A DNA stretch of 64,000 nt from Acetobacter orleanensis (lineage in GTDB: Bacteria; Pseudomonadota; Alphaproteobacteria; Acetobacterales; Acetobacteraceae), in assembly GCF_001581005.1 (NCBI RefSeq), contig NZ_LHZV01000067.1, forward strand, positions 186,001-250,000, written 5' to 3'. Of this stretch, positions 1 to 64,000 are shown one piece after another. The notes beneath the pieces are model-generated. The model searched no databases and was not told the DNA's origin. It saw only the letters and a program-made list of their open reading frames with translations. Each line of letters begins with the position of its first letter. The first letter of the stretch is position 1. Position numbers and translations under genes: made by a program.

Positions 1-72
1 TGACTTTTCTTTCAAAATCGGCCACGCCTTCCAGCAATTTTCATCTGACGGCAAGAAACGACAGACTGAATC

Positions 73-423
73 TTATTTTGTGACATTCACATATTTAAAT
101 GTTGATTCTTTAGGGAGGCTTTCAAATGCTCTTCCATATTTTAATTCAATCTTGCCGCTTCCTGCCTTGATTGATTTAAAATAAAATCTCTCTACGCCTC
201 CACAGCCAGCCATTCCATTTTCGCAATCTTTAGATGGAATATAAGACATCGAAAACAACACGACATTATCTGGAATTTTTTTTATCATCCAGCCATAACC
301 CGTTGATGGATTGCTCTTGAGTTCAAAATTAAATGTATCATTAACCTTTGAGGTAATAGCCCCATCATCCGCAAAGGCAATGTTCGGGATCATGATTGCC
401 AGAAAAACAATTAATTTCTTCAT
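73..423 (-). CDS. Chagasin-family (I42) cysteine protease inhibitor, secreted
   Basis: A 116-residue protein with a signal peptide (KK then a hydrophobic run, likely cut after AFA at residue 18). It carries the three loop signatures of the chagasin/ICP family: NPSTGYGW at 38-45, GCGG at 73-76 and a degenerate third loop GRAFE at 97-101 (family form R-P-W). Known members block papain-like cysteine proteases by inserting these loops into the active site; a periplasmic or secreted role is inferred. Two cysteines (67, 74) may form a disulfide. The gene is clearly more AT-rich than the rest of the window and sits alone at its edge, which suggests recent acquisition. No cysteine protease gene is nearby. 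Confidence 0.85.
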   Translation of the reverse strand: MKKLIVFLAIMIPNIAFADDGAITSKVNDTFNFELKSNPSTGYGWMIKKIPDNVVLFSMSYIPSKDCENGMAGCGGVERFYFKSIKAGSGKIELKYGRAFESLPKESTFKYVNVTK

Positions 424-569
424 TTATTGTACTCCATTAATTTTTTAGGTGAATATCTATTAACCCTATAGACAGAAGAGTAAAAAATTACTTTCCACCC
501 ACATCAAAACTATAACCCATTGGTAGTGTCATGGCCAGAAAACTCACACTGGAGAGCAGAGTTGCTGCC

Positions 570-1568
570 TTAGCCATCTCGTAATGGTTCACGTAAGGCA
601 TTAACCCGTGCTCGTATATGTCGAAAAACGTCCTTAGCTTCTGGTGTAAAGGTCGCTCCCATAAAGACGTGAAAAGCACCGGGATATTCGTGATATTTGC
701 ACAGAGCCTTTGCAGATTTGGCAAACGTTCTGGCATCCACTACAAAAACGTCCTGAGCACCTTGGAACAAAGTCATCGCGGGCAGTCCGGTAATGTCAGC
801 ATACAAAGGACTCATATACGGTGAGGCAGGATCAGTCTTGCCCGCCCACCACTTGCCGCATTCACGCAATCCATCAATGCTCAAAATAACATCGCTATTT
901 TCCAAGTCTCTCATTCTCTCATCACGCAACATCAGATCAAGCCATGGAGAAAACAAAATCAGATGATGGGGAAGCGATAATCCCGCGTCTCGGCGACGAA
1001 GAGCTAATGAGAGTGCAAAATTCCCCCCGGCGCTATCACCAGCCACAATAATCCGCTCATTGGGGTAGCTTGTTACGATATGATCATAGACAGCATCGAC
1101 AAGAGTCGTTCCGGGAATGTGGTCAGATTCAGGAGCAAGCGCGTAGAAAGGGATAGTGACACTTGCGCCCGTTGCATCAATGAGCGCGCGTATAATACGC
1201 CAATGTGCATCGATCAAAGGATGGATGTACGCGCCACCATGCAAATAAAGAATATGCAGATTAGTGCGGCCTTTTCGGGGGATAAGAGTTACCACCTTCT
1301 GGTTCGCATATGTCCATTCTTTTACCTGACAGCGTTGGCGCAGCGCCCGTGAGAGTGGAGCCTCCTGCGGGTATGAACGCGTATGAACGTCTCTATACAA
1401 TTTACCTGCATCAGCGAACGACTTAGCCTTAAGACCAAGCAGCATCTTTGTCGCAAGAAGTGACTTACTCATGCGCTGGCGCCGCGCTAGAATTGCCAAT
1501 CCGAGGGTGACTGAAGCGCCCCCTGCTACCACCACAAGACCACTTTTCGCGTAAAAACGCAGGTCCAT
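570..1568 (-). CDS. Alpha/beta hydrolase, hormone-sensitive-lipase-type esterase
   Basis: A 332-residue protein of the alpha/beta hydrolase-3 (HSL) family. HGGAY at about 110-114 forms the oxyanion hole and GDSAGG at about 177-182 holds the nucleophile Ser; a downstream Asp (QDVFVVD) and His (AFHVF, near 300) complete the triad. A hydrophobic stretch near the N-terminus may anchor it to the membrane. I chose the ATG at 1568 because GGAG lies nine bases upstream; a TTG six codons earlier is the alternative. The substrate is probably a short-chain ester, but this cannot be read from sequence. It follows the AraC-type regulator on the same strand after a 187-bp gap, so that regulator may control it. 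Confidence 0.85.
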   Translation of the reverse strand: MDLRFYAKSGLVVVAGGASVTLGLAILARRQRMSKSLLATKMLLGLKAKSFADAGKLYRDVHTRSYPQEAPLSRALRQRCQVKEWTYANQKVVTLIPRKGRTNLHILYLHGGAYIHPLIDAHWRIIRALIDATGASVTIPFYALAPESDHIPGTTLVDAVYDHIVTSYPNERIIVAGDSAGGNFALSLALRRRDAGLSLPHHLILFSPWLDLMLRDERMRDLENSDVILSIDGLRECGKWWAGKTDPASPYMSPLYADITGLPAMTLFQGAQDVFVVDARTFAKSAKALCKYHEYPGAFHVFMGATFTPEAKDVFRHIRARVNALREPLRDG

Positions 1569-1586
1569 TAGCCCATACTCCAACAA

Positions 1587-1772
1587 TTGTTGATCTGCTC
1601 ATGCAGTCAGGACCATCAACGCGGTGACGAGACACTCGTTCGCATTGACCAGCTTCCTGCCTGAATTCGTTCTTATTGCCTCAAGGACACGTCACGAACG
1701 CTCGCAAGTTTCAGGAGGCGACTACCGCCTATCTGCTCCATTCCCGAAAATGCGGGCGGCTATTCCAATTTT
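1587..1772. other. Intergenic spacer between esterase and AraC-type gene
   Basis: About 190 bases with no convincing gene. Short frames on either strand show no family resemblance. It presumably carries the esterase promoter. Confidence 0.4.
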
Positions 1773-2696
1773 TTATCTGAGCGGCAGAAAAAGGTCTACA
1801 ACCGCTTCGTGCTCGGGCACCTCTGGAAAAAATGCGATACGCTGGCAGTAGAGTGGAAAGTCACGGGCTTCCTCCCCGCTTTGCGGGAGCCAATCGCGGT
1901 AGAGATAAAGAGCAGCGGTTTCCAGATCGTCGGTATGACCTACGACCCGCAAGACGGCACATCTCCCGCCCGGAATGGTGCTGGACGCAATGTCCTCATT
2001 GCCTGCTTCGAAGACCCGCTCAGTCTCGACGCATAAATCCAGCCTGTAATCGCTCGGTTTTGTGGTCCGCGGGTCACACCGGAATATATTGAACGTCTTG
2101 CTATTCCGCGGCACAAGCCCGACCGCCTTTCGCCATCTGATGAAGCGTTGAATAGTCGTCCCGATTGTGGCTGGAGGCCCGCGATGCTCCATGATCGCCA
2201 CCCGAATGGGTGGCACCTCTTTAATGGTCACATCAGTTGTATTGAAAACTCGTTGCATGAGCTTATTCCTCGCAGTGATGAAAGGTCCGAAGGCCGTAAG
2301 CCACGGTTCCCAATCAGGAGATTTTCGGAATGACGACGGCGACTGCCCAAACCGTTTCCGGAAGGCGCGGGCAAAAGCGTCAGGTGTGCTGTAACCAGCA
2401 TCCATGGCGATCTCCGTGACGCTCTGGTCTTCACGATAGGCCAACCGAAACGAAGCGCGCTTCATGCGGCTCAGCTGAATGTAACGATGCACTGAAAGAC
2501 CGAAAATCGCCGTGAACTGACGATGAAAATGGAACTTTGAGAACGCAGCGACCTCACTGAGCGTTTCGAGGTCCAGTTGATCATCCAGATGCCTGTCGAC
2601 ATGATCAAGCGCTCGCTGCATTCTGGCATGGTAGGTTTGAAGTACTCGCGTCACTATCGGCTCCATCGTAGTGACGGTATCTAGACACATCGCCAT
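1773..2696 (-). CDS. AraC-family regulator with GyrI-like effector domain
   Basis: A 307-residue regulator in the Rob/SoxS-type arrangement: the N-terminal AraC double helix-turn-helix (about residues 25-125, including the second-helix pattern VTEIAMDAGYSTPDAFARAF) is followed by a GyrI-like small-molecule binding domain (about 155-305, starting VTIKEVPPIRVAIMEHRGP). Such proteins usually activate multidrug or stress genes when a hydrophobic ligand binds. The downstream esterase on the same strand is the obvious local target. A start at Met11 is possible. Confidence 0.9.
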   Translation of the reverse strand: MAMCLDTVTTMEPIVTRVLQTYHARMQRALDHVDRHLDDQLDLETLSEVAAFSKFHFHRQFTAIFGLSVHRYIQLSRMKRASFRLAYREDQSVTEIAMDAGYSTPDAFARAFRKRFGQSPSSFRKSPDWEPWLTAFGPFITARNKLMQRVFNTTDVTIKEVPPIRVAIMEHRGPPATIGTTIQRFIRWRKAVGLVPRNSKTFNIFRCDPRTTKPSDYRLDLCVETERVFEAGNEDIASSTIPGGRCAVLRVVGHTDDLETAALYLYRDWLPQSGEEARDFPLYCQRIAFFPEVPEHEAVVDLFLPLR

Positions 2697-2805
2697 AAAG
2701 ACCGCTCGACCGATCTTGCGATTCTATATGAGGTCACGAGATACGCTTTGGCTTAGCAACTGCTAGTTGTTAATGAGCCTAATATAGAGGGGGAGCGGCC
2801 GGGTT

Positions 2806-2835
2806 GAGGCAAAAACGCCCTCTCGGTTTTGCCTC
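2806..2835 (-). terminator. Stem-loop downstream of fghA
   Basis: Perfect 9-bp inverted repeat, GAGGCAAAA at 2806-2814 and TTTTGCCTC at 2827-2835, with a 12-base loop. It lies just past the fghA stop and before the AraC-type gene. There is no clear U tract after the stem, so terminator function is only probable. Confidence 0.5.
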
Positions 2836-2846
2836 TCAGCGTCTCA

Positions 2847-3710
2847 TCACACCCGACCCAACACCTCAGCATGGTGCCGGATATGGTCTGCGGCAAAGCT
2901 CTGCACAAACCAGTAAGAATGATCATATCCGGCGTGGCGGCGGATACGGAGGGATTGTCCAGCCTTGCAGGCTGCGTCTTCCAGTAGATCCGGTTTCAGT
3001 TCGCGTTCCAGAAACTGGTCGGCCTCACCCTGATCAATCAGGATATCGGTCGGATGACGGTAGCCATCTTCCAGCAGGCAGACCGCATCATGCGCCCGCC
3101 ATGTCTGGCGATCTGGCCCCAGATATCCCGTAAAAGCCTTCTCGCCCCACGGCACTGCTGACGGGTGGGCTATCGGCGCGAAGGCTGAGACAGATTTCCA
3201 GAACTCTGGCGCATGCAACGCATGCACCAACGCGCCATGCCCACCCATGGAATGGCCCATGATGCCACGCCGCGCGCCATCCAGCGGAAAAAGTTGCTCT
3301 GTCACCGCAGGCAGTTCCCGCGCGATATAGCTGCCCATGCGATAATGGCGGCTCCATGGAGCCTGCGTTGCATCCAGATAGAACCCGGCGCCTGTGCCAA
3401 AATCCCAGCTTTCTTCCTCCCCCGGCACATTTGCGCCGCGCGGAGACGTATCTGTCGCCACCAGAGCCAGCCCCAGCCGAGCCGCTTCGGCCAGAGCATG
3501 GGCTTTGATAAAAAATGTTTCTTCCGTGCAGGTCAGGCCCGCCAGAACATGCACCACTGGCGCAGGCCGCGCGGCGGTGACACCCGGCGGCACAAACACG
3601 GCAAAGCGGGCTTCCAGCCCCAACGCTTCAGACGGATGGCTATAAAAACCAACTCGGCCACCGTGGCAGAGATGTTCCGATCTGGTTTTCAGCATAGAGG
3701 AAGATGTCAT
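2847..3710 (-). CDS. fghA: S-formylglutathione hydrolase
   Basis: A 287-residue esterase-D/FghA enzyme (EC 3.1.2.12), which splits S-formylglutathione to formate and glutathione in glutathione-dependent formaldehyde detoxification. Visible signatures are the GLTCTEETF block (59-67), the nucleophile elbow GHSMGGHG with Ser154, Asp231 in the QGEADQFL segment, and His264 in GYDHSY. The length matches the family. The partner, glutathione-dependent formaldehyde dehydrogenase, is not in this window. The gene is followed by a stem-loop and preceded by a 317-bp divergent spacer shared with the bestrophin gene. Confidence 0.95.
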   Translation of the reverse strand: MTSSSMLKTRSEHLCHGGRVGFYSHPSEALGLEARFAVFVPPGVTAARPAPVVHVLAGLTCTEETFFIKAHALAEAARLGLALVATDTSPRGANVPGEEESWDFGTGAGFYLDATQAPWSRHYRMGSYIARELPAVTEQLFPLDGARRGIMGHSMGGHGALVHALHAPEFWKSVSAFAPIAHPSAVPWGEKAFTGYLGPDRQTWRAHDAVCLLEDGYRHPTDILIDQGEADQFLERELKPDLLEDAACKAGQSLRIRRHAGYDHSYWFVQSFAADHIRHHAEVLGRV

Positions 3711-4027
3711 CCGCCTGTCTTTCCTTCATCGTCCAGAAACTGGGAAACTGGCTCGCTTCTGGCGTTTAGCCATGTGGACTCAGGATAGGCTGCTTTCTCT
3801 CCGGCAAGCCAGAGCACGCATCTCAAACATGCCAAAAGTGAATTATAATATTTTTTTTAAAATCGCAGGCAGGGCCATCCCACATCGCTGCCGGGGCGTG
3901 CTATCCTCCCGCCCAACGCGACACAGCATTGCACGCGAAGAAACCCTTGGGCTTCTACGCTGTTTAGCTCTCTCGATTTTACCGTCTGGCCACGGCTCGG
4001 ACATCACACAGAACGGAGATTTAAGGG
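3711..4027. other. Divergent intergenic region, fghA / bestrophin
   Basis: A 317-base stretch without a gene, separating two divergent genes, so it should hold both promoters. An AT-rich core with a TATAAT-like hexamer (3844-3849) is visible, but no good -35 element matches it. No RNA gene or repeat was recognised. Confidence 0.4.
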
Positions 4028-4903
4028 ATGATCGTTGACCAGAGGATCGGCCTGCGCATCATCGGTAAAGAAATTTTCGGCGTCATTATGCTTATGACAG
4101 CTTGGGATTTCATCGTCGTCATCCTGTTTCAGGTCTTTCATCAGGAATGGATGGAGCAGCCCAGCCTGCCCACCTCCCTTATTGGCTCGGCCCTCGCCCT
4201 TTTCATGGGCTTTCGCAGCAATAGCGCCTATGCCCGCTGGTGGGAGGCCCGTACCCTGTGGGGGGCCATTACCAACAACAGCCGCTCCTTCGGGCGGCAA
4301 GTTGGGTCCTTGCTCAAGGACCGGCCAGATCTGATGCTGGCCATGGCGGCCTACCCGTATGCCCTGCGCGGCGCACTGGGGAATGTGGATGTTTCCGCAG
4401 ACGTCAACCGCCTGCTTCCGCCAGAGATGGCCCGTGCCATTGCTGGCTGGCGCAACCAGCCCAACGCCATTCTCTACCAGCTTGGACTGGGTGTGAGTGA
4501 TGAAGTCGCCAAAAAGGGCATTGATGGCGCGGTCCATGGTCAGATTGACCGTATCCTGTCGGACCTTGCCAATGCGCAGGGCGGGCTTGAGCGCATTCGT
4601 AACACGCCCCTACCCATGCAGTTTTCCGCCCTGCCCCGTGCGCTGGTAAACGTGTTCTGCATTGTTCTGCCGCTTTCCATGGTCCAGACTCTGGAATGGA
4701 TTACCCCTCTTGGCTCGTCCCTCGTGGGTATTCTGTTTCTGGTACTTGATAAAAGTGCGAATGACCTGCAAGAGCCATTTGCCGACACACCTCATGCGCT
4801 GCCCATGGCGACCATGGCCCGCACGATTGAGATTGATGTGGTCCAGCCCACAGGGCGCCCGGTGCCACCCCCCATTACCGCAGTGGATGGCATTCAGCCC
4901 TGA
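4028..4903 (+). CDS. Bestrophin-family membrane channel protein
   Basis: A 291-residue membrane protein of the bestrophin/UPF0187 family. N-terminal hydrophobic helices are followed by the family block LFMGFRSNSAYARWWEAR (about 59-76) and the conserved region near the C-terminal membrane part (LPLSMVQTLEWITPLGSSLVG, then acidic PF residues after the last helix). Bacterial bestrophins are pentameric ion channels; which ion this one passes cannot be told. GGAG lies ten bases before the ATG. The gene is followed after 92 bases by carD. Confidence 0.88.
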   Translation: MIVDQRIGLRIIGKEIFGVIMLMTAWDFIVVILFQVFHQEWMEQPSLPTSLIGSALALFMGFRSNSAYARWWEARTLWGAITNNSRSFGRQVGSLLKDRPDLMLAMAAYPYALRGALGNVDVSADVNRLLPPEMARAIAGWRNQPNAILYQLGLGVSDEVAKKGIDGAVHGQIDRILSDLANAQGGLERIRNTPLPMQFSALPRALVNVFCIVLPLSMVQTLEWITPLGSSLVGILFLVLDKSANDLQEPFADTPHALPMATMARTIEIDVVQPTGRPVPPPITAVDGIQP

Positions 4904-4939
4904 TACCCAGCTTCATCTTCCCTATGGGCTGCCATACGG

Positions 4940-4968
4940 AGTCTGTCTGCCGTTTTGGAAGACAGACT
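4940..4968 (+). promoter_or_regulatory. Inverted repeat upstream of carD
   Basis: AGTCTGTCT (4940-4948) and AGACAGACT (4960-4968) form a perfect 9-bp inverted repeat with an 11-base loop, 28 bases before the carD start. No T-run follows, so it is either an RNA hairpin in the leader or a protein-binding palindrome. Confidence 0.4.
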
Positions 4969-4995
4969 ACTGAAATTGTGGTATAAGGTTTGGTT

Positions 4996-5586
4996 ATGAG
5001 CACATTCAGAACAACTCCGAAAGGCGGCGTGACAGACGCAATGGCACGCACTGCCGCCGCAACAACCGCAGCGCAGGCCAAAACCAAAATTAAAGATGAC
5101 GACCCCTTCCAAGAAGGCGATGCCATTGTCTATGCCGCCCATGGCGTGGGCCGCGTAGATCGCATCGGTGTTGACGAGATTGCCGGAACCAAGCTGGAAG
5201 TGATTCAGATTTCCTTCCCCGGCAATCAGATGACCCTGCGCATCCCGCTTACCAAGGCCCGCAAGGCCGGTCTGCGCAAAATCGTCTCGCGCGAGATTGT
5301 GGATAAAGCCATGGCCATTATCAAAGGCAAGCCGCATGTCAGCAAAGGCATGTGGGCCCGCCGCGCCGTGGCCTATCAGGAAAAGATCAACTCGGGTGAT
5401 CTGGTCCAGATTGCCGAAGTGCTGCGTGACCTGCGCCGCAATGTGGACAGTCTGGACGGCAGCTTTAGTGAACGGAAGCTGTTTGAAGCTGCTCAGGAAC
5501 GGTTTGTGGCGGAAGTCGCTGTTCTTGAGAAAAAAGACCCCACAGAAGTTCTGGACTCCCTCACGGCTGTCATGAAAGCCGCCTGA
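4996..5586 (+). CDS. carD: CarD-family transcriptional regulator
   Basis: A 196-residue CarD/CdnL-type protein. The RNA-polymerase interacting domain spans about residues 35-95 (EGDAIVYAAHGVGRVDRI opens it), and a helical C-terminal DNA-binding part follows, with the family block SREIVDKAMAII and the KKDPTEVLD end. Members bind the RNA polymerase beta subunit and stabilise open complexes, especially at ribosomal promoters. The first ~30 residues are an Ala/Thr-rich tail, likely disordered. The ATG at 4996 is preferred over a TTG two codons earlier because AAGG is then correctly spaced. Confidence 0.93.
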   Translation: MSTFRTTPKGGVTDAMARTAAATTAAQAKTKIKDDDPFQEGDAIVYAAHGVGRVDRIGVDEIAGTKLEVIQISFPGNQMTLRIPLTKARKAGLRKIVSREIVDKAMAIIKGKPHVSKGMWARRAVAYQEKINSGDLVQIAEVLRDLRRNVDSLDGSFSERKLFEAAQERFVAEVAVLEKKDPTEVLDSLTAVMKAA

Positions 5587-5611
5587 GTTTTCCAGTCTGG
5601 AACAGATGCAA

Positions 5612-5647
5612 AAACCCGGTTCGGCCCTGTGCCTGACCGGGTTTTTT
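5612..5647 (+). terminator. Intrinsic terminator of carD
   Basis: AAACCCGGT pairs with ACCGGGTTT around a short loop and is followed by a run of T. It lies 26 bases past the carD stop. Confidence 0.9.
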
Positions 5648-5705
5648 GTTAACCGGGCCTGTTTTCCTTTTCAGGCTTGCATGAGGCCATGTAGAGATAG
5701 AGCCT

Positions 5706-7316
5706 ATGACGCGCAAAGCTTCCTCCCCCGCACCTTCCGCGGCCCCTGATTCTGCTACTCTGCGCCGGGCGCTGAGTGAAATCAAAGCCGGGCACTTTGA
5801 AACCACGCTGCATGCCCTTGCCCCCCATGCTGGCAGCGGGGAAAAATCGGTCGAACTTCTGCGCGCCTTTTGTCTGGCTGGAATCGGAAAGCCGGAACAG
5901 GCAGCAGAAATTCTCTGCCGTGTCGCGCAGGATACACCAACAGCCGTGCATCCGTTGCAGGACCTGAGCGACATCATGGCGGCACTTGACCGCAGGCCAG
6001 CGGCTATTGCCGCCTGCCGCGCAGCACTTGCCCTAACCCCGCAAGACGCACGGATTTATGACGTGCTGGGCAGCGTGCTGACGCAGATGGGCCTGTTTGA
6101 CGACGCCGTTGAGACCCTCCGCCAGTCCATTACTCTGCGGCCCAACGCCACCTATTCCTATAACCTTCTGGCCATGGCGCTGACAGAGCGCGGTGATATG
6201 GCGGAAGCCCTGACTGTGCTGGAAGGCGTTCTGGCTGAAAACCCGGACCACGCAGGCAGCCTCTCCAACATGGGCTGTATTCTGGCGGGAGAAGGCCGGT
6301 TTGAAGAGGCTCTGGATGCCTACCGCCGCGCCATTTTCTATCGCCCGACCGATGCGCAGATCCGCCTGAATCACTCCATCACCCTGCTCAAGGCGGGACG
6401 CTACGCGCAAGGCTGGGCCGAGCATGAATGGCGGCTCCAGCTCCCCGGCCATAGCAGCCTGCCGCAGGACCGCCTGTTGCCATCCCTCGGCCCGGATACG
6501 GACCTGACAGGCCAGCGTATTCTGGTAACACAGGAAGAAGGTCTGGGCGATACGCTGATGTATCTGCGCTATGTGGAACCGCTGGTCCGCCGAGGTGCGT
6601 ATGTTCACCTGTGGGTGCCGGATACGCTGGAAGCCCTCTGCCAGCGGATTGAGGGCGTGGGCACCGTGCAGGTCGGGGGCGATGTGCCACCCTATGACTG
6701 GCATTGCCCCTTTATCAGCCTGCCCCGCGCTTTTGCCGCTACGCCAGACGCCATGGGCGCGCCTGTCCCGTATCTGAAAGCTGACCCGGAGAAAGTGCAG
6801 GCGTTTGCCAAACTCCTACCTGACAACCATAAGTTGAACATCGGGCTGATCTGGGGTGGCGCGCCGCGCCCCAACCTGATTGGCCCGCATATGGTGGACC
6901 GCAGACGCTCCATGAGCCTGCAAACGCTGGAACCACTCAGCTTTATTCCCGGCATCAACCTCATCAGCCTGCAAAAAGGCCCCTACGCAGACCAGATGCT
7001 GGACCCGCCACGGGACATGACACTGTATGACCCCACGGATGATCTCCACACCATGGATGATACCGCCGCCCTCATGATGTCTCTGGACGTGATTGTGTCG
7101 GTCGATACCTCATCCGTGCATCTGGCCGGAGCATTGGGCAAGCCGGTTATCATGATGGATCGGTATGATAATTGCTGGCGCTGGCTGCACGGCCAGAGCA
7201 CCAGCCTGTGGTACCCGGCCATGCATATTGTCCGCCAGACCACACCCCGTAGATGGGATGATGTTGTGCAGAAAGTAGCGCACCGCCTCCGCACAATGGC
7301 GGCTTACCGCGCGTAA
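5706..7316 (+). CDS. TPR protein with glycosyltransferase-9-like C-terminal domain
   Basis: A 536-residue protein. Residues ~10-230 are tandem tetratricopeptide repeats, with recurring patterns such as DARIYDVLGSVLTQMGLFDD and AGSLSNMGCILAGEGRFEEA. Residues ~270-520 resemble the heptosyltransferase/GT-B fold often seen behind TPRs in alphaproteobacteria, including VTQEEGLGDTLMYLRYV and the late SVDTSSVHLAGALGKPV block. There is no signal peptide, so it is probably cytoplasmic. It may glycosylate a protein or envelope component; donor and acceptor are unknown. It is transcribed from its own start after the carD terminator and converges on the lipoprotein gene. Confidence 0.8.
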   Translation: MTRKASSPAPSAAPDSATLRRALSEIKAGHFETTLHALAPHAGSGEKSVELLRAFCLAGIGKPEQAAEILCRVAQDTPTAVHPLQDLSDIMAALDRRPAAIAACRAALALTPQDARIYDVLGSVLTQMGLFDDAVETLRQSITLRPNATYSYNLLAMALTERGDMAEALTVLEGVLAENPDHAGSLSNMGCILAGEGRFEEALDAYRRAIFYRPTDAQIRLNHSITLLKAGRYAQGWAEHEWRLQLPGHSSLPQDRLLPSLGPDTDLTGQRILVTQEEGLGDTLMYLRYVEPLVRRGAYVHLWVPDTLEALCQRIEGVGTVQVGGDVPPYDWHCPFISLPRAFAATPDAMGAPVPYLKADPEKVQAFAKLLPDNHKLNIGLIWGGAPRPNLIGPHMVDRRRSMSLQTLEPLSFIPGINLISLQKGPYADQMLDPPRDMTLYDPTDDLHTMDDTAALMMSLDVIVSVDTSSVHLAGALGKPVIMMDRYDNCWRWLHGQSTSLWYPAMHIVRQTTPRRWDDVVQKVAHRLRTMAAYRA

Positions 7317-7330
7317 GCCGCCCGCACGTT

Positions 7331-7804
7331 TTACCAGCCGTACCCGTAATACCCCATCCCGGGGTCCCAGTTGCCCCATGCCGGGTTCCAGCCCGTCCAG
7401 CCGGGCCCCATCATGCCCCAGCCGCCCCAGTTCCATGAGGCGTCCTGATAATCCTGAGCCGCTTCCTGCTGCTCATCCGCAATAGCCTGTTGCTGCCGGT
7501 ACTGCTGATACGCGCCATAGGCTTTCTGGTCACCTACGTACAGACAGTCGCAAATTGTCGGGTCTGCATAGACATAGAAAACCTGATCCCCATGCACACG
7601 ACGCACAAAACGATGCGGCGGCAGTTTGTTGAGCATTGCTTGCCGTTGAGCCGTATCCGCCGGGCGAAACGCAAACCCCGCAGCCGCCAGATGGTCTTCC
7701 TTATTGGCAATGCGTTCGGCAGGGCTGACACAGCCGCCTAACAGCACAATGGTGAAGGAGAGCATGGCAATCCTGCCTGACCGGCCGGAGAAAATGGGAA
7801 ACAT
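7331..7804 (-). CDS. Small lipoprotein, Trp/Gly-rich C-terminus
   Basis: A 157-residue protein with a lipoprotein signal: hydrophobic segment ending in the lipobox LLGGC, Cys25 being the acylated residue. The middle is polar with a Gln-rich helix (YQQYRQQQAIADEQQEAAQD), and the last ~35 residues are a Trp/Gly/Tyr-rich tail. I do not recognise a named function. AAAAGG is well placed before the ATG at 7804; Met14 is a possible internal start that would also keep the lipobox. The gene converges with the TPR gene 15 bases away. Confidence 0.7.
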   Translation of the reverse strand: MFPIFSGRSGRIAMLSFTIVLLGGCVSPAERIANKEDHLAAAGFAFRPADTAQRQAMLNKLPPHRFVRRVHGDQVFYVYADPTICDCLYVGDQKAYGAYQQYRQQQAIADEQQEAAQDYQDASWNWGGWGMMGPGWTGWNPAWGNWDPGMGYYGYGW

Positions 7805-7953
7805 CGCAGCACACCTTTTCAGCCCCTGATTTCAGGAAAAGCTTACAAGGCCGGGGGGCGATGTCAAAACACGCATGACGGAGTGCCGCGCAAAGCAACG
7901 CAGGCCGTCAGCATGCACTCCCTGTCATGCTGCCCTACACCAGAATACGACAA

Positions 7954-7994
7954 GCGAGGCAGGCACTTCCCCATCCAGAACGAGCCTGCCTCGC
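7954..7994 (-). terminator. Stem-loop downstream of the LpoA-like gene
   Basis: A perfect 10-bp stem, GCGAGGCAGG (7954-7963) with CCTGCCTCGC (7985-7994), directly beyond the stop of the minus-strand gene. The U tract is poor, so this is a probable rather than certain terminator. Confidence 0.6.
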
Positions 7995-8002
7995 GGGAAC
8001 GT

Positions 8003-9427
8003 TTAGCCGGAAACGGCGGCTTTTGTTGTGGCAGGCACCAGCAGCTTCGCACCGCCGCCATTCCCCAGAACTTCAAACACGCCAAGCGCACGGCGGGTCC
8101 GGCCATCCGGCAGCAGCGTAAACGGACCATCCACCCCGGCAAACCCCTCCTGACGAGTGAGCGCACTCGTCGGGTAGCCCTTGGATGTCGCGTGGGCAAC
8201 CGTGGTTGCAACGGTCGCGGCATCATAGGACAGATCAGCCAGCGGGCGTGGCATATGGTGGTTACGTGCCATAAAGCGCGTGACAAAACTCTGGCGGGAA
8301 GACGGGTCCGGCGCGGCATACCACGCGCCTTTCAGCGCACCCAGCTTGGTTGCAAAAGCAGCCCACAGGCCCGGCCCCATAATCCGCACAGAGTCTGAAG
8401 ACACATGACTTTCGGCAAGCGCACCAATCACGTTTTTCAGGCCGAGGCCGGTATCCCCCAGCAGCAGCGCATCAAACGGCGGCGGGGACAGTTTCTGCGT
8501 CGCAGAGGTTTGGGTCGCGCCATCGGCGGAAACCGCAGCAGGCTTGTCAGACCCGTCCTTGAGGGCCGCCGCCAGATCGGAAGGCAGGTCTTTCTCCGGG
8601 GCAGTTCCAGTCCCGTCAGCGGTGGTCGCAGGTGTGCTGGCTGAAGCGGTTGCGTTGCCGCCCGGCTGCGCATCAGCCCGGCGCGTGTCGTAGGAAGACA
8701 ACTCCCGCATCATCTGCGTAATGCTGGCAGGCGATGAGGTATGATAAACAATGGCTGGTGTTGACAGGCCTTGATCACGGCAGGAAGCCAGCAAACCATT
8801 ACCCAGCGCATGGCCGAGGGGGTTATCCGGCAGGAACGCCGCAAAGCGCTGCCGCCCTTCCTTCCGCGCCGTGGCAACTAGTCGCTCAACCTGATCTTCC
8901 GGCGTGATACCCATCACCCACACACCATCGCGGGCCTGATTGACATCACTGGTAAAGGCCAGAACCGGCAGGCTGGCAGCCTGCGCGGCGGAGGCTGCGG
9001 CAGCCGTATCCACCGCCGTCAGCGGGCCGAGAATAATACCGTCGCCAGCTTGCGCCGCCGCCGTTGCGGCAGCGGAGGCACCGCCAGCGGCTGCGGTATC
9101 ATGCACATCCATTTGCAGGGCAGACGTCTGCCCCGGTGTGGAGGCCGTGCCGTTTTCCGCAAGGGCGAGTTGCGCCCCGGCCAGAAGTTCATGCCCGAGG
9201 GCCGCATTTGGCCCCGTCAGCGGGAGCAGAACGCCAATTTTATGGCTGGTGGCCGCCTTGGGCTCGGTGGGTGCAGGCAGTGTTCCCGTGCCGGACTGGT
9301 CCGCACATCCGGCCATTGCCAGACCGACTGCGCCTAAAACCACCATTCCGGTCTTGCGTCCTGCGCCATTTCCAGCCAGACCTCGCGTGGAGGCCTTTGA
9401 CAGGAAAGAATATGTGCGCGTCATCAT
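8003..9427 (-). CDS. LpoA-like penicillin-binding protein activator (periplasmic-binding fold lipoprotein)
   Basis: About 474 residues, with a lipoprotein-type signal ending LAMAGC and then a type-I periplasmic-binding-protein domain (starting KIGVLLPLTGPNAALGHELLAGAQLALAE; family Peripla_BP_6). The family covers amino-acid ABC receptors and the LpoA/YraM activator of penicillin-binding protein 1A. Two facts favour LpoA-like: it is a lipoprotein, and it is divergent from rsmI just as yraM is from yraL in E. coli. No ABC transporter subunits are adjacent. The ATG at 9427 has GGAGG nine bases upstream; a TTG at 9445 is the longer alternative. A low-complexity Ala/Thr/Gly insert (about residues 235-300) is unusual. 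Confidence 0.78.
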   Translation of the reverse strand: MMTRTYSFLSKASTRGLAGNGAGRKTGMVVLGAVGLAMAGCADQSGTGTLPAPTEPKAATSHKIGVLLPLTGPNAALGHELLAGAQLALAENGTASTPGQTSALQMDVHDTAAAGGASAAATAAAQAGDGIILGPLTAVDTAAAASAAQAASLPVLAFTSDVNQARDGVWVMGITPEDQVERLVATARKEGRQRFAAFLPDNPLGHALGNGLLASCRDQGLSTPAIVYHTSSPASITQMMRELSSYDTRRADAQPGGNATASASTPATTADGTGTAPEKDLPSDLAAALKDGSDKPAAVSADGATQTSATQKLSPPPFDALLLGDTGLGLKNVIGALAESHVSSDSVRIMGPGLWAAFATKLGALKGAWYAAPDPSSRQSFVTRFMARNHHMPRPLADLSYDAATVATTVAHATSKGYPTSALTRQEGFAGVDGPFTLLPDGRTRRALGVFEVLGNGGGAKLLVPATTKAAVSG

Positions 9428-10416
9428 CCAGATCGTCCTCCGCAAACAACCGGCCTGATGAAGCTAATGGCCGGACTGATCCTCTCCATAGCGAAGGAAA
9501 GGCGCCGCGTCATGCCTTCTCTTCCTCTGGCTCTTCCTCCGGCTCTTCCTCCAGCGGTGCCGCTGGCCTCACTCTTGTTGCCACACCCATAGGAAATCTG
9601 GGCGACTTCAGCCTTCGTGGCGCTGAAGCCCTCTCAGATGCGGACCTTATTCTGTGTGAAGACACCCGTATGACAGCCCGCCTGCTGTCTGACCGGAACA
9701 TCTCCACCCGCACCGAAGCCCTGCATGAACATAATGAACGCCAGCGCGTTCCCGCCCTGATCGAACGGATGCAGAATGGCACCCGCATGGCGCTGGTGTC
9801 CGACGCTGGTATGCCGCTGATGTCCGACCCCGGCTTCCGGCTGGTGCAGGCGGTGATTGAGGCGGATCTCCCGCTCACCGTCATTCCCGGCCCCAATGCC
9901 GCGCTGACGGCTCTGGTGCTTTCCGGCCTGCCGCCGCATCCTTTTATGTTTATCGGCTTCCCGCCGCCGCGTTCCGCCGCCCGCAAAGAAGCCTTCGCCC
10001 AACTCCGCGCAGCAGAACGGGCGGGCCTGAGCGCCACCCTGATCTGGCATGAAGCCCCACACCGTCTGGCCGAAACTCTGGCCGACATGACCGAGATTTT
10101 TGGAGAAAGCCGCGCCTGCGCCGTCGCGCGGGAACTGACAAAACGCTTTGAGGAAGTCAAACGCGGGCCAGTCGGCACCCTCGCGGCCTTCTACGCTGAA
10201 ACGCCACCGCGTGGCGAAATCACCCTACTCCTCGGCCCGGCTGAAGCCGAGGAAAGCAGCAAGGATGATCTGGACACCACCCTCCGCACCCTGCTCAGCA
10301 CACATTCTGTGAAAGATGCAGCAGCCCTCGCCGCCACTGCCATCGGCCTCCCCCGCCGCACGGTCTATGCGCGCGCACTGGAACTGGCCGCTGAGCAGAA
10401 GAAAAGCGCAGACTAA
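9412..10416 (+). CDS. rsmI: 16S rRNA (cytidine1402-2'-O)-methyltransferase RsmI, start uncertain
   Basis: The SAM-dependent (tetrapyrrole-methylase fold) enzyme that 2'-O-methylates C1402 of 16S rRNA. The conserved domain starts LTLVATPIGNLGD near 9568 and contains CEDTRMTARLL, VSDAGMPLMSDPG and VIPGPNAALTALVLSGLP. The start is a problem. The only in-frame ATG is at 9412, which overlaps the divergent LpoA-like gene by 16 bases and adds a ~52-residue Ser-rich tail. An ATG at 9512 with a strong AAGGAAAGG nine bases upstream is one frame off and stops within 27 codons, in a stretch of three 12-bp repeats. A one-base loss there is possible. The YraN gene often found next to rsmI is absent. Confidence 0.85.
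   Translation: MCASSSRSSSANNRPDEANGRTDPLHSEGKAPRHAFSSSGSSSGSSSSGAAGLTLVATPIGNLGDFSLRGAEALSDADLILCEDTRMTARLLSDRNISTRTEALHEHNERQRVPALIERMQNGTRMALVSDAGMPLMSDPGFRLVQAVIEADLPLTVIPGPNAALTALVLSGLPPHPFMFIGFPPPRSAARKEAFAQLRAAERAGLSATLIWHEAPHRLAETLADMTEIFGESRACAVARELTKRFEEVKRGPVGTLAAFYAETPPRGEITLLLGPAEAEESSKDDLDTTLRTLLSTHSVKDAAALAATAIGLPRRTVYARALELAAEQKKSAD
9519..9554 (+). repeat. Three 12-bp tandem repeats at the rsmI 5' end
   Basis: Units CTCTTCCTCTGG, CTCTTCCTCCGG and CTCTTCCTCCAG lie head to tail, encoding SSSG-like residues in the rsmI frame. They sit between the best ribosome-binding site and the conserved domain. Confidence 0.85.
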
Positions 10417-10490
10417 AGACTAACCGGAAAGTTCTCTGTAAATAAGGAGCTTTCCGAAATCTGCGGGCAGAACACACGCCATCCAGTCAC

Positions 10491-10526
10491 TTGCTCTTGC
10501 TCTTGCTCTTGCTCTTGCTCTTGCTC
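10491..10526 (+). repeat. (TTGCTC)6 hexanucleotide tandem repeat
   Basis: Six perfect copies of TTGCTC in the convergent spacer between rsmI and the flavoprotein gene, outside any coding region. Copy number of such arrays changes by slippage. Its place at the 3' ends of both genes makes promoter phase variation unlikely. Confidence 0.95.
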
Positions 10527-10547
10527 TTTAAGCCCGAACCGCTTTTT

Positions 10548-10607
10548 CAGTTTTCGTCAAACAGCTTATCAGAGCACGAAAAAGACGAAATCTGACTGGT
10601 TTTTTAT
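10548..10607 (+). terminator. Probable terminator between convergent rsmI and flavoprotein genes
   Basis: CAGTTTTCGTC (10548-10558) pairs with GACGAAATCTG (10584-10594) with one mismatch, followed shortly by six T. The loop is long (25 bases), so confidence is moderate. Confidence 0.5.
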
Positions 10608-10649
10608 TGAGAACACCAGAAGATCAAGACCGGCACGGCCTGACAGACA

Positions 10650-11876
10650 TCAGGCCGCAGCACTTTCCCCAAGCGCTTCCCCTGCGACGTACCCGCTCGC
10701 CCATGCCCAGTGGAAATTATAGCCACCGAGCCAGCCGGTTACGTCCACGGCTTCCCCAATCACATAGAGATTAGGGACAGTCTGCGCTTCCATGGTTTTG
10801 GATGACAGCTTGCGCGTATCAACCCCACCGCGCGTGACTTCCGCTTTGGCGAAACCTTCCGTGCCGGTGGGGTGCAAATCCAGCCGATGGATCCGCTCCC
10901 CCAGAGCACGGAGCGTGCGGTCCGACCATTCCACCACAGGGCGCTCTTCCGGTGCGCTCTGGCGCGCCAGTTCCTGCGCCAGACGATGCGGCAGCCAGCG
11001 GCTTAACGCTGCCGGGCCTTTCATCTGGCTTTTGGCTTTTTTCAGTGCGGCCAGATGCGCCGTCATGTCCTGCCCCGGCAGCAGATCAATTCGCACTGGC
11101 TGGTTCGCCTCCCAATAAGACGAAATCTGCAACAGCGCGGGGCCGGACAGCCCGCGATGCGTGAACAGCAACGCTTCATCAAAGCCCGTTTTCCCGCAGG
11201 ACGCCCGCACTGGCAGAGAAACCCCGGCCAGTGACTGCACCCAGCTTTCCTCAGGCTTGCCAAACACCAGCGGCACCAGAGCAGGCTCCGGAGAGATAAC
11301 TGACAGACCAAAATACCGCGCTATATTATAGCTGAAGCTGGTTGCGCCCAGCTTGGGAATAGACAGACCACCCGTGGCCAGCACGAGTGCCTTGCTGGTG
11401 AAAGTCCCGGCCGATGTCTGCACCCGGAAATCCTGCGGCTTTGTGACCTCTGTAATGCGCACATCCGTCAGAATGGTCACATGCGCGGCAGCACATTCCG
11501 CCAGCAGCATCTGCACAATATCCCGCGCGGAATTATCGCAGAACAACTGCCCCAGCTTTTTCTCATGCCAAGGAATTTTATGGGCCGCGAGTAATTCCAG
11601 AAACTGCGATGGTGTGTAACGGCTCAAGGCCGAGCGGGCGAAATGTCTATTTTGAGAAATAAAGCGTTCGGCGCGCATTTCTGTATTGGTAAAATTGCAG
11701 CGCCCACCACCAGAAATCAGGATTTTACGCCCAACTTCCGGCGCATGGTCCAGCACCACAACCCGCCGCCCACGTCGGGCCGCGGTAAAGGCTGCCATCA
11801 GTCCGGCAGCGCCAGCACCAATAATCAGCACATCGGGCGAGCGACGGGAGGCCTCGCCGCCAGTATGAAACGCCAC
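10650..11876 (-). CDS. FAD-dependent oxidoreductase, HI0933/YhiN-like flavoprotein
   Basis: A 408-residue flavoprotein. The dinucleotide-binding motif GAGAAGLMAA lies at about 21-30, followed by VGRKILISGGGRCNFTN, the signature of the HI0933/BaiN group. The C-terminal VIGEAVDVTGWLGGYNFHWA resembles the PP_4765-type subfamily, where the usual TGGYN becomes LGGYN. The physiological substrate is not known for most of this group. Its stop lies five bases before the GST stop position on the same strand, so the GST gene precedes it only in space: both are minus-strand, with this gene upstream and GST downstream. Confidence 0.88.
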   Translation of the reverse strand: MAFHTGGEASRRSPDVLIIGAGAAGLMAAFTAARRGRRVVVLDHAPEVGRKILISGGGRCNFTNTEMRAERFISQNRHFARSALSRYTPSQFLELLAAHKIPWHEKKLGQLFCDNSARDIVQMLLAECAAAHVTILTDVRITEVTKPQDFRVQTSAGTFTSKALVLATGGLSIPKLGATSFSYNIARYFGLSVISPEPALVPLVFGKPEESWVQSLAGVSLPVRASCGKTGFDEALLFTHRGLSGPALLQISSYWEANQPVRIDLLPGQDMTAHLAALKKAKSQMKGPAALSRWLPHRLAQELARQSAPEERPVVEWSDRTLRALGERIHRLDLHPTGTEGFAKAEVTRGGVDTRKLSSKTMEAQTVPNLYVIGEAVDVTGWLGGYNFHWAWASGYVAGEALGESAAA

Positions 11877-11881
11877 GCGCT

Positions 11882-12550
11882 TCAGAAATCCAGATTGGCG
11901 TAATAGTCCGGCGGCGTAATGCCGGAAACGCGATCCCCCAGCAGAGGCCGGAAACAGGGGCGGGATTTCATGCGGGCGTACCAGTCCCGCACCGCCGGCG
12001 CCTTGGACCAGTCAATATCGCCAATAAAATCGAGGCTGGAGAGGTGGGCCGCCGCCGTAAAATCCGCCAGAGACAGGAAATTGCCAGCCAGCCAGTTGCG
12101 ATTTTCCGCCAGAAAATTGATGTATTTCATATACGGCTTCATGGCCGCATAACCTTCGCGCAGCACAGTGCCATCCGGGTTGCCTCGGCCACTAATGCGC
12201 TTCATCACCCGCTCACCAATAAAGCGGCGGGAGACATCCCGCGCAAAGCTCTGATCAAACCACGCCACCAGACGGCGCACTTCCACGCGCTCTGCCAGTG
12301 TGCGGCCCAGCAGCGGCGTATCGGAATAGGCTTCTTCCAGATACTCGCAGATCACTGAGGAATCCGGCACAACCAGCCCGTTATCTTCCACCAGTACCGG
12401 CACTTCACCCGCCGGGTTCATGGCATGGAACTCCGGGCGTTCTTCCCACACCCGTTCCACAATGGCTTCAAACGGCAGACGTTTTTCACCCAGCACAAGC
12501 CGGATTTTCCGGCAGTAAGGGGAGAGGGGGAGATGATACAGGGTGCGCAT
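11882..12550 (-). CDS. Glutathione S-transferase family protein
   Basis: A 222-residue GST from the ATG at 12550 (RTLYHLPLSPYCRKIRLVLG opens the thioredoxin-like domain, with a Ser/Pro/Tyr/Cys active-site region). An ELEEAY-like segment, PVLVEDNGLVVPDSSVICEYLEE, binds the glutathione gamma-glutamyl part, and a helical C-terminal domain follows. A longer in-frame start at 12622 would add 24 residues with no family match. Its substrate is unknown. It lies on the minus strand at 11882-12550 and is followed five bases later by the flavoprotein reading on the same strand, so the two may be co-transcribed with GST first. Confidence 0.88.
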   Translation of the reverse strand: MRTLYHLPLSPYCRKIRLVLGEKRLPFEAIVERVWEERPEFHAMNPAGEVPVLVEDNGLVVPDSSVICEYLEEAYSDTPLLGRTLAERVEVRRLVAWFDQSFARDVSRRFIGERVMKRISGRGNPDGTVLREGYAAMKPYMKYINFLAENRNWLAGNFLSLADFTAAAHLSSLDFIGDIDWSKAPAVRDWYARMKSRPCFRPLLGDRVSGITPPDYYANLDF

Positions 12551-12738
12551 GCGAAAAGATTTATGACATTGTCTGCCAACGCGCCAGAGGGTAATCGGGC
12601 CTGCGCGCATCAAAATACGCACACAGCCCCTGCATTGCCTGCACAGATGCTCGACAGACCGCCCTTACAGCGTGTACCAGTGCTGATCTTTTGCTGATCT
12701 TTACCTGCCCGATCCTACGTTAGCGAGAACCTACGTCC

Positions 12739-13436
12739 TTGTCCGCCACGACATCTCCCCTGCCCCGCATCCGTATTTCCGGCCGCTCCTTTCTAGCCCT
12801 CACGCTTACGCCGGAAGCCCCTTTGGAAGACTGGCTGAGCGCGCTGGACCACCAGATTACCCGCTCCGCCGGGTTCTTTGCTGGCAAGCCCATCATTCTC
12901 GACCTCGGCATGCTGGATGCCGAAACAGAACATCTGGCGGGCCTGCTCTCTGCCCTAAAGGACCGTGGCATCCGCGTGATTGGCATTGAGGGCGGAGACC
13001 GCAACTGGCCTGCGCTGGCGGCGTGGGAGTGGCCGGAAAGTTTTGCAGGCGGCCGCGCTTCTGCGGAAATGGATATTCCGGAAGATGATGTGCCAGCCCC
13101 CCCGGCTCGCGCACGCTTATTCTTGAAACCCCTGTCCGCTCTGGCCAGCAGGTTGTCTGGCCGGATGGGGATGTCATCATTCTTGGGTCCGTGGCCTCCG
13201 GCGCGGAAGTCTCGGCTGGTGGGTCCATCCATATTTATGGCCCCCTGCGCGGGCGGGCCATTGCGGGTATTGGCGGCAATGCGGACGCCCGCATTTTCAC
13301 CCGTGCGCTGGAAGCGGAACTGGTGGCGATTGACGGTTTCTACGCAACAGCGGAAGAAATGGATGCCGAGCACACAAGTAAACCGGCTCAGGTTGCGCTT
13401 TCTGGGGAAACACTCACCTTTCTTCCTCTCGCGTAA
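12739..13436 (+). pseudogene. minC: Septum-site protein MinC, broken by a one-base frameshift
   Basis: Together the two frames encode a MinC of normal length (~232 residues). The N-terminal FtsZ-antagonist domain starts at a TTG at 12739 (PRIRISGRSFLALTL...). The C-terminal beta-helix domain that binds MinD is read in another frame ([20 protein letters not shown], then [18 protein letters not shown]) up to the stop at 13434-13436. The switch falls at a run of seven C at 13097-13103; one extra C would restore a continuous MinC. As written, ribosomes leave the MinC frame after residue ~122 and add ~130 unrelated residues, ending at 13503. It could be a real mutation, a slippage-switched gene or a sequencing error. 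minD and minE follow intact. Confidence 0.88.
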
Positions 13437-13576
13437 CTCTTTCGCGCAAAAGAATTCGTCTGAAACCAATATTCTGCGTTTCATTTTTGACGACAAATTG
13501 TAAGGTGCTTTCCATGCATGGCTGTCACGCTGATATGATGGCAAAGCAGCTTTAAGACCAAAGAGGAATAACACGG

Positions 13577-14392
13577 ATGTCAAAGGTTCTGGTCGTCACG
13601 TCCGGCAAGGGTGGCGTGGGCAAGACCACCACCACCGCAGCCTTAGGCGCAGCGCTGGCACAAAACGGCCAAAGCGTTGTGCTGGTTGATTTCGATGTCG
13701 GCCTGCGGAACCTTGATCTGGTAATGGGCGCGGAACGCCGCGTGGTGTTTGACCTGATCAACGTTATTCAGGGCGATGCCAATCTGGCGCAGGCGCTTAT
13801 CAAGGATAAGCGCGTCCCGTCCCTCTCCCTGCTGCCCGCCTCCCAGACGCGGGATAAGGACGCCCTGACATCTGAGGGTGTCGCCAAGGTGATTGAGGAA
13901 CTGCGCAAGAAGTTTGACTGGGTGATCTGTGATAGCCCAGCCGGAATTGAGCGCGGCGCACAGATGGCGATGTATCACGCGGATATGGCCGTGATTGTCA
14001 CCAACCCGGAAGTCTCTTCCGTGCGTGACAGTGACCGCATTATCGGCATGCTGGACAGCACGACGGAAAAAGCCAAAAAAGGTGAGAAGCTGGAAAAGCA
14101 CCTGCTCCTCACCCGGTATGACCCGCAGCGCGCCTCCCGTGGCGATATGCTGGGGACAGACGACGTGCTGGAAATCCTCTCCATTCCGCTTCTGGGTATT
14201 ATCCCTGAAAGCGGCGACGTGCTGCGGGCCTCAAACGTGGGAGCCCCGGTTACGATAGCTGAGCCTGAAAGTGCCGCCGCCCGCGCCTATATGGATGCTG
14301 CGCGCCGTCTAGCTGGCGAGAAGCTGGAAGTCACCATTCCCACGGAACGTAAAGGCCTGTTTGACTGGCTGTTTAAACGGAGAGTCTCATGA
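13577..14392 (+). CDS. minD: Septum-site-determining ATPase MinD
   Basis: A 271-residue ATPase. The deviant Walker A motif [10 protein letters not shown] is at 9-18 with both lysines (11 and 16), and the end [13 protein letters not shown] is the amphipathic membrane-targeting helix. MinD dimerises with ATP on the inner membrane, recruits MinC to block FtsZ rings at the poles, and is released by MinE. AGAGGAA is well placed before the ATG. The stop overlaps the minE start by four bases. Confidence 0.97.
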
Positions 14393-14700
14393 CCTTCCTC
14401 TCCAACATGTTCAAGCGCCGCTCCTCCGCGCCTGTCGCACGGGACCGCTTGCAAATCCTCCTAGCTCATGAACGGATTTCCGGCGGGGACGGCAAGGATG
14501 ACCTGCTGGCCCAACTACACCGGGAAATTATGGAGGTCATCAAACGGCACGTCGCTGTGGATCAGGACAAGGTCCAGATCAAGCTGGACCGTGGGGCTCA
14601 TTGCTCCACGTTGGAAATTGACGTGGAAGTACCCGGCCTGACGGACGTAGCACCGGGCGCAAAGCCCACCGTTGCCGCACCACAGGCTAAAAAAGCCTGA
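14389..14700 (+). CDS. minE: Cell-division topological specificity factor MinE
   Basis: A 103-residue MinE. The N-terminal anti-MinCD segment (residues ~1-35, including [12 protein letters not shown]) is followed by the topological specificity domain with [19 protein letters not shown] and LEIDVEVP. The C-terminal ~15 residues are an Ala/Pro/Lys-rich extension. It stimulates MinD ATPase and drives pole-to-pole oscillation. It is translationally coupled to minD (ATGA overlap). Confidence 0.97.
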
Positions 14701-14725
14701 CGGGTCTGGTAAGATCGGCATAAAG

Positions 14726-14760
14726 AAACCCGGCCCGCTCTGGTAGCGGACCGGGTTTTT
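14726..14760. terminator. Bidirectional intrinsic terminator, minE / GntR gene
   Basis: CCCGGcCCGCT pairs with AGCGGaCCGGG, with A-rich and T-rich flanks, so it can end both the min operon and the convergent minus-strand regulator. Confidence 0.92.
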
Positions 14761-14784
14761 CTTTGCCCGGAAACCCAGAGCAGT

Positions 14785-15477
14785 TCAGGCTGGCAGAAGC
14801 GGCTCCAGCCATGTGCGGGCTTGCACAAAATCCTGCCTGATTGCTGCCACAGCGGCCTCCGCATCCTGCGCGCGAAAAGCCGCTAGCACCCGCATGTGCG
14901 GATGGTTTTCTTCCACAGGGTTGGCTGGCGGTAGACCATTGGTTCCAGCATAAAACGGACCAATCCGCGCCCATAGGCGCTGCATGATGCCAGCGGTAAT
15001 GCTCATGCTGGAAAAACCCGCAATCGCACTGTGAAACGCCGCATTTCCCACGGCGGAGCGATGCGGATCGCCCGCCAGATATCCCTCAACAAAAGACTGG
15101 TGGCAGGCTTCCAGTTCGGCAATCTGTTCTGGCGTGATCCGCGTTGCGACGTTCCGTGTCAGCCGCTCTTCCAGATCCGCACGCAGGGGGTGGACCTCCT
15201 GAAAAATCTCGCGCGAGAGTTCTGGGACGCGCGCCGTATTGCGCTCGTCCAGTTCAAGCGCCTGTTCCGATACAAGGCGCAGGAGCGCTTCCCGCACCGG
15301 CGTCGGGCTCAGCTTGAGAGACGCCGCCAGCGGGCGCAGCACCAGCCGCTCCCCGCCCTTATATTCACTAAAAATCAGTCGTTCTCTGATCTGCTGATAA
15401 GCGTAAGCGGCAAGAGCCCCTTTGGCTGCCCCCGGACGATCAGTATCCAGAGCGGGCGCATCATCATGCAACATCAT
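14785..15477 (-). CDS. GntR-family regulator, FadR/FCD subfamily
   Basis: A 230-residue regulator. The N-terminal winged helix (about 22-90, LRPLAASLKLSPTPVREALLRL) is followed by an all-helical FCD ligand domain (about 95-220; His residues such as FHSAIAG are typical metal/ligand positions). Such proteins respond to small organic acids. The start overlaps the end of the upstream ABC exporter by 14 bases, so the two are probably one transcript and the regulator may control the exporter. Confidence 0.9.
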   Translation of the reverse strand: MMLHDDAPALDTDRPGAAKGALAAYAYQQIRERLIFSEYKGGERLVLRPLAASLKLSPTPVREALLRLVSEQALELDERNTARVPELSREIFQEVHPLRADLEERLTRNVATRITPEQIAELEACHQSFVEGYLAGDPHRSAVGNAAFHSAIAGFSSMSITAGIMQRLWARIGPFYAGTNGLPPANPVEENHPHMRVLAAFRAQDAEAAVAAIRQDFVQARTWLEPLLPA

Positions 15478-17284
15478 TCGTATGGGTTACCTGCTGGTTC
15501 AGAAAATGTTTATACGGGCCATCCTGCTGCTCCAGCAGGGCGGGAGCACCATCCTCCACAATCCTGCCGTTCTGCATGACAACAATTCTATCAAAGTTCC
15601 GCAATGTTGAAAGGCGATGGGCTACGGCAATGACCGTACGCCCTACCATTAGCCGTTCCAGCGCCTTTTGCACATGCGCTTCACTTTCCGTATCCAGCGC
15701 ACTGGTCGCTTCATCCAGAATCAGGATGGGCGCATTGCGTAAAAACGCGCGGGCAATGGCAATGCGTTGCCGCTGGCCGCCAGAGAGCTTCACCCCGCGA
15801 TCTCCCACCAGTGTCTGAAATCCTTCGGGCATGGCTTCAATAAACTCCGCACAGCCTGCGGCTTCCGCTGCGGCCCGTACGGCGTCATCCGTCGCCTCTG
15901 GCCGACCATAGCGAATATTCTCCAGCACAGTCCGGTGCAGCAGAGACACATCCTGCGGCACAATGGAAAGGCAGGCGCGCAGGCCGTCATCCGTCAGGCT
16001 GCAAATATCTTCCCCATCAATCAGAATACGGCCGGCCTGCACAAACCGCAGCCGTTGCAAGAGGGCCAGAACCGTACTCTTGCCAGAGCCAGAACGCCCG
16101 ACCAGCCCAACCCGCGTCCCTGCGGCAATAAGCAGGTTAAAGCCATCCAGCACATTGCCCGCGCCCGGATACGCAAAGCCGACATTTTCAAACACAATCT
16201 CGCCCCGTACCGGGCCGGGGTGCGGCACTGCGTCCTCCTTGTCCGGCATATCATGCGGCACCAGCAGCGCTGAGAGAACCTCAGAAAGTCGGGCGTTATA
16301 CTGGACAGTCTCCACCAGAGCCAACGCCAGATCCCGCGTGCCGTAGAGGATGGCAAAACCAAGGGTGATGACCATGACCACCTCCCCCACGCTTGCCTTG
16401 CCATACTGCCAGAGCATAACGGTCCAGAAAAGCAGCCCCACTGTCAGCAACGCCGTCAGAGCGCCATGCAGCATCCGCAGCTTTTCCATGTAGCGTTGGG
16501 AGCGCAGCCGCTGGCCCATTTCCTTGCCCGCCATGGTGTTGAAGCGCATCAACTCTTGTCGGCGCATCCCAAAGGCCCGCACCAGAGCGATATTCCCCAT
16601 TACATCCAGCGTTTCACCCTCAAGCCCGGCAGCAGCGGCGGCATAGTCCCCGTGCAGTTTCCGTCCACGGACCGCCAGACGGAACATCAACAAACATAAT
16701 GCGGCCGCCAGAATCACGGTCACGCCGCCCATCAGCCAACTGACCGTAAGCATAAGCGTGACAGAAAGCAGCACATGCAGCGCAGGCGGCAACACGCTCC
16801 ATGCCAGAAGATTTTCAATGGTGAAGCAGACATTGCCTGCTGTCGCGATCCGCGCAGCGAGAGAGGTCGGCATCCGCTCGGCGAAATAGGCGGGGGAATG
16901 GCCGGTCAAAAACCGGAACAGATCACGCCGGATGTCACCTGTCATTTCAATAAAGGTGCGGGACGCAAACCAGCCTGCAATCCGCCAACCCAGATTGTCC
17001 AGAGCAATCAGGCCCGCCAGAACGGCCACCGCCATCCAGACAGCCTGCACAGGGCCATCATGCGCTGTGGCCGTCATGACATCCACCAGATGCCGGATAG
17101 CGTAGGAGGACAGAACCGCACAGCCAATAGCCAGCCCGACCGAGCCGAAAACCATGACATGCGCCATCATCCGGTTGCGCATATAGCGCAGCAGAAACGC
17201 CAGAGGTCGCCCGGCGTAAACATGCAGGTCACGGTCTGGCACCACGCTGGTCTGGTCCTTCTCCCCGATGCCTGACTCTGACAT
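15464..17284 (-). CDS. ABC exporter, fused membrane and ATPase domains
   Basis: About 606 residues from the ATG at 17284. A six-helix type-1 exporter membrane domain spans ~30-320, and the nucleotide-binding domain has Walker A GRSGSGKST, signature LSGGQRQRIA, Walker B ILILDEATSALD and the H-loop AHRLST. It should act as a homodimer (or with an unseen partner) at the inner membrane. The substrate is unknown; the MsbA-like layout allows lipid or drug export. An ORF extension upstream to 17416 is unlikely, being without family match and running into the divergent cysG promoter region. Confidence 0.87.
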   Translation of the reverse strand: MSESGIGEKDQTSVVPDRDLHVYAGRPLAFLLRYMRNRMMAHVMVFGSVGLAIGCAVLSSYAIRHLVDVMTATAHDGPVQAVWMAVAVLAGLIALDNLGWRIAGWFASRTFIEMTGDIRRDLFRFLTGHSPAYFAERMPTSLAARIATAGNVCFTIENLLAWSVLPPALHVLLSVTLMLTVSWLMGGVTVILAAALCLLMFRLAVRGRKLHGDYAAAAAGLEGETLDVMGNIALVRAFGMRRQELMRFNTMAGKEMGQRLRSQRYMEKLRMLHGALTALLTVGLLFWTVMLWQYGKASVGEVVMVITLGFAILYGTRDLALALVETVQYNARLSEVLSALLVPHDMPDKEDAVPHPGPVRGEIVFENVGFAYPGAGNVLDGFNLLIAAGTRVGLVGRSGSGKSTVLALLQRLRFVQAGRILIDGEDICSLTDDGLRACLSIVPQDVSLLHRTVLENIRYGRPEATDDAVRAAAEAAGCAEFIEAMPEGFQTLVGDRGVKLSGGQRQRIAIARAFLRNAPILILDEATSALDTESEAHVQKALERLMVGRTVIAVAHRLSTLRNFDRIVVMQNGRIVEDGAPALLEQQDGPYKHFLNQQVTHTNDVA

Positions 17285-17519
17285 CCTTATGTCCGCCTGC
17301 GTGTGCCGTGCGTCAGCGTGTGTGACGGTTCCTGCCATTCTGCCCTCTATGCTCTGCGGGAGCCTGCATGGCTCCATTTTTCTGTGTGCTGTCTCTTGGG
17401 AAGACGGCGCTATCATGGCAACACGCTATGAAACGGCACAAAGAGTAAAAAGCTTTTTTGTGCGCCCGGCGCGTTCCCGTCCTTGCGCCCCGCACACAAG
17501 ATTGCTTGCTGAGGATATT

Positions 17520-18920
17520 ATGCAGTCGTCTTCTGAAAAAACCAGTTGGTTTCCCATCATGCTGCGCCTCGACGGGGCGCGTGTCCTTGTTATTGGCGGT
17601 GGGAATATTGCCGCCAACAAGGTGCGGCTTCTGGTGCCGACCGGCGCGCGGATTGAACTTCTCTCCCCAACTCTGTGCCCGGAATTGCAGCGTCTAGCAG
17701 AAGACGATGTTCTGACGCATGTGCCCTGCCGGGCTTCAGCGGAAAACATGCAAAGCCGCTTGTCCGGTTGCCGTCTGGTCTATCTCGCCACGAACGACAC
17801 CACGCTGAACCGTGCTCTGGCCGCCTTATGTCAGCAAGCGAACGTGCCGGTCTGCGCGGTGGATGACCCCGGCAATTCCAGCTTTATTACCCCCGCACTC
17901 AGCACGCGGGGCGCGGTTCAGGTCGCCGTATCCACAGGGGGCGCGGCCCCGGTGCTTGCCCGCCGCCTGCGCGCCAAAATTGAAGAAATCCTGCCTGCTG
18001 GCCTGCATCTGCTGGCGGAATTCATGCAGAATGCCCGCCAACCACTCCGGGAACGCCTGCCAGACCCATCCGACAGAAGGCAGGTGTGGGAACGATTTTT
18101 GGATGGCGCTGGCAGTGCTCTCGCCATGAGTGGGCAGACAGACGCGGCAAAGCGGGAACTGGACACGCTGCTGGACGGCCACACCCGGCAGGGCGAAGTC
18201 TGGCTGGTGGGCGCTGGCCCCGGAGACCCGAATTTGCTGACCCTCGCCGCCCTGCGCCTGATGCAGGATGCGGATACCGTTTTGTATGACAGTTTGATCG
18301 GCCCAGACATTCTCAATTATGTGCGGCGCGATGCCGAGCTGATTTTTGTGGGCAAGCAACGCAGCCGCCACACACTCCCGCAGGAGGGGATCAATGCTGA
18401 ACTCGTCCGCCGCGCCAAAGCCGGCGAGCGTGTGTTGCGCCTGAAAGGCGGAGATCCCTTCATTTTCGGTCGTGGCGGGGAGGAGATTGAAACACTCACG
18501 CAGGCCGGGGTGCCCTTCCGTATTATCCCCGGTATTTCCGCCGCCAATGGCTGCGCGGCTTATGCCGGGATTCCCCTTACCCACCGGGATTGCGCGCAAG
18601 CCTGTCTGTTTATAACCGGCCACGCCAAAGCCGATGGGATGCTTGATCTGGCATGGGAAACCATTGCCCTGCGCAGCCAGACCGTGGTGATCTATATGGG
18701 CCTGATCATGCTGCCGCAGCTCTGCTCACAGCTTATCGCCCATGGTCTGCCCGCGGAATGGCCAGCGGCCCTCGTGGAACGCGGCACCACGCCGCAGCAG
18801 CGGGTCATAACCGGCACGCTTTCTACCCTGCCCGCACAGGCTATTGCGGAAAAAGTGACCAGCCCAGCCCTAATTATTATTGGCGAAGTTGTGCGGCATC
18901 GGGTGCAGCCCGCACCATAA
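17520..18920 (+). CDS. cysG: Siroheme synthase CysG (three activities)
   Basis: About 466 residues from the ATG at 17520 (GAGG five bases upstream). The N-terminal half is precorrin-2 dehydrogenase/sirohydrochlorin ferrochelatase, with the NAD motif VIGGGNIAANK. The C-terminal half is uroporphyrinogen-III C-methyltransferase: VWLVGAGPGDPNLLTL, LRLKGGDPFIFGRGGEE and GISAANGCAAYAGIPLTHRD. It makes siroheme for sulfite and nitrite reductases. No sulfite reductase genes are adjacent. It is divergent from the ABC exporter. A long upstream in-frame extension is rejected because it lacks homology. Confidence 0.96.
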   Translation: MQSSSEKTSWFPIMLRLDGARVLVIGGGNIAANKVRLLVPTGARIELLSPTLCPELQRLAEDDVLTHVPCRASAENMQSRLSGCRLVYLATNDTTLNRALAALCQQANVPVCAVDDPGNSSFITPALSTRGAVQVAVSTGGAAPVLARRLRAKIEEILPAGLHLLAEFMQNARQPLRERLPDPSDRRQVWERFLDGAGSALAMSGQTDAAKRELDTLLDGHTRQGEVWLVGAGPGDPNLLTLAALRLMQDADTVLYDSLIGPDILNYVRRDAELIFVGKQRSRHTLPQEGINAELVRRAKAGERVLRLKGGDPFIFGRGGEEIETLTQAGVPFRIIPGISAANGCAAYAGIPLTHRDCAQACLFITGHAKADGMLDLAWETIALRSQTVVIYMGLIMLPQLCSQLIAHGLPAEWPAALVERGTTPQQRVITGTLSTLPAQAIAEKVTSPALIIIGEVVRHRVQPAP

Positions 18921-19360
18921 GAGACATAACAATTTCGTGATTTCTAGCAGTATTCTCTGAGCGTTTTTCGTTATAACATCAGGAGGTTTTCATTCGCACA
19001 TACACGGCAACCCTTATTCCGGTATAGCTCCCCTCCGCCAGAAGCGGGTGAAGGTGTGCCTCTGTCCGACATTTATATCGACTTAGATTCCTTTCCGGGT
19101 CTGGAATAAAATATTGTAACGGCCTGATAACAAAGAAAAAACCTCCTATTTCAGCAAAATACTCTCCGCTTGGTGTGCATGAGAGCCCCCTCAAAAATCC
19201 GAGGCCTCCAAACAGTCTGAGCCTTTTGGCCGCGCGTTGCATCCTCGGGCTTCAAGCCCTCCAGACCATTCGGAACGCAAAAAAGCCCTCACTAGAGGGT
19301 GTTGACGGAAGGGAGGCCAATCTCTCAGAGATAGCAAACGACGTGAGGGAGCGGATTTTT
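18921..19360. other. Long non-coding region upstream of the porin gene
   Basis: 440 bases without a convincing gene. It contains a distant inverted repeat, AGGAGGTTTT (18981-18990) with AAAACCTCCT (19138-19147), and a minus-strand terminator (separate entry). The porin promoter and a long leader probably lie here; a small regulatory RNA is possible. Frames of 60-90 codons exist but resemble nothing. Confidence 0.45.
19279..19299 (-). terminator. Orphan minus-strand intrinsic terminator before the porin gene
   Basis: On the minus strand, CCCTC-tagt-GAGGG is followed by C and six T, a compact canonical terminator. No minus-strand gene ends here: the DNA upstream of it on that strand is the porin leader and coding sequence. 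Confidence 0.6.
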
Positions 19361-21031
19361 ATGGCATCGAAAAAACGGGCACTACTTCTACCTGTTATGG
19401 CAACATCTATTGCCTGTACGCCATTCATGACTGCCCCCTCTGCTCTGGCTGACGATTATAGTGACCTGCTGGACATCCTGCAGCTTAAAGGCAGCCTGAC
19501 CAAACACGAGCATGATACGCTTCTGGCCAAGCATCTCAGCCATACGGCGTCTGCCGCGTCTCACGCCGCGCCCGCCTCCCGCGCCACCGCACACCCTGTC
19601 CGCACGGCGAGTGCTGCCGGTGCGCGCCACGCCGCGCAGGCCGGTCATGCGCTTAATTCAGGGTATGAAGACGGAATCCGGTTTGATCCGGGCGCGGCCT
19701 CCAGCCGTGCGGAACTGGCCGCTGACCGCGCCGAAGCCAGCGCCCGCTCCGCGCAGGACGCAATGCGCTCCACCAACGAGGCCCTGAACAGCAACAGCAT
19801 TGTCCGTGTTGCCAAATATGTTCCCGGCAAGGGGCTGACCTTCAAAGCCGGGCCGATCGACATTAATTTCTCCGGCTTTGTGAATGGGTTTTACACCTAT
19901 AACAGTCCGGCTGGCGGTCGCCCGGTTGCGGGCGGCGTGTCCTCGGGTTCCAGCGGTTTTGACTCCTCCTCCGTACGTAACGGCCTGCTGCCCGCAGGCT
20001 TTATCCTCAAGCTCAGCACCACGCAGTCTGGCATTGATATGTCCGCCGTGCTCGGCATGTATCCGGGCGTGGACAACGCCAAAAACGGCGCGTTTAACGC
20101 CAATACTGGCGGTAGCCCAGTCGGACTTGGCACCGCCGGGATCGATCTGCGTCAGGTTTACGTGACCGTTGGCACCAAAGAGGTCGGCACTTTCAAGTTT
20201 GGCCGAGACCTCGCCATTTTCGGCAGCGACGCCATTCTGAACGACGCCACCCTGCTCAGTGTCGGCTCAACCGGCAGCAACGCGGCACCGGGCAACACCT
20301 CGCTGGGCCGTATCGGCGTAGGCTATGTCTATGCGGACTGGATTCCGCAGATTTCCTACGTTTCTCCCACCTATCACGGCCTACAGGGGTCGGTTGGCGT
20401 CTTCCAGCCGCTGGATGAGTTCAATTTTGCCGGGGGAGATGCGTCAGGCCGTCCGCTCTCTGCCTCCTCCTCCCAACATTCCTCCCCCATGGTGCAGGGC
20501 AAGGGCACGTATGATTTCACGATTGGCGGCGGCGTTCAGGCCCGTATCTGGGCCAGCTTCCTCGTGCAGCATCAACAGGCGCTCACCAGTCCTGATCTTG
20601 AGGCCAGCAGCCGACGGAGCGCCATGGTGGAAGCTGGGGAAATTGGCACCAAGATTACCTACAAAGGCTTTCAGGGCGTTGCCTATTATTACCGGGGCAG
20701 CGGTCTTGGCACCACCGGCCTGTTCTTTGATGGCGTTGCCAATAATGGCCGCAAACGGGCATCGGAAGGCTATTACGTGCAGGCCATGTATAACTTCACC
20801 AAGAAGTTCAAGCTGGTCGGCAGTTATGGTGTGAGTAATCTCTATCAGGCTGCGGGGGAAGACAGCCCACTGCTCGTCCGCCGCAATCAGTCTGAAGTAG
20901 GGGCGGCCTTCTACAGCCTGACCGACTGGCTGAACCTTGTCGCCGAATATGCCCATACGGAATCCGCGGCTCACGGCCCGAACAAGGAAAGCGACAACAC
21001 TGCATCTGGCGGTGTTATCCTTCTGTTCTAA
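19361..21031 (+). CDS. Outer-membrane porin
   Basis: About 556 residues from the ATG at 19361 (GAGGGAG nine bases upstream). A signal peptide ends PSALADD. It is followed by the short helix motif LLDILQLKGSLTKHEHDTLLAKH common at the start of acetic-acid-bacterial porins, then a ~100-residue Ala/His/Ser-rich spacer with a predicted coiled segment (residues ~125-155). A C-terminal beta-barrel starts near residue 170 (FKAGPIDINFSGFVNGFYTYNS) and ends in aromatic-rich strands closing on ILLF, a typical outer-membrane terminal residue. Selectivity cannot be inferred. Confidence 0.85.
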   Translation: MASKKRALLLPVMATSIACTPFMTAPSALADDYSDLLDILQLKGSLTKHEHDTLLAKHLSHTASAASHAAPASRATAHPVRTASAAGARHAAQAGHALNSGYEDGIRFDPGAASSRAELAADRAEASARSAQDAMRSTNEALNSNSIVRVAKYVPGKGLTFKAGPIDINFSGFVNGFYTYNSPAGGRPVAGGVSSGSSGFDSSSVRNGLLPAGFILKLSTTQSGIDMSAVLGMYPGVDNAKNGAFNANTGGSPVGLGTAGIDLRQVYVTVGTKEVGTFKFGRDLAIFGSDAILNDATLLSVGSTGSNAAPGNTSLGRIGVGYVYADWIPQISYVSPTYHGLQGSVGVFQPLDEFNFAGGDASGRPLSASSSQHSSPMVQGKGTYDFTIGGGVQARIWASFLVQHQQALTSPDLEASSRRSAMVEAGEIGTKITYKGFQGVAYYYRGSGLGTTGLFFDGVANNGRKRASEGYYVQAMYNFTKKFKLVGSYGVSNLYQAAGEDSPLLVRRNQSEVGAAFYSLTDWLNLVAEYAHTESAAHGPNKESDNTASGGVILLF

Positions 21032-21171
21032 CGCAGGACGGTTTTTTTCGAACCTTTTTCGTCCCCGAAGCGTTGAAAAAGGGAGCCGTGCTTTGCCATC
21101 AGGCCTTTGTGCTGCCTGATGGCCGACTGAGCACATCCAATCTTCTGATAACCCTCAAGGATTGCGCAACT

Positions 21172-21999
21172 ATGCCCTCAGCCCCGCTTCTTACCCTCAA
21201 TGACGGTCACAAAATCCCCGCTATGGGGTTTGGCACATACCCGATGAATGATCAGGAGGTTGAAGCTGCCGTGCAGGCTGCCCTGCTCACCGGGTATCGC
21301 CTGATTGATACCGCCGCCAGTTACGGCAACGAAACCGGTGTAGGCCATGCGCTACAAGAGTCTGATGTTGAAAGAAAAGACATCTTTCTCACCACCAAGC
21401 TCCGTGGGGCCGATCAGGGGTATGATGCAGCCCTGAAGGGGCTGGATGGCAGCCTGCAACGGCTGAATGTGGACTATGTGGACCTCTACCTCATCCACTG
21501 GCCGCTGCCGGGCAAAGACCTGTATGTTGAAAGCTGGAAGGCGATGATTGCCGCGCAGAAGGACGGCAAAATCCGCTCCATCGGCGTCTCCAACTTCAAG
21601 CCCGCGCATCTAGACCGTCTCATTCAGGAAACAGGCGTCGTGCCTGCCGTCAACCAGATTGAAATTCATGCGGATTTCCAGCAGGCCGATATGCGCCGCG
21701 TCAACGCGCAGCACGGTATTCTGACAGAAGGATGGAGCCCGCTGGGCAAAGGCCTGATGGACAACCCTGTGCTTGTGGAACTGGCGGAAAAGCATAACCG
21801 CACCCCAGCCCAGATCGCCCTGCGCTGGTTTGCCCAGAACGACGTTATCCCCATCCCCAAATCCAGCAATCCGGACCGGATGCGCGCCAACCTTGATATT
21901 TTCAACTTCACGCTGGATGAGAGTGACCTCTCGGCCATCGCCAAGCTGGAAGCCGGAAACCGTCTAGGCGGTGACCCGGATACACATGTCGAAGAATAA
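21172..21999 (+). CDS. Aldo/keto reductase
   Basis: A 275-residue AKR of the 2,5-diketo-gluconate reductase-like group. The barrel start is MGFGTYPMN; the catalytic tetrad is recognisable as Asp (RLIDTAASYGNE), Tyr (ASYGNE), Lys (TTKLRG) and His (LYLIHWPLP). The NADPH-binding end is PIPKSSNPDRMRANLDIF. It reduces aldehydes or ketones with NADPH; a role in ketogluconate or aldehyde metabolism suits an acetic acid bacterium but is inference. AAGGA lies ten bases before the ATG at 21172; a longer start at 21073 lacks homology. Confidence 0.93.
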   Translation: MPSAPLLTLNDGHKIPAMGFGTYPMNDQEVEAAVQAALLTGYRLIDTAASYGNETGVGHALQESDVERKDIFLTTKLRGADQGYDAALKGLDGSLQRLNVDYVDLYLIHWPLPGKDLYVESWKAMIAAQKDGKIRSIGVSNFKPAHLDRLIQETGVVPAVNQIEIHADFQQADMRRVNAQHGILTEGWSPLGKGLMDNPVLVELAEKHNRTPAQIALRWFAQNDVIPIPKSSNPDRMRANLDIFNFTLDESDLSAIAKLEAGNRLGGDPDTHVEE

Positions 22000-22012
22000 T
22001 TTTTAAAATACG

Positions 22013-22040
22013 TCCGGCTGGCATTTTTCCGCCAGCCGGA
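22013..22040 (+). terminator. Stem-loop downstream of the aldo/keto reductase
   Basis: TCCGGCTGGC pairs perfectly with GCCAGCCGGA around an 8-base loop, 14 bases past the stop. There is no T-run on the plus side, so function is uncertain. Confidence 0.5.
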
Positions 22041-22175
22041 GCGGCATAATCTGACGTGTCTTGAGAGCTTCTGCCCTCATAAAGCCTTATGCCGGATACA
22101 TCCTCCCCCATCCGCCCTATTATTCTGAACAGAGGGGTGTTGCTCTGAGAGAGGGAGGGGGTAGATAAGACAGAT

Positions 22176-23321
22176 ATGATCGTCCGTTCACTTCCATCCC
22201 GGCTGAAAGCCCGTATCTCCACACTGGATCGATACGTGTTTCACCAGCTTCTGATAGCGCTGCTGGCCTCTACTGGGGGGCTGGCAGCACTGATCTGGCT
22301 GATGCAATCCCTTCGATTTGTGTCTCTGGTGGTGGATCGCGGCCTGTCGCTACGGGTCTTTATTGAACTGACAAGCCTGCTCATTCCCTCATTCGTCGCG
22401 GTCGTGCTGCCCATTACCACCTTTGTCGTAAGCCTGTTTGTTTATCAACGGCTGGCAGGGGACCGTGAACTCACCGTTATGCGCGCCGCAGGGCTTTCCC
22501 CTATCGCTCTGGCCCGACCCGGCCTGAGTTGCGCCCTGATGGCGACAATCGTCGGTTTTCTGCTCAACCTGTGGATTGTGCCGGTTTCCTACCATCATTT
22601 CCGGCAGTTTGAATTTCAGATCCGCAACAAGATGGCCGCCTTCATGTTGCAGGAAGGCGTCTTCACCAAAGTGTCTGATGTGATGACGGTTTATATCCGT
22701 GAGCGGAGCCATGACGGCACCCTGCACGGCATTGTGGTGGAAGATGACCGCCAGCCAAACAGCCGCGCCACCATTCTGGCCAATCGCGGCACCATGATGA
22801 TTGTTAACGATACCCCGCGCGTTATTCTGTATGACGGCTCGCGTCAGGTGATTGACCATAAAACCGGACGTCTGGACATGCTGGTGTTCCAACAGGATTC
22901 CATGGACCTGTCCTCCACGCATCAGGAAGATGCCCACTTCCGCGATGCGGCTGAAATGTCCCTGCATGAATTGCTGAACCCGGACCCCAAGGAAGTAGCT
23001 CCGCGTGACACGGGCAAGTTCAAGGTGGAAGGCTGGCGCAGGCTGACCTCCCCGCTCACCTGCTTCTCCTTCGCTATGGTCGGCCTGTTTGCCGTGCTGC
23101 GCGGGGTGTTCTCGCGGCATGGCAACATCAAGCGCCCGCTGGCCGCAGTCCTGAGCGTGGTGGGGCTCTTGGCCATCAACCTGCTGCTGCAAAATCTCGC
23201 CAGCCGGAACATGGCGCTTATTCCGCTCATTCCGCTGGTGGCCCTGTTGCCCGGTCTGGTGTGTGCGGCCATCCTGTTTGTGCCGGAACTGCGCCAGCGG
23301 TCCGCCACCCGCACGGTTTGA
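22176..23321 (+). CDS. lptF: LPS export permease LptF
   Basis: A 381-residue inner-membrane permease of the LptB2FG extractor. Six hydrophobic helices are split 3+3 (YVFHQLLIALLASTGGLAALI at the start; three helices at 320-375) around a jellyroll periplasmic domain. The block ELTVMRAAGLSP is the coupling region that contacts the ATPase LptB. First gene of an operon with lptG (17 bases downstream), lptD, surA and rsmA. A purine-rich leader GAGGGAGGGGG precedes the ATG. Confidence 0.95.
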   Translation: MIVRSLPSRLKARISTLDRYVFHQLLIALLASTGGLAALIWLMQSLRFVSLVVDRGLSLRVFIELTSLLIPSFVAVVLPITTFVVSLFVYQRLAGDRELTVMRAAGLSPIALARPGLSCALMATIVGFLLNLWIVPVSYHHFRQFEFQIRNKMAAFMLQEGVFTKVSDVMTVYIRERSHDGTLHGIVVEDDRQPNSRATILANRGTMMIVNDTPRVILYDGSRQVIDHKTGRLDMLVFQQDSMDLSSTHQEDAHFRDAAEMSLHELLNPDPKEVAPRDTGKFKVEGWRRLTSPLTCFSFAMVGLFAVLRGVFSRHGNIKRPLAAVLSVVGLLAINLLLQNLASRNMALIPLIPLVALLPGLVCAAILFVPELRQRSATRTV

Positions 23322-23338
23322 GGAAGAACACACCGCTT

Positions 23339-24451
23339 ATGGTTGTCTCCGTTACGCTCTCACTCTACATCGCGCGCCAGTTTGTTTTTTCCGTGCTGGC
23401 CATGATTGCGTCCCTGACTGGCATTGTCTGTCTGTTCGATTTTATCGACCTGTTACGCCGCGTTGCGACCCGGCCTGACGTTTCCACCAACGTGGTGACG
23501 GAAATCGCAGCCCTGCACGTTCCTTATTTTGCTGTGGAAATCCTGCCCTTTGGCATCCTGCTCGGCGGGATTATCTGCTTCTGGCGGCTGACACGTTCCT
23601 CGGAACTGATTGTCGCCCGTGCCGCGGGTATATCCGCATGGCAGTTTCTGGCCGGTCCGCTGGCCTGCGCCATGCTAATTGGCGGAATTGCCACCACACT
23701 TATCTCCCCGCTTTCCTCCTCCATGTATCGGCGGGCGGAAGAGTTGGACCAGCGCTATCTACGCACTGGCGGCGGCCCGCTCAGCCTGTCCAGCGGCTCA
23801 CTGTGGCTGCGGCAGGCCGATAGCCAGTATGACCCTAAAGGGGTCGCTATTCTGCATGCGCGCGGGGTGGAGTTAAAGGCGGGTGTTCTCCACATTCATG
23901 ATGTCAGCGTCTTCCGGCTGGACCGTGACGCCAAGCTCGTAATGCGAATCGAATCCCCGGACGGCATACTGGGAGACCACATCTGGGAGCTGGAAAACGC
24001 CCAGACTGTTCGCCCCAACGAACTTCTTCACCCTATCGGGCAGATGAATCTGCCAACCGATTTGACCGTCGCGCGTGTGCAGGAAAGTTTTTCCTCGCCT
24101 GAAACGCTCTCGGTCTGGGCTCTCCCCAGCTTTATCGCACTGCTGGATCGCTCTGGATTTTCTTCCATCCGGCACCGGATTCACTTCCAGTCTCTGCTCG
24201 CTCTGCCTATGCTAGCGGGCACAATGGCACTGGTGGCAGCAGGCTTTTCCATGCGTCCTACACGGCGCGGCGGTGTGGCCCAGATGATCGGGTCTGGCGT
24301 TGCGGCGGGATTTCTGCTTTTCACAGTATCAAAAGTTGCGGAGCAGTTTGGTAACTCCGGTGCCCTTCCCCCTGTTCTGGCGGCGTGGGCACCTACGGTT
24401 GCCGGACTTTGCCTCGCTATTTCCCTGCTTCTTCATCTGGAGGATGGCTGA
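23339..24451 (+). CDS. lptG: LPS export permease LptG
   Basis: A 370-residue partner of LptF, with the same architecture: N-terminal helices, coupling block SSELIVARAAGISAWQF, periplasmic domain, and three C-terminal helices. AGGAAG stands ten bases before the ATG at 23339; an earlier in-frame start inside lptF is rejected. Its TGA stop is directly followed by the TTG start of lptD. Confidence 0.95.
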   Translation: MVVSVTLSLYIARQFVFSVLAMIASLTGIVCLFDFIDLLRRVATRPDVSTNVVTEIAALHVPYFAVEILPFGILLGGIICFWRLTRSSELIVARAAGISAWQFLAGPLACAMLIGGIATTLISPLSSSMYRRAEELDQRYLRTGGGPLSLSSGSLWLRQADSQYDPKGVAILHARGVELKAGVLHIHDVSVFRLDRDAKLVMRIESPDGILGDHIWELENAQTVRPNELLHPIGQMNLPTDLTVARVQESFSSPETLSVWALPSFIALLDRSGFSSIRHRIHFQSLLALPMLAGTMALVAAGFSMRPTRRGGVAQMIGSGVAAGFLLFTVSKVAEQFGNSGALPPVLAAWAPTVAGLCLAISLLLHLEDG

Positions 24452-26785
24452 TTGACCGTGGCCTCTCGGCCTTCCCGCATCCGGCTTCTGCACCGCCGGG
24501 GTATGCTTGCCACCGCTACGGCGCTGGGCGGCATGACCGCGTGCATTCTGGTCGCACCGCCCAAGGCGGCGCATGCCCAGTTCAGGCCTCAGCCCATGCA
24601 CCTGAATACCGGCAGCAAGACCTCGCCGGATGAACCGGCAACCTTTCAAGCCGACAGCGTGGACTATGATGACCACGCCAACACCGTTACATGGACCGGC
24701 AACGTGCAGGTCTGGCAGGGCGACCACGTTCTGCGGGCTGACAAAATTGTTTATGACCGGGATACCGGCATTGTCGCTGCCCGTGGCAACGTGGCCACCA
24801 TCCAGCCGGACGGCTCGGTCATGTACGCCAATTATGCGGAACTGACGGGCAATATGCGAGACGGCATCATGCTGCATGTCCACGCGCGCCTGCCAGAAAA
24901 TGCAAAGCTTGCCGCCAACGGCATGCGCCGCACGGGTGGTAAGGTGAACGTCATGAGCCGTGCGGTCTATACGGCGTGCGAAATCTGCCAAAAAGACAAG
25001 ACCCGCGCGCCGTTCTGGCAGTTCCGCGCTTATGACGCCACGCAGGATCTGGAACATGAGCGGATTGATTTCAGGGATACATTTATCGATATCCTCGGTA
25101 TCCCGGTGCTCTATCTGCCCTATTTTTCCATGACGGACCCGTCCTCCAAACGGCATAGCGGCTTTCTCATGCCCGGCATCACCCCGCATGACCGCTATCT
25201 GGGCACCTATGTGACTATCCCCTATTACTGGGTGCTGGACGATAGTTCGGACGTCACTGTGCAGGCACTATTCTCGTCCAAGACCGGGCCACAGCTTAGC
25301 GCGCAGTACAGAAAGCTCTTCAACTTCGGCATGCTGAATGTGCAGGGGGGGATTGCCTATGATACCCACCGCTCCGACAGCTACACCAACAACTTTGGGG
25401 AGCCGGTTGGACGAGGCAACGGCCATGGCATGCAGGGCTATATTTTTGCCAATGGCCAGTTCTCCATCAACAAGCACTGGCGTGCTGGGGCCAACGTCAA
25501 TCTGGCAACATCCGCAGACTACATGCGCGACTACCGTGTGCAGGGCTACGGCTCGGACACCCTGAACTCCAACGCCTATCTGGAAGGCTTTGGAACAGGC
25601 GCTTATAGCCGAATCGATGCCCAATATTATCAGGGCCTGAACCAAGGTGTTATCCGCAACTCGGACCTGCCGTTTGTGCTGCCGCGCTATACCTACAGCT
25701 TCCTCGGCCAGCCTGACGCATGGGGTGGTCGATTTGGTGTTTCCACCACCGACTTCAACGTGCGGCGTCAAAACGGTACGTCCGACATGCGCGGCCAGCT
25801 TGCACTGAACTGGGACCGCCCGTTCACCAACCGTCTGGGCCAGAAATTCCTGCTGACCCTGCATCTGGATTCCATGGTCTATCGGGCGCGCAAGCTCTAC
25901 CAGCAGCCCAATTTCTATAAAACCGGCATCACCGCTGTCAGCGGACAGGTTCTGCCGACCATCGCGCTCAAAACCAACTGGCCGTTCATCCGCACGTTTG
26001 AGCATGGTCATGGTACGCAGATTCTCGAGCCCATCGTTCAGGCCATTTACGCTCCCAATTCCGGGGCTGGCATAAACGACAACATCCCGAACGAAGACAG
26101 TTTGGCTTACGAGTTCACGGACTCAACCCTGTTCTCACTTAACCGCTATCAGGGCACGGACAGGTTAGATGGCGGCCTGCGCGCCAACGTGGGAGTTCAT
26201 GCCAACTGGACATGGGACGGGCATGAAGTCGACCTGCTGGCAGGCAGCAGCTTTCAGGAACATATCACGCATGACCGCATTCCCTATTCGGGGCTGGATC
26301 ATCATGTGTCGGATATCGTCGCCCGCGCGCGCGTTGCGCCCAACCAGTATTTTGACTTCACAGCCCGTATGCGCCTGAACCCCTACACGTCAAAATTTGA
26401 CTTCGGGGATGCGCTGTTCAGTGCCGGGGTGCCGCATTTCCGCATTCGCGGCGGCTATATTTATGAACCGGTTACGCCTTACTATTATTACGCTACCGAT
26501 TATCGTTCCTCCGGCCCCACACAGCTTTACTATGCGCGCACGAGCGAGCTGAGCGGCGGTTTCTCGACCGACTGGGCCAACTGGCACCTGTCCGGTTTTG
26601 CCCGCCGCAGTCTGGCGCGCAAGGAGTTTGTCTCTCTGGGTGGAGATATCGGGTATAGCAATGACTGCTTCGGCCTTGATTTCATGTATCTCAAACAATA
26701 CACCTCCATTGGTGGCCAGCAGCGTAACTCGACCTATCTGTTCACTGTCAGCTTCAAAACGCTGGGAGCGTTTGGTCTCAAATGA
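24452..26785 (+). CDS. lptD: LPS-assembly protein LptD
   Basis: A 777-residue outer-membrane LPS translocon. A signal peptide ends AAHAQ, a periplasmic OstA-type beta-jellyroll covers ~60-150 (FQADSVDYDDHANTVTWTGN) and a large C-terminal barrel follows. Conserved cysteines are CEIC near residue 170 and NDC near the C-terminus (SNDCFGLDFMYLKQY), which in the family form the structural disulfides. The TTG start at 24452 is supported by GGAGG nine bases upstream and immediate coupling to lptG. It works with LptE, which is not in the window. Confidence 0.95.
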   Translation: MTVASRPSRIRLLHRRGMLATATALGGMTACILVAPPKAAHAQFRPQPMHLNTGSKTSPDEPATFQADSVDYDDHANTVTWTGNVQVWQGDHVLRADKIVYDRDTGIVAARGNVATIQPDGSVMYANYAELTGNMRDGIMLHVHARLPENAKLAANGMRRTGGKVNVMSRAVYTACEICQKDKTRAPFWQFRAYDATQDLEHERIDFRDTFIDILGIPVLYLPYFSMTDPSSKRHSGFLMPGITPHDRYLGTYVTIPYYWVLDDSSDVTVQALFSSKTGPQLSAQYRKLFNFGMLNVQGGIAYDTHRSDSYTNNFGEPVGRGNGHGMQGYIFANGQFSINKHWRAGANVNLATSADYMRDYRVQGYGSDTLNSNAYLEGFGTGAYSRIDAQYYQGLNQGVIRNSDLPFVLPRYTYSFLGQPDAWGGRFGVSTTDFNVRRQNGTSDMRGQLALNWDRPFTNRLGQKFLLTLHLDSMVYRARKLYQQPNFYKTGITAVSGQVLPTIALKTNWPFIRTFEHGHGTQILEPIVQAIYAPNSGAGINDNIPNEDSLAYEFTDSTLFSLNRYQGTDRLDGGLRANVGVHANWTWDGHEVDLLAGSSFQEHITHDRIPYSGLDHHVSDIVARARVAPNQYFDFTARMRLNPYTSKFDFGDALFSAGVPHFRIRGGYIYEPVTPYYYYATDYRSSGPTQLYYARTSELSGGFSTDWANWHLSGFARRSLARKEFVSLGGDIGYSNDCFGLDFMYLKQYTSIGGQQRNSTYLFTVSFKTLGAFGLK

Positions 26786-28215
26786 TCGCGGCTTTGAAAA
26801 ACCAGTCATCTCCGGTATTCATTCTTGTTCCTGTTCTCCGGCGGAAAGCTGAAAGACTGACCTGCATGCGTCTGCGCTCTCTTACTCTGGCCTGCTCCCT
26901 CACGGCTCTGACACTGGGCCCTGTTGCTCACGCGGCCCCTCATAGTGGACACCGTGACGCCACAACCGCTGCCTCTGCCGCAGACAAAAAGCCTCGTCCG
27001 GATGACACGATTATTGCCGTCGTCAACAGCATTCCGCTGACGACGCGGGATGTCGAAAATCGTGGCAAGCTGTTTGCTCTCTCAACAGGTCTGCCTGTGA
27101 GCGGTGAACTGATGGACCGTCTGCGCCCGCAGATTATCCGGCAGTTGATTGATGAACGCCTGCGCACACAGGAAATCCTCTCCCGCCATATCAACACGCC
27201 GCCAGAACAGATTGCCGCCGCCATTGCTGGCATTGAGCGTCGCAACGGTATGCCGCAAAACGCCCTGCGTGATCGGCTGGCGCAGGACGGTGTCTCGCTG
27301 ACAACACTGATCGACCAGATCCGTGTCCAGATTGGCTGGGTGCAAGTGCTGCGGCAGGAATTGGGTGCGCGTGGCCGCGTTTCCGCCAAGGAAATTGCCC
27401 AGCGTGAAGATGCGTTGAAACGGCAGGATGGCCGGACAGAATATAATCTGAGCGAAATTTTCGTGAAAGTGGAAGACCCCCGCCACTCGGAAGATGAGCT
27501 CTCCTTTACCAACACGATTATTCAGGAACTGCGCAAGGGCGCGCCCTTCCCCATTGTCGCGGCCCAGTTCTCCCAGAGCCAAACCGCGCTGGATGGGGGT
27601 TCCATGGGCTGGGTGCAGGAAGATGAGTTGGACCCGGCTGTGATCAGCATGGTTAAACAGATGCCTGTTGGTGCGGGCGCTATTTCCAATCCCATCAAGG
27701 TGCCCGGTGGTTTTGTGATTATTACGGTCAATGGCAAGCGGGTTATCGGCCATCAGCCGGGGCATGTCATTACCATTCGTCAGGCTTTCCTGCCGTTTGA
27801 TGCCCCCCTTAACCCGGAACATGTCACGCCCCAGCAGCAGCAGACCCTGCAAAAAGCTGTCAAAATCGCGCAGACTGTCAATTCCTGTGAGGCTGTTGCG
27901 GCCATTAACCAGCAGAACGGGGAAAAGCGCCCTTCTGACCCCGGTGAATTGCAGTTGGAACGCATGAATCCGCAGATGCGCTCCCTGCTGGAGGGCCTGC
28001 CGCTCAACAAAGTCTCCCGCCCGCTGGTTTCAACGGATGGGATAGACCTGATCATGGTCTGCTCCAAAAAAGAAAAGAACTTTGCTGACCGCTCCCCCAG
28101 CGAAATTGCGGACCAGTTGATGAACGAGCGTGTGGAACAGACCGCCCGCCAGTTGGATAGTGACCTGCACCGCAAAGCCATGATCGACATGCGTATCAAG
28201 CTGAAGGGCGTATGA
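26782..28215 (+). CDS. surA: Periplasmic peptidyl-prolyl isomerase/chaperone SurA
   Basis: A 477-residue protein if started at the ATG overlapping the lptD stop (ATGA); a start at 26866 gives 449 residues with a cleaner signal peptide (LRSLTLACSLTALTL...AHA). A SurA N-terminal helical domain (DDTIIAVVNSIPLTTRDVENR) is followed by a parvulin domain (about 200-310, with SQSQTALDGGSMGWVQ) and a C-terminal helix. It escorts outer-membrane proteins, including LptD, to the BAM complex. The second parvulin repeat of E. coli SurA seems reduced or absent. Confidence 0.92.
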   Translation: MIAALKNQSSPVFILVPVLRRKAERLTCMRLRSLTLACSLTALTLGPVAHAAPHSGHRDATTAASAADKKPRPDDTIIAVVNSIPLTTRDVENRGKLFALSTGLPVSGELMDRLRPQIIRQLIDERLRTQEILSRHINTPPEQIAAAIAGIERRNGMPQNALRDRLAQDGVSLTTLIDQIRVQIGWVQVLRQELGARGRVSAKEIAQREDALKRQDGRTEYNLSEIFVKVEDPRHSEDELSFTNTIIQELRKGAPFPIVAAQFSQSQTALDGGSMGWVQEDELDPAVISMVKQMPVGAGAISNPIKVPGGFVIITVNGKRVIGHQPGHVITIRQAFLPFDAPLNPEHVTPQQQQTLQKAVKIAQTVNSCEAVAAINQQNGEKRPSDPGELQLERMNPQMRSLLEGLPLNKVSRPLVSTDGIDLIMVCSKKEKNFADRSPSEIADQLMNERVEQTARQLDSDLHRKAMIDMRIKLKGV

Positions 28216-29072
28216 CCTCTCCTGTCGGCCTTGAAAGCTTAAAAGACGTTATCAGCCGCCACGGGCTGGATGCTCGTAAGGCGCTTGGTCAGCACTTCCT
28301 GCTGGACCCGGATATTACCGGCCGCATTGCCGCCTTGGCAGGCACGCTGGACGGGCGGCATGTGGTGGAAGTGGGTCCCGGCCCCGGTGGTCTGACGCGC
28401 TCACTTCTCAGCACGAAGGCAGCCTCCGTTACCGCTGTGGAAGTGGACCCGCGCGCCGCAGAGATTATCCGGGAACTCATGGCTTTTTATCCGGATCGTC
28501 TGAAACTGGTGGAAGCGGACGCGCTCAAGCAGGACCTGACAACCCTGTGCCCTGCGCCGCGGCATATTGTTGCCAACCTGCCCTATAATGTTGCGACCCC
28601 TCTGCTGGTGGGTTGGTTGCGTCAGGGCAATGCGTGGGAACGCCTGACGCTGATGTTCCAGCTTGAGGTTGTCGAGCGAATCTGCGCGCAGCCGGACTCC
28701 TCCCATTACGGGCGGCTGGGTGTTCTGGCACAATGGTGCGCGCAATGTGCCATTGTGATGAAATTGCCGCCGGGGGCCTTTTCTCCCCCGCCCGCAGTCT
28801 GGTCTGCTGTTGTCAGCATAACCCCGCACGCTGACCAGCCAACCCCTGCCCTGTTCAAAGCCATGGAACGGGTTACGGCCGCGGCCTTTGGGCAACGCCG
28901 AAAAATGCTCCGTGGCTCCCTGAAAGGCCTGCACGGCGAACGGCTTCTAGCCGAAACGGGCATTGACGGCACACGGCGCGCTGAAACGCTGACGATTGCA
29001 GAGTTTGACAACCTCGCCCGTGCTCATCTGGCTGTGTCCGCCGAAGGCCAGAAATCAAACGCTAAGGCCTGA
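28212..29072 (+). CDS. rsmA: 16S rRNA dimethyladenosine transferase RsmA (KsgA)
   Basis: A 286-residue enzyme that dimethylates A1518 and A1519 of 16S rRNA. SAM motif VVEVGPGPGGLTRSLL and catalytic motif NLPYNVATPLL are present; KALGQHFLLDP is the family start. The ATGA overlap couples it to surA. In E. coli pdxA lies between surA and rsmA; it is absent here. Confidence 0.97.
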   Translation: MTSPVGLESLKDVISRHGLDARKALGQHFLLDPDITGRIAALAGTLDGRHVVEVGPGPGGLTRSLLSTKAASVTAVEVDPRAAEIIRELMAFYPDRLKLVEADALKQDLTTLCPAPRHIVANLPYNVATPLLVGWLRQGNAWERLTLMFQLEVVERICAQPDSSHYGRLGVLAQWCAQCAIVMKLPPGAFSPPPAVWSAVVSITPHADQPTPALFKAMERVTAAAFGQRRKMLRGSLKGLHGERLLAETGIDGTRRAETLTIAEFDNLARAHLAVSAEGQKSNAKA

Positions 29073-29083
29073 CCTGCTCTCGC

Positions 29084-29106
29084 CCCGACCTGTGAGCCGG
29101 GTCGGG
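29084..29106 (+). terminator. Stem-loop after rsmA
   Basis: CCCGACC (29084-29090) pairs with GGTCGGG (29100-29106), just past the last gene of the lpt-rsmA operon; only a weak T-rich tail follows. Confidence 0.5.
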
Positions 29107-29197
29107 CACTTTATGACAAGATAACTCTCCATTCCAAAATCAGAACCATTCTGCAATTAATCAGGGTATTATCGCTCAGATTATTATGGAGTGTTTT

Positions 29198-30076
29198 GTG
29201 AAAATCCCATTCCTTCCAACGGTCAGTATCAAATGGGCCGGGATCGTGGTCATTGGCTTGATCACCCTGTTGTTTATCAACCCATTTTACCAGATTGCCT
29301 CAGGATATTGTGGCATCCGCCTCAATTTTGGCTCCGTACAGCCCGTAGCGCTTGAGCCCGGCCTGCATTTTGCCATGCCGGTTTATCAACGGATTATACC
29401 TGTTTCGACCCAACCCCAGACCATGGCGTCGGAAGAACGGGCTGCAACGCACGACCTACAGGATGTCCACACAACCGTTTCTGTCACGTTCCATATCGCG
29501 CCAGCGGATGCTCCGGGGTTCTACCGGGATTTCCGCACTCTCGAAACGCTTGGGCACCGCATTATCGGGCCAACCGTCTCGAATGACGTCAAAGCCATTA
29601 CGGCCAATTACAATGCCGAGGAACTCATTACAAAAAGAGATATCGTAGATGAGCAGATCAAAGATCTGATCATCAAATCCCTCTTGCCCTATCACCTGAA
29701 TATTGAAGCCGTAAACACCGCGAACTTCGCGTTTTCTCACGCCTATTCTCAAGCTATTGAAGCCAAACAGGTCGCGCAGCAACAGGCTTTGCAGGCGCAA
29801 TATACTCTCCAGCAAACCCAGATTTCGGCACAACAGCAGGTTGTGCAGGCCAGAGCACAGGCCGACGCCGCCATTGCAACCGCTCAGGGGCAGGCTCAGG
29901 CGCTTCTGGTGACATCGCAGGCGCAGGCAAAGGCGAATAGTGTTGTTTCACAATCGCTGACCTCAACACTTCTTCAGCAAAAAGCGCTCGATCGGTGGAA
30001 TGGGACAATGCCCGTCTATCTCAGTGCGGGCGCGCCTCTGCCGTTCATCGGCAATGCGATGCTACAGGAAAAATAG
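29198..30076 (+). CDS. SPFH/prohibitin-family membrane protein
   Basis: About 292 residues. One N-terminal helix (SIKWAGIVVIGLITLLF) is followed by an SPFH/band-7 domain (about 45-200, starting GYCGIRLNFGSVQPV) and a long Ala/Gln-rich coiled coil (about 195-255). Members oligomerise on membranes and often modulate proteases such as FtsH; the partner here is unknown. I favour the GTG at 29198, with GGAG six bases upstream, over the ATG at 29186. Confidence 0.85.
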   Translation: MKIPFLPTVSIKWAGIVVIGLITLLFINPFYQIASGYCGIRLNFGSVQPVALEPGLHFAMPVYQRIIPVSTQPQTMASEERAATHDLQDVHTTVSVTFHIAPADAPGFYRDFRTLETLGHRIIGPTVSNDVKAITANYNAEELITKRDIVDEQIKDLIIKSLLPYHLNIEAVNTANFAFSHAYSQAIEAKQVAQQQALQAQYTLQQTQISAQQQVVQARAQADAAIATAQGQAQALLVTSQAQAKANSVVSQSLTSTLLQQKALDRWNGTMPVYLSAGAPLPFIGNAMLQEK

Positions 30077-30120
30077 ATCAATATGGTTACGCTCTGAAAC
30101 AGCCGAACCATCAACACCAA

Positions 30121-30155
30121 GCCCTGCCGGGAACTCACCCGGCAGGGCTTTTTTT
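30121..30155 (+). terminator. Intrinsic terminator of the SPFH gene
   Basis: A perfect 11-bp stem, GCCCTGCCGGG with CCCGGCAGGGC, six-base loop, then seven T. Confidence 0.97.
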
Positions 30156-30156
30156 A

Positions 30157-31374
30157 TCAGTTAGACGCCGGACCTTCCGCTTCCGCCATATAATCCCGCG
30201 TGAGCGGCACAGCATCAATCGAGCGGGTCATCTGCATCTGGAAGTTCATGTGCCCCTGTACACGGAACGAAAGCTCCGCGGCATCCAGATAGAACTCGAA
30301 CATGCGCGCAAACCGTTCATCATACAGTGCCACGGCCTTGGCACGGTTGGCGGCAAACCGCTCCCGCCAGAGCGCAATGGTTTTCGCGTAATGCAGGCGC
30401 AGGATTTCACAATCTGTCACCCACAGGCCAGACCGCTCCACGGCGGCAAATGTTTCACTCAGGGACGGTGAGTAACCACCGGGGAAGATGTATTTGTTAA
30501 TCCATGGATTAGTGGTGCCGGGACCATCATTACGGCCAATGGAATGCAGCAGGGCAACCCCGTCATCCGTCAGGCTATTTTTAAGCACCTCAAAAAACTG
30601 ATGATAATGATGCACACCCACATGCTCGAACATGCCGACGGAAACAATTCGGTCAAATTTCCGCGTCAGATTCCGGTAATCCAGCATTTCAAAGCGCACA
30701 CGTCCTTCAAGCCCTTCTTCCTGCGCACGGCGGCGGGCAATAGTCAGTTGCTCTTCTGAAAGCGTAATGCCGGTCACAATAGCCCCGTAATCCCGCGCCA
30801 GCGTGAGGGCCATGCCGCCCCAGCCGCAGCCAATATCCAGCACTTCCAGCCCCGGTTTAGTCAGCAAAAGCTTGGCGGCAATATGCTTTTTCTTGGCTTC
30901 CTGCGCCTCATCCAGTGTTTCATCCCCTCGGCGGAAATACGCGCAGGAATATTGCCGGTCCTTGTCCAGAAACAGGTCATACAAACGGCTGTCCAGATCA
31001 TAGTGATGCGCGACATTCTGGCGGGACCGCTTGACGGGATTGAACTGAATCCAGTTCCGGCAGACATAACGGACCGTGCTGGCAATCTGTTCCGGCAAAT
31101 GGCCGGGAGACATGGCATTAAGCATCAGCAGGTCCAGCAACTGATACAGCGTGCAGTCCATTGGCTGGATACCGCCGTTCATGTAGCCTTCCCCAAAGCC
31201 AAGGCCGGGATTCATTGCCAGAGCCCGTGCGCTGGCATTATCCAGCAGCTTCATACCCGCTTCCGGCCCCGGCTTACTGCCGCTGTAGTGCGTCAGGCTT
31301 CCGTCGGGCCAAGCAACATGCAATCGGCCCGAAGAAATAAAGTGCCGTAATATCTGGTCCAGAATGCGGTTCAT
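30157..31374 (-). CDS. cfa: Cyclopropane-fatty-acyl-phospholipid synthase
   Basis: A 405-residue SAM-dependent enzyme that adds a methylene across double bonds of membrane phospholipid acyl chains. The SAM site VLDIGCGWGGMALTLA and the downstream FDRIVSVGMFEHVGVHHY block are characteristic, as is the N-terminal domain with GFGEGYMNG. It is associated with acid tolerance, which suits an acetic acid bacterium (inference). It is the only gene on its transcript as far as can be seen. Confidence 0.95.
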   Translation of the reverse strand: MNRILDQILRHFISSGRLHVAWPDGSLTHYSGSKPGPEAGMKLLDNASARALAMNPGLGFGEGYMNGGIQPMDCTLYQLLDLLMLNAMSPGHLPEQIASTVRYVCRNWIQFNPVKRSRQNVAHHYDLDSRLYDLFLDKDRQYSCAYFRRGDETLDEAQEAKKKHIAAKLLLTKPGLEVLDIGCGWGGMALTLARDYGAIVTGITLSEEQLTIARRRAQEEGLEGRVRFEMLDYRNLTRKFDRIVSVGMFEHVGVHHYHQFFEVLKNSLTDDGVALLHSIGRNDGPGTTNPWINKYIFPGGYSPSLSETFAAVERSGLWVTDCEILRLHYAKTIALWRERFAANRAKAVALYDERFARMFEFYLDAAELSFRVQGHMNFQMQMTRSIDAVPLTRDYMAEAEGPASN

Positions 31375-31434
31375 GCACTTACTCCGTCATGGCCATGAAA
31401 ACACCTGATAATAAAGCACAAAATAATAAAACAC

Positions 31435-31471
31435 AAAAAAAGGGCCCGGAAATATTTTCCGGACCCTTTTT
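31435..31471. terminator. Intrinsic terminator of the rpsF-rpsR-rplI operon
   Basis: AAAAAGGGcCCGGAAA pairs with TTTCCGGaCCCTTTTT; T-rich on both strands, mainly serving the minus-strand ribosomal operon. Confidence 0.93.
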
Positions 31472-31497
31472 AAAGCATGGAGAAAAAAAGACGACGA

Positions 31498-32097
31498 TTA
31501 TGCGTCGGTTTTGTTTTCTTCCGCTGCCGGTGCTTCCGCATCGTCGGCGACAATTTCGCCTTCAATCACGGCGTCATCCCCAGCCATTTCTGCTTCTGCT
31601 TCAATGCTCACGGCTTCACCGCGTGCCTGACGCTCAGCTTCTTCAGCAGAACGGGCGACGTTGACGATAACCGGCACCACAACTTCCGGATGCAGAGCAA
31701 CCTTGACTTCATACAGACCAAGAGACTTGATCGGATGAGCGAGGAAGACCTGCTGACGGGAGATGGTGAAACCAGCTTCTGTCACGATCTGAGCAACGTC
31801 CCGGGTGGACACGGAGCCATAGAGGCTGCCGCTGTCACCAGCCTGACGGATCAGCACAACAGCCAGACCGTCCATGCGCTCGGAGAGACGCTCGGCTTCT
31901 TCACGACGTTTGATGTTCTGTGCCTCAAGCTGGGCGCGTTCACGGTCAAACCGTGAACGGTTGGCTTCGTTTGCACGAATAGCCTTGCCCTGCGGCAGCA
32001 GGAAGTTACGGGCATAACCCGGACGAACCTTCACCACATCGCCCATCTGACCCAGATGTTCAACGCGCTGAAGCAGAATTACTTCTGTAGCAGCCAT
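31498..32097 (-). CDS. rplI: 50S ribosomal protein L9
   Basis: A 199-residue L9. The N-terminal rRNA-binding domain ([35 protein letters not shown]) is joined by the long central helix to the C-terminal domain ending near residue 150. A ~45-residue acidic Ala/Glu tail follows, longer than in E. coli. It is third in the rpsF-rpsR-rplI operon. Confidence 0.97.
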
Positions 32098-32107
32098 GAT
32101 CGCCCTC

Positions 32108-32383
32108 TCAGCTCATCACGTAGGGAAGCAGAGCAAGGAAGCGGGCGCGCTTGATAGCCTGCGCCAGCTCACGCTGCTTCTTTGCGGAAACCGCCGTAAT
32201 ACGGCTCGGCACGATCTTGCCCCGTTCGGACAGGAAACGGCTCAGCAGACGTACATCCTTATAGTCGATCTTCGGCGCATTCGGGCCGGAGAACGGGCAG
32301 GATTTACGACGACGGTAGAACGGACGACGAGCACCAACTGCGGGGCGGCGTGCGGCGGGATTGATTTCGGTCGCTTCAGACAT
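32108..32383 (-). CDS. rpsR: 30S ribosomal protein S18
   Basis: A 91-residue S18 from the ATG at 32383 (GGAG eight bases upstream; a GTG three codons earlier overlaps the rpsF stop). RRKSCPF and [19 protein letters not shown] are the family signatures. It forms a dimer with S6 on the small-subunit platform. Confidence 0.97.
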
Positions 32384-32388
32384 GCTGC

Positions 32389-32865
32389 TCACTCCGCTTC
32401 GCTGTCGGCAAATTCAGCCGGCTTTTCATCACGGGCGCGATATTCTTCACGATCTTCGGAAGAACGACGGCCGCCACGGCCGCTTTCAAAGCGTCCGGCC
32501 GGCTTCGGGCCACGGAAACCACCGCGTTCGCCACGGTCATCACCCTTGCGGGACAGAACGGGGGACGGTGCTTCATCAATTTCTTCAACGCGCAGCGCCA
32601 GCAGGCGCAGAACGTCTTCATTGATGGAGAGCTGACGCTCGATTTCCTTGAGCATCTCGGCTTTCATTTCAAGACCCAGAAGGACGTAATGGCCCTTGCG
32701 GTTTTTCTTGATACGGTAAGCGAGCGTGCGCAGACCCCAGTATTCGCGCTTTTTGACGGAACCGCCATCAGCTTCGACCTGAGCAATCACACCATCAATG
32801 ATGGCATCAACCTGCTGCTGGGAAATATCATTACGTGCAATAAGCACGGTCTCGTAAAGTGGCAT
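32389..32865 (-). CDS. rpsF: 30S ribosomal protein S6
   Basis: A 158-residue S6. The ferredoxin-like core covers residues 1-95 ([39 protein letters not shown]), followed by a ~60-residue Arg/Gly/Glu-rich tail, likely disordered, that lengthens it beyond the E. coli protein. First gene of the operon. In many bacteria an S6:S18 complex represses this operon through a leader RNA; I could not confirm such a leader by eye. Confidence 0.97.
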
Positions 32866-33021
32866 GGGTACTCCCTTCGGATCGTATCAACCCGACTGCG
32901 CCAGACCGTTCCGGCAAACAGCGCCCTGCACAGGCAGAGCAATGGGTATAGCCGGAGCGATGCCGCGCACCCGGCAGGGAAGATGGCGTGTCAACCACAT
33001 TTTCAGCCCGAAGGCAAGGGG

Positions 33022-33606
33022 TCAGGCCAGAAATCTCTCAGGAATCGTCAGACCAAGCCTGTCCGGTACGTCCCACACCTCTTCCACCGTGCTGACAGGC
33101 TCAAAGCCCATCTGCTTATAAAGCGGTAAAGCACGTGGGTGATCCGCCGTGCAGGTATTCACCCGCACACACAGCGGCCCAAAGGACCATGCGTGCCGCA
33201 GAGCGTTATCCAGAAAGGCGCGCCCTACCCCATGCCCCACAGTATCCGGGAACAGCCCGAAATAGGACAAATTGATATCCTGCGGGTTGGCGAGGTCGAG
33301 TTCATAAAACCCGCGAACAGCCTCACCCTGCTTCAGCAGGGCAATACTGGCGGGTGCATTTTCCAGAAAATTAGCCAAGGCGCGGTCAGACTTAGCCTGA
33401 CGCATCCACCAGCAATAAGGCCGCCCCACCCTGTCCTGCAACATGCGGTATGTGGGCACATCGGGCCGCACATTGGTCTCAATGGACCAGCCTTCCGGCA
33501 GGGTAAGTGGCTTACCCTGCGGAGCCCGGAGCATGCGCATGAAGGTGACATCCACCTTCATGCGTGTGGCAGGCTCAGCCTCCCGGATGCGAACCTCAGT
33601 TATCAT
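33022..33606 (-). CDS. GNAT-family N-acetyltransferase
   Basis: About 194 residues from an ATG at 33606, which overlaps the rpoD stop by 11 bases. The acetyl-CoA-binding motif is [18 protein letters not shown], followed by [19 protein letters not shown], typical of GNAT C-terminal motif B. Substrate unknown. It is likely expressed with rpoD as a translationally linked tail gene. Confidence 0.85.
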
Positions 33607-35578
33607 CCAGAAAGGACCGAAGCTTGCGGCTGCGGCTGGGGTGCTTGAGCTTGCGCAGAGCCTTGGCTTCAATCTGACGGATACGTTCACGGGTCACGTT
33701 AAACTGCTGGCCAACTTCTTCCAGCGTGTGGTCCGTATTCATGCCAATACCAAAGCGCATCCGCAGTACGCGCTCTTCACGCGGGGTGAGCGAGGCCAGA
33801 ACGCGGGTCGTGGCTTCACGCAGGTTGGTCTGAATAGCGGCATCCAGCGGAATGATGGCCGTCTTATCCTCAATGAAGTCACCCAGATGGCTGTCTTCCT
33901 CATCCCCGATCGGGGTTTCCAGAGAAATCGGCTCTTTGGCGATTTTGAGCACTTTGCGTACTTTTTCCAGCGGCATACCCAGCTTTTCAGCCAGTTCTTC
34001 CGGTGCCGGTTCCCGCCCAATTTCATGCAACATCTGGCGCGACGTGCGCACCAGCTTGTTGATGGTTTCAATCATGTGGACCGGGATACGGATGGTCCGT
34101 GCCTGATCCGCAATGGAGCGGGTAATGGCCTGCCGGATCCACCATGTCGCATAGGTGGAGAATTTGTAGCCACGGCGATATTCAAATTTATCCACGGCCT
34201 TCATCAGGCCGATATTGCCTTCCTGAATCAGGTCAAGGAATTGCAGACCACGGTTGGTATATTTCTTGGCAATGGAAATCACCAGACGCAGATTGGCCTC
34301 GATCATTTCCTTCTTGGCGCGCGCGGAATCCCGCTCACCACGTGCCACGGTGGCGTAAACGCGGCGGAACTCACCGATCGGCAGCCCCGTATCCTGCGCC
34401 AGTTCCGCCACCTGATTACGCAGGGCGATCACAGCGTCCGAATGTTTGGCGACAAAGTTCTTCCAAGATTTCCCCGGCAGAGCGGAAACCATTTCCATCC
34501 ATGCCGGGTCCAGCTCACGCCCACGATATTTAATCAGAAAATCTTCGCGTGAGACGCGGCAGCTTTCCGCCAGACGTAGCATCCGGCCTTCCAGCACGTT
34601 CAGCGTGCGGAACAATTCCTTGAGCTGGATAACCAGATCTTCAATCCGGTTATTGTGCAGATGCACCTGCTCAACCTTGCCCACCAGTTCGTCACGCAGA
34701 GCAGCATAAACCTGCTCGGACTTATCAAGCACTTCCTCACCAGTGGTCAGCACATCAATGCGCTTGACCTGAAGCTTGCGCAGCTTTTCGTATAGCGGCT
34801 CAATTTCTTCAAAATGCGCGAGAATTTCCGGTTTCAGCTTTTCTTCCAGCGCGGAGAGAGACAGACCGCTGCCCTCTCCCTCAACCTCTCCCTCGGCTTC
34901 GTTTTCCGGTTCGTCGGCGTCTTCACCCTCGCCTTCGGCATTTTCAAACGCATCACCAGTGCCATCCACCCCCATCGGGTTCGTGGCAGCCTGCATGGCT
35001 TCCAGATCCACAATGTCACGCAGCAGCATTTCATTGGTGCGGATCTTCTCGTGCCAAGAGATGATAGCGCGGAAGGTCAGCGGGCTTTCACACAAGCCGC
35101 CGATCATTTCATCTCGGCCAGCCTCAATGCGCTTGGCAATGGCAATCTCGCCCTCACGGGAGAGCAGTTCCACCGTGCCCATTTCGCGCAGATACATACG
35201 CACGGGGTCATCCGTGCGGCCGAGATTTTCTGCGTTCACATTTCCAGATACAGTCTCGGTTTCAGACTCTTCGACCTCGTCCTCGGCCTCTTCGTCCTCA
35301 GCCTTGTCTGCTTTCTGGGTTTCGGAGTCGTCGTTCTCTTCGTTCTCGACAACCTGAATCCCCATTTCGGACAGCATCGCCATGATGTCCTCAATCTGCT
35401 CGGAGGACATCTTGTCCTGAGGCAGCACGGCATTCAGCTCGTCAAACGTGATGTATCCGCGCTCACGCCCCTTCGCGACCAGTTTTTTGACCGCTGTAGA
35501 CTGCGTATCCAGAGTGGTGGTGTCACCATCCTGTTCCGCTGAGTGCGCTCCGTTACCCGATGCTGTCTTTGTCGCCAT
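33596..35578 (-). CDS. rpoD: RNA polymerase primary sigma factor RpoD (sigma-70)
   Basis: About 660 residues from the ATG at 35578; a 20-residue upstream extension is rejected. Region 1.1 ([22 protein letters not shown]) is followed by a long acidic stretch, region 1.2 ([11 protein letters not shown]), region 2 ([39 protein letters not shown]), region 3 and region 4 ([38 protein letters not shown]). It directs transcription of most growth genes. It sits behind dnaG, the usual macromolecular-synthesis order without rpsU. Confidence 0.98.
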
Positions 35579-35735
35579 GCCTGACCTGCTCCTCCCCCGC
35601 CTGCATTCTGACAAGATGCAGAACGACCAGCTCAACACAAATTGTTCAGTTTCTCAGGGCGGGCAGGACGTGGGATATACTGCCCCCTAAGTCAAGGGGA
35701 ACGCGGGGCGAACATTCCCCCACGCCGCCTGAAAA

Positions 35736-37568
35736 TCACTCGCCCGTCTCCCCACGCCTCAACGCAGCCAAAGCTTCTAGTCTTGGCTGTAGCCGCTTCC
35801 ATTCCGCCATATCTGCCCCATCCTGTGCGAAACGCGCAACCTCTTGTTCCACTTCTTTTTGAAACTGGCCAAAATTCAGCAATCCGTAAAAATGCCACCA
35901 TTGTGTTCTTATGGCCACAGCCAGTGACGTATCTTTTTCTTCCAGATTCAACGGCAAAGGACCTTCTGTGAGCACAGAATGCGCCAGAGCCTCCTCCTCC
36001 CGCCCGGCCAATACGTCCAGCAGCGTCTTGCCATCTTCCGGCAGCAGACCCTCAGCGGACAGGTCCAGCAGCATGGCCCGCAGATCGGAATAATCATCTG
36101 GTAAGCTCAGTCGGCAGAGGGCCTCCTCTGCCTCCTGTACAAGCTCGGGGTAACGCAGCAGGAGGGCCAGCAGGATACGCTGCCGCTCCCGGACAGGGTC
36201 CACGTGGGAAGACTGAGTGTTCTGCGGAACGCGGCTACTACCCCCCCCACCCAAAGACGGCTTGCCACCAAAGCCCGCACCTTTTTTCCGCCGGAAGGTT
36301 TCAAAAAACCGGTCCAGCAACGTGGAGCGATATTCCGCGCCCAGTGTCTTTTCCGGTATCAACGCAGCCGCTTCCACCAGCTTGCGCCGCAAGGCGGCCC
36401 GTTCCTCCGGCCCCGGATTGCTGATCCCTCCGGCCAGCAGGTCAAACAACACATCGGAAAGCGGGCTGGCCGAGGCAAACAGATCCGCCACCGCCTGCGC
36501 ACCACGTGTGCGCACCAGACTGTCCGGGTCTTCCCCGTCCGGCAGCAAGCAGAGGCGCAGCGAACGCTCGTCCTTCAGTAACGGCAGAGCCGTTTCCGCC
36601 GCGCGCGCCGCAGCCCGACGCCCTGCGGAATCGCCATCAAAACACAGTACCGGCGCACGATCGACCTGCCACAGAACATCAAGCTGCTCCGGTGTCAGAG
36701 CTGTGCCCAGCGGGGCCACCGCACCACCAAATCCAGCCTGATGCAGGGCGATGACGTCCATATAGCCCTCAACCACCACCAAATCGGTCACAGGCGCGCC
36801 TTTTGGCCGGGGCGCCCGCACCGCCGCCCGCGCCCTGTCCAGCCCGAACAACAGGCGACGCTTGGAAAACAGTGCTGTTTCCGGCCCATTCAGATATTTG
36901 GGCTGACCATCGCCCAGAATACGCCCGCCGAAGGACACCAGACGCCCTTTCCGGTCCCGAATCGGGAAGGTCACGCGCCCCCAGAACAGTTCACCCTTAG
37001 GCTGACCATCCTCATCCAGCCGCATCAGCCCGGCTTCCGCCATCATGTGCGGCGTGACCCCTTTGGCCGCCAGCGCCGTCGTCAGACTCCCACGCCCATC
37101 TCCGGCCCAGCCCAGCCCGAAAGACCGGATGGTGTCATGCGTCAACCCGCGCCCCAGTAGGTAGTCCAGCCCGGCGCGACCGGCTGAGGTGTAAAGGGCG
37201 GCGGCCCAGATTTCCTGCACGAGATCCAGCACATCTCCCAGAGAACGGGTATGCGCCACCTCTTCCTGAGAACGCCGGGTGTCTTTGGGCACATCCAGCC
37301 CCGCCGCAGAGGCCAGCTCTTCCACTGCCTCCGGAAAGCTTTTTCCCTCCATCTGCATGACAAAGGAGATAACATCCCCATGCACACCGCAGCCAAAGCA
37401 ATGGAAGTGATCGTCATAGACGTAAAAAGAGGGTGTTTTTTCCCCATGGAAAGGGCAGCACCCTTTCCAGTTCCGTCCCGAGCGGGCGAGCTTGACGCGC
37501 CGCCCCACCACTGAAAACAGCGGTGTGCGGGCACGCAGTTCATCCAGAAAGCCTGACTCAATTGCCAT
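35736..37568 (-). CDS. dnaG: DNA primase DnaG
   Basis: A 610-residue primase making RNA primers at the replication fork. The N-terminal CHC2-type zinc site is visible (CCPFHGEKTPSF, HCFGCGVHGD). The TOPRIM catalytic core has VVEGYMDVIALHQAG and CFDGDSAGRRAA, and a C-terminal helicase-binding domain follows. rpoD lies 158 bases downstream and a YqeY-type gene upstream. Confidence 0.98.
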   Translation of the reverse strand: MAIESGFLDELRARTPLFSVVGRRVKLARSGRNWKGCCPFHGEKTPSFYVYDDHFHCFGCGVHGDVISFVMQMEGKSFPEAVEELASAAGLDVPKDTRRSQEEVAHTRSLGDVLDLVQEIWAAALYTSAGRAGLDYLLGRGLTHDTIRSFGLGWAGDGRGSLTTALAAKGVTPHMMAEAGLMRLDEDGQPKGELFWGRVTFPIRDRKGRLVSFGGRILGDGQPKYLNGPETALFSKRRLLFGLDRARAAVRAPRPKGAPVTDLVVVEGYMDVIALHQAGFGGAVAPLGTALTPEQLDVLWQVDRAPVLCFDGDSAGRRAAARAAETALPLLKDERSLRLCLLPDGEDPDSLVRTRGAQAVADLFASASPLSDVLFDLLAGGISNPGPEERAALRRKLVEAAALIPEKTLGAEYRSTLLDRFFETFRRKKGAGFGGKPSLGGGGSSRVPQNTQSSHVDPVRERQRILLALLLRYPELVQEAEEALCRLSLPDDYSDLRAMLLDLSAEGLLPEDGKTLLDVLAGREEEALAHSVLTEGPLPLNLEEKDTSLAVAIRTQWWHFYGLLNFGQFQKEVEQEVARFAQDGADMAEWKRLQPRLEALAALRRGETGE

Positions 37569-37925
37569 ATCGGCCTGTTATCATTTTGCCTCAGACCGTG
37601 CACCAGCCTCCGGCGCGCCGCATAGCCTGCGCACACAGGACACGCCCGATGGTTTCCCGTTTTTTACTGGACAGGCGGGCTGACTTCAGAAACGGATCAT
37701 GCCCGCCGGACTGATAAAAAAATTTCGCAGCCCGCTGTGCGCCCCCACATACGCAAGGTCTTTTGACAGAGACACCATCCGAAAGCCAAAAACCCGGAAA
37801 CAGGGACGCCCTATCCCAGCATCCGGCCAACACACGCTGGTAATTAGCCGGATGCCACCACCTCAGAAATTCAGAAATACGGGGTGGCCGAGACTATTAA
37901 AACTGTGGCTTTTAAAAACAGCCTC
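37569..37925. other. Intergenic region between yqeY-like gene and dnaG
   Basis: A 357-base spacer. The best structure is a bulged minus-strand hairpin followed by seven T (T-run at 37716-37722), a possible weak terminator of the upstream gene. I see no gene, repeat or RNA family; short frames lack similarity. It should hold the dnaG promoter. Confidence 0.4.
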
Positions 37926-38381
37926 TCAACTCAGGCTGGCCTTCACCACCGCATTGGCGCGGCCCATATCAAGCCCGGCCCCGAATTTGGCTTTCAGCGC
38001 AGCCATGACCTTGCCCATGTCCTTCATGGTTTCCGCCCCCGTGGCGGCCACGGCGTCTTTCACAGCGGCTTCCAGTGCGGCATCATCCATTTCCGGCGGC
38101 AGGTAACCACGGATTACCTCGATTTCCGCTTCTTCCTTTTCAGCCAGTTCCGGGCGAGCGGCATCCCGATAGAGGGTGACCGAATCGGTGCGGGTCTTGA
38201 TCATGCCGCGCAGCGCGGACAGACCCTCTTCCTCACTCAGCCCTTCACCGCCCTTGGCGCGGCCCGCAATCTCAACATCCTTGAGTTTGGCCGTTATCAT
38301 GCGGATCGTGCCCACACGCGCACTTTCTCCGGCTTTCATTGCCGTCTTGAGATCAGCCATCAGGCGTTCACGCAGGGACAT
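37926..38381 (-). CDS. GatB/YqeY domain protein
   Basis: A 151-residue YqeY-type protein (LRERLMADLKTAMKAGESARV at the start, VIRGYLPPEMDDAALEAAVKD, MGKVMAALKAKFGAGLDMGRAN at the end). The domain is shared with GatB of the tRNA amidotransferase, but the free-standing protein's exact role is unclear. AGGAG precedes the ATG at 38381; a GTG two codons earlier is the alternative. It is divergent from carA. Confidence 0.93.
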   Translation of the reverse strand: MSLRERLMADLKTAMKAGESARVGTIRMITAKLKDVEIAGRAKGGEGLSEEEGLSALRGMIKTRTDSVTLYRDAARPELAEKEEAEIEVIRGYLPPEMDDAALEAAVKDAVAATGAETMKDMGKVMAALKAKFGAGLDMGRANAVVKASLS

Positions 38382-38449
38382 AACCACTCCTACTCCATAT
38401 CATGTCTGTCAGAGGCCACACGGCGGAAGCGTGGCATAAAATCATCAGA

Positions 38450-38466
38450 TGGGAAGAAATTTCCCA
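38450..38466. promoter_or_regulatory. Palindrome 1 between yqeY-like gene and carA
   Basis: TGGGAAGAAATTTCCCA: arms TGGGAA and TTCCCA are a perfect inverted repeat around five bases. It is the exact reverse complement of palindrome 2, 44 bases (about four helical turns) away centre to centre. Looks like a paired operator. Confidence 0.7.
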
Positions 38467-38493
38467 CCCCACACCAAAACCAGCATAGCGCAG

Positions 38494-38510
38494 TGGGAAA
38501 TTTCTTCCCA
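38494..38510. promoter_or_regulatory. Palindrome 2 between yqeY-like gene and carA
   Basis: TGGGAAATTTCTTCCCA, the exact reverse complement of palindrome 1 with the same TGGGAA/TTCCCA arms. It ends 51 bases before the carA start, overlapping the likely carA promoter. Candidate target of CarA's N-terminal helix-turn-helix. Confidence 0.7.
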
Positions 38511-38561
38511 CCCGTTCCGCAGACTGCTAGAAACCCTACACGGGAGGCACAGTCTTACCTT

Positions 38562-39986
38562 ATGCCTATTTCAATCGATACCATCATTGCCCGACTTGGC
38601 GGGCCGGACGCAACTGCCCGCCTGACCGGCGTTGGCACAGAAGCCATCCGCAAATGGCGGCAGGCTCAGGCCATTCCGTCCCGCCACTGGCCCGTCATAG
38701 CCCGGGCCACAGGTCTTTCGCTGACAGATCTGGACCCCGCAAGCCCCACATCTCCTGACCCATCCCCTCTTGCCCCATCCTCCCCGGTGCCGGGAGGCAG
38801 CATAACAGGAATACCCATGCCCGACGCCCGCCCGGACGGCGCAACCGCCGCCCTTGTTCTTGCAGACGGAAGCATTCTGTGGGGGAAAGGCTTTGGTGCC
38901 TTCACGCAGACGCCTGCTCTTGGCGAAATCTGCTTTTCCACCGGCATGACCGGCTATCAGGAAACGCTGACGGACCCCTCCTTTGCAGGCCAGATCATCA
39001 CCTTCACCTTCCCACACATCGGGAATGTCGGCACCACGCCCGAAGATGATGAAGCCCAGCGCAGCGCAGCCCTCGGCCTTGTTACCAAGGAAGACCTGAC
39101 GGAGCCGGCCAACTGGCGCGCCACGGAAAGTCTGGATGCATGGCTGAAAGCGCAGGGTATTCCGGGCATTGCGGGCGTTGATACGCGCTCCCTCACCCTG
39201 AAAATCCGCGACCACGGCGCACAGACGGCGGCCCTGTATTTCCCGCAAAACGGGCAGTTTGATCTGGCCGCCCTGCTGGACGCCACCCGTGCATGGCCGG
39301 GGCTGGAAGGGATGGATCTGGCAAAGGCCGTCACCTGCAAAGCCCCTTACACATGGAGCGAGAGCGTGTGGGAATGGCCGAAAACCACCCGCCCTGCCCC
39401 GGAAAACCGCCGCAGGGTTGTGGCGGTGGATTACGGCGCGAAACGCAATATCCTCCGCTGTCTGGTTGCGGCAGGCTGTGACGTAACAGTTGTGCCCGCC
39501 ACGGCGACAGCGGACGAGATTCTCGCCCTCAAGCCAGCCGGTGTGTTCCTGTCCAACGGCCCCGGAGACCCGGCAGCCACGGCAGAGTACGCCGTGCCCG
39601 CCATTCAGGGTGTGCTGAACGCTGGCCTGCCGCTGTTTGGCATCTGCCTTGGCCACCAGCTTCTGGCCCTTGCTCTGGGGGGCAGAACCTACAAGCTGGC
39701 CCGTGGCCATCGCGGCGCGAACCAGCCGGTGAAGGATCTGGCTACAGGCCGCGTGGAAATCACCAGCCAGAACCACGGTTTTGCCGTGGATGCGGACAGT
39801 CTTCCGGCGGACGCGCACGTTACGCATGTCAGCCTGTTTGATGGCTCCAATGAAGGTCTGGCGTCTGATCGCTTCCCAGCCTTTTCCGTGCAGTATCACC
39901 CGGAAGCCAGCCCCGGCCCGTCTGACAGCTTCTATCTTTTTGAACGGTTTGTCGCGCTGATTGATGCGCACGGCAGCAAGGACTAA
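38562..39986 (+). CDS. carA: Carbamoyl-phosphate synthase small chain with N-terminal HTH-like domain
   Basis: 474 residues, ~80 longer than ordinary CarA. Residues 1-57 look like a small Cro/YdaS-type helix-turn-helix (IIARLGGPDATARL, GTEAIRKWRQ, IPSRHWPVIARATGL). Residues ~58-84 are a Pro/Ser linker. CarA proper starts ~95: the N-terminal domain and a class-I glutaminase with Cys362 in GICLGHQL and the His/Glu pair in QYHPEAS. It supplies ammonia to CarB for carbamoyl phosphate, needed for pyrimidines and arginine. GGGAGG lies 14 bases before the ATG, a long spacing. An internal ATG at 38817 with AGGA upstream could make ordinary-length CarA. I recall such domains on some CarA proteins (perhaps the carph-isopro domain); I cannot check the name. 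Confidence 0.93.
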   Translation: MPISIDTIIARLGGPDATARLTGVGTEAIRKWRQAQAIPSRHWPVIARATGLSLTDLDPASPTSPDPSPLAPSSPVPGGSITGIPMPDARPDGATAALVLADGSILWGKGFGAFTQTPALGEICFSTGMTGYQETLTDPSFAGQIITFTFPHIGNVGTTPEDDEAQRSAALGLVTKEDLTEPANWRATESLDAWLKAQGIPGIAGVDTRSLTLKIRDHGAQTAALYFPQNGQFDLAALLDATRAWPGLEGMDLAKAVTCKAPYTWSESVWEWPKTTRPAPENRRRVVAVDYGAKRNILRCLVAAGCDVTVVPATATADEILALKPAGVFLSNGPGDPAATAEYAVPAIQGVLNAGLPLFGICLGHQLLALALGGRTYKLARGHRGANQPVKDLATGRVEITSQNHGFAVDADSLPADAHVTHVSLFDGSNEGLASDRFPAFSVQYHPEASPGPSDSFYLFERFVALIDAHGSKD

Positions 39987-39992
39987 CGCATC

Positions 39993-42900
39993 ATGCCAAA
40001 ACGGACAGATATCCGCTCCATCCTGATTATTGGCGCTGGTCCCATTGTCATCGGGCAGGCCTGCGAGTTCGACTATTCCGGCGCACAAGCCTGCAAGGCT
40101 CTGCGGGAAGAAGGCTACCGGGTCATTCTGGTGAACTCCAACCCCGCCACCATTATGACGGACCCCGGCCTTGCGGACGCCACCTATGTGGAGCCCATTA
40201 CGCCGGATTTTGTTGAGCGCATCATTCTCAAGGAAAAGCCCGACGCCATTCTGCCCACCATGGGCGGCCAGACGGCTCTCAATACTGCCATGGCGCTGGA
40301 TGCCTCCGGCTTCCTGCAAAAGCATGGCGTGGAACTGATTGGCGCGAAGGCCGACGTGATTGACCGCGCGGAAGACCGTCAGAAATTCCGGGAAGCCATG
40401 GATGCCATCGGCATTGAAAGCCCCCGCAGCTTCATTGCTCACACGATGGAAGAAGCGCGGGAAGCGTTCAAGAAAATCGGCTTCCCCACCATCATCCGCC
40501 CCTCCTTCACCATGGGTGGCTCCGGCGGCGGCATTGCCTATAACCGGGAAGAGTTTGAGCAGATTGTGGCCTCCGGTCTGGATGCCTCCCCCACCACGGA
40601 AGTGCTGATTGAAGAATCTCTGCTCGGGTGGAAAGAGTATGAAATGGAAGTTGTGCGCGATACGGCGGACAACTGCATTATCGTCTGCTCCATTGAAAAT
40701 ATTGACCCGATGGGTGTGCATACCGGGGACTCCATCACAGTCGCCCCCTCCCTGACGCTGACGGACAAAGAATTCCAGCGGATGCGGGACGCCTCCATTG
40801 CCTGCCTGCGCGCCATTGGCGTGGAAACGGGGGGCTCGAACGTGCAGTTCGGCGTGAACCCGGCAGACGGGCGCATGGTGGTGATTGAAATGAACCCCCG
40901 CGTGTCCCGCTCCTCTGCGCTGGCGTCCAAGGCGACCGGCTTCCCGATTGCCAAGATCGCCGCCAAGCTGGCTGTGGGCTACACGCTGGATGAGCTGAAG
41001 AACGACATTACCGGATCCACCCCGGCGTCCTTCGAGCCGACCATTGACTATGTGGTTGTCAAAATTCCGCGCTTTACGTTTGAAAAATTCCCCGGCGCGC
41101 CTGCCCTGCTCTCCACCTCCATGAAGTCCGTTGGCGAGGCCATGGCCATTGGTCGCTCCTTTACGGAAGCTCTGCAAAAAGGCCTGCGCTCCATGGAAAC
41201 CGGCCTGCATGGGCTGGACCCGGTGGAAGTGCCCGGTGACGGCGGGGAAGATGCCTTCCGCGCAGCCCTCTCCCAGCCGCGCCCCGAACGGATTCTGATG
41301 GCCGCTCAGGCACTCCGTTCTGGTCTGTCCGTTGAGGATGTCAACGAGGCCTGCCGGTTTGAACCGTGGTTCCTGCGGGAGTTGGAAAAAATTGTTCACG
41401 CGGAACGCGCCATCCAGAACCATGGCCTGCCGCGTGACGCCCAAGGCCTGCGCCGCCTGAAAGCCATGGGCTTTTCTGACATCCAGCTTGCCCGTCTGTC
41501 TGGCACGCAGGAAGAGGAAGTTGCCGCCCTGCGCCATCAGGTAGGCGTCAATGCCGTCTATAAGCGCATTGATACCTGCGCGGGTGAGTTCGCCTCCAGC
41601 ACGCCCTATATGTATTCCACCTATGAAGGGGTGTTTGCGCCACCAGCCTGTGAATCCAACCCGACCGACCGCGAGAAGATCATCATTCTCGGCGGTGGCC
41701 CTAACCGGATCGGTCAGGGCATCGAGTTCGATTACTGCTGTGTTCACGCCGCCTACGCACTGCGGGAAGCCGGGTTTGAGACCATTATGGTCAACTGCAA
41801 CCCGGAGACGGTCTCCACGGATTATGACACCTCCGACCGCCTGTATTTTGAGCCGCTGACGGCGGAAGATGTCGTCGCGCTGATCCGCAAGGAGCAGCAG
41901 AACGGCACTGTCAAAGGCTGCATCGTGCAGTACGGCGGCCAGACGCCGCTTAAGCTATCCCGCGCGCTGGAAAATGCCGGTATCCCGCTTCTGGGCACCC
42001 CGGCGGACGCCATTGACCGCGCGGAAGACCGTGAACGCTTTCAGGCGCTGCTGCACAAGCTCGGCCTGCGCCAGCCGGATAATGGCATTGCACGCTCCCC
42101 GGCGGAAGCTGAGGATATTGCGGAACGTATCGGCTACCCGGTTGTGGTGCGTCCGTCCTATGTTCTGGGCGGTCGGGCCATGGAAATCGTGTATGACCGC
42201 GCCGGTCTCCAGCGCTACATGCGCGGAGCACTTCAGCTTGCCGGGCATGACATCGCCTCCGGCCCGGTGCTGATTGACCATTACCTGAACGAAGCCATCG
42301 AGGCGGACGTGGACTGCATTGCAGACGGCACGGATGTTTATGTGGCCGGGGTAATGGAACATATTGAGGAAGCGGGCATCCATTCGGGTGACAGCGCCTG
42401 CGCTCTGCCGCCTTATACGCTCTCCCCCGCCATTGTAACGGAGCTGAAAGCCCAGACCGAAGCCATGGCGCGTGAGCTAGGCATTGTCGGGCTGATGAAC
42501 GTGCAATACGCCATCAAGGATCAGGAAATCTTCGTCCTTGAGGTCAACCCCCGTGCCTCCCGCACCGTACCGTTCGTGGCGAAGGCCACGGGTGTTCCGG
42601 TGGCCAAAATCGGCGCGCGCGTCATGGCCGGAGCCAAGCTCGCCAGCTTCAATCTGGATGACCGCGCTGTGGTGCCGCATGTCGCGGTGAAGGAAGCCGT
42701 TTTCCCCTTCAACCGCTTTGCGGAAGTGGACATCATTCTGGGGCCGGAAATGCGCTCCACGGGTGAGGTCATGGGGTTGGATACCTCTTTTGAGCGCGCC
42801 TTTGCCAAATCCCAGCTTGGCGCGGGTGTGCGCCTGCCCACGTCCGGCACGGTCTTTCTGTCCGTGCGGGAGAGTGACAAGGCGCATCTCCCCGCCCTTG

Positions 42901-43247
42901 GCCGCCAGTTGGCCAGCATGGGCCTGAAAATTCTGGCCACGCGCGGCACAGCCAAAAAGCTGCGCGATGCCGGGATTGAGGTTGATGTGGTCAACAAGGT
43001 GCTGGAAGGCCGCCCGCATTGTGTGGACGCCATCCGCTCCGGTGAAGTGCAGATGGTCATCAACACCGCCCGTGGCGCGCAGTCCGTGGCGGACAGTTTT
43101 GACATCCGCCGCTCGGCCCTCGTGCTGGGCATTCCGCACTACACCACCATGGCGGGCGCGCGCGCCGCAACCTACGCAATTGCGGCAATGCGTGAAGGAC
43201 CGCTTGAAGTTGCGCCACTTCAGTCATACTTTAGTGGATCGTTCTGA
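39993..43247 (+). CDS. carB: Carbamoyl-phosphate synthase large chain
   Basis: A 1084-residue enzyme with the duplicated ATP-grasp synthetase halves: [21 protein letters not shown] opens the first, [19 protein letters not shown] the second. Each half has the ATP-grasp glycine loop and metal-binding residues ([14 protein letters not shown]). An MGS-like allosteric domain follows at ~945-1075 ([25 protein letters not shown]). It starts six bases after carA, so the two are co-translated. Full length, no anomaly. Confidence 0.98.
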
Positions 43248-43389
43248 ACAGGGCGGCTGACTGTCCGGTCTGCCTTCCACGTTCCACGGGGCAAGCGACC
43301 ATGCCGAAAGGCTTGGCCGCCTGTACCCGTGTTTTTTGTAACTTCCATGCCGGTCTGATCGTCCGGCAGATTTATTCTGGGGACATGTC

Positions 43390-43863
43390 TTGCAGAAAAC
43401 TCCGATGACGGAAAAAGGCTTACGGCGGCTCGAAGACGAACTGCGTAATCTGAAATCTGTAGAACGTCCGGCTATTATCCGCGCCATTGCGGAAGCCCGC
43501 TCCCACGGCGATCTGTCCGAAAACGCGGAATACCACGCTGCGCGTGAGCGGCAGTCCTTTACCGAAGGCCGCGTGCTTGAGCTGGAAAGCATCATCTCCA
43601 CAGCGGAAGTGATTGACCCCACAACCCTGTCTGGGGATCACGTCAAGTTCGGTGCGACTGTCACCGTGGTTGATGAAGAGACGGACAAGGAAGCGACCTA
43701 CCAGATTGTTGGCGTGCATGAAGCCGACATCAAGCAGAACCTGCTGTCCATCTCCTCCCCGCTCGCCAAATCCCTGATTGGCAAGCAGGAAGGCGATACC
43801 GTTTCCGTTCCCGCCCCCGGCGGTGACCGGACTTATGAGATCCTGTCTGTGAAATTCATCTGA
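43390..43863 (+). CDS. greA: Transcription elongation factor GreA
   Basis: A 157-residue factor that rescues backtracked RNA polymerase by stimulating transcript cleavage. The N-terminal coiled coil (MTEKGLRRLEDELRNLKS) and tip ARSHGDLSENAEYHAARE, with the acidic DL-S-E-N-A-E residues, are followed by the FKBP-like C-terminal domain. The TTG at 43390 is chosen because family members begin with M-Q-K-x-P-M-T and a GGGGA is near; an ATG five codons later is possible. Confidence 0.97.
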   Translation: MQKTPMTEKGLRRLEDELRNLKSVERPAIIRAIAEARSHGDLSENAEYHAARERQSFTEGRVLELESIISTAEVIDPTTLSGDHVKFGATVTVVDEETDKEATYQIVGVHEADIKQNLLSISSPLAKSLIGKQEGDTVSVPAPGGDRTYEILSVKFI

Positions 43864-43864
43864 G

Positions 43865-45061
43865 ATGCTGAAATTTGAGGATATCACCGCCGCCGCCGCG
43901 CGGATAAGCGGGAGTGTCCTCCGCACCCCCACGATTTCCTCTCAGTCTCTCTCAAAGGTCACGGGCGCGGAGATTACTCTGAAGCTTGAAAACCTTCAGG
44001 CTGTCGGCTCTTTCAAGGAACGCGGAGCGGCTAACAAGCTGGCTCTGCTGTCTGACGATGAACGTCGTCGCGGCGTGATTGCTGTTTCCGCTGGCAACCA
44101 TGCGCAGGGTGTGGCCCGCCATGCCAGCCTGCTGGGCATTGACGCCGTTATTGTCATGCCGCGCTTCACCCCCGCCGCCAAAGTAGTGCGTACCCGCAAC
44201 TGGGGTGCCCGCGTCATTCTGGAAGGCGAAAGCTTTGCGGAAGCCCTGCTGTTTGCGCAGGACCTTCAGGCGCGTGAAGGCCGCACCTTTATCCATCCGT
44301 ATGATGACCCTGCGGTTATGGCCGGTCAGGGCACCTGCGCGATGGAACTGTTTGCGGATGCCGGGCCGCTGGACATGCTGGTCGCCCCCATTGGCGGCGG
44401 CGGTCTGCTGGGTGGCTGCGCCGTGGCGGCCAAAGCCATGCGCCCTGAAGTGGAACTGATTGGTGTGCAGGTGGAAAGCTATAATTCCCTGTCCGCCTTC
44501 CCCGCTCCGGCCACGCATCCGTCCGGGGGGGCGACCATCGCCGAGGGCATTGCCGTGATGCAGATCGGCCAGCGCCCGGATGAGGTCATTCGCAAGCTGG
44601 TCTCCCGCGTGCTGGTGGTGCCGGAATGTGCGGTGGAAACCGCCATCACCCTGCTGGCCGAAGGAGCGAAGCAGGTTACTGAAGGCGCAGGCGCTGTCGG
44701 GCTTGCCGCCGTCATGACCTACCCTGACCTGTTCCGGGACAAAAAGGTCGCGCTGCCCATTTCTGGCGGCAATATCGACAGCCGTATTCTGGCCAACACG
44801 CTCCTGCGCGCCATGCTACGTGATGGCCGCATCCTGCGTCTGATTATGGAAATTCCGGACCGCCCCGGTGTGCTGGCTGATATTTCCAAAAGCATTGGGG
44901 AAGCTGGCGGCAATATTATTGAAGTCTCGCATCAGCGCCTGTTTGCAGCCCCTTCCGTTCAGGCTGCCGAACTGGAAGTGATGATCGAAGCGCGGGACCC
45001 GGAACACGCGGCCCTGATTACCAAAGCCTTAGGCGAACACTACATCGTTCGCCGCGCCTGA
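43865..45061 (+). CDS. ilvA: Threonine ammonia-lyase with ACT domain
   Basis: A 398-residue PLP enzyme that deaminates threonine to 2-oxobutanoate. The PLP lysine is in GSFKERGAANKLA, the glycine-rich phosphate loop is GGGGLLGG, and a C-terminal ACT domain (about 325-398, LIMEIPDRPGVLADISKSIGE) implies allosteric control. The one-ACT length resembles the TdcB/short IlvA type, so the symbol is tentative. One base separates it from the greA stop. Confidence 0.93.
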   Translation: MLKFEDITAAAARISGSVLRTPTISSQSLSKVTGAEITLKLENLQAVGSFKERGAANKLALLSDDERRRGVIAVSAGNHAQGVARHASLLGIDAVIVMPRFTPAAKVVRTRNWGARVILEGESFAEALLFAQDLQAREGRTFIHPYDDPAVMAGQGTCAMELFADAGPLDMLVAPIGGGGLLGGCAVAAKAMRPEVELIGVQVESYNSLSAFPAPATHPSGGATIAEGIAVMQIGQRPDEVIRKLVSRVLVVPECAVETAITLLAEGAKQVTEGAGAVGLAAVMTYPDLFRDKKVALPISGGNIDSRILANTLLRAMLRDGRILRLIMEIPDRPGVLADISKSIGEAGGNIIEVSHQRLFAAPSVQAAELEVMIEARDPEHAALITKALGEHYIVRRA

Positions 45062-45066
45062 CACGG

Positions 45067-45166
45067 TGGAACCATGCCTGCCCGGCACTTTGTCTCCGGC
45101 TGTTTTAGTGGCATACTCAAGCCCTGAAATAATATGGCCCTAAAACAATAAGAAGGCATGGTTCCA
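45067..45166 (+). promoter_or_regulatory. gpmI: Inverted repeat spanning the gpmI ribosome-binding site
   Basis: TGGAACCATGCCT (45067-45079) and AGGCATGGTTCCA (45154-45166) are perfect reverse complements, 13 bp, 74 bases apart. The right arm covers the GG of the gpmI AGAAGG and the first base of its ATG. A transcript reading through from ilvA could fold and hide the start; one from a promoter in the loop (an AATAAT-like -10 near 45129) would not contain the left arm. Confidence 0.6.
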
Positions 45167-46722
45167 TGAGTGCTTCAGCACCGTCCCAGACAAAACGCCC
45201 GGCCCACACAAAACATCCGGTCATGCTGGTTATTCTTGACGGCTTTGGTTGGCGAGAAGAGTCCTCGGATAACGCGGTTCAGCAGGCCCACACTCCGGTT
45301 TTTGACGCGCTCTGGAAAAATGGGCCGCGCAGCTTTCTGCGCACCTGTGGGGAAGATGTCGGCCTACCAGAAGGCCAGATGGGCAATTCCGAAGTCGGGC
45401 ACCTGAATATCGGCGCGGGCCGCGTTGTCATGCAGGAACTGCCACGTATTACCACCGCCATCCGGGACGGCAGCGTGGCCCGCAGCGCCGCCATGACCGG
45501 CTTTATCGACACACTGAAAAAAACCGGTGGCACCTGCCACCTACTCGGCCTTGTCTCTCCCGGTGGCGTCCATGCGCATCAGGACCATGCCGCAGCCCTT
45601 GCCCGTATGGTGGCTGACGCCGGGGTGCCCGTGGCCTTCCATGTGTTTACCGATGGACGCGACACCCCGCCCCGCTCCGCGCAAGGCTATCTGGACACGC
45701 TGCGCGCTGCCCTGCCGGAGAGCGTGAAAATAGCGACCGTCTCCGGCCGCTATTACGCCATGGACCGTGACAAACGCTGGGACCGTGTGGAGAAAGCCTA
45801 CAACGCCCTCGTCAGCGCGGAAGGCCCGAAGGCCGCCACTGCGCAGGATGTCATCACACAAGCCTATCAGGCCGATATTTCCGACGAATTTATCGTCCCG
45901 ACCGTGCTGGACGGCTATACCGGCATGAAGGATGGAGATGGTCTGCTCTCCTTCAACTTCCGCGCCGACCGTATCCGTCAGCTTCTGGACGCCATGCTTG
46001 AACCGGGCTTTGACGGCTTCGCCCGTGGCAAAGTGGTCAAATTCTCCACTGTTCTGGGCATGACGCATTATAGCGACACGCTGGCCGAACGCCTGACGGT
46101 GCTGTTCCCGCCGGACTCGCTGGAGAATATTCTGGGGGAAGTCGTGGCCCGCGCCGGACGCACCCAGCTCCGCATGGCCGAGACGGAAAAATATCCGCAC
46201 GTCACCTACTTCCTCAATGGCGGGCGTGAAGACCTGTTTGAAGGGGAAGACCGCATCATGGTGCCCTCCCCCAAAGTCGCGACCTATGACCTCCAGCCTG
46301 AAATGTCCGCACCGGAACTGACGGACAAAGCCGTCGCCGCCATTGAGAGCGGGAAGTATGACCTGATTGTCCTGAATTTTGCGAACCCGGACATGGTTGG
46401 CCATACCGGTGTGCTGAAAGCCGCCATCAAAGCGGTGGAAACCGTCGATACCGGCACGGGCCGCATCATGGAAGCCCTCAAAAAACAGAACGGCTCTCTG
46501 CTGGTCACGGCGGACCACGGCAACTGCGAGACCATGAAAGACCCGGAGACCGGCGTGCCACATACAGCCCATACGCTCAACGTGGTGCCGCTGGTAGCTT
46601 TTGGCGTCGGTGCGAAAAAGCTGAAAGACGGGCGGCTGGCTGACCTCGCCCCCACCCTGCTGGACATGATGGGCCTGCCCAAACCTGATGACATGACAGG
46701 GACTTCCCTGCTAACGGACTGA
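45166..46722 (+). CDS. gpmI: 2,3-bisphosphoglycerate-independent phosphoglycerate mutase
   Basis: A 518-residue Mn-dependent enzyme interconverting 3- and 2-phosphoglycerate in glycolysis/gluconeogenesis. The metal-site start VMLVILDGFGWRE and the phosphoserine block GQMGNSEVGHLNIGAGR are clear, as are the second metal cluster NPDMVGHTG and TADHGNCE. Full length. It heads the gpmI-envC-ctpA-yibQ-rppH run. Confidence 0.97.
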   Translation: MSASAPSQTKRPAHTKHPVMLVILDGFGWREESSDNAVQQAHTPVFDALWKNGPRSFLRTCGEDVGLPEGQMGNSEVGHLNIGAGRVVMQELPRITTAIRDGSVARSAAMTGFIDTLKKTGGTCHLLGLVSPGGVHAHQDHAAALARMVADAGVPVAFHVFTDGRDTPPRSAQGYLDTLRAALPESVKIATVSGRYYAMDRDKRWDRVEKAYNALVSAEGPKAATAQDVITQAYQADISDEFIVPTVLDGYTGMKDGDGLLSFNFRADRIRQLLDAMLEPGFDGFARGKVVKFSTVLGMTHYSDTLAERLTVLFPPDSLENILGEVVARAGRTQLRMAETEKYPHVTYFLNGGREDLFEGEDRIMVPSPKVATYDLQPEMSAPELTDKAVAAIESGKYDLIVLNFANPDMVGHTGVLKAAIKAVETVDTGTGRIMEALKKQNGSLLVTADHGNCETMKDPETGVPHTAHTLNVVPLVAFGVGAKKLKDGRLADLAPTLLDMMGLPKPDDMTGTSLLTD

Positions 46723-48270
46723 ATGCTTTTCGCCCGGCCTTCTCCGCTCTGTCCGTCTCCGTCTGCCCTGCGCGGACGGAGAAATCCGGCCTGTGGGGGG
46801 CAGGTTTTTGCCGCACTGCCTGTAGGGATACTCGCCTTGCTAGCGTGCATTCCGCAGGGTCAGGCAGTCGCCGCCAAAAAAAGTACCAGCCACGCCGCTC
46901 ATCACAGTGCGAATCATCACAGTGCGAAAAGCCCGTCTCACCGGGCATCCGGCACCTCCGGCAGCAAGCATCCCTCTTCCAGTTCACGCGCCACGTCGTC
47001 CTCACCCCGCACAGGCACAACCAGCGCGGAGGCCGAAGCCGAGCGGTCTGTCAGGCAGGCGCAGTCGGCTCTGGCAGCCACACAGGCCCAGCGCGCGGCC
47101 ATGGACCGGCAGAAAGCCGCTCAGGCGGCGGCGGTCACGGCATCGCGCGCCAAAAATGAGGCCGCTCAGGCCGTTGCCGTGCAAAGTGCGGCCAAAGCGA
47201 CGGCTCTTTCTGCGGCGACAGTCTCAGCCACAGCGCAACTCCAGACAACGGAACAGCAGGTCTCGGACCTCGATTCCCGCATTGCCGACCTCCGCAAGGA
47301 ACAGGCCAGCCTGCGTGAGGGGCTGCGGGAGGATGCCAAAGCCCTTGCTCCGGTCCTGCCGTTGGCCGAGCGCCTCTCCCTCTATCCGTCTGATACATTG
47401 CTGGCTGCTCCCGTGCCGCAGGGGGAGGCTGTTACGGGCTTTCTGGTGCTACGCGGCCTGTCCCGTGGGTTGGAACATCAGGCGGAAGACATGCGCGCCC
47501 GGCAGGAAAAACTGACTGCGCTGGATGCGGAACTCACCGCCAAACTGGCCAAGCTGGGCCAGTTGCAGGAAACGCAAAGCCATCAGCGCGATCAGGTCCG
47601 GCAACAGGCGCTAAAGGCCCGCGCGGCCCAGCAGCAGGCCAATGCCGCCGCCCGCACGGCTGCCGCGCAGTTGCAGCACGCGACACAACGGGCCTCCAGC
47701 CTTCAGGACGCCGTCTCCCGGCTGGACGCCCTGCAGGCCGGAGCGGAAGCGGCCCTGCAAAAAGAAATTGCCGCCGCTGAAAAAGCCCATCAGGCCGCGC
47801 GGGATGAAGCCGCCCGCCGCCGCGCGCAGGAACGAGCGGACGCAGCTCGCCGGAAAATGGCGGCCATGGCCTCCGCCGCTGGCCCCGGCCTGTCAGACCA
47901 TCCGCCTGCTGGTGGGGGCACGCGCCCGGTGGTGGGCTCGCTTGTCAGTTCATGGGGATCTCCAACCGAATCTGGTCCCGCAACCGGCATAACCTATCGC
48001 ACAGCGCCGGGAGCCAGTGTTCGCACGCCCTGTTCTGGCCGCGTTGATTTCGCAGGGCCGTTCCGCACCTACGGGCAGATGGTTATTCTAAATTGCGGCC
48101 AGCATTATCGCTTTGTTATGGCTGGGTTTTCCGGGCTTGATGTAGCCACCGGGCAAGGCCTCGCCAAAGGTGCGCCTATCGGGCATATGGGGTCTTCCGG
48201 GAGTTCGGGCACGCTGTTTATCCAGTTGCGGCACGGGCAGAAACCCGTCAATCCGGCTCCCTTCCTGTAA
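46723..48270 (+). CDS. EnvC-like murein hydrolase activator (degenerate M23 domain)
   Basis: A 515-residue exported protein. After a hydrophobic signal (about 30-48) comes a His/Ser-rich spacer, then a long Ala/Gln-rich coiled coil (about 85-390). A LytM/M23 domain follows (about 410-515, starting VVGSLVSSWGSPTESG). The metal ligands of active M23 peptidases are missing: no H-x(3)-D after the GITYRTAPG block, no H-x-H at YRFVMAG, and LFIQLRHG replaces LHFE. This is the pattern of EnvC, which activates amidases rather than cutting wall itself. It starts right after the gpmI stop. A 15-bp direct repeat at 46899-46928 duplicates HHSAN. Confidence 0.85.
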   Translation: MLFARPSPLCPSPSALRGRRNPACGGQVFAALPVGILALLACIPQGQAVAAKKSTSHAAHHSANHHSAKSPSHRASGTSGSKHPSSSSRATSSSPRTGTTSAEAEAERSVRQAQSALAATQAQRAAMDRQKAAQAAAVTASRAKNEAAQAVAVQSAAKATALSAATVSATAQLQTTEQQVSDLDSRIADLRKEQASLREGLREDAKALAPVLPLAERLSLYPSDTLLAAPVPQGEAVTGFLVLRGLSRGLEHQAEDMRARQEKLTALDAELTAKLAKLGQLQETQSHQRDQVRQQALKARAAQQQANAAARTAAAQLQHATQRASSLQDAVSRLDALQAGAEAALQKEIAAAEKAHQAARDEAARRRAQERADAARRKMAAMASAAGPGLSDHPPAGGGTRPVVGSLVSSWGSPTESGPATGITYRTAPGASVRTPCSGRVDFAGPFRTYGQMVILNCGQHYRFVMAGFSGLDVATGQGLAKGAPIGHMGSSGSSGTLFIQLRHGQKPVNPAPFL

Positions 48271-48442
48271 GGAAAAATGGACTGACGGTTTGCCTGTCCG
48301 GCGGAAGCAGCTAATCTCGCCCGACTGCATGGCGGACACAGGCTGCACTTTGCGCTACAACGCAAGACGCAGCCCAACGCTGTAACATTCGACAGGACAC
48401 GAGCGCACGGGTGCCATACCCGGCGACAGGAGACGAGATCGC

Positions 48443-49915
48443 ATGAAGTTCCGCACAGGTCTGATGCTTGGCGCCACTTTTCTGGCAGGCCTTGCCGTGG
48501 CTTCCCACCCCGGTGCGCTGCCCGGCGCAGGCATGCTCGCCTCCCCCGCCATGGCGGAAAAGGCTCCGGATGCCTCCCCCACCAGCAACCATGCCGAAAC
48601 CTATCGCCTGCTCACCCTGTTCGGCACTGTGCTGGACCTTGTGCGCGCGGATTATGTCGAGCCGGTTTCTGATAAAGACCTGATCACCAATGCCCTGAAC
48701 GGCATGCTGACCGGGCTTGACCCCCACAGCTCCTACATGACCGAAAAACAGTATGCGGACATGATGGTGCAGATGAAGGGCGAGTTCGGCGGCCTCGGTC
48801 TGGAACTGCAACAGCAGGACGGGCACATCCGCGTTGTCTCCCCAGTGGATGGCACACCGGGCTTCCGTGCGGGCATCAAGCCGGGTGATTATATTATTGC
48901 CGTGGATGGCCACCCCGTGGATGGCACACCGCTGGATGAAGCCGTGAAGAAAATGCGCGGCAAGCCGAACACCAAAATCACGCTGACACTGGTGCGGGAG
49001 AAAACCCCCAAGCCGATTATTCTCACACTCACGCGTGAGAACATCCACATCGAAGTCATTAAATCCGCGCTGTATGACCGGATTGGCTATATCCGTATCG
49101 CCCAGTTCAATGAGGAAACGGAAAAAGGTCTGCTCAAAGCCTATAACCAGCTCAAGCAGCAGGCGGGCGGCAAGCTGGCCGGGCTGGTGGTGGATCTGCG
49201 GAATGACCCCGGCGGCTTGCTGAATCAGGCCATTGATGTCTCATCCAGCTTTATCCGCTCTGGTGAGATTGTCTCCACCCGCGCCCGCCACCCCAAGGAC
49301 AGCCAGCGTTGGGATGCCCACGGGACAGACATTACCGATGGTCTGCCCATTGTGGTGCTGATCAACGGCGGGTCCGCCTCTGCGTCTGAAATTGTTTCCG
49401 GCGCGTTGCAAGACCACCACCGCGCCGTGCTGCTGGGCACGAAGTCCTTTGGCAAAGGCTCCGTGCAGTCTATCATGCCCATTCCGGGCAACGGGGCCAT
49501 CCGTCTGACAACGGCCCGCTATTACACGCCGTCTGGCCGCTCCATTCAGGGGCTGGGGATTACGCCCGATATCGCCGTGAAAGAAACGCGGGAAGACCCC
49601 GGCTTCAGCCTGCATGAAGCCGACCTTGAACATATTCTGAAAAATCAGGGCGGAAACCAGACCAAAGCAGCACCCCGTACGGACCTGCCGGCCATTGCCA
49701 AGGACATAACGGGCGAACCTCCTGCCAACTGGCCGGAATTTGACTACACAAAGCCTGCAACGGACTTCCAGCTCCAGCAGGGCCTGCGTGTTGTCCGTTC
49801 CATGGCTGGACTGCCCGCGCCGGACCCGTCTGCCTCTCTGCCTGCCGCCAAACCCCCGGCGGATAAGGACAAAGAGAACAATAAAGCCGACAAAGACAGC
49901 CATACCCACCACTAA
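48443..49915 (+). CDS. ctpA: Carboxy-terminal processing protease CtpA (S41 family)
   Basis: A 490-residue periplasmic serine protease. A signal peptide ends PAMAEKA. An N-terminal helical part (LDPHSSYMTEKQYADM) is followed by a PDZ domain (about 105-190, GEFGGLGLEL, GIKPGDYIIAVDG) and the S41 core with DLRNDPGGLL, the nucleophile Ser in GSASASEIVSGAL and Lys in TKSFGKGSVQ. It trims envelope proteins and cell-wall enzymes. The C-terminus is a Lys/Asp/Glu-rich tail. AGGAG precedes the ATG. Confidence 0.95.
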   Translation: MKFRTGLMLGATFLAGLAVASHPGALPGAGMLASPAMAEKAPDASPTSNHAETYRLLTLFGTVLDLVRADYVEPVSDKDLITNALNGMLTGLDPHSSYMTEKQYADMMVQMKGEFGGLGLELQQQDGHIRVVSPVDGTPGFRAGIKPGDYIIAVDGHPVDGTPLDEAVKKMRGKPNTKITLTLVREKTPKPIILTLTRENIHIEVIKSALYDRIGYIRIAQFNEETEKGLLKAYNQLKQQAGGKLAGLVVDLRNDPGGLLNQAIDVSSSFIRSGEIVSTRARHPKDSQRWDAHGTDITDGLPIVVLINGGSASASEIVSGALQDHHRAVLLGTKSFGKGSVQSIMPIPGNGAIRLTTARYYTPSGRSIQGLGITPDIAVKETREDPGFSLHEADLEHILKNQGGNQTKAAPRTDLPAIAKDITGEPPANWPEFDYTKPATDFQLQQGLRVVRSMAGLPAPDPSASLPAAKPPADKDKENNKADKDSHTHH

Positions 49916-49938
49916 CACCAGCAGGAGGCCCGTGCGCC

Positions 49939-51108
49939 ATGTCCAGCCCATCTTCTGGCACGCCTGAGAAGCCTTCCGGGGTCTCTCTGTGGCAGCAGAT
50001 GCCTGCGTCTGGCCGGGCCTTTATCCGCTTCTGGGGGGGCTGCACGGCTCTGGCTGGCGTTCTGGCGCTGACCTTACAGGTCATGGGGCCGCCCTATGCG
50101 GCTGTGAGCGGCGAGGACATTGATGTGGGCACAACATCGCCCGCCGTCCTCACTGCTCTCGCCAACAAAACTGATATTCCAGCCCCGATGGGTGATCTGC
50201 TCTCTGATCAGATTGGTCCCGGTGGGTTTGCACTGCCCAAGCCCGGGCCGCATGGCCTTCTGCCCGGGCTGGCCTATGCCGCCCCGGTGGTGCCGGTTCC
50301 CGCTGACAACGCACAGGTTGCCCTTCTGATTGACGGAATTGGTCAGTCTGATGATGAACTCAGCAATCAGGCGATCGATACCCTCCCCGGCCCTGTTTCT
50401 CTGGCTGTTTCTCCCTTTGCCGCCGACCCTATGAGCCTGATGGAGCGGGCCAGAACACACCACCATGAAACGCTGCTCTCGCTACCGATACAGGGCTCTG
50501 ATGCTGAGAGCAGGAATGGCAAGGGAATTACCGGGCAGGACGCGCTCACGCCGTCTCTCAGTGTGGAACATAACAAAGAGACGCTCAACGCGCTTCTCTC
50601 CCATCTGGCAGGCTATGCCGGGGTGACGAATGCCTTTTCCGGGCAGACGGGTGGAGATTATGCGCATTCTCCCGCGTTCACGCCCCTGCTTGCAAGCCTG
50701 AACCAGCGCGGCCTGTTTTATCTCAACGCAACACCCGCGACCGCCCCGCACGGACCCGGCCCCATTGGCACAGCCGATGTCGCGATCAATACCGATGCGG
50801 ATATTGTCACCATTGATATTCTGCTGCTCAAGCTCCAGCAGCTTGCCCGCAAGAACGGCCACGCCATTGGCGTCATGGGACCACTGCGCCCCGTGGCACT
50901 CTCCTGCCTGAGGGCGTGGCTCCCGCATCTGAAAACAATTGGCATTACGCTCGTGCCTGTCAGCATGCTGGTCATGCCGCCACCGCCTCCACCGGCTGCC
51001 CCCAAACCTCCGCCGCAACCAACGGCAGCCGAAGGTGCGGTGCATGTCCAGATTACCCCCGCCCCTACCGATAGCCGGACAACCCCGACACCCTTTGGAC
51101 ACCCCTAA
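49939..51108 (+). CDS. Divergent polysaccharide deacetylase, YibQ-like
   Basis: A 389-residue protein. One N-terminal helix (about 32-50) anchors it; a divergent polysaccharide-deacetylase domain (about 128-345) begins VALLIDGIGQSDDEL. The family is commonly found next to envC and ctpA, implying an envelope role, but its enzymatic activity is unproven. A Pro/Ala-rich tail ends it. The TAATG overlap joins it to rppH. Confidence 0.9.
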   Translation: MSSPSSGTPEKPSGVSLWQQMPASGRAFIRFWGGCTALAGVLALTLQVMGPPYAAVSGEDIDVGTTSPAVLTALANKTDIPAPMGDLLSDQIGPGGFALPKPGPHGLLPGLAYAAPVVPVPADNAQVALLIDGIGQSDDELSNQAIDTLPGPVSLAVSPFAADPMSLMERARTHHHETLLSLPIQGSDAESRNGKGITGQDALTPSLSVEHNKETLNALLSHLAGYAGVTNAFSGQTGGDYAHSPAFTPLLASLNQRGLFYLNATPATAPHGPGPIGTADVAINTDADIVTIDILLLKLQQLARKNGHAIGVMGPLRPVALSCLRAWLPHLKTIGITLVPVSMLVMPPPPPPAAPKPPPQPTAAEGAVHVQITPAPTDSRTTPTPFGHP

Positions 51109-51626
51109 TGAGCCTTCCCCCAAAAGCCGAAAGTCTGCCTTACCGCCCCAATGTCGCCGCCATGATTTTTCGGGCCGATGGTCGCATTTTGATCGCCCGC
51201 CGCACGGACCAACCGGGTGCGGGTGGCCCTCTTTCTGAAGGCACATGGCAATGCCCGCAAGGCGGCATTGATGACGGAGAAGACCCGAAAACCGCTGTTT
51301 TTCGGGAAGTGCAGGAGGAGCTTGGGCTTGAAGCGCGTAGCCTGAAACTGCTTCAAGAACACCCGGATTGGATAACCTATGACCTCCCGGATTACCTGAT
51401 CGGCAAGGCACTCGGCGGCCGCTTCCGTGGGCAGACGCAAAAATGGTTCGCTCTGGCTTTTACCGGCACGGATGCCGACATCCGTCTGGACGCTCAGCGT
51501 CCCCCGGAGTTTGACGCCTTCCAGTGGATTGAACTGGCCGATCTACCCTCTGGAAATGTCGGGTTTAAAAAACCGATTTATGAGCGGTTGGTGCAGGATT
51601 TCGCACCCTTCGCCGCCCCTGTCTGA
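51108..51626 (+). CDS. rppH: RNA pyrophosphohydrolase RppH
   Basis: A 172-residue Nudix enzyme that removes pyrophosphate from the 5' end of mRNA, starting decay. The Nudix box is complete (GGIDDGEDP then REVQEELG), with family start YRPNVAAMIF. It ends the gpmI-to-rppH series. Confidence 0.96.
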   Translation: MSLPPKAESLPYRPNVAAMIFRADGRILIARRTDQPGAGGPLSEGTWQCPQGGIDDGEDPKTAVFREVQEELGLEARSLKLLQEHPDWITYDLPDYLIGKALGGRFRGQTQKWFALAFTGTDADIRLDAQRPPEFDAFQWIELADLPSGNVGFKKPIYERLVQDFAPFAAPV

Positions 51627-51632
51627 GCGCAT

Positions 51633-51669
51633 AAAAAAGGGGGAAGAGACGCGTTCTCTTCCCCCTTTA
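51633..51669. terminator. Bidirectional intrinsic terminator, rppH / emrB
   Basis: AAAGGGGGAAGAGA pairs with the complementary TCTCTTCCCCCTTT around a short loop, with A-run on one side and T on the other, between convergent genes. Confidence 0.93.
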
Positions 51670-51693
51670 TCCTAACTGCTGGACCAAACGCTT

Positions 51694-53271
51694 TTAGTGT
51701 GCGCCCGTCGCCTTACCGCCGCTTTTGATGTTGGACAGCAGGAAGCAGAACGGCACGCATAGGAAAGCCCCAATCCCGAGGATCATAAAGACCTCATTAT
51801 AGGTCAGCATGGCCACCTGACGGGAAAACTCCAGAAACTGCACATGCTGCGCCGCACTCTGCGCGGCCTCAGGCGTCATGCCCCGGTTTATCCCCGCGTT
51901 CTGCGCCTGTGTCAGATACTCATTATAGGGCTGGTTGTACGGCGTCATCCAATGGACCATGTGCGCCTGATGCGCCTGTTTGCGCTCCATGAGCATCGCC
52001 GTTGCCCCTGAAATAGCCAGAGAGCCCAGCACGTTACGGGACATACTGAACAAGGCCGAGGCATCCGCGTTCAGGCGTTCCGGAATGGTGGAATAGGCAA
52101 TGGTGGACAGCGGCACAAACAGGAAGGCGAGGCACGCCGTCTGACTCATACGGAACAGCACCAGATGCTTGAAGTCCAGCAGAGGCGTGAGCTGCGCGGA
52201 AAAGAATAGCGCAAGCCCCATCAAGCCAAAGCCCAACGCGATCACACTGCGCACGCTGATGATACTCATCAGCTTGCCCACAAACGGGATCAGCACAATG
52301 ACGGCAATCCCGCCCGGCGAGAGAATGAGGCCGGAGAGCGTAGCCGTATAGCCCATAACCTGCTGGGCAAACTGCGGAACGATAATGGCGGAGGCATAAA
52401 GCAGCGCGCCCATGGCCCCCATCATGGCCGTGCCCACTGCAAAATTGCGGTCCTTGAACACCCGCAGGTCCACCGCAGGCTTGTCTGTATGCAGCAGCCA
52501 CATCACGGCGCCACCAAGCCCCAGCACGGCCAGAACCCCCATAATGCGGATAAAGGTGGAGCCGAACCAGTCCGCATCCTCCCCTCGGTCCACCATCACT
52601 TCCAGACAGCTAAACCCGATGGTGATGAGACTGATACCGATCACATCAATCGGGGCCTTCCGCTTTCTGGCCCATGGCGGGTCTTCCACCAGCGCTGCGA
52701 CACCCAGCGTTGTCAGAAAACCGAACGGCACATTGATGAAGAAAATCCAGCGCCATGAGAAGTTATCGGTAATCCAGCCGCCCAGCGTCGGGCCGATTAC
52801 CGGCCCGACCACGGCGGCAATAGCCGTCAGCCCGAAAGCTGCCGCCCGTTTTTCTGGCGGGAAGCTGTCAAGAATAATGGATTGCTGGTTGGGTTGCAGG
52901 CCACCGCCAAAAAAACCCTGCATCATGCGGAAAACAATCAGTTCCGCCAGACTGGTGGCCATACCACACAGAAAGGAAGAGACCGTAAACATAACAATAC
53001 AGACCAGAAAATATTGTTTCCGGCCAAAGACCTTGCCCAGCCACCCGGAGATGGTGAGCACAATACCGTTCGCAACGAGGTAGGCCGTCAGTGTCCATGT
53101 CGCATCATCGTAGGTGCTGGAAAGGCTCCCGGCGATGTGCGGCAGGGACACGTTGACGATTGTTGTGTCCAGAATTTCCATAAACGCCGCCATCGTCACA
53201 ATGAAGGCGACAGACCACGGATTATGTTTGGGCTTCCACCCTCCGGCGGCAACCTCGTCCTGCGCGCTCAT
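51694..53271 (-). CDS. emrB: DHA2-family multidrug efflux permease (EmrB-type)
   Basis: A 525-residue major-facilitator transporter with 14 predicted helices. The helix-1/2 region has DTTIVNVSLPHIAGSL, the loop GWLGKVFGRKQYF is the motif A region, and motif C is ...VVGPVIGPTLGGWI. It pumps drugs or organic compounds out together with the adaptor immediately upstream (start overlaps the adaptor stop by four bases). Substrate unknown. Confidence 0.92.
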   Translation of the reverse strand: MSAQDEVAAGGWKPKHNPWSVAFIVTMAAFMEILDTTIVNVSLPHIAGSLSSTYDDATWTLTAYLVANGIVLTISGWLGKVFGRKQYFLVCIVMFTVSSFLCGMATSLAELIVFRMMQGFFGGGLQPNQQSIILDSFPPEKRAAAFGLTAIAAVVGPVIGPTLGGWITDNFSWRWIFFINVPFGFLTTLGVAALVEDPPWARKRKAPIDVIGISLITIGFSCLEVMVDRGEDADWFGSTFIRIMGVLAVLGLGGAVMWLLHTDKPAVDLRVFKDRNFAVGTAMMGAMGALLYASAIIVPQFAQQVMGYTATLSGLILSPGGIAVIVLIPFVGKLMSIISVRSVIALGFGLMGLALFFSAQLTPLLDFKHLVLFRMSQTACLAFLFVPLSTIAYSTIPERLNADASALFSMSRNVLGSLAISGATAMLMERKQAHQAHMVHWMTPYNQPYNEYLTQAQNAGINRGMTPEAAQSAAQHVQFLEFSRQVAMLTYNEVFMILGIGAFLCVPFCFLLSNIKSGGKATGAH

Positions 53272-54467
53272 GGCGCGGCGGTCTCATGGCCAGCGGTGGC
53301 CGCTGCTTTCTGGCGCTGGGCAACAGCCTGCTGCACATCCTGCGGCGCGGCATCGGCATGGCCCTGCGTATCCACATGCACCACGGGGACTACAGACATA
53401 CCCAGAGCCAATTGTTGCGCGGGGTCCAGCCCATCATCAATCAGGATTTTCACCGGCACACGCTGCACGATCTTCACGTAGTTACCGGTCGCATTTTCAG
53501 GCGGGAAGGCGCTGAAGGTCGCCCCGGTGCCCTTCTGAAGGGAATCGACATGCCCGTGCAGCTTGAGGGATGGGTAGGCATCCACCTTGATATCCACGCT
53601 CTGGCCGGGGCGGATACGCGTGATCTGCGTTTCCTTGTAGTTGGCAACAACCCAGACTTCCGGCTCCACAATGGACAGCACCACCTGCCCCGCGCGGACG
53701 TAATTGCCCTGCTCCAGATTACGCTGAGAAATCCAGCCGTCACACGGAGCGCGGAGAACAGTCCATTCCAGATTCAGGTTGGCGTTATCAAGCTCAGCCT
53801 GATCGGCCTTGGCCTGACCTTCCTGCTGGCTGATGGTGATCTGGGCGTTTTTGATGTTGGGCTGCACCGGGGTTGCAATCTGCACCATACCCTGCGCTTC
53901 CAGCACCTGCGCCTTAGCGGCTTCCAGCGCAGCGCGGGCATAATCAATATCCTGCTGCGAGGTTGCGGCGCGCTCCACGGAATGCTGCCGCTTATAATCG
54001 GTTTCCGCCTTGAACAACTGCGCTTTGGCGGCGGCAAGGTTCCCCTGTGCCCGCACCAACTGGCCCGGATAGCTCTGCATGGCGACAATATGCATCATGC
54101 CACTGGCCTGCATACCGGCCTGAGATTTTTCCAGAAGGCCTGCGGCTTTATCACGCGCGGCCTGCCAGTCTCTAGGGTCAATGCGAGCCAGAACCTGCCC
54201 TTTACGGACAAACTGGTTATCATTCACCAGCAGTTCCGTCACATATCCCCCGACATGCGGCGCAATGGAGACGGCGCGGCCTGCGGTAAACGCATCGTCC
54301 GTTTCCACCTCATTGCGCGTCAGGAACCAGTAAACCCCGGCCGCTACCGCCAGCACAATAACAACGCATGTCAGAATAATTTTGCCACGTCCGCTTTTCT
54401 TCTTCGCTGGCGGGGCGCTCCCGTTATCAGACGTTGCATCAGACTGTTCGTTATGGTCGTCGGCCAT
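53268..54467 (-). CDS. emrA: HlyD/EmrA-family membrane fusion protein
   Basis: About 399 residues. A cytoplasmic N-terminus is followed by one helix (about 27-48), a barrel-sandwich hybrid domain (VSIAPHVGGYVTELLVNDN), a coiled-coil hairpin and a beta-barrel (VLRAPCDGWISQRNLEQG). It links EmrB to an outer-membrane channel such as TolC. The ATG at 54467 fits GGGA upstream; a start at 54497 adds 10 residues. A TetR-type palindrome lies 70 bases upstream. Confidence 0.92.
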   Translation of the reverse strand: MADDHNEQSDATSDNGSAPPAKKKSGRGKIILTCVVIVLAVAAGVYWFLTRNEVETDDAFTAGRAVSIAPHVGGYVTELLVNDNQFVRKGQVLARIDPRDWQAARDKAAGLLEKSQAGMQASGMMHIVAMQSYPGQLVRAQGNLAAAKAQLFKAETDYKRQHSVERAATSQQDIDYARAALEAAKAQVLEAQGMVQIATPVQPNIKNAQITISQQEGQAKADQAELDNANLNLEWTVLRAPCDGWISQRNLEQGNYVRAGQVVLSIVEPEVWVVANYKETQITRIRPGQSVDIKVDAYPSLKLHGHVDSLQKGTGATFSAFPPENATGNYVKIVQRVPVKILIDDGLDPAQQLALGMSVVPVVHVDTQGHADAAPQDVQQAVAQRQKAAATAGHETAAP

Positions 54468-54536
54468 TCTGTTTCCCGTCCCTGAGACACTCTTCATACT
54501 ACAAAGTCAGTCACGGAAGCTCATGCCTCCGGCGCG

Positions 54537-54557
54537 CTGACCGATCGGTTCGGTCAG
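54537..54557 (-). promoter_or_regulatory. TetR-type palindrome upstream of emrAB
   Basis: CTGACCGA and TCGGTCAG are perfect 8-bp arms around five bases. The shape and the ACCGATCGGT core resemble operators of TetR/AcrR-family repressors of efflux genes. No TetR gene is in the window near it. Confidence 0.6.
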
Positions 54558-54657
54558 TATGTGGCATGATCCCAAAAAGGCTTCAAGCGGGCATGAAGCC
54601 CACCAAGCCTGTTCAGACCAGAAACCCCTGTCAGACCAAGAGAAAAAAAGCGCGGCG

Positions 54658-56445
54658 TTAGCGGTCCAACCCCTGTGTGCGAACCAGCCGGGCATACAGC
54701 CCATCCTGCGCAATCAATTCGTCATGCGTGCCATATTCCACGGCTTCCCCTTCCCGCATGACCACGACCAGATCCGCCGAGCGAATGGTGGAAAGGCGGT
54801 GCGCCACCACAATGGTTGTGCGCGCATGCCGCAACGTGCCCAACGCTTCCTGCACGGCAGCCTCGTTCTCGCTATCCAGAGCACTGGTCGCTTCATCCAG
54901 CAGCAGCAGGCGAGGATTACGGAGCAAGGCGCGGGCCAGCGCCACACGCTGCCGCTGGCCACCAGACAGGCGCTGGCCACCGGGGCCAACCACCGTGTCA
55001 TATCCGTTCGGCAAGGCTAGAATAAACGGTTCCGCTGCTGCGGCGCGGGCGGCTTCCCGCACGGCCTCATCCGACGCATCTTCCTGCCCGATCAGGATAT
55101 TATCGCGGATGGAGAGGTCAAACAGCAGCGGGTCCTGACTGACATAGGCAATGGCATGCCGCAGGCTGGGCAGTGTCAGATCCCGCAGGTCCACCCCGTC
55201 CAGCATAATTCTGCCGGACGTCACGTCATGCAGGCGCGGCACGAGAGAAAGTGCTGTCGATTTTCCCGCGCCAGACGCACCGACCAATGCGACGGTAAAG
55301 CCGGGGGCCGCCTCAAAACTCAGGCTTTCCAGCCCTACACGCCCATCCGGATAGACAAACCCGACCTTTTCAAACGCCAGATGACCATGGCCCGGTGGCA
55401 GGGTAATCGCGCCGGGCCGTTCCAGCACGGCGGGTCTTTCGTCAATCACGTCAAACACACGCACAAGGCCGGCCAGACCTTCTTGCAAAGCCGCATTTAG
55501 CGCGCCCAGCGCCCGCAAGGGGCGAGCCGCCAGCAGCAGAGCGGCTACAAAGCCGGAAAAATCCCCCAGCGTCGCCCCGCCCATCGCGGCACGCCAGCCA
55601 GCAAACCCAAGAACAGCCGCCACGGCAGAACCGCCCAGCGCTTCCAGCAAAGGGTCCACGCGCGCGCGGCCACGGGTAATACGGAGCATGGCGTTATAGA
55701 GATGGTCAAAAGACAGAGCCGCCCGTGCGCTTTCCTTCTGCTCCATGCCATAGACGCGCACCGTGCGGGCCTGTGCGAAGCTTTCGGTCAGAAAGGCTGC
55801 CGTTTCCCCGATTCTTTCCTGCATACCGCCAGAAGCCCGGCGTACGCGCTTGCCGAGCTTCTGGATCGGCACGGCGGCAATCGGGTAGAGCAGGCCAGCA
55901 ATCAGGCTGAGTTCCCAGTCCATATAGAACATGGAGGCAATCAGCCCGACGACCGTGACCACATCCCCCAGAGAATTGACGGCGCGGATCATTGCCTCAC
56001 GGATGGAGACGGCATCTGTCGTAAACCGGGCGGCTAGTTTTGCAGGTGGCTCCCGCTCGATACGGGTCACATCCGTCTGCACCAGATGGTCAAACATCTC
56101 GCCCTGCAAACCACGAATCACCACCAGCACCAGCCCCTGCGCCGCCAGTGTTTGCGCATATTGGGACGCTGCTTTGGAAATGGTGATGAGCACCACCAGC
56201 AGCGGCACCTGATACAGGATGCGGGAATCATGCGTGGAGAACATGTCCAGCGCCCGCTGGATCACCAGCGGATACAGGGCTGTTAGCGCCGCGGTCAGCA
56301 CCGTCAGCACAACAACTGCCGTAATACGCGCAGGGTGCAAACGCACCTGCTCCCGCCAGAGGCGTTTCAGCAGAACGCGCGTGTCATCAGGCAGCAGGGA
56401 ACGGCGGCTGGCGGCAGCCGCACCATCAGGCTTTGCAGAACTCAT
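54658..56445 (-). CDS. ABC exporter, MsbA-like
   Basis: A 595-residue half-transporter with six helices (about 30-330) and an ATPase domain: Walker A GASGAGKST, signature LSGGQRQR, Walker B LLLLDEATSALD, H-loop AHRLST. The close relation to cca and DUF1285 genes is a conserved alphaproteobacterial context in which MsbA-like lipid flippases occur, but the sequence alone does not prove lipid A export. The CCA gene ends 59 bases upstream. Confidence 0.85.
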   Translation of the reverse strand: MSSAKPDGAAAASRRSLLPDDTRVLLKRLWREQVRLHPARITAVVVLTVLTAALTALYPLVIQRALDMFSTHDSRILYQVPLLVVLITISKAASQYAQTLAAQGLVLVVIRGLQGEMFDHLVQTDVTRIEREPPAKLAARFTTDAVSIREAMIRAVNSLGDVVTVVGLIASMFYMDWELSLIAGLLYPIAAVPIQKLGKRVRRASGGMQERIGETAAFLTESFAQARTVRVYGMEQKESARAALSFDHLYNAMLRITRGRARVDPLLEALGGSAVAAVLGFAGWRAAMGGATLGDFSGFVAALLLAARPLRALGALNAALQEGLAGLVRVFDVIDERPAVLERPGAITLPPGHGHLAFEKVGFVYPDGRVGLESLSFEAAPGFTVALVGASGAGKSTALSLVPRLHDVTSGRIMLDGVDLRDLTLPSLRHAIAYVSQDPLLFDLSIRDNILIGQEDASDEAVREAARAAAAEPFILALPNGYDTVVGPGGQRLSGGQRQRVALARALLRNPRLLLLDEATSALDSENEAAVQEALGTLRHARTTIVVAHRLSTIRSADLVVVMREGEAVEYGTHDELIAQDGLYARLVRTQGLDR

Positions 56446-56504
56446 GCGAGACCTCTACCAGCCTCCTGCCTCGCTATGCAAAGGGGCGACCTCTGTTTGT
56501 GGTT

Positions 56505-57752
56505 TTAAAAGTTTTTCAGCCTTGCCAGACAGGCCTCACGCGCGGGCGTGCACCCCTCGGCCAGCCACCATGTCCGCACCTGCTCCAGCATGGCCCCAAC
56601 CTCTGGCCCCGGCGGGTAGCCTGCGGCCAGAACATCCCGCCCCGCCAGCGGGAAAACCGGCGGTGTCATAGCAGACAATCTGGCGCGAAGAGCAAGCCAC
56701 TCCGCCTGTGCCGCACCTCCGCCTGACGCGTCCGCCTGACGCAACCATGTCCGCCCCAGCAGAACCTCCGGCGAGTCCCGCGCCAGCAGGCGGCGCAGGT
56801 CAGCCTCCGTCATGCCCGGTTGCGGAACGGGTTCGCCGGTCACAGCTTTCAGAAAAGCGACTTCCGCATTTGACAGTTTCAGCCGCTGGGCCAGTGCGCC
56901 AGCCTCATCTGGAACCAGAGCCGCCAGACGCAGGACCGCGTCCGCCGGTGCGCCCGCCTCCACCATCCGGGTCAGGCGCGCGCGCGCCATGACCAGACGA
57001 TTAAGGGCGTCGATCTTGGTGAGACTATGGATCGCCCACTCCGGGAACAGTGCTGTCAGCACACCTGTCCGCTCCATCAGACCGAGCACCTCCGGCACAG
57101 CGGGGCCTGTCAGAATCCGTTTGAGTTCGGACCAGATTCGATCGACAGAAAGCCCACGCAACAGACCAGTATGAGTCGTAATGGCCTGCATGGCCTCTGC
57201 GTCCGGCTGGTGACTGCCATACCGGGCCTGAAAGCGGAAAAACCGGAGAATCCGGAGGGCGTCTTCCTCAATACGCGTCGCGGCCTCTCCCACAAAGCGC
57301 ACCCGGCCTTGTGCGAGATCGTTCTGCCCGCCAAAATAATCATGCAAAACGCCGTCCCGCCCACGGGACATGGCGTTGATGGTAAAATCGCGCCGGGCGG
57401 CGTCTTCCCGCCAATCCGCCGTCCACGCTACAACGGCATGCCGCCCATCCGTCTCCACATCCTGCCGCAGAGTGGTAATTTCATAGGGGGCAGATTCGAT
57501 CACCGCCGTGACTGTCCCGTGCGCCAAGCCGGTTGGAATAGCCTTGATTCCTGCCTTTTTCAGCGTTGCAAGCACCTGCTCCGGCGGTTCCGGTGTCGCG
57601 AGGTCAATATCGGCAACAGGCCGCCCTTTCAGCAGGTCCCGCACCACACCGCCAACCAGACGCGCCTGTGGTAGAACCTGCCAGATCAGCCCGAGAGCCT
57701 CTGTCTGCTGGCTGGTCAGATGCGTCTGTGTTGCCTGTGTATCGGATGTCAT
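56505..57752 (-). CDS. cca: CCA tRNA nucleotidyltransferase
   Basis: A 415-residue enzyme that adds or repairs the 3' CCA of tRNA. The nucleotidyltransferase head holds GGVVRDLLKGRPVADIDLAT with the catalytic DID; RRDFTINAMS and the RFVGEAATRIEEDALRILR block follow, then a helical tail domain. Length and order fit the alphaproteobacterial class. The start overlaps the DUF1285 stop by four bases. Confidence 0.96.
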   Translation of the reverse strand: MTSDTQATQTHLTSQQTEALGLIWQVLPQARLVGGVVRDLLKGRPVADIDLATPEPPEQVLATLKKAGIKAIPTGLAHGTVTAVIESAPYEITTLRQDVETDGRHAVVAWTADWREDAARRDFTINAMSRGRDGVLHDYFGGQNDLAQGRVRFVGEAATRIEEDALRILRFFRFQARYGSHQPDAEAMQAITTHTGLLRGLSVDRIWSELKRILTGPAVPEVLGLMERTGVLTALFPEWAIHSLTKIDALNRLVMARARLTRMVEAGAPADAVLRLAALVPDEAGALAQRLKLSNAEVAFLKAVTGEPVPQPGMTEADLRRLLARDSPEVLLGRTWLRQADASGGGAAQAEWLALRARLSAMTPPVFPLAGRDVLAAGYPPGPEVGAMLEQVRTWWLAEGCTPAREACLARLKNF

Positions 57753-58363
57753 GGGTCAGAGGGGTCGGCAGGCATACGGGCGAGCGGGAAGAAGCAGTCA
57801 CAACTCCACACGCCCATGCAGGGTTCGCCCCCGCATTGGCCCGGCTCCGCCAGTGCCGCCAGTTCATACCAGACCGGGCGGGAAAGCCGCGCTTCTATTG
57901 GAAACTGTCCATCCCCGGCCCGCACCAGCAGATAGGGCGGGCATCCGCCGCCCCCACAGGCCTCACTCGGCACACTCCAGACAGCGCGAATCGGGTGCTC
58001 GCGGCTGGCGACCACGGGTTCATCCACATTGGTGCGAAAACACAGCTTCTGCATGCGGCCACACCCCTTCCAGTCCAGCTCCACCGCCAGAAAGGGCACG
58101 TCCTCCACCTCAATATACCCCGTCTCGAACGGAGAGCGGAGCAGATATCCGCCTGTCTCATCCCGCGTTAGCAGAGAGCCAAACAGGCAGACCATTTCTT
58201 TTCGCTTGATGGGGCTGCCACGATAAAGCCAGACGCCATCACGACGAATAAGAAACGGCAGCTTCCGCAAAGCCTCGCTCTTTGCGGCCTCATCCGTGAC
58301 ATCATCCGCACAAGCGGTGTGGCAGGGGAGCGCGTTCTTGTTGGTCTGGCCTTCAGCATTCAC
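57749..58363 (-). CDS. DUF1285 protein
   Basis: A 204-residue protein of the DUF1285 family; VWLYRGSPIKRKEMVCLFGSL and the E-V-E-D-V-P-F-L-A-V-E-L strand are the recognisable core. Function unknown. It precedes cca and is divergent from moxR; the pairing is common in alphaproteobacteria. A GGGGC segment and several Cys residues near the end are not obviously a metal site. Confidence 0.9.
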   Translation of the reverse strand: MNAEGQTNKNALPCHTACADDVTDEAAKSEALRKLPFLIRRDGVWLYRGSPIKRKEMVCLFGSLLTRDETGGYLLRSPFETGYIEVEDVPFLAVELDWKGCGRMQKLCFRTNVDEPVVASREHPIRAVWSVPSEACGGGGCPPYLLVRAGDGQFPIEARLSRPVWYELAALAEPGQCGGEPCMGVWSCDCFFPLARMPADPSDP

Positions 58364-58461
58364 CGGTGGAGCATCCTGTTCGTGACTGTTTCACTGCTTT
58401 GAGCATGATATAGGGATGATACCCCGCTTGATGTAAGCCCTGTATCTGTCAGACTGGACCC

Positions 58462-59484
58462 ATGACCTCATCAGACACATCGCCCCTCGCCAGCCAGCCA
58501 GCCGCCTCCCTCCCTGATGTGCGGGAAGCGGATATGATCTGTGAACGCCTCCAGCGCGCCCGGCAGGAAACATCCCGCATCATTTTTGGTCAGGAGAAAG
58601 TGATCAGCCAGACGCTGACCGCCATTCTGGCCGGTGGCCATGCACTGCTGGTTGGTGCGCCGGGGCTGGGCAAAACCCTTCTGGTGACAACGCTTGGCAC
58701 CGTTCTGGGGCTGGATGCGCGCCGGGTGCAGTTTACGCCGGACCTGATGCCGTCCGACATTACCGGCAGTGAAATTCTGGATGAAGATGCCTCAGGCCGC
58801 CGCAGCTTCCGCTTTGTGCCCGGCCCGGTGTTCTGCCAATTGCTGATGGCGGATGAAATCAACCGCGCCAGCCCGCGCACCCAGTCCGCCCTGTTGCAGG
58901 CCATGCAGGAACATCGCGTGGCCATTGCCGGGGCCGAGCATCCGCTACCCCGCCCCTTCCATGTGCTGGCTACCCAGAATCCGCTGGAGCAGGAAGGCAC
59001 CTACCCTCTGCCCGAAGCGCAGTTGGACCGCTTCATGTTGCAGATCCCGCTGACTTTCCCGGATGAGCAGGCCGAACGCGCCATGCTGCTGGCCACCACC
59101 GGCACGCAGGAGGCACAGGTCCAGCCGATTATGGACACCGCCGGACTGATGGAGGCCCAGACGCTGGTCCGCCGCCTGCCGGTGGGTGAAAAAATTGTGG
59201 AGGCCATTCTGGCGCTGGTCCGTTCCGCACGCCCCGAAACCTCTCCCGATGAAACCCTCCGCAGCCAGATTGCGTGGGGTCCCGGCCCGCGTGCCGCGCA
59301 GGCGCTAATGCTGGCCACGCGCGCCCGCGCCCTGCTGGACGGGCGGCTCTCCCCCAGTCTGGATGATGTCATTGCTCTGGCTCGCCCCGTGCTGGCGCAC
59401 CGTATGGCCCTGACTTTCGCCGCCCGGGCGGATGGCGTGCAACTGGATGATGTGCTCACCCGGCTCGTCAACCGGCTGGGCTAA
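58462..59484 (+). CDS. MoxR-family AAA+ ATPase
   Basis: A 340-residue ATPase with Walker A GAPGLGKT, Walker B MADEINRASPRTQSALLQAM and the sensor-1 ATQNP motif. MoxR proteins act as chaperones with the VWA-type proteins downstream, likely assembling envelope or cofactor complexes. The target is unknown. First gene of a four-gene cluster. Confidence 0.95.
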   Translation: MTSSDTSPLASQPAASLPDVREADMICERLQRARQETSRIIFGQEKVISQTLTAILAGGHALLVGAPGLGKTLLVTTLGTVLGLDARRVQFTPDLMPSDITGSEILDEDASGRRSFRFVPGPVFCQLLMADEINRASPRTQSALLQAMQEHRVAIAGAEHPLPRPFHVLATQNPLEQEGTYPLPEAQLDRFMLQIPLTFPDEQAERAMLLATTGTQEAQVQPIMDTAGLMEAQTLVRRLPVGEKIVEAILALVRSARPETSPDETLRSQIAWGPGPRAAQALMLATRARALLDGRLSPSLDDVIALARPVLAHRMALTFAARADGVQLDDVLTRLVNRLG

Positions 59485-59521
59485 CCCTTTGGCCCGGCCA
59501 GTTTTTTCTCCCGCTACTCTG

Positions 59522-60664
59522 ATGCGCCGCCTGTTCCGTCAGGCAGCGCCATCTGCCGCGCAATCGGCCTCTGCCTCCACCGGCATGCACGGCCACAGCA
59601 CAGCGGATGCTAGCTCTGGCGGCCTGTTTGGAGCATTCCGCAGCAGCGTGCGGCGGTCCGCGCCGTCATCTCCACTCGCTACAGCAGACCGCACCAACTC
59701 AGCTTCCGCTCTAGCCGCGCGTCTGCCGGGGCTGGTACTTCAGGCAGACCATATTGCCGCCACCCTTTATGCCGGGCAGCACGGCCTGCGACGCTCCGGC
59801 GGCGGCGAGACCTTCTGGCAATACCGGCAGGCTCTGCCCGGTGAACCCGCCAGCCATATCGACTGGCGGCAGTCCGCCCGCACCCTCCACGCCTATGTGC
59901 GGGAAACAGAGGCGGAATCCCCCCAGACCATTTTCATCTGGTGTGACCTGTCCCCCTCCATGGCGTGGCGCTCCAGTGCCGCGCTGCCCGAAAAACTGGA
60001 CAGCGCACTTCTGATAACCCTTGCCACAGCGGCCCTCCTGCTGCGGAACGGGGAGCGCGTCCAACTCCTTACGCCTTCTGGCCCCGCAATCCTGCCGCCC
60101 GGCGGCAGCCCGCTGGAGCGTCTGGCGCTTGGCCTCGCCCAACTGGCCGCAGCACCGGAGGCCACGCGCCCTGCGCTCCCCCCCTCCACCGTGCTGCCAC
60201 GCTACGCTCAGCTTCTGATTGTCAGTGATTTTCTGTGCCCTGAAGAGAGTTTTCAGACCTGCCTGCACCATCTGGCCGGTCGCCCCGTGCGCACCCATCT
60301 GGTGCAGATAGCGGACCCGGCGGAACGCACCCTGCCGTATCAGGGCCGTGTGCGGTTTGAGGGGCTGGAAGGGGAAACCGAGGTGGATCTGCCCAACGTG
60401 CAGACCCTGCAACAGGATTATGTGCGGCTGGTTGACGCCCGAAATGCCCGGTTGACCACCCTTGCCACCCGCTACGGGCATGATCTTGTTCTGCACAGCA
60501 CGGACCAGCCCCCCATGCCCACGCTGCTCGCGCTCCACGCTCTTCTTTCCGGCCAGTTCCTTTCCAGACAGGCCGTTTCTAACAATACCATTTCTGGCCG
60601 GACCATTTCTGGCCGATCCGGTTCAGGTCAATCCGTTTCGGGGTCGGGCGGGGTGCCTTCATGA
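59522..60664 (+). CDS. DUF58 protein (VWA-like)
   Basis: A ~380-residue protein. The DUF58 signature (YRQALPGEPASHIDWRQSA, then a VWA-like strand with CDLSPSMAWRS giving the D-x-S-x-S metal site) lies at ~115-175. Residues ~10-65 are Ser/Ala-rich and low complexity. The start is uncertain: ATG at 59522, or TTG at 59489; neither has a good ribosome-binding site. The stop overlaps the DUF4159 start by four bases. Confidence 0.87.
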   Translation: MRRLFRQAAPSAAQSASASTGMHGHSTADASSGGLFGAFRSSVRRSAPSSPLATADRTNSASALAARLPGLVLQADHIAATLYAGQHGLRRSGGGETFWQYRQALPGEPASHIDWRQSARTLHAYVRETEAESPQTIFIWCDLSPSMAWRSSAALPEKLDSALLITLATAALLLRNGERVQLLTPSGPAILPPGGSPLERLALGLAQLAAAPEATRPALPPSTVLPRYAQLLIVSDFLCPEESFQTCLHHLAGRPVRTHLVQIADPAERTLPYQGRVRFEGLEGETEVDLPNVQTLQQDYVRLVDARNARLTTLATRYGHDLVLHSTDQPPMPTLLALHALLSGQFLSRQAVSNNTISGRTISGRSGSGQSVSGSGGVPS

Positions 60665-63600
60665 TTTTCCTCGCCCCCGTTGCCCTGTTCGGTCTGCTGA
60701 CGCTTCCGCTTGTCTGGTGGCTGCTGCGGGCAACACCGCCCGCCCCGCGCGCGCAGATTTTCCCCGCCATCGCCCTGCTCCGCGCCCTGCACCCACATCA
60801 GACGGATGCGGTCCGTTCCCCTTTGTGGCTGCTTCTGGTGCGCCTTGCCGCCGTAACCTGTCTGGTGCTCGGGCTGGCCCAGCCGGTGCTGCCGGGGGAC
60901 CGACTGCCCAGTTCCGGGCACGGCCCGCTCCTGCTGGTGATGGATGACGGTTTTTTCTCCGCGTCCGACTGGGGCCGCCGCATCGCCACCGCGCAGGGAC
61001 TGGTGGATGATGCCGACCACGCCGGACGCAGCATTCTGTTCCTCCGCACCGCCCCCACCGCCGATGGACACGCAACTCAGTCACCCATGCCCCGCGCGGC
61101 TGCTTCCGTAAGGCAGGAACTGGACAGTATGCGGCCAGCCCCATGGCGCACCGACCGCGCCGCCGCAGCCCATGCACTGGCTACCGTGCCCCATACGGAG
61201 GGCAGTGTGCAGTATCTGGCGGATGGTGTCGCCTCCGCCGGGGATGACGCTTTTGCCCACGCTCTGCGCGCTTTTGGGTCTGTGCAGGAAATTCGTTTTC
61301 CGGAGGCGTCCGTTCTGGCTCTGGCCCCGGCGGTTGAACGCAATAGCACACAGATGGCGCGTCTTCTGGCGCTGCCGTCTCCCGCGCCGCGCTCCCTGTC
61401 CATCCGTGTGCATGCGCAGGATGGTGGCACGCTGGCTGTCTTGCCGCTGGCGCTGCCCGCTGGTGCCGCCCAGATGGATGTGCCCGTCACCCTGCCAACA
61501 GCCGTACGGAACCGGATTGACCAGCTTTCTCTGGCCGCTCAGAGCAGCGCGATCACCACGCTTCTGTTTGATGAAGGCGACCGCCTGCGTCCCATCGGGC
61601 TGATGACCTCCGGCGCGGCGGATACGCCCCTGATCGGCCCGCTTTTCTACCTGCGCCGCGCCCTTGCCCCCACGGCTGACCTGCATGAAGGCACGGCCTC
61701 CGCGCTTCTGGCCCAGCCACTCTCGGTTATCATCGCGCCAGACGGCACGCTGGCAAACCCGACCATCCGACAGAAGGTGACTGACTGGGTGAAAAACGGC
61801 GGCACTCTGATCCGCTTTGCTGGGCCTGCTCTGGCCGGTGCGCAGCACGGGACGAACACAGACGGGAGCACAAACGCACCCGGCGCACCGGCAGGCGATG
61901 ATCTGGATACCCAGCCCGGCCACGATGCGGCGAACGGTACGCCCGCTGACCCGACGGCTGATCTGCTGCCCGTCACCCTGCTGGACGGTTCCCGCCAGCT
62001 TGGCGGCACCATGACATGGGGCGCACCCCAAAAGTTGGCGCCGTTTGATGCCTCATCACCTTTCCATGGGCTGGATATTCCGGCGGATGTCACCATTTCC
62101 CGGCAGGTTCTGGCAAGCCCCGTGGCAGACCTTGCCGCCCATAGCTGGGCGCGTCTGGCCGATGGCACACCCCTCGTCACTCATGCCTCGCTGGGCAAAG
62201 GGGATATTATCCTCTTCCATGTCAGCAGCACGGCGGACTGGTCCAGCCTGCCGCTGTCCGGCCTGTTTGTCGCCATGCTGCAACGGCTGACAGACCACGC
62301 CAATGGCGTCACCATTCCTGCGGATGATACTCTTCTGGCTCCCGTGCTGACACTGGATGGAGACGGTGTGCTCGGTCCCCCACCACCCGCCGCGCGTGGC
62401 CTGAAAGCCAGCGAGTTTGCACACACCGCAGCCTCTCCCGCACACCCTCCGGGCCTGTATGGTCCACGCGCGGCCCGCCGCGCTCTGAACGCCAGCAGTC
62501 AGATCAACGCTCTTGCCGCCGCGGCACCAGTCGGCGTTCTGACCAGCCCCAGCGGACGCAGGCCGGACACCGCGCTGGCCCCCTTCCTGCTGTGCGCGGC
62601 GGTCGCTCTGCTCCTTCTGGATGGTCTGCTGGTTCTGGCCATGCGGGCTGGATTGTCCCTGCGCGGCCTGAGCAAGCTGCTTTCCGGCAAACAGGGTGTC
62701 TCCCTGTTGCTGGCCTGTGTGCTGACGGTTCCGGCTTTCGCTTCCGCACAGACGGAGGGTTTACCACCAGCTTCTGCTCCGGCATCTCCTCCAGCACCTG
62801 TTCCGGCCCCTGCTGTGTCTGCCCCGGCCTCTGAGCCTTCCGCTGACCGCGCCGCAGCCCTCCCCCCAGCGACCGCAACTGCGCCAGTCGCTTCGTCTTC
62901 TTCGCCGCCCTCTTCTTCAGGCCACCCCGCCCCCGGTGCCAAATCAGTACCCGGCGCGGCGCTGGAAACGCGGCTGGCTTACGTCATCACCGGGCATGAT
63001 GATATTGATACCGTCTCCCGGCAGGGGCTTCAGGGCCTGTCCGACTATACCAACGCCCGCACCTCCGCCATGCTCGGTCATCCGGATGGCGTCAGGCCGG
63101 GGCAGGATGACCTGAGCTACTATCCGCTGCTCTACTGGCCCATCACGCCGGACGCCGCCCCCTCCCCGGCCATGACGGCGGCCCTGACGTCCTTCATGGC
63201 GCACGGCGGTATTCTGCTGATCGACACACAGGGCCAAGATTCCGGCAGTCAGAATTCCGGCAACCAGAGCGAGGCTGGCCCCTATGCGGGGGATGCGCCG
63301 GGCACCCGCTCCGCCCTGCGGCGCGTGACGGCGGGGCTGCCGATTCCACCCCTGATGACCATGACGGACCATCATGTTCTGGCCCATACATTTTATATGT
63401 TGCATGACTTCCCCGGCCGCTATGCGGAACAGCCCGTCTGGGTTGCGCGGGAGGGCGAAGCGGAAAATGATGATGTCAGCCCGGTGATTATTGGTTCCGC
63501 CGACTGGGCGCACGCTTGGGCGGTGGATGAAAACGGGAATACCCCGTTTGCCGTCCTACCGGGGGGCGCGGACCAGCGGCAACTGGCCTATCGGTTCGGC

Positions 63601-63687
63601 GTCAACACCATCATTTACGCCCTGACCGGCAACTACAAGGCCGATCAGGTCCATGTGCCCATGTTGCTCAAGCGGCTGGGGGAATAA
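60661..63687 (+). CDS. DUF4159 protein with BatA-like N-terminus
   Basis: A 1008-residue membrane protein. The first ~70 residues are the BatA/aerotolerance-type start (FLAPVALFGLLTLPLVWWLL), followed by a second helix and a VWA-like segment. Hydrophobic helices recur at ~640-690. A long Ala/Pro/Ser-rich linker (about 695-770) precedes the C-terminal DUF4159 domain (LAYVITGHDDIDTVSRQGLQ). A GATase1-like fold is known for DUF4159; its role is unproven. Typical of MoxR clusters in alphaproteobacteria. Confidence 0.88.
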   Translation: MIFLAPVALFGLLTLPLVWWLLRATPPAPRAQIFPAIALLRALHPHQTDAVRSPLWLLLVRLAAVTCLVLGLAQPVLPGDRLPSSGHGPLLLVMDDGFFSASDWGRRIATAQGLVDDADHAGRSILFLRTAPTADGHATQSPMPRAAASVRQELDSMRPAPWRTDRAAAAHALATVPHTEGSVQYLADGVASAGDDAFAHALRAFGSVQEIRFPEASVLALAPAVERNSTQMARLLALPSPAPRSLSIRVHAQDGGTLAVLPLALPAGAAQMDVPVTLPTAVRNRIDQLSLAAQSSAITTLLFDEGDRLRPIGLMTSGAADTPLIGPLFYLRRALAPTADLHEGTASALLAQPLSVIIAPDGTLANPTIRQKVTDWVKNGGTLIRFAGPALAGAQHGTNTDGSTNAPGAPAGDDLDTQPGHDAANGTPADPTADLLPVTLLDGSRQLGGTMTWGAPQKLAPFDASSPFHGLDIPADVTISRQVLASPVADLAAHSWARLADGTPLVTHASLGKGDIILFHVSSTADWSSLPLSGLFVAMLQRLTDHANGVTIPADDTLLAPVLTLDGDGVLGPPPPAARGLKASEFAHTAASPAHPPGLYGPRAARRALNASSQINALAAAAPVGVLTSPSGRRPDTALAPFLLCAAVALLLLDGLLVLAMRAGLSLRGLSKLLSGKQGVSLLLACVLTVPAFASAQTEGLPPASAPASPPAPVPAPAVSAPASEPSADRAAALPPATATAPVASSSSPPSSSGHPAPGAKSVPGAALETRLAYVITGHDDIDTVSRQGLQGLSDYTNARTSAMLGHPDGVRPGQDDLSYYPLLYWPITPDAAPSPAMTAALTSFMAHGGILLIDTQGQDSGSQNSGNQSEAGPYAGDAPGTRSALRRVTAGLPIPPLMTMTDHHVLAHTFYMLHDFPGRYAEQPVWVAREGEAENDDVSPVIIGSADWAHAWAVDENGNTPFAVLPGGADQRQLAYRFGVNTIIYALTGNYKADQVHVPMLLKRLGE

Positions 63688-63691
63688 CAGC

Positions 63692-64000
63692 ATGCCTCAG
63701 TCTCTTGTCCGCTCCCTTGATTTTGCGCCGCTTGTGCCGGTCTGGCTGCTGGAAACACTGGCCGGTCTGGCCGTGCTCCTGTGCCTCTACGCGCTCCTGC
63801 GGCGCACAAAAGGCGCGTTCTTCCGGCTTGCGGCCCTGCTGTCCGTTCTGGTGTGGCTTGCCGGACCGCAGCGCCTGCATGAAAGCTGGCACAGGCTGCC
63901 AGAAACGGCTTTGCTGCTGGTGGATCAGTCCCCTTCCATGTCCATCGGCCAACGCTCAGCCATTGCCCGGCAGGCCGCCAGCACACTGGCGCAGGCACAC
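63692..64000 (+). CDS. Membrane protein with VWA-like motif, cut by window end
   Basis: An open frame from the ATG at 63692, just past the DUF4159 stop, to the last base (103 residues seen). It has two membrane helices (VPVWLLETLAGLAVLLCLYA; then FFRLAALLSVLVWLAG) and then LLLVDQSPSMSIGQ, the D-x-S-x-S metal-binding motif of a VWA domain. It is likely the fourth gene of the MoxR cluster. Its C-terminal part lies beyond the window. Confidence 0.8.
   Translation, partial: MPQSLVRSLDFAPLVPVWLLETLAGLAVLLCLYALLRRTKGAFFRLAALLSVLVWLAGPQRLHESWHRLPETALLLVDQSPSMSIGQRSAIARQAASTLAQAH

Follow-up and report, generated by a model that had tools for sequence, protein, structure and literature searches.

A Cro-like N-terminal domain of CarA and a paired palindrome before carA: predicted autorepression of carAB in Acetobacteraceae

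Comparison of sequences strongly supports the view that CarA of Acetobacter orleanensis, the small subunit of carbamoyl-phosphate synthase, the enzyme that opens both pyrimidine and arginine synthesis, carries a Cro-like N-terminal domain (the head) that acts on a paired operator of its own. The most likely role of the head on this basis is that of an autorepressor, and we hold it highly probable that CarA represses carAB by binding two sites, O1 and O2, in its own promoter, there being no binding or expression data. What was computed is the head itself, its relationship to Cro, the conservation of the operator, the co-occurrence and co-loss of head and operator, the linkage of the operator to carA and its overlap with a promoter-like block. 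An earlier note, made from the letters alone, had proposed the paired operator and autoregulation by the N-terminus of CarA, a proposal that now has comparative but not experimental support in the co-occurrence of both elements in 100 of 100 loci, their joint absence elsewhere and the uniqueness of the motif in the genome. The features to which we refer are the following:

37926 to 38381, minus strand: yqeY-like gene, divergent from carA; the operator does not depend on it
38450 to 38466, no strand: putative distal operator O1, sequence TGGGAAGAAATTTCCCA
38494 to 38510, no strand: putative proximal operator O2, sequence TGGGAAATTTCTTCCCA, the exact reverse complement of O1
38505 to 38510, plus strand: inferred -35 element TTCCCA, which is the right arm of O2 (from conservation)
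38525 to 38533, plus strand: inferred extended -10 element TGCTAGAAA (conserved TGnTA)
38542 to 38547, plus strand: Shine-Dalgarno-like GGGAGG of carA (by inference)
38562 to 39986, plus strand: carA, 474 aa, carbamoyl-phosphate synthase small subunit with the N-terminal Cro-like domain
39993 to 43247, plus strand: co-directional gene directly 3' of carA, which we take from sequence recognition to be carB, the large subunit

The window, i.e. the whole stretch of 64,000 nucleotides that was analysed, contains two identical inverted 17-mers at 38450-38510, and their coordinates, exact reverse complementarity and spacing of 44 bp were confirmed as first described; the ATG of carA (38562) lies 51 bp downstream of O2. 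The 44 bp, counted from start to start, correspond to 4.2 helical turns, so that the distance itself stood but its reading as about four turns, i.e. 4.0, did not. The pattern TGGGAA-N3..7-TTCCCA has two matches in the window where 0.03 are expected, and none of 100 shuffles of the window contained two. Furthermore, in the whole 3.0 Mb genome O1 and O2 are the only exact TGGGAA-N5-TTCCCA sites, the reversed-pattern control had no match, and allowing one mismatch adds just two further, scattered sites. The genome-wide count that had been proposed as a check thus confines the exact motif to the region upstream of carA, and a genome-wide regulon of the palindrome was rejected for lack of any other exact site.

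Regarding the protein, the small-chain and GATase domains of the synthase score above their Pfam cutoffs, and the residues of the expected glutaminase site, C362, H446 and E448, are invariant in 39 of 39 sequences, therefore the enzyme core looks intact, judged by sequence. The additional N-terminal part comprises the following features:

38574 to 38735, plus strand: Cro-like helix-turn-helix, residues 5-58 (from NF046037, PDB profile matches and the AF2 model)
residues 26-35 of CarA: recognition helix of the head, TEAIRKWRQA region
38745 to 38822, plus strand: flexible linker from the head to the CarA core, residues 62-87 (pLDDT below 50)

The isolated N-terminus matches the NCBIfam carph-isopro domain NF046037 with 71.4 bits and the full CarA with 66.4 bits, the cutoff being 38, and no other protein of this genome matches it at E <= 0.001. 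The scores for Pfam P22_Cro (24.4, gathering threshold 30.2) and YdaS_toxin (23.2, threshold 30) remain below threshold, thus we call the head Cro-like and do not place it in those Pfam families. A profile built from 40 relatives matched, among PDB structures, N15 Cro (2hin, E-value 0.0034; DNA complex 6on0), XPH1 and Xfaso1 Cro (3bd1, E-value 0.016), as well as P22 Cro weakly. The AF2 model of the head is compact, with helices at residues 5-12, 15-22, 26-35, 40-50 and 54-57, and its top Foldseek matches are the Cro proteins 3bd1, 2hin and 6on0, with probability 1.00 and E-values of 0.05-0.1; in VIA-align the Cro proteins are also at or near the top, with Z of 7.8 and 6.8, a middling level. 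Middling scores are expected in both searches because the head has 60 residues. Going by these models, the head has a Cro-like fold, with a recognition helix that can be aligned to those of Cro proteins, and in the full-length model it is tied to the CarA core through the low-confidence residues 62-87. The recognition-helix region GVGTEA[IV]RKWRQ is almost invariant across the family. A plasmid search returned homology to the carA core only.

The head and the palindromes occur together. Scanning genome contigs with the head gave 345 encoding loci, and the best 80 of these belonged to Acetobacteraceae or to loosely classified Rhodospirillales or Proteobacteria MAGs. When the scan loci were joined with the earlier ones into 100 distinct upstream regions of head-bearing Acetobacteraceae carA genes, and a site was defined by at most 2 mismatches in the 12 arm positions, all 100 regions had at least one palindrome and 87 had two; the search of related carA upstream regions that the earlier note had called for was therefore favourable. 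Across 23 distinct Acetobacter rows the 17 columns of O1 are 93% conserved, O2 99% and the palindrome arms 99%, against 54% for the spacer between O1 and O2.

The family survey found the head in 277 of 299 genomes, and a sample of 200 high-quality genomes of the order had it in 198, the two exceptions being G012 and G117. A complete carA without the head was found in G012 and in one genus, g70 (G117 and G203), and the palindrome is absent there too: neither G012 nor G117 has an exact site anywhere in the genome or a good site upstream of carA. A congener of G012 (G016), likewise without the head, offers almost no upstream sequence to examine, and the other head-less genomes of the survey, where carA was not found or its start is missing, are uninformative on loss. 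In six carA regions from outside the family that lack the head, no palindrome came closer than 3 mismatches. There is one genome, G010, in which the frame of the head is broken by a stop codon while both palindromes are intact; the stop may be a fault of the assembly or a lesion acquired recently. As a separate observation, one genome (G159) holds eleven copies of the palindrome scattered over contigs, nine of them the single word TGGGAAACACCTTCCCA and two another, and these look like an unrelated repeat element.

The palindromes follow carA and not the divergent gene. yqeY is divergent from carA in 76 of the best 80 of the 345 loci. In Rhodopila it can sit 0.6-2.2 kb away from carA, with the palindromes still at carA, and no yqeY was detected within the searched stretch in Acetobacter conturbans, A. 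sicerae, an Acetobacter MAG and one further locus (L201), all four of which retain the palindromes at carA. Furthermore, in genus g70 yqeY still adjoins carA though head and palindrome are gone. Therefore yqeY was rejected as the target of the operator, because the palindromes are present at carA whether yqeY is near, far off or missing.

The distance between O1 and O2, start to start, was 38-40 bp in 47 loci, 43-44 bp in 31, 32-37 bp in 8 and 50 bp in one, the two modes being equivalent to around 3.6 and 4.2 helical turns. It had been suggested that two dimers sit on one face of the DNA, possibly with looping. Two modes and outliers from 32 to 50 bp lose the helical phase, so this geometry was rejected, and looping is without evidence. 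Regarding the arms, the substitutions at the carA operators fall on the left arm in 89 cases and on the right arm in 4, in distal and proximal sites alike, which implies that the half-sites are not equivalent.

The position of the sites argues for repression. In this carA upstream region TAGAAA begins 17 bp after TTCCCA. Of 59 loci from acetic acid bacteria, 57 have a conserved TGnTA box downstream of the proximal TTCCCA; the spacer between the two measures 17 bp in 53 loci and 18 bp in 4. Since 17 bp is the sigma-70 spacing, O2 covers the -35 slot. In the Rhodopila-type loci the proximal palindrome runs directly into TAnn (20 of 21), with an ATG within 13 nt. Both layouts put a bound protein on the core of the promoter. 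A scan of the carA upstream region with the sigma-70 consensus found no promoter match, therefore the promoter is inferred from conservation; the conserved palindromes do sit on a conserved -35/-10-like block of carA, but that they are operators of CarA overlapping its promoter is likewise an inference, made without binding or transcription-start data.

The mechanism that we propose would then be as follows. As CarA accumulates, paired N-terminal domains would bind O2 and the upstream O1; the right arm of O2 being the -35 slot, bound CarA would block RNA polymerase, and carAB would be repressed by its own product. The quantity sensed may be the level of CarA protein, or how much of it is free as opposed to bound in the CarAB complex, and pyrimidine or arginine effectors might act via CarB. 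The binding of CarA to the sites, the pairing of two heads on each palindrome, the repression and the sensed quantity are inferred only.

A class-wide search with NF046037 and its follow-up, with partner domains assigned by Pfam, found Cro-like heads, fused independently, also on HisZ, an ArgB-type amino-acid kinase, PyrB, CoaBC, PdhA, GlmU and a TorD/nitrate-reductase-delta-like protein. In one set of HisZ fusions (L231-L252, L267-L269) 23 of 24 loci have an upstream TTCAT-N5-ATGAA with at most one mismatch, 16 of them exact, the background being 0.004 per 260 bp; in L267 and L268 the palindrome is present as an exact tandem with a distance of 39 bp. No clear upstream palindrome was seen for the HisZ fusions of another family (L265, L266). 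One ArgB locus has a tandem of TTACT-N5-AGTAA, and its relative keeps the palindromes at the same positions with single mismatches (L271, L273); the PyrB fusion has a tandem of TTGCG-N5-CGCAA and the CoaBC fusion has TGTGA-N5-TCACA, and in all of these loci the palindromes are close to the start codon. The palindromes of one ArgB locus, PyrB and CoaBC outscored every one, or almost every one, of 500 shuffles, a test whose letter-diversity filter excluded the CarA motif and so left CarA unscored; unlike that of HisZ, the evidence for these three consists of single or paired loci. By the shuffle test no significant upstream palindrome pair was found for the PdhA, GlmU and TorD-like fusions, nor significant upstream palindromes for seven fusions to mitofilin-like membrane proteins, on which the head likely has a different role. 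The palindrome of CarA can be written in the same 5-N5-5 form, GGGAA-N5-TTCCC. We lean towards the interpretation that a Cro-like head together with a 5-N5-5 operator that matches it, frequently as a tandem close to the promoter, on CarA, HisZ, ArgB, PyrB and CoaBC represents a recurrent alphaproteobacterial form of self-repression, a class not yet described, with considerable room for doubt.

Autorepression by CarA has to be weighed against regulation of carAB in trans by another protein, a repressor or activator with a role like that of ArgR, PurR or PyrR, for which the palindromes would be the operators while the extension of CarA does something else. Binding data that would link CarA to the palindromes are lacking, and the uneven conservation of the half-sites fits such a regulator. 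It also counts against autorepression, as do the broken head of G010 beside intact palindromes and the sub-threshold Pfam scores of the head. Moreover, the lineages showing co-loss are few, two groups, both with reduced genomes, which could have lost a trans-acting regulator along with the extension. Nevertheless, the palindrome accompanies the extension without exception in the 100 loci and both are missing in the two extension-less groups; this regulator would serve one promoter only, given that the genome has no other exact site; and the palindrome differs from one enzyme and its Cro-like head to the next. We therefore regard a separate regulator as unlikely, and we count in favour of autorepression that the recognition helix hardly varies and neither do the operator arms.

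Slightly less likely still, though not excluded, is that the head binds O1 and O2 but activates carAB or counters another silencer. The upstream position of O1 is compatible with activation, and as a -35 hexamer TTCCCA is weak (4 of 6), a frequent trait of promoters that need activation, which agrees with the empty consensus scan; the geometry is nevertheless that of repression, both in acetic acid bacteria, where the better-conserved O2 covers the -35 slot, and in the Rhodopila type, where the proximal site abuts the -10/start region. There remains the case in which the inverted repeats act as RNA, as a hairpin, attenuator or terminator within a leader or a transcript of the region between yqeY and carA. 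Either repeat can fold into a hairpin, and a terminator-like element was called on the minus strand at 38469-38447, but compensatory changes are nearly absent (at the pair positions of 50 distinct sites, 55 changes were one-sided and 1 was two-sided), the five central bases are variable, both repeats are located upstream of the inferred -10 and Rfam gives no credible match, only a miRNA family with E 0.62, far under its gathering score. This case was rejected for the lack of covariation and of a credible Rfam match, and we give it almost no weight.

In E. coli the carAB operon is controlled by ArgR, PurR, RutR and IHF together with the trigger enzymes PepA and PyrH (PMC6245113). Thus in the same operon enzymes moonlight as regulators, but there they are separate proteins, whereas the regulator proposed for Acetobacter is built into CarA. 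With the Cro proteins of N15 (2hin, 6on0) and Xfaso1 (3bd1) the head shares the helical fold, the place of the recognition helix and, as we propose, palindromic operators and repression by covering the promoter; these are, however, free-standing repressors of 60-80 aa, and the head of CarA is fused to an enzyme via a disordered linker. PutA, BirA and NadR are trigger enzymes in which a fused DNA-binding domain regulates their own operon. Like them, CarA would be one polypeptide that serves both as a metabolic enzyme and as a sequence-specific DNA binder, and its operators, predicted in its case, would lie in its own promoter; the difference is that CarA is the glutaminase subunit of carbamoyl-phosphate synthase and its DNA reader is phage-Cro-like. 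The N-terminus of CarA is a member of NF046037 carph-isopro, which is catalogued as a domain. The open-access papers searched, which leave out most of the subscription literature, gave no account of an autoregulating CarA, nor of an operator or function for the carph-isopro domain.

The prediction of autorepression by CarA can be tested cheaply, with one protein and one DNA fragment. If it is true, a whole family would control its supply of carbamoyl phosphate by a one-protein feedback loop, compared with the multi-protein control of carAB in E. coli. Furthermore, the carph-isopro domain, whose role is unknown, would gain a likely function as an enzyme-borne autorepressor, and the combination of a head with a matching 5-N5-5 palindrome would provide a simple rule for finding more such enzymes.
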